Translations under genes and position numbers: made by a program
The notes under the pieces: model-generated
The model's input: the letters and a program-made list of their open reading frames with translations, nothing else
Databases searched by the model: none
Told to the model about the DNA's origin: nothing
Virus record (IMG/VR): IMGVR_UViG_3300048922_000217
Location: 1-22,972 of that record
Length of the DNA: 22,972 nt
Reading direction: 5' to 3' (one strand)
DNA from: a virus
Shown here: positions 1-22,972 of the stretch, one piece after another
Layout of the letters: each line of letters starts with the position of its first letter
Position numbering within the stretch: the first letter of the stretch is position 1

Positions 1-951
1 GACGATGGTGTCCCGCAGCCCGATGACTTCCCTCTCGTACTTGGTGCGCCATTCGAAATCGCTGATCTTGCCTGCCGCCCGATCGGCCGTGATCTGATCC
101 AATCTGGCCTGGGCCTCCGAAGCACCGCCCTTGAATCCGCCGGCGCCACTGTCATTGCCCGCGAAACGTGCCTCACCGTTGCCGGCGCCGATCTTCCACA
201 TGGCGGCCATGAACTTGTCAGTGCCGAGAACGGACTCCAGGGTGCGCATCTGGAGCTCGTTGAGGCCTCCGACTTCCTTCGAGAGCCACTCCTTGCCTCG
301 ACCTGCGAGCGCAACACGCTCCTGGTAGTTGGCGCCCCAGGCGTCCTGCAACTTGGCGAGAGCCTCGGCGCTGGCCGTGTTCTCAGCCTCGCGAATCTTG
401 GCCTCCATCTTTCCGACGGCCGCCTCGTATCCCTTGGCGAGTTGAGTGGCCATCGCCGCCGGCACACCGGCTTTGTGGAACTCTTCGGCCATGAAGGTCT
501 TGAACTCCGGATACGGGTTACCCTCCGGCACCGGAATGTCGTACTTGTCCGCCGTCTCCGGGACACCGACCATCGCATTCCAGGCTTTGACCGCGTTCGC
601 ATCCGGTGGCGTTACTGTACCGTCTGCGTTGACCTTCGGAGCCGGATAACCCTTGCCCGCGCGCAGAGTGGCCGCTTCACGCTCCAGGCTCTGCGCCGTT
701 TTCGCAAGGGTGAACGGATCGGCGTAGTTCTTGTTGGCTACCCAATCGCGGGTCTCCTTCTGCTCGGGTTTGTCCCAACCACTCCAGAACTGCGATTGAT
801 TGGCAGCACCTGCGCCAGCTCCTGCACCGGCATCGCCGCCCGCGCCTGCTCCGGCTCCAGCACCGGCTCCTGCGCCAGCACCTCCTCCGGCGCCGGCTCC
901 CGCGCTTCCTGCATTCGCTCCGCTAAGTGCCGCTGCTGCTGGTGTTGACAT
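1..951 (-). CDS. Phage capsid scaffold-like protein (partial, C-terminus off window)
   Basis: An open frame of 317 codons runs from ATG at 951 to the window edge with no stop. A GGAAGGAA ribosome site lies a few bases upstream. Residues about 9-50 are an almost pure Gly/Ala alternating tract. After it comes a hydrophilic, helix-prone region rich in Ala, Glu and Lys, with motifs such as QFWSGW, ETRDWV and NYADPF. Small acidic helical proteins between portal and capsid genes of podoviruses are usually scaffolds, and the WxxW-type N-terminal motif and position fit. The function is inferred from composition and context. It overlaps the end of the Bbp19-like gene by 29 bp. The Gly/Ala tract is odd and probably a flexible linker. 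Confidence 0.72.
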   Translation of the reverse strand, partial: MSTPAAAALSGANAGSAGAGAGGGAGAGAGAGAGAGAGGDAGAGAGAGAANQSQFWSGWDKPEQKETRDWVANKNYADPFTLAKTAQSLEREAATLRAGKGYPAPKVNADGTVTPPDANAVKAWNAMVGVPETADKYDIPVPEGNPYPEFKTFMAEEFHKAGVPAAMATQLAKGYEAAVGKMEAKIREAENTASAEALAKLQDAWGANYQERVALAGRGKEWLSKEVGGLNELQMRTLESVLGTDKFMAAMWKIGAGNGEARFAGNDSGAGGFKGGASEAQARLDQITADRAAGKISDFEWRTKYEREVIGLRDTIV

Positions 952-1240
952 GGTCCGATTCCTTCCATTCGATGAGGTTATGGATCGCCTGCATCACTTC
1001 GCGGCGACCCTCTTTGATGCCGGTACGGTAGATATCCGTTTGCCCGGTCGTATCCTGCTCGCGGATGAGCTTGGTCCAGTTGGTGAACCGCTCCAGCTCC
1101 TCGAGGATGATCGCGCCGTGTGGCGTGCGCTTGCCTGGCGGTCCGAAGACAGCCACGAATGCATCGCGCACCTGACGGTAGCGGGCCAGTTGCCGCGCCT
1201 GTTCGAGGGCGTTGTGTTCCTGGACAGTGGTTTCGATCAT
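923..1240 (-). CDS. Bbp19-like small phage protein
   Basis: This is a 105-residue protein starting ATG at 1240, overlapping the stop of the fibronectin-like gene as ATGA. The central segment RDAFVAVFGPPGKRT followed by a short helix with ILEELERF resembles the Bbp19 family of Bordetella phage BPP-1 and relatives (a small domain with VFGT-type motif followed by LxDL). Its role in the particle is not established. The position between portal and scaffold genes matches that family's usual neighbourhood. The C-terminus (IEWKESDHVNTSSSGT) overlaps the scaffold start, so the two are probably translationally coupled. The family call rests on motif memory only. Confidence 0.68.
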   Translation of the reverse strand: MIETTVQEHNALEQARQLARYRQVRDAFVAVFGPPGKRTPHGAIILEELERFTNWTKLIREQDTTGQTDIYRTGIKEGRREVMQAIHNLIEWKESDHVNTSSSGT

Positions 1241-1593
1241 CAGTCGAGCTGAGTGTTTGGAAACGGGAATGGCCGCTTCATGGGCGTGGTCAACATAATC
1301 GAGGTAGGCTGGATGGTGACCTTACGATCCATCGAGCCTGCGATCTCAACACCCGCTTTCACCGCGACCACCTTGAATGTGTAGGTCGTGGGTGGCGTCA
1401 CAGTTGCGCCATTGTAGGAGGCGCCCTTCAATCCGCTGACGGTCGCCCGCAGTCCGGCGACGTTCTGATTCAGCACGCCGTTGACGTAGACGTTGTAACT
1501 GTCCGGAACGACAGGCGAGAGCTGCATCCAGGCCAACTGCACTGAGCCGTTGCCGTTGTCGTACACATCGATGTGCCTGCCGAGGGTGGTCAT
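1240..1593 (-). CDS. Fibronectin type III-like phage protein
   Basis: This is a 117-residue protein. The start ATG at 1593 overlaps the portal stop as ATGA. The longer open frame extending to 2040 lies inside portal coding sequence and is not credible. The sequence alternates beta-strand stretches: GSVQLAWMQ, PDSYNVYVNGV, ATVSGLKGASY, TTYTFKVVAV, EIAGSMDRKVTI. This is the layout of an FN3/Ig-like sandwich, with the typical Tyr in YNVYV and the late YTFKVVAV strand. Such domains occur on phage head, neck and tail proteins and may bind carbohydrate or decorate the particle. Its exact place in this virion is unknown. It is co-transcribed with portal and Bbp19-like genes. Confidence 0.7.
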   Translation of the reverse strand: MTTLGRHIDVYDNGNGSVQLAWMQLSPVVPDSYNVYVNGVLNQNVAGLRATVSGLKGASYNGATVTPPTTYTFKVVAVKAGVEIAGSMDRKVTIQPTSIMLTTPMKRPFPFPNTQLD

Positions 1594-3248
1594 GCAGCAT
1601 TCGCGACTTCGGGTGAACCAGGCGAGCCACCGACCGAGCTGGCAGCCTGGGCTGCCTGCGCCAGATTCTTCACACCCATCGCGACCTGCGGTGCCTGCTG
1701 TGCGGCTTCGAGATCCTGCTGCTGTTGGGCCGCCTGTTCGAGCAACTGCTGCACTTCGTCTTCGGAGCGCACCAGCTTCGCCGGGCAGCCGCGGATCGCG
1801 GCCATCTCGCGCGCCGCCTCGTGAAAGTCGATGGTGTACAGAACCGACTTGTCGAGGTTGGCCATCTGCCCGATATCGGCGATCGTGTTCATGATCGCGG
1901 TGCCTTCCTGGGCCCGTAGCGCCTGCGCCATCGGACTGGTGTACTCGATCTTGATCCCGCGAGGTGAGCGCAACAGCTCCATCGGCGGCGGCGGCAGTTG
2001 GCCGGCGGCCGACAGGATGTCGATCTCGCGATGGATGCACGGCCCCAGAAACTCGGACTGCTGCCGTCCCATCATGGGCGCGATGAGCTCGCCCTTCTCC
2101 TGGGCCCGCAACAGCGCTTCGGTCGCTGTCATATTCGGGTTCTGCACCAGGATCTGGAACAGTGTGTTGAGGAAGGTGTCCCGAACAGTCTGGCGAGTGC
2201 TCTCCAGCTGCTTCTCGGCGAGCTCCCAGTTGCCCTTACCTTCGAAGGCCATAGCGAGCGGCTTGCCATCGGCAGTCATCATGCCGTAGTTGTTGGCACC
2301 TGGCCGCTGGTTGAAGTTGGAGAGCACGGACTCTTCGGCCAAGAGAATCGGCGGATCGACCGCTTTCTGCCCGGCGCGCAATCCGGTCTTGACCATCTCG
2401 TTGGCGGTGCGGATGTCCGGCAGACAGGTCGTTGCAGGTCCGCGTCCGTAGCTCTCACGCGGCGCCATGCGGTAGCGGCCGATCGCGCACGGAAAGGTGC
2501 GGTAGGCGCTGCGCTCGATGACGCTCTTCTGCCCGAGCTCCACGTACCAGCATTCGAACTTCTTGCCCTTGTCTCCGTAGGCAAAGGGCACGTGATCCAT
2601 GTTCGGCTTGATGGCGTGGAGGAACTCGTGCTCACCAAAGGGCTGCTTGGCGAAGGCGTCCCGGATTGACTGCGGCACACGGTCTCGGCCCCAGTGCTGA
2701 ATCGCCTGTTTGGCTGTGTACTTGAACTTCCGATAGATCGTGTCGACCATGCCCTGATGGTTCTGCGACCAGACGATCTCCGACAGCGGCACCGAACGGT
2801 AGCGCAGGCACACACCCACGACCTCGTCGATGTAGAGCGCGTTATTGCCGAACGCGCCGAGTGACATGTAGCACTCGTCTGTTTGGCTCGCGAAGTTGGC
2901 TTGCGGATGGTACCGGGCACCGAAGAGGATCTTGTTGACCCGGTCCAGATACCGCGCAACCGCCGGAACCTCGTTCAGCTCCTCGTCATCGGACTTGACC
3001 TTGTGCCACACCTGGCTGCGAGGCGTGAGGATGGACTCCATCGCGGCCGAGAAACGCTCGTTCGCGATGACACCGGTGCTGTCGAAAATACGGGTGTTGC
3101 GGTTGACACCTTCAGCGAACTCGCCAATGAAGTTGTCCCAGGCGGGCATCACATATTGTGCCGCCGTGTTCCAGAGCATGCGGAAGTTGCCCTGCTTGCC
3201 CCAGAGATACTCGTACTCACCGATCAGGCTATTGGCGTCATCACTCAA
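1590..3248 (-). CDS. Portal protein, head-to-tail connector family
   Basis: This 552-residue protein is the dodecameric portal through which DNA is packaged and ejected and to which the tail attaches. The N-terminal part (SLIGEYEYLW, then NTAAQYVMPAWDNF, STGVIANERFSAAMES, LTPRSQVWHKV) and the later SLGAFGNNALYIDE and PLSEIVW segments match the bacteriophage head-to-tail connecting protein family of podoviruses. The length fits that family. I chose a TTG start at 3248 because it overlaps the upstream stop as TTGA, a pattern repeated in this operon. The frame stays open further upstream but would overlap the preceding gene by about 70 bp. The C-terminus is rich in Gln and Ala. Confidence 0.9.
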   Translation of the reverse strand: MSDDANSLIGEYEYLWGKQGNFRMLWNTAAQYVMPAWDNFIGEFAEGVNRNTRIFDSTGVIANERFSAAMESILTPRSQVWHKVKSDDEELNEVPAVARYLDRVNKILFGARYHPQANFASQTDECYMSLGAFGNNALYIDEVVGVCLRYRSVPLSEIVWSQNHQGMVDTIYRKFKYTAKQAIQHWGRDRVPQSIRDAFAKQPFGEHEFLHAIKPNMDHVPFAYGDKGKKFECWYVELGQKSVIERSAYRTFPCAIGRYRMAPRESYGRGPATTCLPDIRTANEMVKTGLRAGQKAVDPPILLAEESVLSNFNQRPGANNYGMMTADGKPLAMAFEGKGNWELAEKQLESTRQTVRDTFLNTLFQILVQNPNMTATEALLRAQEKGELIAPMMGRQQSEFLGPCIHREIDILSAAGQLPPPPMELLRSPRGIKIEYTSPMAQALRAQEGTAIMNTIADIGQMANLDKSVLYTIDFHEAAREMAAIRGCPAKLVRSEDEVQQLLEQAAQQQQDLEAAQQAPQVAMGVKNLAQAAQAASSVGGSPGSPEVANAA

Positions 3249-3553
3249 TTGAGCACCAAGTCGGCTCGGACCATGTTGAAGCCGTTCAGCTGGAAGTTGC
3301 CTAGAACCTGCCAAGGATCGCCGGCTCGCTTCGCCTGCTCGATGTCGAGCACCAGCAGCGCCTGATCAGCGACTGCAACGATTGATCCGGCTGCCAGTCG
3401 ATCAAGAAGCTCGAAGGCTTCCTTCTGAGTCAACGCCAATTCGAAGGAGCTGAGCGCGCAGCCCTGCCCTCGGGCGAATACAGCCAAACTGTCGGCCTTC
3501 TGCTCCGCGCGTGAGCGCATGCCATCGCGCACTGCCCGGTCAACCAAGGTCAT
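3245..3553 (-). CDS. Hypothetical phage protein (102 aa)
   Basis: I do not recognise this protein. It starts with ATG at 3553, overlapping the previous stop as ATGA, and ends overlapping the portal start as TTGA, which supports a real coupled gene. The composition is mixed alpha/beta: an N-terminal charged helix (DRAVRDGMRSRAEQKAD), then KEAFELLDRL, hydrophobic SIVAVADQALLVLDI, and a C-terminal hydrophobic stretch. There is no signal peptide, membrane segment or cysteine motif. Its position between terminase and portal genes suggests a role in head assembly or packaging, but that is only context. Confidence 0.62.
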   Translation of the reverse strand: MTLVDRAVRDGMRSRAEQKADSLAVFARGQGCALSSFELALTQKEAFELLDRLAAGSIVAVADQALLVLDIEQAKRAGDPWQVLGNFQLNGFNMVRADLVLN

Positions 3554-3807
3554 GTTCCGAGCTGCGTCTTGCCAGTCACGGGAGCCGGTCCGCCAGCCCC
3601 AGCGTAGATGTTGGCCATGAGGCCGCGTCGCATGCGCATCTGATCGGTGAGATTCTGCGCGTTGTTCGCGGCCTGATTCGGATCCGGGACACCTGGAGTC
3701 GGCGCCGGATTCTTCGGTTTGAAGTTGAGACCTACGGCACTGGACACGGCGCGATCGACCGGGTCAATCTTGTGACCGAGCTGCTGAATTTTGCTGAGGA
3801 AGCTCAT
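3550..3807 (-). CDS. Small phage structural-region protein (85 aa)
   Basis: The start ATG at 3807 is chosen because the protein begins MSFLSKIQQLG; the frame upstream of it is unconvincing and lies over another small gene. The middle is rich in Pro and Asn (KPKNPAPTPGVPDPNQ). The C-terminus (MRMRRGLMANIY, then GKTQLG) resembles the short conserved tail (RRGRAS..., K.LLG) of small proteins found near portal genes in many tailed phages, whose function is not settled. It overlaps the next gene by an ATGA junction. No clear ribosome site is seen, so it may depend on coupling from upstream. Confidence 0.6.
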   Translation of the reverse strand: MSFLSKIQQLGHKIDPVDRAVSSAVGLNFKPKNPAPTPGVPDPNQAANNAQNLTDQMRMRRGLMANIYAGAGGPAPVTGKTQLGT

Positions 3808-3841
3808 GGTTGCCGGACGCTGCGTGATGTTGCGGGCACAA

Positions 3842-3979
3842 TCAACTCGTGCATGAGCCGAGGCCCTGGACGCCCGAGCTTTCGAAGGTATGGCGACCAC
3901 GGCGCCGCTGCGGATCGAGCTGCTCCGCAATCGTGTTCTTTGGTGCGCCCCGCGCCGGCAAGAATTCCTGATTCGTCAT
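3842..3979 (-). CDS. Very small phage protein (45 aa), start supported by RBS
   Basis: This frame begins ATG at 3979, preceded by a good GAGG ribosome site seven bases upstream, and ends with TGA at 3842. The product (MTNQEFLPARGAPKN..., then DPQRRRGRHTF) is basic and of unknown function. A competing frame on the same strand runs from GTG at 3992 to 3804 (62 aa). It fits 4-bp overlaps on both sides (GTGA with the terminase stop, ATGA with the next start) but has no ribosome site. I prefer the 45-residue frame by its ribosome site, without certainty. Confidence 0.45.
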   Translation of the reverse strand: MTNQEFLPARGAPKNTIAEQLDPQRRRGRHTFESSGVQGLGSCTS

Positions 3980-3988
3980 GATTAAACC

Positions 3989-5455
3989 TCACATAATGCT
4001 GTAGGCAGGGCGGATCCGCTTTCCGCCCAGAGTTCCACGCAACACGACTCGCCCCTCGCCGGCACCCAACATGCGGTACTGATCCGCCTCGCAGACGTGG
4101 GAGACCGCGTTCTTGTCCGGTTTGTCGTGGAACTTCTCATCGCCGAGCACGGCAATGCGCTTATAGCGGTACTGGCCCGCCATGCCGCGACGTAGGGTTG
4201 GGCAACCTGCAGGGTGCACCTGCCATCCCGCCTCACCATCGATCAGCCTGGTCATCGCCTGTTTGTGTGCTTCTTGGCGAATCCGAGGGTCATTGGTCGG
4301 CGCAGGCTTCGCATCGATCCCATTAGCCTTCAGGATCTTGAAGCACGTCTGATCGGAATCTTGCTGCCCGTCTGCATCGCCGGCTGGGTCGCCTGTGATC
4401 TGGCCGATTTCGAAGTTTGCGCAGTGCTGGCCGAGAAAGCCCTTCAACACCTCGGCGAACTGCTTCGCACCCATATGCTCCGTCACAACTTCCCAGCGCA
4501 CACGATGGATGCCGGTGAAAGATCGTTGGCCGATAGAGGCGGCGGGCGTGAGTCCGAAGTCGATGCCGATATCCAGCGGCAGCCGTGGATTGAGCTCGAA
4601 CTCGCGCACATGGAGGTACTCGCGAAACTCCGGATACACCGGCCGGCCGTCCTGCACAAAGCCGTATTCGGCGCGGATGTAAACCTTGATCCATTCTTCG
4701 CTCTTTCCGGCCGAGGCCTTGGCGTAGTAGTCACTGGGCAGGTTTACACGGTTCTCAGCATCCGGGCTGAGTGCATCCGGCTGCGCCAGGAAGCGGAACA
4801 GCGGTTGTTTCGCGCCGAGCTTCCCAAGCTTGCGCAACTCGGCTTCGGCCTTCGCAACACTGGCGACCATGTCAGCATTCGCCTGGGTCGTTGTATCCCG
4901 CTCGGCGAGCACATACCACCAGTGACCCTGCTCTGGAGGGTTGGTGTCCATGACGATCTGAGGATTCACGCATCCGCCATCTCGCACCGGCGGGAAGCGG
5001 CCCACGCGACCGGTGAGCCCGTCGACGATCACCTTACTGATCTCGCGCGCCTCATTGATCCAAGCCGCTGTTATCTCGAGCGATAGGACCTTCTTCACGT
5101 CGGCCGCGCGATCGAGCGCCAGGAAGATGACTTCCATGTCGATTTTGTCGTCGACGATGTGGTGTGTCGGCGGCCCCTGCGCAACCCACTTGCCCAAGCT
5201 TTCAGGCACCCATTGATGCCAGGTCTTGATCGTGGTTGTCTTAAGCTCAGCGTACGTGTTGCGAACGACGAGCATCCGCGAATGCTTTCGCCCGTCCTTC
5301 TGCACGACCTGGCTGTCCGCGATCATGAGCAACTTCATCACCGCGCCTGTGCTCTTGCCCGAGCCGATCGGCCCGCGGATGCCGGTCACGAACGCATCCG
5401 ACAGGAGGAACTGATCGCAGATCGGGCCGGGGCTGGTGTACTCGTATGCCAGCAT
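3989..5455 (-). CDS. terL: Terminase large subunit (ATPase and nuclease)
   Basis: This 488-residue motor protein pumps DNA into the prohead and cuts the concatemer. Walker A is GPIGSGKST at residues 28-36. The Walker B region is ITAAWINEA at 128-136, with the catalytic Glu at 135. A coupling-type motif QIVMDTNPP follows near 166-174. The C-terminal RNase H-like nuclease is marked by DIGIDFG at 295-301 and GDPAGDADG at 355-363, which supply the metal-binding aspartates. The length is normal for the family. The ATG at 5455 overlaps the small-subunit stop by one base (TGATG), so the two subunits are coupled. Confidence 0.96.
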   Translation of the reverse strand: MLAYEYTSPGPICDQFLLSDAFVTGIRGPIGSGKSTGAVMKLLMIADSQVVQKDGRKHSRMLVVRNTYAELKTTTIKTWHQWVPESLGKWVAQGPPTHHIVDDKIDMEVIFLALDRAADVKKVLSLEITAAWINEAREISKVIVDGLTGRVGRFPPVRDGGCVNPQIVMDTNPPEQGHWWYVLAERDTTTQANADMVASVAKAEAELRKLGKLGAKQPLFRFLAQPDALSPDAENRVNLPSDYYAKASAGKSEEWIKVYIRAEYGFVQDGRPVYPEFREYLHVREFELNPRLPLDIGIDFGLTPAASIGQRSFTGIHRVRWEVVTEHMGAKQFAEVLKGFLGQHCANFEIGQITGDPAGDADGQQDSDQTCFKILKANGIDAKPAPTNDPRIRQEAHKQAMTRLIDGEAGWQVHPAGCPTLRRGMAGQYRYKRIAVLGDEKFHDKPDKNAVSHVCEADQYRMLGAGEGRVVLRGTLGGKRIRPAYSIM

Positions 5456-6021
5456 CAGCGAACGCGCTTGCCGCCAGACAGGTTGATGGTCAGAGAGAGG
5501 CTACCGCCCTCGGCTGGGTTCGCTGTCTTGTGCATGCCTAAGTAGGCCATGCACTGGTCCAACGCTTTGACCTTGTCCCAGCGCTTCACCTTGCGGGTGA
5601 TCGTCACAGCGGGCGTGATCTTCGCTTCCGCCTCATCGCCCTCGCCTTCAACCTCGACCTTCGAGTGGTATTCCTCCTCGACGTCGACACCGGCTAGTTG
5701 AGCGGCAGCATCCTCGTCCATCTCGTGCAGCGCCTTGAGACTGCCATCCTCGCGATAGAGTTTGCGGATGTCGCCGTAGGCAATGCGGGCGATCTCCTGC
5801 AGGGTGCGCTCGACGGTGATTTCGTTCTTGGTCGCCACCTTCTTGAGCAGCGCGGCAATCTCAGCATTGACCTTAGCGTCCTTTAGCAACCTTGAACTGG
5901 TGACATGAGCGGCCTTCGGTGCATAGCCAGCCCGAATCGCAGCCTGAGTGCCGTTGAGATCCTTGGCGTACTCCTGAGCAAACCGAGAGCGCCTGTCGTC
6001 CCTTTGTTTCGACTTCGCCAT
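5455..6021 (-). CDS. terS: Terminase small subunit (Terminase_2 family)
   Basis: This 188-residue protein binds phage DNA and hands it to the large subunit. The N-terminus has the family signature: RFAQEYAKDLNGTQAAIRAG, then YAPKAAHVTSSRLLKD and AEIAALL, the helix-turn-helix DNA-binding part. The middle (VERTLQEIARIAYGD) is typical of the oligomerisation region. An acidic stretch (VEEEYHSKVEVEGEGDEAE) precedes VKRWDKVKALDQCMAYLG, also commonly seen in this family. The ATG at 6021 is directly preceded by the TAA of the upstream small gene. Confidence 0.93.
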   Translation of the reverse strand: MAKSKQRDDRRSRFAQEYAKDLNGTQAAIRAGYAPKAAHVTSSRLLKDAKVNAEIAALLKKVATKNEITVERTLQEIARIAYGDIRKLYREDGSLKALHEMDEDAAAQLAGVDVEEEYHSKVEVEGEGDEAEAKITPAVTITRKVKRWDKVKALDQCMAYLGMHKTANPAEGGSLSLTINLSGGKRVR

Positions 6022-6201
6022 TTACTTCTTCGCGCGACGCTCACCGGTAGCGGCCATCTTGGCCATTTTGGCTGCGCCGTACTTTCGCCGGCCGATGTAC
6101 GCAGCCAATGCACCGGGATCGCTCACACCCTTCTTGTGCGAGAGCTCGCCTTCCAGCTTCTCGAAGCGCCCGCCACCGCCAGGTTTCATTGACTTGGCCA
6201 T
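6022..6201 (-). CDS. Small basic phage protein with KPGGGGRF motif (59 aa)
   Basis: The protein begins MAKSMKPGGGGRFEKLEGEL and ends in a Lys/Arg-rich helix (RRKYGAAKMAKMAATGERRAKK). Very similar small proteins (PGGGGRF..., DPEALAAYIGRKKYG) occur beside terminase genes in other proteobacterial phages. To my knowledge they have no known function. I chose ATG at 6201 because GGAGG lies seven bases upstream. A TTG two codons earlier is possible but less well placed. The strong positive charge would suit nucleic-acid contact, which is inference. Confidence 0.78.
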   Translation of the reverse strand: MAKSMKPGGGGRFEKLEGELSHKKGVSDPGALAAYIGRRKYGAAKMAKMAATGERRAKK

Positions 6202-6203
6202 GA

Positions 6204-6542
6204 TCAACCCTCCAGCGTGTCGAGGTTACGGTCACCGGCCCAACTGCCGATGAGCTTGTGGCGCTTCCAACTCTGACCGGATATCTGCGAATAGGCGTTG
6301 AGGCCTTCAATCGCAATCCCCTGCAGATCCTTGGTTGTGGTCGGCCGCCCAGTGCGCATGTCCATCTCAGCAATGACGATGGTTTCGAGCGCGGTGCGCA
6401 ATGCATCCACGGAGCGCGCCAGCTTGAGGCTACCCTCCTGGGCGAGACGAGCTGCTTCCTGTGCGGCCTCCAGCGGATCGGGCAAACCGATCGAGGGCTT
6501 CTCGCCTGGCGCTGCGTTCTTAATTCGTTTGGCTTTAGCCAT
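6204..6542 (-). CDS. Hypothetical phage protein (112 aa), helical
   Basis: This is an unrecognised 112-residue protein. The N-terminus is basic (MAKAKRIKNAAPGEKP). A long predicted helix follows (PLEAAQEAARLAQEG through LRTALETIVIAEMD), then MRTGRPTTTKDLQGIAIEGLNAY and a C-terminal WKRHKLIGSW segment. The ATG at 6542 overlaps the upstream stop by 8 bases (ATGGCTAA). The downstream junction leaves only 2 bases before the next start, and its last codons contain that gene's ribosome site. Its position just before the terminase genes suggests a packaging or early-late boundary role only by context. Confidence 0.68.
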   Translation of the reverse strand: MAKAKRIKNAAPGEKPSIGLPDPLEAAQEAARLAQEGSLKLARSVDALRTALETIVIAEMDMRTGRPTTTKDLQGIAIEGLNAYSQISGQSWKRHKLIGSWAGDRNLDTLEG

Positions 6543-6861
6543 CGGTCGATTCTCCAGTGTTGCCTTCGAGCAAGGCCTTATCTTCGGGTTTGAGCACGCC
6601 GCGGCCGCGACGCGGGTTCTTCTTCGCAGCTGCTCGGCGGGTCTTGTCGAACCGCGGTTCCTTTGGCGCCGTTGTGTGCCCGAATTTCTCCATCACGAAG
6701 TTGGTGATGTCCACTGCCAGATCGTGCTGCTGCGGCCGCTCGACAACTCGCAGCACGTCTGTCTCGGTTTCGGGCAACATCGACACGCGAATGCGCAGGC
6801 GCTCCAGGTACTCGACAGCACCCGCCAAAACTCGGTCGCGTACCAATGCAGGATGTCTCAT
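6535..6861 (-). CDS. Hypothetical phage protein (108 aa), basic C-terminus
   Basis: The start ATG at 6861 (MRHPALVRDRVLAGAV) overlaps the upstream stop as ATGA and has AAGGTG upstream. The open frame extends beyond 6861 but only inside the preceding gene. The N-terminal half looks folded and helical (EYLERLRIRVSMLPETETDVLRVV, continuing LAVDITNFVMEKF). The C-terminal third is Lys/Arg rich (FDKTRRAAAKKNPRRGRG) and probably disordered, possibly nucleic-acid binding. I do not recognise a family. Confidence 0.62.
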   Translation of the reverse strand: MRHPALVRDRVLAGAVEYLERLRIRVSMLPETETDVLRVVERPQQHDLAVDITNFVMEKFGHTTAPKEPRFDKTRRAAAKKNPRRGRGVLKPEDKALLEGNTGESTDG

Positions 6862-7136
6862 GAGGGCACCTTCGAGCTCACGCGGTTGCGTTCCTTCCAA
6901 AGCTTTTGCATGTCGATCAGCTCCGCGGCAGTCTTGGGTGGCAACATCTCAATTTCGACCGGGGTCATCGCAAGTAGGCGCAACGTCCTATCGAAGCGCA
7001 GGATCGTGCCGCAGCCGGAACATACGGACAGATCACCAGGCCTGGGCGCGCCGCGTCCCTGTGGATCGCCTGTAGCGTTGAGAGTCTGCCGGCAGCCTGG
7101 GCATCGGCTGACTCGATGTCTAAAGATCTCGGTCAA
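6858..7136 (-). CDS. Small zinc-ribbon phage protein (92 aa), TTG start
   Basis: The protein has two cysteine pairs, CPGC near residue 11 and CSGC near residue 34, spaced as in a zinc ribbon, followed by a helical tail (TAAELIDMQKLWKERN). The TTG at 7136 is chosen because it overlaps the upstream stop as TTGA. No ATG exists near the zinc motif, and an earlier start would overlap the previous gene by more than 45 bp. Similar small zinc-ribbon proteins in phages are mostly of unknown function. Binding to nucleic acid or a host protein is a guess. Confidence 0.68.
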   Translation of the reverse strand: MTEIFRHRVSRCPGCRQTLNATGDPQGRGAPRPGDLSVCSGCGTILRFDRTLRLLAMTPVEIEMLPPKTAAELIDMQKLWKERNRVSSKVPS

Positions 7137-7600
7137 CGGACGGTCTCCAGCACGTGCTTGCCTTCGTTGTCCCGCTCCCACTGCTGGATGCGAAGCGCCT
7201 CCGCGCGCGGAACGAAACGATACTCGATGTCGTTCTCGTGGCCATGCGCCAGAAGGGTCTTGTCGGTCGGCACCTGGTCACGGTCGATCTGACCGATGAC
7301 GCAGCCATCTTTCGCCAGCTTCCACAGCAGCACGACGCCAATCTTCTGCCAGCGACCCTGCAGTTGGGAAACGTCAGCCTTGCGTCCGGTCTTGGCTTTC
7401 AACTGCTTCGAGTGCTGGCGCGAGGCTTCCGGCGTCATCCAGTTAAAGTGGATGTGTGTCGCTGTGCGCTCCTCGACCAGCACTCGATCCATCGGCAAGG
7501 CACCGAGATCCCGGCGCGTGATGACCACGCCGTTGGGTGCGAGCTTCCACATCAGCACGCAACATATCTCGGGCCAGTCCCAGGCAACCTCGGTGCTCAT
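7133..7600 (-). CDS. Hypothetical phage protein with internal duplication (155 aa)
   Basis: The start ATG at 7600 (MSTEVAWDWPEICC) overlaps the upstream stop as ATGA. The protein holds two tandem copies of one about 50-residue module. The first begins WPEICCVLMWKLAPNGVVI, the second WQKIGVVLLWKLAKDGCVI. They align without gaps, with about 16 identities in 52 positions, including the WKLA..G.VI core and a later P-x-D pair. The linker is Lys-rich (HSKQLKAKTGRKADVSQ). The fold looks beta-rich. The duplicated module appears in other phages as a single-copy small protein as far as I recall, with no known role. Confidence 0.7.
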   Translation of the reverse strand: MSTEVAWDWPEICCVLMWKLAPNGVVITRRDLGALPMDRVLVEERTATHIHFNWMTPEASRQHSKQLKAKTGRKADVSQLQGRWQKIGVVLLWKLAKDGCVIGQIDRDQVPTDKTLLAHGHENDIEYRFVPRAEALRIQQWERDNEGKHVLETVR

Positions 7601-7788
7601 CCATAGGCCTTTGCGAGCATCGCAATGATCACGAAGAGCAATACGACGCCGAGGACGGTCACCGTCTTCGGATGCGTCTCGACCCAACTCTGCTCGCGGT
7701 TCAGCGCGTCGATGGCCTTGCGCTTCTCTACCTCAATCGCGGCAAGGTCATCCGTTACGGTCTGTTTTACTTTCTCAATTTCTGACAT
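7597..7788 (-). CDS. Small membrane protein, single C-terminal TM (63 aa)
   Basis: Residues 1-40 form a charged helix (SEIEKVKQTVTDDLAAIEVEKRKAI). Residues about 43-60 form one hydrophobic segment (VTVLGVVLLFVIIAMLA) ending close to the C-terminus (KAYG). The layout is a tail-anchored inner-membrane protein with a cytoplasmic coiled region. AGGAG lies ten bases before ATG at 7788. A holin-like or superinfection role is possible for a small phage membrane protein, but only one transmembrane segment is present and the gene is not among lysis genes, so I leave the function open. Confidence 0.7.
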   Translation of the reverse strand: MSEIEKVKQTVTDDLAAIEVEKRKAIDALNREQSWVETHPKTVTVLGVVLLFVIIAMLAKAYG

Positions 7789-7794
7789 GGCGTC

Positions 7795-7968
7795 TTATCT
7801 CCTGACTGGATCGTTCCATCTGGGCAGGTTTCGCACCGGGTCCGCAACCTGGTCCGTGCCGCAGTGAATGCATTTGCCGTATTTGTGGAGGGTTGTTTCC
7901 TTGCACGTGAGGCATTCGGCTCGTGACAGCGAAGTGGTCCCGAAGTGCAAGGGCGTCGAGCGCTTCAC
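7795..7968 (-). CDS. Small zinc-ribbon protein (57 aa), GTG start
   Basis: The frame begins GTG at 7968, overlapping the upstream stop as GTGA, and ends TAA at 7795, seven bases before the membrane-protein start. The product has CLTC and CIHC pairs separated by about 11 residues (CLTCKETTLHKYGKCIHC), a compact zinc-knuckle pattern, and a C-terminal LPRWNDPVRR. A longer frame on the same strand (68 aa) covers this DNA but lacks any such pattern and overlaps both neighbours. The end of this gene supplies the ribosome site for the next. Function unknown. Confidence 0.65.
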   Translation of the reverse strand: MKRSTPLHFGTTSLSRAECLTCKETTLHKYGKCIHCGTDQVADPVRNLPRWNDPVRR

Positions 7969-8132
7969 GGCAGCGGCTCACCCTTTGCGGCTTTCGCCTT
8001 CGCCCGCTTGGTCACACCGTCCTCACGCATGCAATCGACGCATGCACCGCTCGTGCGGTAGCGCAGACCGGTGTGATTTGGGTTTCGTTTGCAGGGGTTA
8101 CCCTGGAATTTCTCAGCGGCGTTTGTTCTCAT
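7965..8132 (-). CDS. Small Cys-rich phage protein (55 aa)
   Basis: The ATG at 8132 overlaps the upstream stop as ATGA, with AGAGGG upstream. The sequence (KFQGNPCKRNPNHTGLRY, then SGACVDCMREDG) contains a C-x(6)-H-x(n)-C-x2-C arrangement like the zinc-binding N-terminal part of small phage HNH-type or recruitment proteins, in which CKxGH..TxRYxSxGxCxxC is common. No nuclease motif follows. Instead there is a basic KRAKAKAAKGE tail. It is probably a zinc-knuckle adaptor of unknown role. The open frame extends upstream only inside the next gene. Confidence 0.62.
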   Translation of the reverse strand: MRTNAAEKFQGNPCKRNPNHTGLRYRTSGACVDCMREDGVTKRAKAKAAKGEPLP

Positions 8133-8416
8133 GCGGCCCTCTGTTGGTAGTAGCGACTGTGTGTGCAAGATCCATGGCGATGGGGAAAGTGTCTGCCGCC
8201 GCAGTGACACAACACGCGGCGGTGCTCTCGGTGCGTCGTGCGGTACCAGTCGACGCGCCAGTGTGGGTGACGGCAATTTGGGCAGGCTGGCGTGTCGCGC
8301 ATCTGACGCGGGTTCTTGCGGAACGTGGCGCGATGCTCACAACGGGAGCAACGGCACCGGTACCACTTGAACCGGACCTGGGACTCGAGGCGGATGTATT
8401 CGGTGAGTCGAGGCAC
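8129..8416 (-). CDS. Zinc-ribbon phage protein (95 aa), GTG start
   Basis: The GTG at 8416 overlaps the upstream TAG by one base and has AAGAAGG upstream. Cysteine pairs CRCSRC (about residue 19) and CPNC (about residue 45) define a zinc ribbon, followed by HPHWRVDWYRTTREHR-type basic residues and a further CHCGGRHFPHRHGS metal-binding-like motif. Proteins of this pattern recur in proteobacterial phages and are presumed DNA- or RNA-binding. The function is not known. No ATG start is available near the motif. Confidence 0.66.
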   Translation of the reverse strand: MPRLTEYIRLESQVRFKWYRCRCSRCEHRATFRKNPRQMRDTPACPNCRHPHWRVDWYRTTHREHRRVLCHCGGRHFPHRHGSCTHSRYYQQRAA

Positions 8417-8616
8417 TACGCGGCCTTCTTGACCGGTGCGCTGCCAGTTGGTTTGCACTCGTGGGGCACATAGCCGTAGTTTCCGATCTCAGCGGCGTAC
8501 CATTGCCGTCCGCCATGCTCGGGAACCAGCACTCGAATCACCCGACGGCTGCAACTCTGGCACTGCCCAACGCCTGTTTGAAGTACTTCCAGCCCGTTGA
8601 ATAGCTCGCGCCTCAC
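8416..8616 (-). CDS. Small Cys-containing phage protein (66 aa), GTG start
   Basis: The GTG at 8616 overlaps the upstream stop as GTGA and has an excellent AGAGGAAGG ribosome site. ATG codons at 8682 and 8652 would force 40-70 bp overlaps, so I reject them. The product (RRELFNGLEVLQTGVGQCQSC..., then GGRQWYAAEIGNYGYVPHEC) has a CxxC pair and a late H-x-C, possibly one zinc site. The function is unknown. Confidence 0.6.
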   Translation of the reverse strand: MRRELFNGLEVLQTGVGQCQSCSRRVIRVLVPEHGGRQWYAAEIGNYGYVPHECKPTGSAPVKKAA

Positions 8617-8834
8617 GCGGCCTTCCTCTGCGCGCGCAAGTCGAGCTTGCATAGATTCCTGGCGTCCTGGGCGAATGCACATGTCTCACCTATTGGCGTG
8701 GCTGGCTTGTCGCTTCCTTCCGGCGCTCGCTTCCAAGCTTGGAATGTCCAGCGGCCCTGCACGCGAGCTGCCGACACTCGGTATCGCTTGCAGTCGCTCT
8801 CCTCGGCGTACTCGTCGATCTGGACCCACTTCAA
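8613..8834 (-). CDS. Hypothetical phage protein (73 aa), TTG start
   Basis: The TTG at 8834 overlaps the replication gene's stop as TTGA and has AGAGG upstream within that gene. The protein begins KWVQIDEYAEESDCKRYRVS and continues VQGRWTFQAWKRAPEG, then a Cys/Ala-rich helix (CAFAQDARNLCKLDLRAQRK). The pattern of a strand-rich half followed by one helix is common in small phage proteins that modify or sense host factors, but I recognise no family. The product is not obviously membrane or secreted. Confidence 0.6.
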   Translation of the reverse strand: MKWVQIDEYAEESDCKRYRVSAARVQGRWTFQAWKRAPEGSDKPATPIGETCAFAQDARNLCKLDLRAQRKAA

Positions 8835-9805
8835 GGCGAGATCCTCTTGGCAGCAGCTAGATTGGCAATGCTTCGAGCAGCCTTCAGTCGCTCTTTCTCA
8901 ACCATCAGCCGGTTACATTCGGTGTTTTGGGCTTGGCAATACTGAGCGGCTGTCTCGCCCGGGTTGGGATCACGGAAATCGGGTATTCCAATCGCTCGGC
9001 GGCGCGCCGCGAGCTTTTGCAAACCTTCGGCTTCCAACTGTGCGGGTGAGACTGACGCGGTACCACGCACAATCGTCGGTTGACGCATGTCGGCTGCCTT
9101 GCGGCACCAGTTGCGCCAGGCAGCATCCCAATTGTGTTTGCGTGCGTTGGCACCGGATGCGGCCAGCCAGTGATCGCGGAACCGACCGAACTCGCGCTCT
9201 GCGTCGACCTTTTCCTTCACCGCGACTGCGCGCCGCTCCTCGTTCAGTTCGAATCCGTCAGGCAAACGCTGTGCGGTTTTGCGCACCTGACGATTCAGTG
9301 ACGATTCAACTGATGATTCCATGACGGTTATGGGTGACCCACGGTCAGGGGGGGTATGACTGTGGGTCAGGGGCGGGGCTGACTGTGTGTCAGAGGCCCC
9401 TGACGCTGCGACGGGGCGACCCTCCGTCGGGGTGACTTTGGGTCGGTATGACGGACGGTCAGGGGTGTCCTGCGACTGGGGGCCCAGTTGCAACGCGGGA
9501 GGCATGCCGGGATTGACGCGATCAAACTCTGAACGAGCCGGCTTAACTTCAATCGAACGCGGATGTACCGAATACACCGTGCTCCGGCCTGGTCGCTCGC
9601 GCCGAGTCACATGGCCGGCTTCCTCGAGACGCACGATGACACGATGAATCGAGCGCTCTTCGAGTCCGCATTTGCGCGAGAGTGTTGCAATCGACGGGTA
9701 ACAGAATCCCTCATCGTTCGCGTTATCACTTAATGCAAGCAGCACGATCTTATCCGCGTGGGGAAGCGGAGTTGACCATGCGAGCGTCATGATCCGGATG
9801 CTCAC
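8831..9805 (-). CDS. Phage replication initiation protein, lambda O-like layout
   Basis: This 324-residue protein should bind the phage origin and recruit the host replisome. Residues about 10-75 form a winged helix-turn-helix (KIVLLALSDNANDEGFCYPS, then IATLSRKCGLEERSIHRVI and LEEAGHVTRRERPG), as in HTH_36-type replication proteins. Residues about 95-165 are a Pro/Ser/Thr-rich linker. The C-terminal part contains FGRFRDHWLAASGAN and WDAAWRNWCRKA, a motif common in phage replication and primosome-like proteins. The GTG at 9805 overlaps the upstream stop as GTGA; ATG at 9790 is also possible. The DNA encoding the linker carries iteron-like repeats, as in lambda O. No helicase-loader gene follows. 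Confidence 0.85.
   Translation of the reverse strand: MSIRIMTLAWSTPLPHADKIVLLALSDNANDEGFCYPSIATLSRKCGLEERSIHRVIVRLEEAGHVTRRERPGRSTVYSVHPRSIEVKPARSEFDRVNPGMPPALQLGPQSQDTPDRPSYRPKVTPTEGRPVAASGASDTQSAPPLTHSHTPPDRGSPITVMESSVESSLNRQVRKTAQRLPDGFELNEERRAVAVKEKVDAEREFGRFRDHWLAASGANARKHNWDAAWRNWCRKAADMRQPTIVRGTASVSPAQLEAEGLQKLAARRRAIGIPDFRDPNPGETAAQYCQAQNTECNRLMVEKERLKAARSIANLAAAKRISP
9335..9465. repeat. Iteron-like repeat cluster, candidate phage replication origin
   Basis: On the plus strand the motif TGACNNNNGGTCAGGGG appears exactly at 9335-9351, 9357-9373 and 9449-9465. A near copy (TGTCAGAGG end) lies at 9380-9396. Weaker copies start at 9401 and 9433. GTCAGAGG at 9389-9396 abuts an inverted CCCCTGAC at 9397-9404, forming a near-palindrome. 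The cluster lies within codons about 114-157 of the replication gene, its low-complexity linker. In phage lambda the origin iterons also lie inside gene O, so this is a good origin candidate. Binding by the encoded protein is inferred. Confidence 0.65.
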
Positions 9806-9993
9806 CGATAGCCGAAGCGCAGCCCGGTGCCGGCCGTGATCTCGGCCGGACTTTGGACCTGCGGCTGCGCTTGAATTTGCAGTAACGTTGAAAATGCGGA
9901 GGGATTCGGGAACAGCCCTACACCCTCCGCTAAGAGCGCGCGCCCCAAGGGGGTCAACAGGGCAACGCGATTGCTCCTCACAAAACTAGTCAC
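9802..9993 (-). CDS. Hypothetical phage protein (63 aa), GTG start
   Basis: The frame starts GTG at 9993, overlapping the end of the small membrane-protein gene by 8 bp, and ends TGA overlapping the replication start as GTGA. The product begins TSFVRSNRVALLTPLGRALL and continues GVGLFPNPSAFSTLL, then a Gln/Pro-rich stretch. The N-terminal part could be one amphipathic or wing-like element, but I recognise nothing. A later GTG (codon 5) could be the true start. No ribosome site is clear, so the call depends on the overlap pattern. Confidence 0.42.
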   Translation of the reverse strand: MTSFVRSNRVALLTPLGRALLAEGVGLFPNPSAFSTLLQIQAQPQVQSPAEITAGTGLRFGYR

Positions 9994-10111
9994 GTGGATC
10001 GCCCGCTGTCGGTTCCAGGTTCACCCTCTGGCACCCGAAACAAATCGCGATCCACACGATGCCGAGGCCGATCGAGCCCAGCACGAATATGATTGCGAAC
10101 CTCACTTCCAT
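9986..10111 (-). CDS. Very small membrane protein (41 aa)
   Basis: The frame begins ATG at 10111 (MEVRFAIIFVLGSIG) and ends TAG at 9986. AAGGGG lies just upstream: two bases from this ATG, but eight from a GTG two codons later at 10105, which may be the true start. Residues about 5-25 (FAIIFVLGSIGLGIVWIAI) form one transmembrane segment, followed by CFGCQRVNLEP and a short polar tail. The role is unknown. Small membrane proteins near the immunity region often act in exclusion, but nothing here shows that. Confidence 0.55.
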   Translation of the reverse strand: MEVRFAIIFVLGSIGLGIVWIAICFGCQRVNLEPTAGDPRD

Positions 10112-10139
10112 ATCCCCTTGTTTTCTATGTCTTTCCCGG

Positions 10140-10346
10140 CTAGTCCCGGTTTTTCCCGTTTGTTCCCGAGATACGCAACTTGTCCGTGATTACTGTTGCT
10201 TCATGGACAACACGCTTGATCTCAGGAACCAACAAAGTCTCGATGAACTCACCGAGGGTCAGGCCCCGCGCATCACAGATCGCAACCAGGGCCTCGTGCA
10301 CATCGGGGTCCAACTTCGCTCGTACGTCGACGCGCTCGAGGCTCAT
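10140..10346 (-). CDS. Ribbon-helix-helix-like protein (68 aa)
   Basis: The ATG at 10346 follows the cro stop directly (TGA then ATG). The sequence ERVDVRAKLDPDVHEALVAI, then DARGLTLGEFIETLLVPEIK, has the beta-strand, helix, turn and helix pattern of small Arc/MetJ-type DNA-binding dimers. The strand VDVRAKL would insert in the major groove. The C-terminus (RISGTNGKNRD) is polar. As the second gene after cro, it is a candidate for a second regulator or an antirepressor, which is inference. The DNA target is unknown. Confidence 0.66.
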   Translation of the reverse strand: MSLERVDVRAKLDPDVHEALVAICDARGLTLGEFIETLLVPEIKRVVHEATVITDKLRISGTNGKNRD

Positions 10347-10562
10347 TCAGGCCGCCTCACTGAGGTTCGGACGGAACTCCGGACAGCCGGGATACAAACT
10401 CGGGTCGAACCGGAGCTTCCCGCGAGTACGGAAGTGGATCTCAGCGGCCCAGTTGCGCGGAACGAGGTCCGGCCACTTGTTGACAGCGGCCTTTCCGATA
10501 CCGAGCGCCCGGCCGACCTTGACCTGCGAGCCGTAGTGAGAGATGACGTCTTGCTTGAGCAT
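10347..10562 (-). CDS. cro: Cro-like repressor of the leftward early operon
   Basis: This 71-residue protein (MLKQDVISHYGSQVKVGRALG, then IGKAAVNKWPDLVPRNWAAEI) closely follows the pattern of P22-type Cro: an N-terminal HTH with QVKVGRALGIGKAAVNKW as the recognition unit, then a short beta part. It would compete with the divergent CI-like repressor at the shared operators. The ATG at 10562 is chosen because a longer GTG-started frame begins inside the promoter. The -10 element ends only about nine bases upstream, so the mRNA leader must be extremely short. No good ribosome site is seen. Confidence 0.85.
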   Translation of the reverse strand: MLKQDVISHYGSQVKVGRALGIGKAAVNKWPDLVPRNWAAEIHFRTRGKLRFDPSLYPGCPEFRPNLSEAA

Positions 10563-10570
10563 GTCCCAGC

Positions 10571-10600
10571 AGAGTATCCCATAGGACACCGTGAGGTCAA
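10571..10600 (-). promoter_or_regulatory. Leftward early promoter (PR-like) for cro operon
   Basis: On the minus strand a TTGACC -35 (10600-10595) precedes a TACTCT (10576-10571, spacer 18) or GATACT (10578-10573, spacer 16) -10 element. The predicted start point is only a few bases before the cro ATG. The -10 lies inside the 19-bp GTGTCCTATGGGATACTCT element that is also present in the rightward promoter. Confidence 0.68.
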
Positions 10601-10613
10601 TTATGGGAAACCG
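10571..10613. promoter_or_regulatory. Left operator block (copy 1 of duplicated operator)
   Basis: This 43-bp block, read on the minus strand, begins CGGTTTCCCAT, contains TTGACC, and ends GTGTCCTATGGGATACTCT. The same series occurs at 11163-11204 on the plus strand with a one-base length difference. TTTCCCAT and ATGGGATA are inverted half-sites, and TGTCCTATGGGATA is itself an imperfect dyad. It probably binds both CI-like and Cro-like proteins. Confidence 0.72.
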
Positions 10614-10629
10614 GGTTCGCCCGTATCAT
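10601..10629 (+). promoter_or_regulatory. Candidate repressor maintenance promoter (PRM-like)
   Basis: TATCAT at 10624-10629 is a fair -10, with a poor -35 (TTATGG, 10601-10606) at 17 bp spacing and overlapping the operator. Weak -35 elements next to an operator are typical of activator-dependent PRM promoters. The predicted start point is at or just before the ATG at 10638, so the transcript may be leaderless as in lambda cI. Confidence 0.45.
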
Positions 10630-10637
10630 TTGAGCCC

Positions 10638-10925
10638 ATGGAAGAAACAATGGGCGAGCGGATCAAAAGGTTGCGTGAGGCGAGGAACCTCACTCAGCCT
10701 GCACTGGCACGCCTGTTAATCTCGATGGGGGCGCCGTCGACGCTGACGAAAGCGGCTATTCATAAATGGGAATCCGGCGACACGCGGAATATTCAAAACG
10801 CAACGTTCGTGCTGCTGTGCCAGGCGCTGGTGACTCAGCCCGAGTACTTGGTTTGGGGCGCGGACCGCGTGCCTCCGGAACGCAAGCCAGCTCCGGCCGA
10901 GCGGATGCCGAAGACAAAGTCCTGA
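10638..10925 (+). CDS. CI-like phage repressor, HTH only (95 aa)
   Basis: The protein carries an XRE-type helix-turn-helix in residues about 5-60 (GERIKRLREARNLTQPALAR, then TLTKAAIHKWESGDTRNIQN), followed by a short Pro-rich C-terminus (RVPPERKPAPAERMPKTKS). It lacks the S24 peptidase domain of lambda CI or LexA-type repressors, so RecA-stimulated self-cleavage is not expected. It is transcribed opposite to cro, between two copies of the same operator, which defines it as the lysogeny repressor by position. ATG at 10638 suits a leaderless transcript; ATG at 10650 has GGAAG upstream and is an alternative. Confidence 0.82.
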   Translation: MEETMGERIKRLREARNLTQPALARLLISMGAPSTLTKAAIHKWESGDTRNIQNATFVLLCQALVTQPEYLVWGADRVPPERKPAPAERMPKTKS

Positions 10926-11064
10926 CCGGTAACGCGGCCTGAAGTCCGCCCAAGTCACGTTTTCTAGCGTGAACGTCCTTATTAGCGATCGCATTCCTTA
11001 ACCCACCCTCTGTCCCCGACTGCTGACGGGATTGCGGCCTGTAGCCCCGGCCGCATCTCCCACG

Positions 11065-11087
11065 CCTTGTACCCATTCTAGGTACAA
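11065..11087. repeat. Perfect inverted repeat, possible operator
   Basis: CTTGTACC and GGTACAAG are perfect 8-bp inverted arms separated by seven bases. No T-run follows on either strand, so it is not a standard terminator. It could be a dimeric regulator site; no second copy was noticed in the window. Confidence 0.55.
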
Positions 11088-11134
11088 GCCCAAATCCAGT
11101 GTCTCAATCTAGCGCCACATAGCCCAAATTAAGC

Positions 11135-11155
11135 TGCGACATAGGTCGCACTTTT
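11135..11155 (+). terminator. Weak rho-independent terminator candidate after the repressor
   Basis: TGCGACATAGGTCGCA forms a 6-bp perfect stem with a 4-base loop, followed by CTTTT. It lies downstream of the repressor gene and just before the rightward promoter. The stem is short and the T-run only four, so termination would be weak. It may instead be a protein site. Confidence 0.35.
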
Positions 11156-11162
11156 GATCATG

Positions 11163-11204
11163 CGGTTTCCCATGGTTGACCTTGAGTGTCCTATGGGATA
11201 CTCT
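11163..11204 (+). promoter_or_regulatory. Rightward early promoter and operator (PL-like, copy 2)
   Basis: TTGACC (11176-11181) and TACTCT (11199-11204) are spaced by exactly 17 bp, a good sigma-70 promoter. The block shares CGGTTTCCCAT, TTGACCT and the 19-bp GTGTCCTATGGGATACTCT (11186-11204) with the cro promoter region, in opposite orientation. It should drive the long operon beginning at 11257 and be repressed by the CI-like protein. Confidence 0.75.
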
Positions 11205-11256
11205 TACTCCCGAAGATGAACGGTTCCGGAACTCGGAACAAATATCGGGAGGTTAA

Positions 11257-11583
11257 ATGTTAAATCGTGGAAACCAGGGAACAACGCAAGCCGATCCGTT
11301 CGCAGAGCCGCACCAGATCGCGCTCTGCCAATCGATTGATCTCGGCTACCTCACTGTCTGGGAATTGCGTGACGGCAAAACGCCCTCTGGCTACGTGCGG
11401 CTGAGTGAGCCTGTCGCTGTTACGTTCACGAAGGTCAACAAGACCGAAGGTGTCCAGGAAGCACTCCAGGCGATCAACGAGATGGAACGCGCGGCCCGCA
11501 ATGAACTGAGTCGCAAACTGTCCGAGTTCGCTGATCGCCGTGCCTCCCTGTTGGCTCTTACTTACCAGCCGGAGGCCGAATGA
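11257..11583 (+). CDS. Hypothetical early phage protein (108 aa)
   Basis: This is the first gene of the rightward operon. ATG at 11257 has GGGAGG four bases upstream, the best ribosome site of the operon start. The product (N-terminal polar stretch, then HQIALCQSIDLGYLTVWELR, SGYVRLSEPVAVTF) looks beta-rich in its first 70 residues. A charged helix follows (VQEALQAINEMERAARNELS). I recognise no family. Being immediately under CI control and first to be expressed, it could be an early takeover or anti-host factor, by position only. Confidence 0.78.
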   Translation: MLNRGNQGTTQADPFAEPHQIALCQSIDLGYLTVWELRDGKTPSGYVRLSEPVAVTFTKVNKTEGVQEALQAINEMERAARNELSRKLSEFADRRASLLALTYQPEAE

Positions 11584-11870
11584 ACGCGGTCACCAACAGC
11601 GCCGCCGAGAACGCCGTTGCCGCTCTTCGTATCCTCGGTGAGGAACGTCCGCAGAGCTTCGACAAAGCTGTTGACGAGGCGATCCGGACACTTCGCGTGA
11701 ATGGCGATACCAGCGCCGCGGCCATCGCCCGGATGTGCGCCTGGTTCTCAACCAAGGAGCGGGAAGTGTTCGCGCGCATCGAGAGTGTTGACGGCCAGCC
11801 TGTTATCTACTTCGTGCGCGGCACTCATGGCGACTTCCTGCCCAACTTCCTCCGCAGGCAAGCGGACTGA
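11580..11870 (+). CDS. Hypothetical early phage protein (96 aa)
   Basis: The ATG at 11580 overlaps the previous stop as ATGA, with CCGGAGG just upstream. The protein is helical at first (ENAVAALRILGEERPQSFDK, then AVDEAIRTLRVNG). It continues SAAAIARMCAWFSTKEREVF, then strand-like VDGQPVIYFVRGTHGDFLP. I recognise no family. It is translationally coupled to the first gene, so the two products may work together. Confidence 0.76.
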   Translation: MNAVTNSAAENAVAALRILGEERPQSFDKAVDEAIRTLRVNGDTSAAAIARMCAWFSTKEREVFARIESVDGQPVIYFVRGTHGDFLPNFLRRQAD

Positions 11871-11896
11871 CACGATATCAACCAATGAGGATATCC

Positions 11897-12178
11897 ATGA
11901 ACATCAATCGGACACTGTTCGCCCATTGGGCACCCGGAGCGCTGGATGAAACGATTGTTCAGGCTGAGCAAATCGTCTCGCGTCACGATGGCAACGTTGG
12001 TAAGGCGTTGGAGTCCATTGCCGAACTGGCCGGCGGCAATGTATCGCTGTCCTGCCGTGCTCATTTCCAACCAATTGAGCGCGTTCTGCGGGCCGCTCGC
12101 GAAGCCGAAATCGAACAGTTGAATCGCGAAGTGGTAAAGCGACGCAATGAGCGGTATCACGAAACGGCTGCTGGTTGA
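11897..12178 (+). CDS. Hypothetical early phage protein (93 aa)
   Basis: I chose ATG at 11897 (MNINRTLFAHWAPGALDE) because AGGA lies five bases upstream; an in-frame ATG at 11885 has nothing comparable. The product is mostly helical: IVQAEQIVSRHDGNVGKALE, then SIAELAGGNVSLSC, then FQPIERVLRAAREAEIEQLN and a basic end (REVVKRRNERYH). No known motif is seen. It is separated by 26 bp from the previous gene, the largest gap in this part of the operon. Confidence 0.68.
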   Translation: MNINRTLFAHWAPGALDETIVQAEQIVSRHDGNVGKALESIAELAGGNVSLSCRAHFQPIERVLRAAREAEIEQLNREVVKRRNERYHETAAG

Positions 12179-12192
12179 CCTGAACACCAACT

Positions 12193-12417
12193 ATGAAAGA
12201 GTCCTGTCAGTCCGTCAGCCCAGGACCGCAACGATCCTCGCGAGGGGATAGCTGGGCGGGGACTGGCAGGCCGCTGGAGAGTCAATTTCCCTGCATCCGC
12301 GACGGTAAACCTTCCTTCACAACGATGCCAGCCTGGCGGATTGAAGAGCTTTCGCACAAGTACACAGATGGCCCCGCGTACTACCAACAGTCTGATATCA
12401 CTGAGGTTTATGAATGA
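12193..12417 (+). CDS. Doubtful small phage protein (74 aa)
   Basis: The frame ends as an ATGA overlap with the ERF gene, which favours a real gene. The second half (IRDGKPSFTTMPAWRIEELS, then HKYTDGPAYYQQSDITEVY) looks like ordinary protein. The first half (SPGPQRSSRGDSWAGTGRPL) is low in quality and the start at 12193 has no ribosome site, so the true start may be elsewhere. Another small frame (ATG at 12148, 34 codons) overlaps its beginning. The function is unknown. Confidence 0.42.
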   Translation: MKESCQSVSPGPQRSSRGDSWAGTGRPLESQFPCIRDGKPSFTTMPAWRIEELSHKYTDGPAYYQQSDITEVYE

Positions 12418-13403
12418 ATGCTGTAGTTGAGACACGCGCCACACCGCTCGCGGTAGTTCAAAGCGAGTCCGCTGCCCTCGTCGCTGCCCTCGAGCGCGCA
12501 GCCGCGAACCCGAAGGTCAACATCGACAAGATGCGGGCTCTCATGGAGATGCATCGGGAGATCGCCGCGCGCCAGGCTGAGACGGAATACCACGTGGCCA
12601 TGTCGGCTTGTCAGGCAGAGATGGCTCCGATTTCGGCCGATGCCAACAATCCGCAGACCTCCAGCAAGTACGCGTCCTACCCTCAGATGGATCGCGCGCT
12701 GCGGCCGATCTACACCAAGCATGGATTCGGGCTGTCGTTCGATGAGGGCGAGTCGCCCAAGCCAGACCACATCAGGCTGCTGTGCTACGTCATGCATCGG
12801 GCCGGCCATAAGGTTGTCCACAAGATCGACCTGTGCGCGGATGGGAAGGGAGCGAAAGGCAACGCGGCGATGACGCTGACCCACGCCTCCGGTTCAGCGC
12901 ACACCTACGGCAAGCGATACCTGGTCAAAGACATATTCAACGTCGCCGTGTACGAGCCGGATGATGATGGCAATGGCGCAGGAGGCAAGCGCGGCGAGGA
13001 GATCGACCCCCGCGACAACGCGGCCCGGGTGAAGGCCGGTTATATCAGCCACGAAGAGATCGCGGAGCTGCGCGCTCTCATGACGAAGCTGAAGACGGAT
13101 GAGGCTGGCTTCCTGAAGTACATGCACGTGCAACAGGTCGCTGACATCCCGAAGATTCAGCTAAAGACGGCGATTCGCGCAATCCATTCGAGCGCGAAAG
13201 CTCACGCGCAGGCGCCCAAGTCCGCGGGCGGCAACGGTCGGTGCACGCCGCCGCAGGTTAGCATGCTGCGCGAGAAGCTCGATAAATCCGGCGTCCCAGA
13301 GAACGAATTCCTTCGCCGGTTTGGCATCGACGAGATCGAAGAACTCAGCTTCGCCAATGTCGACACCGCCGTGCAATGGATTGACAAAGTGGTGTCCGGC
13401 TGA
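12414..13403 (+). CDS. erf: ERF-family single-strand DNA annealing protein
   Basis: This 329-residue protein should promote annealing of complementary single strands during phage recombination or circularisation. The core matches the ERF family: AEYHVAMSACQAEMAPIS-like N-part, then SKYASYPQMDRALRPIYTKH, GFGLSFDEG, AMTLTHASGSAHTYGKRYLV. After a variable linker with acidic and Gly residues, the C-terminal part (TPPQVSMLREKL..., ENEFLRRFGIDEIEELSF) is a helical tail seen in some ERF proteins. GAGG lies eight bases before ATG. It is followed by exonuclease and coiled-coil genes, a typical recombination cassette. Confidence 0.9.
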   Translation: MNAVVETRATPLAVVQSESAALVAALERAAANPKVNIDKMRALMEMHREIAARQAETEYHVAMSACQAEMAPISADANNPQTSSKYASYPQMDRALRPIYTKHGFGLSFDEGESPKPDHIRLLCYVMHRAGHKVVHKIDLCADGKGAKGNAAMTLTHASGSAHTYGKRYLVKDIFNVAVYEPDDDGNGAGGKRGEEIDPRDNAARVKAGYISHEEIAELRALMTKLKTDEAGFLKYMHVQQVADIPKIQLKTAIRAIHSSAKAHAQAPKSAGGNGRCTPPQVSMLREKLDKSGVPENEFLRRFGIDEIEELSFANVDTAVQWIDKVVSG

Positions 13404-13984
13404 TGCTCGCCTTCGACCCTCAGACCCACACCTACACGCTGCATGGTGCCACCGTGCCGAGCGTGACCCAGGTCATCGACGAGCAGCTCAATGACTGGAC
13501 GGGCGTGCCACTCGAGGCGCTGGAGACCGCGCGCATCTTCGGTGGTCACGTGCACGAAGCGTGTCATCTCCTGGTGCGCGGCGAACTCGACTGGTCGAGT
13601 CTGGATCCGGCACTGGTGCCCTACATCGAGGCGGCGCAACGCTTCCTCAACGAGTCAGGCCTGACGGTGCTGAATGCCGAATTGCCACTGGCCAGCTCGA
13701 AGTTGAAGTTTGCCGGGACCCTCGACATCCGAGGCCTCATGCGCAAGGGCGTCGCGATCCTCGACTGGAAGTCGACGGCTACCCTGCCGCGCAGCGTCGG
13801 GCCGCAGACCGCCGCGTATGAGCACCTCTACGCCGAGCACTTCGGCGGGAAGGCCTGCAAACGCTACTGCGTGCAGCTTAACCCAGCTCTGCCCAACGGC
13901 TACAAGCTGCACGCCCTGACCAATTCCGCCGACTGGCACATCTTCCTGTCGGCTCTCAACTGCTGGAGGTTCAAACATGGTTGA
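13403..13984 (+). CDS. PD-(D/E)XK exonuclease of the phage recombination module
   Basis: This 193-residue protein is a RecB/Cas4-like nuclease. Visible motifs are the early His region GGHVHEACH (48-55), a Glu at 93, GTLD at 105-108, ILDWKS at 119-124 with the catalytic Asp 121 and Lys 123, and QTAAYE at 135-140. These are the expected order for the fold. It presumably resects double-strand ends to produce single strands for the ERF partner. The ATG at 13403 overlaps the ERF stop (TGATG). Length and position match other phage ERF-exonuclease pairs. Confidence 0.86.
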   Translation: MLAFDPQTHTYTLHGATVPSVTQVIDEQLNDWTGVPLEALETARIFGGHVHEACHLLVRGELDWSSLDPALVPYIEAAQRFLNESGLTVLNAELPLASSKLKFAGTLDIRGLMRKGVAILDWKSTATLPRSVGPQTAAYEHLYAEHFGGKACKRYCVQLNPALPNGYKLHALTNSADWHIFLSALNCWRFKHG

Positions 13985-14654
13985 AACGACCAAAGAGCCC
14001 GCCGACCTGGCGAAACCCGAAGTCGTCGCCGCGGCCGCGACGGTCACCGAACTGACGACGCTCACGGCGAACTATTCGATTGTAACGGCGGAGGATTATG
14101 AAGCCGGAAGCGCATTGCTGATGCGCGTGAAGGGCGCCCAAATCAGGCTTGAGGACGCGCGCACCGCGATCACCAAGCCCATGAATGCGGCTCTCAAGGC
14201 CATCAACGACTTCTTCCGAGGCCCGGCGGAGAAGCTCACTACCGCGGAGGAGAACGTCAAACGCGCCATGATCGGCTATACCGACGAGCAGGAGCGGCTG
14301 CGCCGTATCGAGCAGGCAAAGGCGGACGAGGCGGCCCGCAAAGAGAAGGAGAAGCTCGAAGCTCAAGCGCGGAAGGCTGAGGCGAGCGGCAAGGTTGAAA
14401 AGGCCGCTACGCTGGAAATGCGCGCCGCGACCGTGGTTGCGCCAGTGATCAATCGTGCGCCTCCCAAGGTAATCGGCGTCCAGACACGCGATGTCTGGAA
14501 GTTCGAGGTCACCGATCCCACCCAGGTGCCGCGCCAGTACCTGGTCGTCGACGAATCGAAGATCCGAAAGATCGTCGGTGCGATGAAGGGTGACACGCAG
14601 ATTCCCGGTGTGCGCGTGTGGTCGGACAAGAACATTGCTTCGGGTGCTGCGTGA
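13977..14654 (+). CDS. Coiled-coil phage protein next to recombination genes
   Basis: This 225-residue protein starts at ATG 13977, overlapping the exonuclease end by 8 bp. Residues about 40-165 are a long charged helix (RLEDARTAITKPMNAALKAI, ENVKRAMIGYTDEQERLRRI, KADEAARKEKEKLEAQARKA), likely a coiled coil. The C-terminal part is a small globular domain with VWKFEVTDPTQVPRQYLV and GVRVWSDKNIAS. Such proteins recur beside ERF/Bet and exonuclease genes in phages, probably as recombination accessory factors. The exact role is not known. Confidence 0.75.
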   Translation: MVETTKEPADLAKPEVVAAAATVTELTTLTANYSIVTAEDYEAGSALLMRVKGAQIRLEDARTAITKPMNAALKAINDFFRGPAEKLTTAEENVKRAMIGYTDEQERLRRIEQAKADEAARKEKEKLEAQARKAEASGKVEKAATLEMRAATVVAPVINRAPPKVIGVQTRDVWKFEVTDPTQVPRQYLVVDESKIRKIVGAMKGDTQIPGVRVWSDKNIASGAA

Positions 14655-15058
14655 AGCTCTGGCTCGCCAAAGTCCGGCGAGACGGCAAGGTTGGGATGAT
14701 CCCAACCGATGACGTTTCGCGTACCGCGCTCTTGCGGATGGAGGATGGCGAGTGTGCGCAGGTCGAGTTGATCCGGCCGCGCAGCGTCCCTTGGCATCGA
14801 ATGTACTTCGGCATCTGTCGCACGATTGGCGAGAACCAGGATCCGCAGCGCGACGAGGCCAGCATCGACTATGAGCTGCGGATCCGCGCCGGCCACTTTG
14901 ATGTGCTGTGGGTCGACGGTCGCGAGGTCCGGACGCCCAAGCGAATCGCATTCGCAAAGCTCACGGCTGACCAGTGGGCAGAACTGTGGCCTTCCCTGGA
15001 GCTCGCCATCCGCGAGCATTTCGGAGAAGAGTACATCCCGGAGCAACGAGCAGCATGA
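14651..15058 (+). CDS. DUF1367-like phage protein
   Basis: A GTG at 14651 overlaps the previous stop as GTGA. The product (135 aa) begins KLWLAKVRRDGKVGMIPTDD. It contains RPRSVPWHRMYFGICRTIG, later KRIAFAKLTADQWAELWPSL, the pattern of the DUF1367/NinB-neighbour proteins of lambdoid phages (hydrophobic N-strand, PxxxxxHxxxFGL-type helix and a late EF..LW helix). These occur in nin-like or recombination regions with no settled biochemical role. No ATG in frame is near, so the GTG is likely. Confidence 0.72.
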   Translation: MKLWLAKVRRDGKVGMIPTDDVSRTALLRMEDGECAQVELIRPRSVPWHRMYFGICRTIGENQDPQRDEASIDYELRIRAGHFDVLWVDGREVRTPKRIAFAKLTADQWAELWPSLELAIREHFGEEYIPEQRAA

Positions 15059-15411
15059 AGAAGGCTGACAAAGCTCGCATCGAGCGCATGCGCCAGATCG
15101 GATGCTGTGCATGCGCAAAGTTGGGTATTCCTAACTATCAAATGATTGAGGTGCATCACATCCTGCGCGGGAACCGCCGGCTGGGTGATTGGTACACGAT
15201 CCCACTGTGCAAGGGTCACCATCAGGGTTACTTCAGTGAGACTCAGAGGATCCTACTCAGTGAGGATGAACGCGTTTCTATCGGCAAGGGCCGCAAGCCT
15301 TTCAACGATAAATTTGGAGACGAGCGCGACCTCTGGCTGAATGTTCAGTTTGTATTGAAGCTGTCCCAGGACTGGCCATCGAGCAAGATCCTGCCACGGA
15401 GAGCGGCATGA
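15055..15411 (+). CDS. Ref-like HNH nuclease
   Basis: This 118-residue protein starts at ATG 15055 (ATGA overlap). It has a CCAC cysteine pair near residue 18, then VHHILRGNRRLGDWYTIPLC near 34-53 and KGHHQGY after. This VHHIL..., IPLCxxHH pattern is that of P1 Ref (recombination enhancement, RecA-dependent nuclease) and related HNH proteins. Ref needs RecA filaments to cut. This relative may assist recombination or resolve structures together with ERF and the exonuclease. A standard HNH endonuclease of NinG type is the alternative. Confidence 0.78.
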   Translation: MKKADKARIERMRQIGCCACAKLGIPNYQMIEVHHILRGNRRLGDWYTIPLCKGHHQGYFSETQRILLSEDERVSIGKGRKPFNDKFGDERDLWLNVQFVLKLSQDWPSSKILPRRAA

Positions 15412-15767
15412 AATCTGTGGCTGAGAAGCGCCTCGCTGGGTGCGAAGGTAAAGAGCGCTTCCCCACATTCACCCTCGCCCGCCGCACTGCTCATCGCCAG
15501 GCGCAGAAGAAGAAGCAACGCTTCATGGCCTACGCCTGTCAATTCTGCGGCAGCTTCCATGTCGGCACTCATGTTGGCTCTGACGAGTCGGTTCGAGGCG
15601 CTCCAGATTCGCGGCAGCGCTACGCGGTATACGCAGCCCGCGACCGTGAGCGGTCCACGCTCGTCGGGTATACCAACTCGGCGGATGGCGGAGCCGTGGC
15701 CAAGATGGTCACAGAGGAAGGCTGGCGAATCACAAACATTGTCGATCGGTGGAAAAAAGCAGCCTGA
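15408..15767 (+). CDS. Hypothetical phage protein with zinc knuckle (119 aa)
   Basis: The ATG at 15408 overlaps the Ref-like stop as ATGA. The first 50 residues (KRLAGCEGKERFPTFTLARR, then QRFMAYACQFCGSFHVGTH) form a C..., CxxC...H pattern with a basic helix in between, as in small phage proteins thought to bind zinc. The second half (YAVYAARDRERSTLVGY through EEGWRITNIVDRWKK) looks like a small alpha/beta domain. I know no function. It may be two fused small modules. Confidence 0.65.
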   Translation: MKSVAEKRLAGCEGKERFPTFTLARRTAHRQAQKKKQRFMAYACQFCGSFHVGTHVGSDESVRGAPDSRQRYAVYAARDRERSTLVGYTNSADGGAVAKMVTEEGWRITNIVDRWKKAA

Positions 15768-15785
15768 AAACTGAGAGGAGCACAT

Positions 15786-16013
15786 ATGCAGCGTACATCT
15801 GTAAATTCGTCGAGCAACATCAAATCCATCGGCTTCGAGAACGGCGTAATGGAAATCGAATTCGCTGGCGGCCGCGTGTATCGCTATACCGGCCCGAAAG
15901 TGCAGGCGCACTACGACGGGCTGATGTCAGCCAAGTCAGTGGGAAAGTACTTCGCCAATGAAGTGCGCTTCTGCCCTCACACTGCCTGCGAACAGGTCGC
16001 ATCCGATGGTTAA
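15786..16013 (+). CDS. KTSC-domain protein (75 aa)
   Basis: ATG at 15786 has AGAGGAG seven bases upstream. The product carries SSNIKSIGFENGVMEIEFAG, GRVYRYTGPKVQAHYDGLM and SAKSVGKYFANEV. This is the KTSC domain layout (S-x-I-x-x-IGY..., L.V.F..G..Y.Y..VP, .A.S.G.YFN..I). The domain is found near lysyl-tRNA synthetase-type proteins and commonly as a stand-alone phage protein, with no defined biochemical role. Key residues are conserved, so the fold call is good. It overlaps the next start by 8 bp. Confidence 0.85.
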   Translation: MQRTSVNSSSNIKSIGFENGVMEIEFAGGRVYRYTGPKVQAHYDGLMSAKSVGKYFANEVRFCPHTACEQVASDG

Positions 16014-16575
16014 CATGGCATCGAATGGGCTTAGATACCCGAATGGATTGGCCCACATCGCTGTCTTAGCGGCCAACAAACCCCATGGCGTACGACTGCG
16101 ATATATGGCCGGGTGCCGCTGCCTGAAATGCCGGATGGCGAACAGCAACTATGAGACCCAGCGCGCTCGAGCTCGAAAGGCTGGGGACTGGAATGGCCTG
16201 GTTGATGCCGATCCGGCACGCCGACACATCTTGGCGCTGAGTCGCAAAGGTGTCGGTCGTAGAGCCCTAGCGCGCGCTTCCGGTGTCGCGCTGACGACTA
16301 TAGCGGGGGTGCGTGCAGGAAGGGCCACACAGATTAGCGCACGCAGCGCCAAGCGCATTCTGGCTGTAACCGCTGACATGCGGCTCCCCAGAGCACTGAT
16401 CAGCGCCAAGCAGCTCTGGAGACGTATCAATACGCTGCTCGCGACAGGTTTCACCAAAGCGGAGTTGGCGCGGCGCCTCGGCTTCAAGAATCGCGCCCTG
16501 CAATTCCGGCGCGACTACGTGACCGTCAAAAGTGACCGGGCCGTGGGCCTGCTCTATCGGAGGTTGACGTCATGA
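16006..16575 (+). CDS. Zinc-knuckle plus HTH DNA-binding phage protein
   Basis: This 189-residue protein starts ATG 16006 or 16015. Residues about 25-50 contain HGVRLRYMAGCRCLKCRMAN, a C-x-C-x2-C element preceded by a His and followed by a basic helix, as in HG...GCRCxxCR proteins well known from actinophages. An HTH follows (HILALSRKGVGRRALARASG, VALTTIAGVRAG) and a second possible HTH near the C-terminus (INTLLATGFTKAELARRLGF). The two-part DNA-binding layout suggests a transcription factor, possibly of late genes, but the target is unknown. Confidence 0.72.
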   Translation: MVNMASNGLRYPNGLAHIAVLAANKPHGVRLRYMAGCRCLKCRMANSNYETQRARARKAGDWNGLVDADPARRHILALSRKGVGRRALARASGVALTTIAGVRAGRATQISARSAKRILAVTADMRLPRALISAKQLWRRINTLLATGFTKAELARRLGFKNRALQFRRDYVTVKSDRAVGLLYRRLTS

Positions 16576-16736
16576 ATCGAATCACGAAATGGAAGGACGT
16601 CGCCGCACTGCTTGAGCAAGGCTGGCGAATCGACGGTTTCGACGTGGTGAGCCCGTCTGGAGACCGCCGGTCAGCGTGGGGAAATGCAATCGAGGCATGC
16701 CGCAAACGCGGACTGGTGAAGCATGAGCAACGCTAA
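16572..16736 (+). CDS. Small phage protein (54 aa)
   Basis: ATG at 16572 overlaps the previous stop as ATGA and follows CGGAGG at good spacing, one of the best ribosome sites in the operon. The product (MNRITKWKDVAALLEQGWRI, later SAWGNAIEACRKRGLVKHEQ) is basic, probably helical with one strand, unrecognised. It ends TAA at 16736, overlapping the next gene by 14 bp. Confidence 0.66.
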   Translation: MNRITKWKDVAALLEQGWRIDGFDVVSPSGDRRSAWGNAIEACRKRGLVKHEQR

Positions 16737-16944
16737 ACCTCCCTCAAAGAAGTCCCAGGTTCTCAAGATTGTCGTTGAGACGCCATCCACGTCCGTGGAA
16801 ATCGCGGCAATCACAGGGATCGGGATGCAAAGCGTCAGTGCGATGCTGACTCAAATGTGGCAGTCCGGTGCGCTAAAGCGCAAGCCGATCCCCAACTCGA
16901 TGGGTGGTACCACGTTTCTGTATAGCACGCAGGCGTTGCCATGA
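16723..16944 (+). CDS. Small winged-helix DNA-binding protein (73 aa)
   Basis: The product (SKKSQVLKIVVETPSTSVEI, then AAITGIGMQSVSAMLTQMWQ, SGALKRKPIPNSMGGTTFLY) follows a winged HTH pattern: a first helix, the SVEIAAITG helix, a recognition helix GMQSVSAMLTQM, then a two-strand wing ending in FLYST. It resembles small MarR/BlaI-like or phage transcription factors, though it is short. ATG at 16723 overlaps the previous gene; the ribosome site is unclear. Confidence 0.68.
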   Translation: MSNAKPPSKKSQVLKIVVETPSTSVEIAAITGIGMQSVSAMLTQMWQSGALKRKPIPNSMGGTTFLYSTQALP

Positions 16945-17219
16945 CCGAACGCTCACAGGCTGTTGCTCTCGCTGCAGATGAGTACTACCTGCAGTGCCGC
17001 GGTCATGTCGGCAACTCTCTGTTGTGGTGGCGCAAAGGTCGCTGCGGATATACGACGGATATCCAGCACGCGCACGTTTTCACGAAGCAGGAGGCATTCG
17101 CGCAGGCTGAGTGCCGACCCACCGAGGATTTCCCTTGGCGGAAGGATTACATCGATATGAGGCTCCAACACCACGTCGATTCACAAACCGTCAGTCGGAA
17201 AGATCCGGGGGCCGTATGA
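16941..17219 (+). CDS. Hypothetical phage protein (92 aa), WWRKG motif
   Basis: The ATG at 16941 overlaps the previous stop as ATGA. The sequence YYLQCRGHVGNSLLWWRKGR, then CGYTTDIQHAHVFTKQEAFA, has the layout of a common small phage protein (VGN.xxWWR.g..GYT.dl..A..f...eA), with a beta hairpin then a helix. It recurs in prophages of proteobacteria without a known role. A basic and acidic C-terminus follows (FPWRKDYIDMRLQHHVDS). Confidence 0.68.
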   Translation: MTERSQAVALAADEYYLQCRGHVGNSLLWWRKGRCGYTTDIQHAHVFTKQEAFAQAECRPTEDFPWRKDYIDMRLQHHVDSQTVSRKDPGAV

Positions 17220-17347
17220 GCACGCACACATCGGATTTCCATCTCTGCTCTGCCTGCGGGCAGCCCAAGCCTCGATTGGACCCTGTAAGCGGGCGCTTCG
17301 AGTGTTTCTTTTGCGCTCCGGTGAAGCTGCCCAAGAGGTCAAAGTGA
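17216..17347 (+). CDS. Tiny zinc-ribbon protein (43 aa)
   Basis: ATG 17216 overlaps the previous stop as ATGA. The whole product is essentially one zinc ribbon: CSAC, then CFFC, 18 residues apart (LCSACGQPKPRLD, GRFECFFCAP), then a basic KLPKRSK tail. The next gene overlaps as GTGA. A longer frame beginning at 17111 lies within the previous gene. Function unknown. Confidence 0.63.
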   Translation: MSTHTSDFHLCSACGQPKPRLDPVSGRFECFFCAPVKLPKRSK

Positions 17348-17595
17348 ACGAGAACAGCGGACGGCGGGAGACAGGCGCGACTGTTGAGGGCGAAGCGCCA
17401 GAAAATCGAACGCCGTCCGGCCCTATTCCGATGCTGCTCTGGTGCCCATCCTGTGGCAAGCGGCACATTGATGTTGGCGAATTCGCGACCAAGGTGCATC
17501 ACACGCACGCTTGCCAACACTGCGGCATGGTCTGGCGCCCCGCCGTCGTTGCCACTTGCGGCGTTCAATTCCTACCGGGGTTCAAAAATGACTGA
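17344..17595 (+). CDS. Phage zinc-ribbon protein (83 aa), GTG start
   Basis: The GTG at 17344 overlaps the previous stop as GTGA. After a polar N-terminus comes PIPMLLWCPSCGKRHIDVGE, then KVHHTHACQHCGMVWRPAVV. The CPSC/H and CQHC/W pattern is a very common phage or prophage protein (CPxCGxxHvD..., H.C..CgxvWRPa) and surely binds zinc. It is often found in early or recombination regions of temperate phages of proteobacteria. No function is established as far as I know. It overlaps the next gene by 8 bp. Confidence 0.8.
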   Translation: MNENSGRRETGATVEGEAPENRTPSGPIPMLLWCPSCGKRHIDVGEFATKVHHTHACQHCGMVWRPAVVATCGVQFLPGFKND

Positions 17596-18019
17596 CCGGA
17601 TACTCTCCTCAAATGAGAACCTCATTGCCGAGCTGGAAGCCGCAGCGGTCAAATGGGCGCTGGAGAAAACCAAGTACCACCTCGACTCCCTCCGAGACGC
17701 GCGACGTGTTGTGTCCAGTCGAATGCAGGCACCAGTTCACGAGACGAAATGTGTCGGTTGCGGAGGCACGTTGGTCCGTCCCGAACTGTGTGATGAATGC
17801 TTTCTGGCACAGAAGCCAGATGATAACGAGCGAAAACTCTGCCCGAGTTGCGGGAATGACACGGAGCACGGCCCACACATGCCAGGATGTCGGTATGCGA
17901 ACGCACAGAAAGCCTTAGAACCACCAACGCCAATCAGCGAGCTTTGTCCGCGATGTGGGCGGCACATGCGCGTGACTTTAATGAGCCGGTCGGTATGTCC
18001 GATCTGCCCCGGTGGCTGA
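17588..18019 (+). CDS. Multi-zinc-ribbon phage protein (143 aa)
   Basis: ATG at 17588. The first 45 residues form a charged helix (ENLIAELEAAAVKWALEKTK). Then follow cysteine pairs CVGC, CDEC, CPSC, CPRC and CPIC (with a Cys/His in between, HGPHMPGCRYA), probably two to three zinc sites. Such arrangements of short ribbons are seen in phage proteins that bind host RNA polymerase or nucleic acid, but I cannot assign this one. The N-terminal helix might be a dimerisation part. Confidence 0.68.
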   Translation: MTDRILSSNENLIAELEAAAVKWALEKTKYHLDSLRDARRVVSSRMQAPVHETKCVGCGGTLVRPELCDECFLAQKPDDNERKLCPSCGNDTEHGPHMPGCRYANAQKALEPPTPISELCPRCGRHMRVTLMSRSVCPICPGG

Positions 18020-18023
18020 GCAT

Positions 18024-18206
18024 ATGAGCTGGAAACGCGCGTTACTTCTGATTCTTTACGTGCCGCCCATGGCTCTGTCATCGGCCTTCGGATGGCTCGC
18101 AAATCTCGCCTACGGCCCGTTGTATCGAGAGAACGGCCGAATCCGAGAGGTTAGACGTCAACGGGCGCTGGCCGCACAACGCACTTCGCAGGGCAAGTTA
18201 CCGTGA
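18024..18206 (+). CDS. Small membrane-associated protein (60 aa)
   Basis: The ATG at 18024 (MSWKRALLLILYVPPMALSS) gives an N-terminal hydrophobic segment of about 25 residues, followed by AFGWLANLAYGPLY and then a strongly basic cytoplasmic tail (RIREVRRQRALAAQRTSQGK). It is probably inner-membrane with the basic tail in the cytoplasm. A GTG at 18012 is an alternative start. Phage membrane proteins of this size often act in superinfection exclusion or lysis control, but that is unproven here. Confidence 0.6.
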   Translation: MSWKRALLLILYVPPMALSSAFGWLANLAYGPLYRENGRIREVRRQRALAAQRTSQGKLP

Positions 18207-18433
18207 CGATGGAATACATCCGCAAAACCTACGGCGTGCCGGCGAAGCGCGGCGGTCGCGTTGAATACACGTCGGACGCGAAGTTCACGACGCAGGGGGT
18301 GATCACTGGATCATCCGGTCCCTACCTGAGAATCAAGTTAGACATAAACCGCGTGTCGCTTCGATTCCATCCAAAGACAGACGGACTCGTCTATCTGCCG
18401 AAAACGAACGCACAACAGCACAGAGAACCATGA
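18203..18433 (+). CDS. Small beta-barrel phage protein (76 aa)
   Basis: A GTG at 18203 overlaps the previous stop as GTGA; ATG at 18209 is as likely. The sequence EYIRKTYGVPAKRGGRVEYT, then TTQGVITGSSGPYLRIKLD, VSLRFHPKTDGLVYL, is a well-conserved small phage protein of beta-strand type (SH3-like). Copies occur in many prophages, as far as I remember, with no known function. The YGVPAKRG element is its recognisable signature. Confidence 0.72.
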   Translation: MTMEYIRKTYGVPAKRGGRVEYTSDAKFTTQGVITGSSGPYLRIKLDINRVSLRFHPKTDGLVYLPKTNAQQHREP

Positions 18434-18600
18434 ACCATCGACCGAAACGGTTCTACGGCCATATGTGTCCTGTCATCGCCGAGATGATCCGGGAGCTGTA
18501 TTTCAGCCGTCGAATGAATCAGCCGCAGTTGGCCAAATTCTTCCGCATCGGTCAGGGCAGTGTCAGCCGAATCGTAAGCGGCCAGGTCTGGGAGCGCTAA
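18430..18600 (+). CDS. Small HTH protein (56 aa)
   Basis: ATG at 18430 overlaps the previous stop as ATGA; stop TAA at 18600. The product (VIAEMIRELYFSRRMNQPQL, AKFFRIGQGSVSRIVSGQVW) is a single homeodomain-like HTH, with MNQPQLAKFF as helix 2 and GQGSVSRIVSG as the recognition helix. Such short proteins are often regulators of phage genes. The target is unknown. The downstream gene begins immediately after its stop. Confidence 0.68.
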   Translation: MNHRPKRFYGHMCPVIAEMIRELYFSRRMNQPQLAKFFRIGQGSVSRIVSGQVWER

Positions 18601-18903
18601 ATGGGTTACTTCAGCAATGGTACCGAGGGCGAGTCCTACCGCGAGCAATATTGCTCCGAGTGCATCCACGACGAACAGGAAGGCGGCTGCCCGATATGGT
18701 TCCTGCATGGCATGCACAACTACGACGAGTGCAATAAACCTGAAAGCTTTCTGCACGTCCTCATTCCGCGGACACCGGACAAGCTCGGTAACGCCGAGTG
18801 CTCGATGTTTCTGCCATCGCTCGAGAAGGAGCGGCCGGGTCCGCGCTTCGCGACCCACTGCGATAAGTGCGGTGAGATCTACCATGGAGGGCCGTGCAAA
18901 TGA
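18601..18903 (+). CDS. Cys-rich phage protein (100 aa)
   Basis: ATG 18601 follows the previous TAA without gap; the ribosome site is not obvious (GGGAGCGC lies upstream). The sequence contains YCSECIHDEQEGGCPIW near 17-33, HNYDECNK, and later HCDKCGEIYHGGPC near the C-terminus. This gives two cysteine clusters able to bind zinc. The patch WFLHGMHNYDE between them has a WxLH motif found in small phage proteins of this layout (C..C..e..CPI..lH...). The function is unknown. Confidence 0.66.
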   Translation: MGYFSNGTEGESYREQYCSECIHDEQEGGCPIWFLHGMHNYDECNKPESFLHVLIPRTPDKLGNAECSMFLPSLEKERPGPRFATHCDKCGEIYHGGPCK

Positions 18904-19412
18904 AAGCGATGTTCCTTCCATTGAAGTCCCAATACTTCGACGCCTTCAAGGCCGGCACGAAGACAGTCGAGTATCGCCGGTACTGCAAGCGCTGGGACGA
19001 GCGGACGTGTGCGATCGGCAGGCCAGTCGTGCTCAGCCGTGGATATGGAAAGCATGATCGATTGAGTGGTGTGATCAGCGGATTCGAACGGCGCCATATG
19101 GCAAGCACCGAATGGGTAGATTGTTACGGCGAGCCTGGCTGGGCCGCGTGCATCAGTATCACTCTTGATTCCCAATCTACTGTTGAAGATGAGCCGAAGC
19201 GAGAGATGTGGGTCACGTGCTCCAACTGCTCTCACCGCTGGATAGGTTTGTACCTGCCTATGCCGATCAGAGAGGCAGCGCGAGTAATGGGTCGCCTGAC
19301 GTGCCCAAAGTGCGCCTGCTCAAAAATCCTCGTAAAGCCCCGCACTATCGAAACGACACCACATACATCCGAAGGAGGTCAGCATGGGCCGACCGCGCAA
19401 GCTGACGCCTGA
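18900..19412 (+). CDS. ASCH-domain protein fused to a zinc ribbon
   Basis: This 170-residue protein starts at ATG 18900 (ATGA overlap). Residues about 1-90 match the ASCH fold: MKAMFLPLKSQYFDAFKAGT, KTVEYRRYCKRW, then VVLSRGYGKHDRLSGVISGF. The G-x-K-x-x-E-x-R core is typical. ASCH domains bind RNA or modified nucleosides, and some are amidohydrolases or nucleases. The C-terminal half is a ribbon with CSNC and CPKC (WVTCSNCSHRWIG, LTCPKCACSKI). The fusion of a putative RNA-binding ASCH with a zinc ribbon is unusual. Its end overlaps the next gene by 29 bp. Confidence 0.76.
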   Translation: MKAMFLPLKSQYFDAFKAGTKTVEYRRYCKRWDERTCAIGRPVVLSRGYGKHDRLSGVISGFERRHMASTEWVDCYGEPGWAACISITLDSQSTVEDEPKREMWVTCSNCSHRWIGLYLPMPIREAARVMGRLTCPKCACSKILVKPRTIETTPHTSEGGQHGPTAQADA

Positions 19413-19596
19413 TCACGAGAGTCTCATCAGGCGCATGGTCAGGCTCCGCAGGCGTCTCACCAACAAAGCGCTGGCCGCACGGTTCGGCGTTAGCGACAAA
19501 ACCATCATCATGGTTGCCTCGAATTCCGGGGCTCGGCTCAGAAAGAAATTGAGCGCCGCAGGGTGCCTGGCGGTTAAGCACGAGGGTGCGTCATGA
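19384..19596 (+). CDS. Small HTH protein (70 aa)
   Basis: ATG at 19384 follows GAAGGAGGT, the strongest ribosome site in the operon, located inside the ASCH gene. The product GRPRKLTPDHESLIRRMVRL, RRRLTNKALAARFGVSDKTI is a homeodomain-like HTH (LTNKALAARFGVSDKTIIMV) as in resolvases and Hin-type DNA-binding domains, with no catalytic domain. It is probably a DNA-binding regulator. The strong ribosome site suggests high translation. Confidence 0.7.
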   Translation: MGRPRKLTPDHESLIRRMVRLRRRLTNKALAARFGVSDKTIIMVASNSGARLRKKLSAAGCLAVKHEGAS

Positions 19597-19886
19597 ATGC
19601 ACAACCTGAAATGCATTGCGACGTGCCAAGTTCAGGAGATCAGGTTGAGGCCGCTACGTGTGCCTACTGCCGGAGCTTGTTCCTGCCTGTACGTCGCTGG
19701 GGCGCGTTCTGCTCGAGCAAGTGCCGCAACGACTTCGAGGCTGACTTCGGAGCGACCGGCGCGGTCGCCAGCGTGCGCAAGCTTCGAAAGGGTGTATCCG
19801 TAGTGATCCACCTCAACGGGCCGGCGGCCGAGCGGGCGCTCAAATTTGGAATTCGTGAGCCAGTTAGGTTGACCAGAAAACCGTGA
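19593..19886 (+). CDS. Treble-clef-like zinc protein (97 aa)
   Basis: ATG at 19593 overlaps the previous stop as ATGA. Residues about 23-45 carry CAYCRSLFLPVRRWGAFCSS with KC next: CxxC, then WGAFCSxxC, a treble-clef pattern like the small FCS/MYND-type or DUF2116-like proteins. The second half (SVRKLRKGVSVVIHLNGPAA) is strand-rich and includes a PAAERALKFGIREPV helix. I do not recognise a known function. It ends as GTGA overlap with the excisionase gene. Confidence 0.66.
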   Translation: MNAQPEMHCDVPSSGDQVEAATCAYCRSLFLPVRRWGAFCSSKCRNDFEADFGATGAVASVRKLRKGVSVVIHLNGPAAERALKFGIREPVRLTRKP

Positions 19887-20098
19887 CCATGCTGACCGAA
19901 CAGGATGCCCGCCGGATTGCGGTTGCTGCTGTCGAGGAGGTACTGGCCCGCCGGCCAGTCCCCACGGCAGTGACACTCAAACAGGCCGCAGAGATACTCA
20001 ACGTTCACCCAAACACGGCTCGCAAGTTGAAGTTGCCCCGTAACCGAGCCGGATTGATCAACTATGAGGATGTGTTGGCGGTCAAAGCTTCCAGATAA
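19883..20098 (+). CDS. Probable excisionase or AlpA/MerR-type HTH protein (71 aa)
   Basis: The protein (EQDARRIAVAAVEEVLARRP, VTLKQAAEILNVHPNTARKL, NRAGLINYEDVLAVK) has the HTH_17 pattern of DNA-binding excisionases: VTLKQAAEILNV as helix 1 and HPNTARKL as recognition helix. It is the last gene of the rightward operon and overlaps the convergent integrase by 37 bp, a place typical for xis. GTG at 19883 (GTGA overlap) or ATG at 19889 may be the start. An AlpA-like regulator is the alternative. Confidence 0.7.
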   Translation: MTMLTEQDARRIAVAAVEEVLARRPVPTAVTLKQAAEILNVHPNTARKLKLPRNRAGLINYEDVLAVKASR

Positions 20099-21123
20099 TC
20101 CGACCACCATTGCATCATGTTGCGGCGTTCGTTCAGGTACTCGGCGCGATGATACGCCGCGCGAACGTCGTCGCTCTCCTGATGATGCAACTGGCGCTCT
20201 ATCGCGTCCTTACTCCACAGCTTCGACTCGTTCAGTACCGAAGATGCCACGGTGCGGAAACCGTGCCCCGTCATCCGACCGCGGTACCCCATCCGGTAAA
20301 GTGCATAGAGGAGAGTGTTGCTCGATATGCCGCCCATGGGGTTGACCTCGGACGCGAGAAAGTATTGGCTGTCATTGCCCAATGCTTTCAGATCATCGAG
20401 GAGCGCGATCGACTGTCTCGACAGCGGGACCACATGGGGCGTGCGGCTCTCGCCTTCACCTTTCATGCGCTCAGCCGGAATCACCCATGTTACCGGATCG
20501 CGGATCTCTGGCCACTGCGCCTGGATCAGCTCCGTTGTGCGGGTGAACGTATGCGCCAGCAGCATCAGACCCAGGCGCGTCACCGCATCGCCGCTGTAGC
20601 CGTCGATATCCGCCATGAGCTTCGGAAGCTCGGCCGCCGTGACCGCCGGCATACGTCGTTTGCGGCGCGAGGGTAAGACCCTCGACAGGCCGGCGGCGGG
20701 ATGCTGCTCGATGTGCCCGCTATCGACCGCCAGGTCAAATATGTCCCGTATCCGCTGCCCGAGCCGGTGAGCCGTCTCGACCTTCCCGGCATCGGCGACC
20801 CCGGTGACGAGCTGCACGAGCTCAACGCGCTTTATTTCGGTCAGACGCTTCTCGGCCAGCGTCGGTAGCACGTAGTCGCGGATGCTGTTCTCGATGGTGC
20901 GCTGATTGGCCGCATTGTCCAGGCTAGGCAGCTTCAGTTTCAGCCATACTTCGGTCGCGGCGCCAAAGGTCATCGTTGAGCCCCCGCTGGCGGTAAGCTC
21001 CCGCTCGCGTTCCTCTGCCCAGGCCACCGCTTCGCGCTTCGTGCGCCTGGTAGCTGAGTCGCGGACCCCGTTAACGCAGACGTGGGCGCGATATCCATCC
21101 CTGTGGGGAACGATGCTGGCCAC
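20062..21123 (-). CDS. int: Tyrosine recombinase / phage integrase
   Basis: This site-specific recombinase would integrate the phage at tRNA-Ser. Numbering from GTG at 21123: arm-binding N-part ASIVPHRDGYRAHVCVNGVR and TKREAVAWA, core-binding domain in the middle, then catalytic R195 (FTRTTELI), K221 (MKGEGESRTPHVVPLS), H287 and R290 (HGFRTVAS), H313 (HHQ region), and nucleophile Y324 (AAYHRAEYL). All six expected residues are present. I prefer GTG at 21123 because the protein then begins like family members (ASIV..., G..RA.V) and GGGGGA lies ten bases upstream. ATG at 21168 adds 15 residues and has no ribosome site. Confidence 0.9.
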   Translation of the reverse strand: MASIVPHRDGYRAHVCVNGVRDSATRRTKREAVAWAEERERELTASGGSTMTFGAATEVWLKLKLPSLDNAANQRTIENSIRDYVLPTLAEKRLTEIKRVELVQLVTGVADAGKVETAHRLGQRIRDIFDLAVDSGHIEQHPAAGLSRVLPSRRKRRMPAVTAAELPKLMADIDGYSGDAVTRLGLMLLAHTFTRTTELIQAQWPEIRDPVTWVIPAERMKGEGESRTPHVVPLSRQSIALLDDLKALGNDSQYFLASEVNPMGGISSNTLLYALYRMGYRGRMTGHGFRTVASSVLNESKLWSKDAIERQLHHQESDDVRAAYHRAEYLNERRNMMQWWSDYLEALTANTSS

Positions 21124-21125
21124 TG

Positions 21126-21167
21126 TGCGTAAATCCCCCAACTCGCGTGCGTAAAGCGATTTACGCA
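21126..21167. repeat. TGCGTAAA repeats at the int start, candidate Int/Xis or operator site
   Basis: TGCGTAAA occurs at 21126-21133 and 21148-21155. Its perfect inverse TTTACGCA is at 21160-21167, with GCGA between the last two. If int starts at 21123, all three lie immediately upstream of the coding sequence. They could be arm-type sites for integrase, or an operator for autoregulation. A related TGCGTAG lies near 21246. Confidence 0.52.
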
Positions 21168-21276
21168 TATCTGTGGTAACTTGTGGAGCGAATACCCAAC
21201 TTGGGATTCACATCATCGTATTTCGCCGGGATTTGTGCGGCAAAATGCGTAGCACTCACAACGTTCAACAGTTTAA

Positions 21277-21310
21277 TGGCGGACAGAGTGGGATTCGAAC
21301 CCACGAACAC
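21277..21310. other. Inferred phage attachment region (tRNA 3' half)
   Basis: Integrase reads away from this end and its gene lies about 150 bp from the tRNA CCA. The intact tRNA is retained on the chromosomal side, as when a phage carries a copy of the tRNA 3' end. The exact core is unknown because the opposite junction is outside the window. The coordinates are approximate. Confidence 0.45.
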
Positions 21311-21368
21311 CCGTGAAGATGTTACTGGATTTCCAATCCAGCGCCTTCGACCGCTCGGCCATCTGTCC
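21277..21368 (-). tRNA. tRNA-Ser (GGA anticodon)
   Basis: Read on the minus strand, GGACAGA (21368-21362) pairs with TCTGTCC (21287-21281). A G discriminator and encoded CCA end the gene at 21277. The anticodon stem CTGGA/TCCAG with loop TTGGAAA gives anticodon GGA (serine, UCC). A long variable arm and the T-loop GGTTCGAATCC are present. The 92-nt length is normal for class II tRNA-Ser. It is the probable host attachment gene. Confidence 0.95.
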
Positions 21369-21394
21369 GTTCAATCACTTACGCTCGTTCACTG

Positions 21395-21414
21395 GCGGCG
21401 GCACTAGCCGCCGC
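21395..21414. repeat. GC-rich perfect hairpin
   Basis: GCGGCGGC and GCCGCCGC are perfect 8-bp arms around ACTA, between the tRNA and the lipoprotein gene. No T-run follows on either strand. It could be a processing or structural element at the end of the dapA/lipoprotein transcript, or in the tRNA leader. Confidence 0.5.
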
Positions 21415-21443
21415 GGCAGTCACGGCAGTGCCCCGATCACCCC

Positions 21444-21469
21444 GCGGCAAAAAGCGTGGTTTTTGCCGC
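21444..21469 (-). terminator. Hairpin with A/T stem base, possible terminator of dapA operon
   Basis: GCGGCAAAAA and TTTTTGCCGC are perfect 10-bp arms separated by six bases, 34 bp after the lipoprotein stop. The A/T part lies inside the loop-side of the stem, not after a GC stem, so it is not a classic rho-independent terminator, though it could still stop transcription. Confidence 0.4.
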
Positions 21470-21502
21470 TCATCAGTGAGGCGGGGACGCAAATATACAT
21501 CG

Positions 21503-21811
21503 TTACGCTTGCGGAGGCGCCTGCTTTGGGACGTTAAACGGCGGGGGCGCGTCCAGGCAGGGGTCCTTCTTGCCTCGGCGGGGTGGCTCGGGGGTATTGA
21601 GGGCCGGGATCTTCAGGGCGCTCGAGCTGTCCGGGGCATCAAATCCGGGAGGGATCTTCAGCGGTGCAATGCTTTTGGCCCGCATATAAGGCTTGGTGTC
21701 GTGACACGAGCCACCGAGGTTGCGCAAATGCTGGCACCCCGTCAGACCCATAACAGCCGCTAAAACACCCAACAGCGCGAGGCGCTGCGTCGTCAAAAAG
21801 CTCGTGGTCAA
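21503..21811 (-). CDS. Short BamC-like lipoprotein (102 aa)
   Basis: The TTG at 21811 lies one base after the dapA stop, with GGGAG upstream. The signal (LALLGVLAAVMGLTGCQHL) ends in the lipobox LTGC, so the mature protein begins with lipidated Cys at about 26. Then KPYMRAKSIAPLKIPPGFDA and ALKIPALNTPEPPR resemble the N-terminal unstructured part of BamC, which follows dapA in E. coli, where it binds BamD. It lacks the two folded helix-grip domains of BamC (about 340 aa), leaving mostly a Pro-rich tail. It is probably a reduced BamC, or an unrelated lipoprotein in the same place. Confidence 0.7.
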   Translation of the reverse strand: MTTSFLTTQRLALLGVLAAVMGLTGCQHLRNLGGSCHDTKPYMRAKSIAPLKIPPGFDAPDSSSALKIPALNTPEPPRRGKKDPCLDAPPPFNVPKQAPPQA

Positions 21812-21812
21812 C

Positions 21813-22688
21813 CTATAAAACTCCCGCAGTGCTCAAGGCGGCCAGAACGGCCGGCTGGTACTGCGCAGACAGCTCTGTCAGCGGCAGCCGGATGCCGCTC
21901 CCGATCATTCCCATCCGCATCAACGCCCACTTGGTGGGAATTGGATTCGCTTCCAGAAACAGGTCGCGATGTAAAGCCGCAATCGGCTCATCGAGCTGTG
22001 CGGCTGCAGCCGCGTCGCCCTTCAACGCGGCCGCGACCATGTCCGACATCGCGCGCGGAGCGACGTTGGCGGTTACGGAGATGACCCCCTTCGCGCCTGC
22101 CAGGATGGAACGGCGCGTAGTCGCATCGTCTCCGCTGAGGACGTCAAAATCCTTCGGGCAGATGTCGACTAGCTTCCGCACCCGCTCCAGGTCAGGCACG
22201 GCCTCTTTGACCGCGACGATTCCGGGAAGTTGCGAGAGCCGCTGCACCGTAGCCGGGAGCATGTCGACTGCCGTCCGCGCGGGCACGTTATACATGATCA
22301 AGGGCGCGCGCGCCGCGCGAGATACCGCTGCGAAATGCTGATACAGGCCTTCCTGAGTGGGTCGGTTGTACGCTGGCGTAACCACCAGCAGACCGTCGAC
22401 CGGCAGCTCCGACATTTTCCGCGCACGCTCGACGGTGGTGGCGGTACTGCTGGTACCGACGCCCACAATCACCTGCATCCGCTTACGGACGTGGCTGCAG
22501 GCGCGCTCCGTGAGCTCCCACAGCTCGGAATCGCTCAAGGTAGCGGACTCACCGGTAGTGCCGCCGACCACGATCCCGCTCGTGCCGCTGGCTGCGTGAA
22601 AGTCGAGGAGGCGCTCCCACGCACCAAAATCGACGGCGCCATCCGGCCGCATGGGCGTCGCAATCGCGACCAGACTGCCTGAAAACAT
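21813..22688 (-). CDS. dapA: 4-hydroxy-tetrahydrodipicolinate synthase
   Basis: DapA condenses pyruvate with aspartate semialdehyde, the first committed step of the lysine and diaminopimelate pathway. The 291-residue protein keeps the active-site residues at E. coli numbering: T44/T45 (GGTTGES), Y107 (PAYNRP), Y133 (MYNVPART), R138 and Schiff-base K161 (VAVKEA). It is an intact TIM barrel of normal length. ATG at 22688 follows TAGGAAG. It is transcribed away from gcvR and immediately before the BamC-like lipoprotein. It is a host gene, not phage. Confidence 0.96.
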   Translation of the reverse strand: MFSGSLVAIATPMRPDGAVDFGAWERLLDFHAASGTSGIVVGGTTGESATLSDSELWELTERACSHVRKRMQVIVGVGTSSTATTVERARKMSELPVDGLLVVTPAYNRPTQEGLYQHFAAVSRAARAPLIMYNVPARTAVDMLPATVQRLSQLPGIVAVKEAVPDLERVRKLVDICPKDFDVLSGDDATTRRSILAGAKGVISVTANVAPRAMSDMVAAALKGDAAAAAQLDEPIAALHRDLFLEANPIPTKWALMRMGMIGSGIRLPLTELSAQYQPAVLAALSTAGVL

Positions 22689-22755
22689 TGATCTTCCTAG
22701 GTGTTCGCGGCCCGCATGTTACGAGCCGACGCTCCGGCTAAGCAAGCTGTGCGAG

Positions 22756-22784
22756 CTGTGACGAGGGTCCTTAGCTGCTACAAT
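22756..22784 (+). promoter_or_regulatory. Candidate promoter of gcvR
   Basis: TACAAT at 22779-22784 is a near-consensus -10 with TGC before it (extended -10). The -35 (CTGTGA, 22756-22761, spacer 17) is poor. It precedes the gcvR start by about 36 bases. The 130-bp dapA-gcvR divergence must also hold a dapA promoter, which I could not assign. Confidence 0.5.
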
Positions 22785-22820
22785 GGGCATTGCAGACGAT
22801 GGAATGAAAATCACACGCAG

Positions 22821-22972
22821 ATGAAGCAGCACCTGGCCGTTTCGGCGATCGGTGGCGACCGCACGGGGATGGTTCACGAGCTGACGCGCGTGATCAGCGA
22901 GTGCGGCGGCAATATAAGTGAAAGCCGCATGGCGAGCCTCGGTACCGAGTTCGCGATGCTGCTGCTCGTGTC
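22821..22972 (+). CDS. gcvR: Glycine cleavage system regulatory protein GcvR (partial)
   Basis: The frame starts ATG at 22821 and is open to the window end, giving 50 residues: KQHLAVSAIGGDRTGMVHEL, TRVISECGGNISESRMASLG, TEFAMLLLV. This is the N-terminal ACT domain of GcvR, which in E. coli binds GcvA and represses the glycine cleavage operon; GDR.G.V..L.......GGNI..SRM is its signature. gcvR is divergent from dapA in many Gammaproteobacteria. The second ACT domain is outside the window. Confidence 0.9.
   Translation, partial: MKQHLAVSAIGGDRTGMVHELTRVISECGGNISESRMASLGTEFAMLLLV

Follow-up and report, generated by a model that had tools for sequence, protein, structure and literature searches.

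In several lambdoid systems, repressors bound at two operator regions are connected by looping of the intervening DNA. In lambda CI, the C-terminal domain mediates the assembly of tetramers and octamers; in HK022 and phiKO2, OL and OR flank the repressor gene at distances of ~700 and ~630 bp, respectively, and the repressors loop OL to OR (PMC8053113). Short repressors are represented by DicA of Escherichia coli, a protein of 135 aa that represses dicCp and dicBp and is countered by the antirepressor Rem (PMC10448788), and by the GfoR-type proteins of the Salmonella prophages Gifsy-1, -2, and -3, which comprise 136 aa, are not cleaved on induction, and are subject to LexA-controlled antirepressors (PMC3121763).

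Here we analyze the immunity region in a stretch of viral DNA of 22,972 bases (IMG/VR virus record IMGVR_UViG_3300048922_000217; hereafter, the window). The gene order around its repressor gene is that of lambda, mirror-imaged in the window. We assign a probability of about 0.87 to the reading that this is a minimal lambda-type immunity region, in which a repressor of only 95 aa would shut both early promoters via two operators each, without looping.

The window is most likely a prophage of a bacterial virus, because it encodes an integrase with an adjoining tRNA-Ser. This tRNA-Ser(GGA) is a likely attachment site, beyond which lie genes that presumably resemble host dapA and a lipoprotein gene. 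The record appears to be partial, because the left end of the window stops in head genes. A blastn search with positions 9800-12200 against 50,697 phage records gave no match, and an Rfam search at E 0.1 over positions 10500-11400 returned nothing.

Inverted blocks and predicted operators

The repressor gene lies between two sequence blocks in inverted orientation, whose arms comprise a pair of 19 nt with 100% complementarity (10571-10589 and 11186-11204) and a pair of 20 nt with 90% complementarity (10594-10613 and 11163-11182). They are the only inverted repeats longer than 14 bp in the whole window, where ~0.001 inverted pairs of 19-mers are expected by chance, and their inverted-repeat score of 19 was reached in none of 100 dinucleotide shuffles of the flanks (null maximum, 12). 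The two near-identical inverted blocks proposed from the sequence alone are thus confirmed, as is their difference in length by one base: counted from TTGAC through ATAC, the left block spans 22 nt and the right block 21 nt. The blocks are 612 bp apart (centre to centre). The compression to about 0.6 kb, which the same reading had noted, is present but not unusual, since similarly compact OL-OR spacings are already known from HK022 and phiKO2.

Each block holds two predicted 16-bp operators with a 6-4-6 dyad structure, in which O2 precedes O1 (Table 1). The O1 site sits in the 19-bp core, is symmetric in 5 of 6 positions, and overlaps the -10 element (GATACT). The right half of O2 coincides with the -35 element (TTGAC) and is poorly symmetric (at most 3 of 6 positions), so that O2 might consist of a single half-site next to promoter sequence. 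From centre to centre, the O1-O2 distance amounts to 22 bp in the left block and 21 bp in the right block. Lambda has three operators in each region, but this number is not universal among lambdoid phages; the two per block reported here stem from a dyad scan that could miss a weak third site. The motifs TCCCAT and ATGGGA, previously taken as operator half-sites, were discarded as an operator: this far-apart pair takes one half-site from each of the two operators, and it is the 16-bp dyad that recurs with changed letters among related phages.

Both blocks contain a -35 and a -10 element, as suggested; the left promoter passes a consensus scan, and the right promoter, with its 15-bp spacer, was not picked by the sigma-70 consensus scan. 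The left block would represent OR, with a leftward promoter for cro and perhaps, as a guess, a weaker inward promoter for cI, and the right block would represent OL, from which the right-hand early operon would be transcribed.

Table 1. Location of features in the window and in related phages. Positions refer to the window unless a phage is named.
Feature	Position	Strand	Details
Small regulator gene	10140-10346	minus	68 aa; directly behind cro; weak match to phrog_7146 (3.9e-05), a phage transcription-regulator family
cro-like gene	10347..10562	minus	71 aa; P22_Cro family (PF14549, 1.3e-14); PDB 1rzs, P22 Cro (4.8e-10)
Predicted P_R-like promoter	10573..10600	minus	TTGACC-16-GATACT; would drive cro; consensus scan and relatives
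Predicted OR O1	10574..10589	minus	GTGTCC-TATG-GGATAC; over -10 of cro promoter; repeated without change at OL; position kept in relatives
Predicted OR O2	10596..10611	minus	GTTTCC-CATA-ATTGAC; right half is -35; also upstream of putative inward cI promoter; GTNNNN-NNNN-NTTGAC kept in relatives
cI-like repressor gene	10638..10925	plus	95 aa; between the blocks; single HTH domain
Antisense ORF	10716-10994	minus	92 aa; starts in cI-OL gap; convergent with and antisense to 3' end of cI
Inverted repeat	11066-11088		CTTGTACC-N7-GGTACAAG; in cI-OL gap; occurs once in the window, no partner found
Perfect 6-4-6 palindrome	11135-11150		TGCGAC-ATAG-GTCGCA; centre 30 bp upstream of that of OL O2; flagged terminator-like on both strands
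Predicted OL O2	11165..11180	plus	GTTTCC-CATG-GTTGAC; right half is -35
Predicted P_L-like promoter	11176..11202	plus	TTGACC-15-GATACT; faces early operon; 15-bp spacer common to OL of relatives
Predicted OL O1	11186..11201	plus	GTGTCC-TATG-GGATAC; exact inverted copy of OR O1
Start of right-hand early operon	11257..14651	plus	Three small ORFs, ERF ssDNA-annealing protein (12414-13403), exonuclease-like genes
Integrase	20062-21168	minus	
tRNA-Ser(GGA)	21277-21368		Adjoins integrase
Antisense ORF, L003	4079-4360		
Antisense ORF, L013	4082-4363		
Antisense ORF, L014	4134-4298		
Antisense ORF, L027	4125-4334		
Antisense ORF, L028	4131-4349		
Antisense ORF, L033	4146-4319		
Antisense ORF, L042	near 268-310		
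Third dyad, L011	2890-2905		GTTTCCATACGGACAC; over cI start codon; may be autoregulatory; no counterpart seen in the window

A single-domain repressor and the early operons

The repressor matches only the families HTH_31 and HTH_3 in Pfam and has no S24 domain (PF00717). Its best relatives among solved structures, by sequence comparison with the PDB, are P22 C2. The AlphaFold model consists of five helices, with pLDDT values that exceed 90 for the most part, and a weakly predicted tail of about 20 residues from around residue 75 onward; its best fold match is the DNA-binding domain of P22 c2 (3jxb; TM 0.90 on the target). The protein therefore has the N-terminal domain of the P22 C2/434 fold, and a C-terminal domain for oligomerization or peptidase activity is absent. 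This sets it apart from the two-domain, self-cleaving CI/C2 proteins with their C-terminal S24-type domain and places it with the short repressors of the DicA/Gifsy type that have no cleavage domain. A hidden C-terminal domain behind the stop codon of cI was considered and rejected, because only 239 bp separate the end of cI from O2 of the right block, which leaves no room for such a domain, and because the repressors of relatives end alike. Two scans of 84,980 bacterial genomes for relatives of the repressor yielded none that was confirmed.

The cro-like gene is divergent from the repressor gene, with the predicted shared operators between the two, and its product scores 54.1 bits against PF14549 (cut-off, 30.2). 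Because its ATG at position 10562 is only 10 nt past the -10 element, the cro message is predicted to be nearly leaderless, as is known for the cI and cro messages of PY54 (PMC4488713). The cro operon continues with the small regulator gene and an O-like replication gene. The genes to the right of the right block also include NinB/Orf. As in lambdoid maps, recombination genes (ERF/exonuclease) are located on the OL side and replication (O-like initiator) on the cro side.

The shortness of the 95-aa protein and the predicted nature of its targets would also fit a scheme in which the blocks serve only Cro or another regulator, while the 95-aa protein has a different task and another repressor maintains lysogeny. 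We regard this as very unlikely, because the 95-aa protein matches the DNA-binding domain of P22 C2, is the product of the sole gene of CI type that was seen there, in the immunity region, and has counterparts located exactly between the blocks in relatives.

Related phages and a small antisense ORF

Relatives were collected from IMG/VR with protein-profile scans for related repressors; one more was added by a motif scan. Short repressors are encoded in the window and L003 (95 aa each), L013 (identical to L011) and L028 (98 aa each), L033 (94 aa), L026 (87 aa), L042 (86 aa), L014 (84 aa), and L027 (82 aa). A Pfam scan of the seven short-repressor relatives other than L042 detected no S24 domain, whereas L036 and L037 do possess PF00717. 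The repressors that sit between the blocks in the relatives belong to the same family, and the paired inverted blocks exceed all 100 shuffles not only in phages with short repressors (the window, L013, L014, L028, and L033) but also in those with full-length repressors (L036, L037, and L024). The inverted-repeat score alone is not above chance in L003, L026, and L027; when anchored on TTGAC, however, the same promoter/operator grammar is apparent by inspection. The OR copy of L026 has no TTG-type -35 element, and the two O1 copies of L003 have diverged.

The operator letters differ among these phages: GTGTCC..GGATAC in the window contrasts with GTATAG..CTATAC-like sites in L014, L026, L027, and L033, and L013 has a perfect dyad (GTATCG-GATA-CGATAC) that occurs twice in exact copies. 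The constant element is a grammar of GTNNNN-NNNN-NTTGAC followed by a second dyad that ends in ATAC, GTAC, or TTAC. A search of related phages for the block pair therefore shows that the architecture around cI is kept while the letters of the operators have changed. A scan of IMG/VR with the operator pattern matched only the contig of L003. Within 1.5 kb of the repressor matches in Stenotrophomonas BUCT708, Bordetella IFTN2, and Acinetobacter MD-2021a, inverted repeats do not exceed chance, indicating that the paired blocks are not universal.

The difference of one base between the blocks recurs as well. From TTGAC to the end of O1, the distance is 22 nt at OR and 21 nt at OL in seven of the eight phages in which both are readable (the window, L003, L013, L014, L027, L033, and L029); the exception is L031, with 21 nt at both. 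Two OR copies were read with an anchor loosened to TTGCC and TTGAT, and the seven cases do not represent independent events because the phages share ancestry. At OL alone, 10 of 11 phages have 21 nt, and L028 has 20. By sequence comparison, the asymmetry looks like a kept feature rather than noise.

These comparisons also bear on the origin of the right block. Its 19-bp identity with the left block could reflect a recent duplication, and a promoter with a 15-bp spacer might be expected of a functionless remnant or of an inverted copy that arose by chance. Since the relatives have paired blocks with different letters and OL keeps its 21-nt register, both blocks must be maintained, which renders such an origin extremely improbable.

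The distance between the -35 elements of OL and OR is 576 bp in the window, 579 bp in L003, 426 bp in L014, 422 bp in L027, 449 bp in L033, 544 bp in L031, and 1064 bp in L029, and thus has no fixed helical phase. This argues against DNA looping between the copies, which the sequence-only reading had envisaged on top of the arrangement favored here. Looping would agree with a separation of the blocks in the range where the repressors of HK022 and phiKO2 loop (PMC8053113) and with the octamerization in solution of PaaR2, the CI analogue of CP-933P (PMC8630535). It is nevertheless improbable, because the repressor consists of one HTH domain and a low-confidence tail, without an oligomerization domain.

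The antisense ORF is present in eight phages of the group and carries the motif ENVxW[A/V]DFR. In the window, the motif (ENVTWADFR) lies in the N-terminal part of the ORF, outside cI; in the relatives, it reads ENVIWADFR, GKIIFVDFR, DNVIWVSFR, ENVAWVDFR, ENVYWVDF, or DNVTWVYF. Across seven phages, variation is greatest at third codon positions (mean entropy 1.04 vs 0.36 and 0.51); these sequences were picked by eye, which means that this codon test was not a blind one. The antisense frame is free of stops in all seven and has the highest identity (0.50); one frame of the opposite strand comes close (0.49) but has stops in two phages. The start codons are preceded by purine-rich stretches, which are clearly Shine-Dalgarno-like in L027 and L033. 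For the part of the ORF inside cI, no conservation was separable from that imposed by cI.

The independent part of this evidence is a scan of IMG/VR with the motif only, which found four contigs: two already known, the new phage L042, where the motif follows a short repressor at the corresponding location, and one with a portal-type gene. The last (L044, 166-191, minus strand) encodes what we take to be a portal-like phage protein with ENVYWADFR followed by W-x-AFR, as in the antisense ORF; this match is probably due to chance. With its same location in relatives, the antisense ORF is a candidate for the control of induction.

Proposed mode of repression and comparison with known systems

The blocks flank the repressor gene, and the relatives keep both the architecture and the one-base difference, which together identify a lambda-like OL/OR pair. 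An OL/OR-like layout, as originally suggested, is borne out by the agreement of operators, gene order, and relatives, and anatomy and comparison give good support to the prediction that both early operons are repressed in a coordinated manner. Binding, repression, competition by Cro, and the mode of induction are what we infer for the following scheme. A dimer of the 95-aa repressor would bind O1 (over the -10 element) and O2 (a half-site fused to the -35 element) in both blocks, and in the lysogen would thereby silence the two early promoters, much as DicA, a published short repressor, acts on both dicCp and dicBp (PMC10448788). Most likely, these sites are also the target of competition by the P22-type Cro. 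Since a C-terminal domain is lacking in the repressor, repression would depend on the presence of two operators per promoter at a distance of two helical turns rather than on looping by octamers. In the absence of a self-cleaving domain, RecA-stimulated self-cleavage is an unlikely route of induction, which might instead proceed by an antirepressor or by loss of the repressor. No antirepressor family was recognized among ten ORFs of the right arm, where the absence of a family match is weak evidence.

If this reading is right, a lambda-like switch needs little: a single DNA-binding domain and a pair of operators at each promoter. It would offer a natural test of whether stable lysogeny needs cooperativity, looping, and RecA cleavage, and the relatives, which share the grammar but not the operator letters, would be a ready set for studying repressor-operator co-evolution. 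It is conceivable, but rather unlikely, that these regions form a distinct minimal class of lambdoid immunity modules, defined by one-domain repressors of 82-98 aa that work without oligomerization and self-cleavage, half-operators in the -35 element of both early promoters, the one-base difference between OR and OL, and an antisense gene that would provide the control otherwise lacking, as an antirepressor or an antisense regulator of cI.

Both regulators of the window are closest in sequence and fold to the N-terminal domain of P22 C2 and to P22 Cro, which links the region to immC of P22. The letters of the P22 operators differ from those in the window. Moreover, P22 C2 comprises 216 aa and cleaves itself by means of its C-terminal domain (PMC3121763), whereas the repressor of the window has a single domain. 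The dicA/dicC/dicB region of Qin resembles the window in its short, P22 C2-like repressor without cleavage motif, its divergent Cro-like gene, and its P_L-like promoter, with operators at both (PMC10448788); the likeness is one of description, and DicA is longer and has three operators per region instead of two per block. The Gifsy phages share the lambdoid prophage organization and a short repressor but possess antirepressors, none of which was recognized in the window. In CP-933P, PaaR2 and YdaS are likewise non-lambda analogues of CI and Cro with operators at P_R-like and P_L-like promoters; PaaR2 differs in that it octamerizes, which is not expected of the repressor of the window, and shares an operon with a toxin-antitoxin pair (PMC8630535). 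HK022 and phiKO2 have the same compact arrangement of OL and OR around the repressor gene, but the repressor of the window has no recognizable oligomerization domain. Compact OL-OR regions and short, uncleavable repressors have thus been published before; what is new is the combination of a one-domain repressor with a kept asymmetry between OR and OL.
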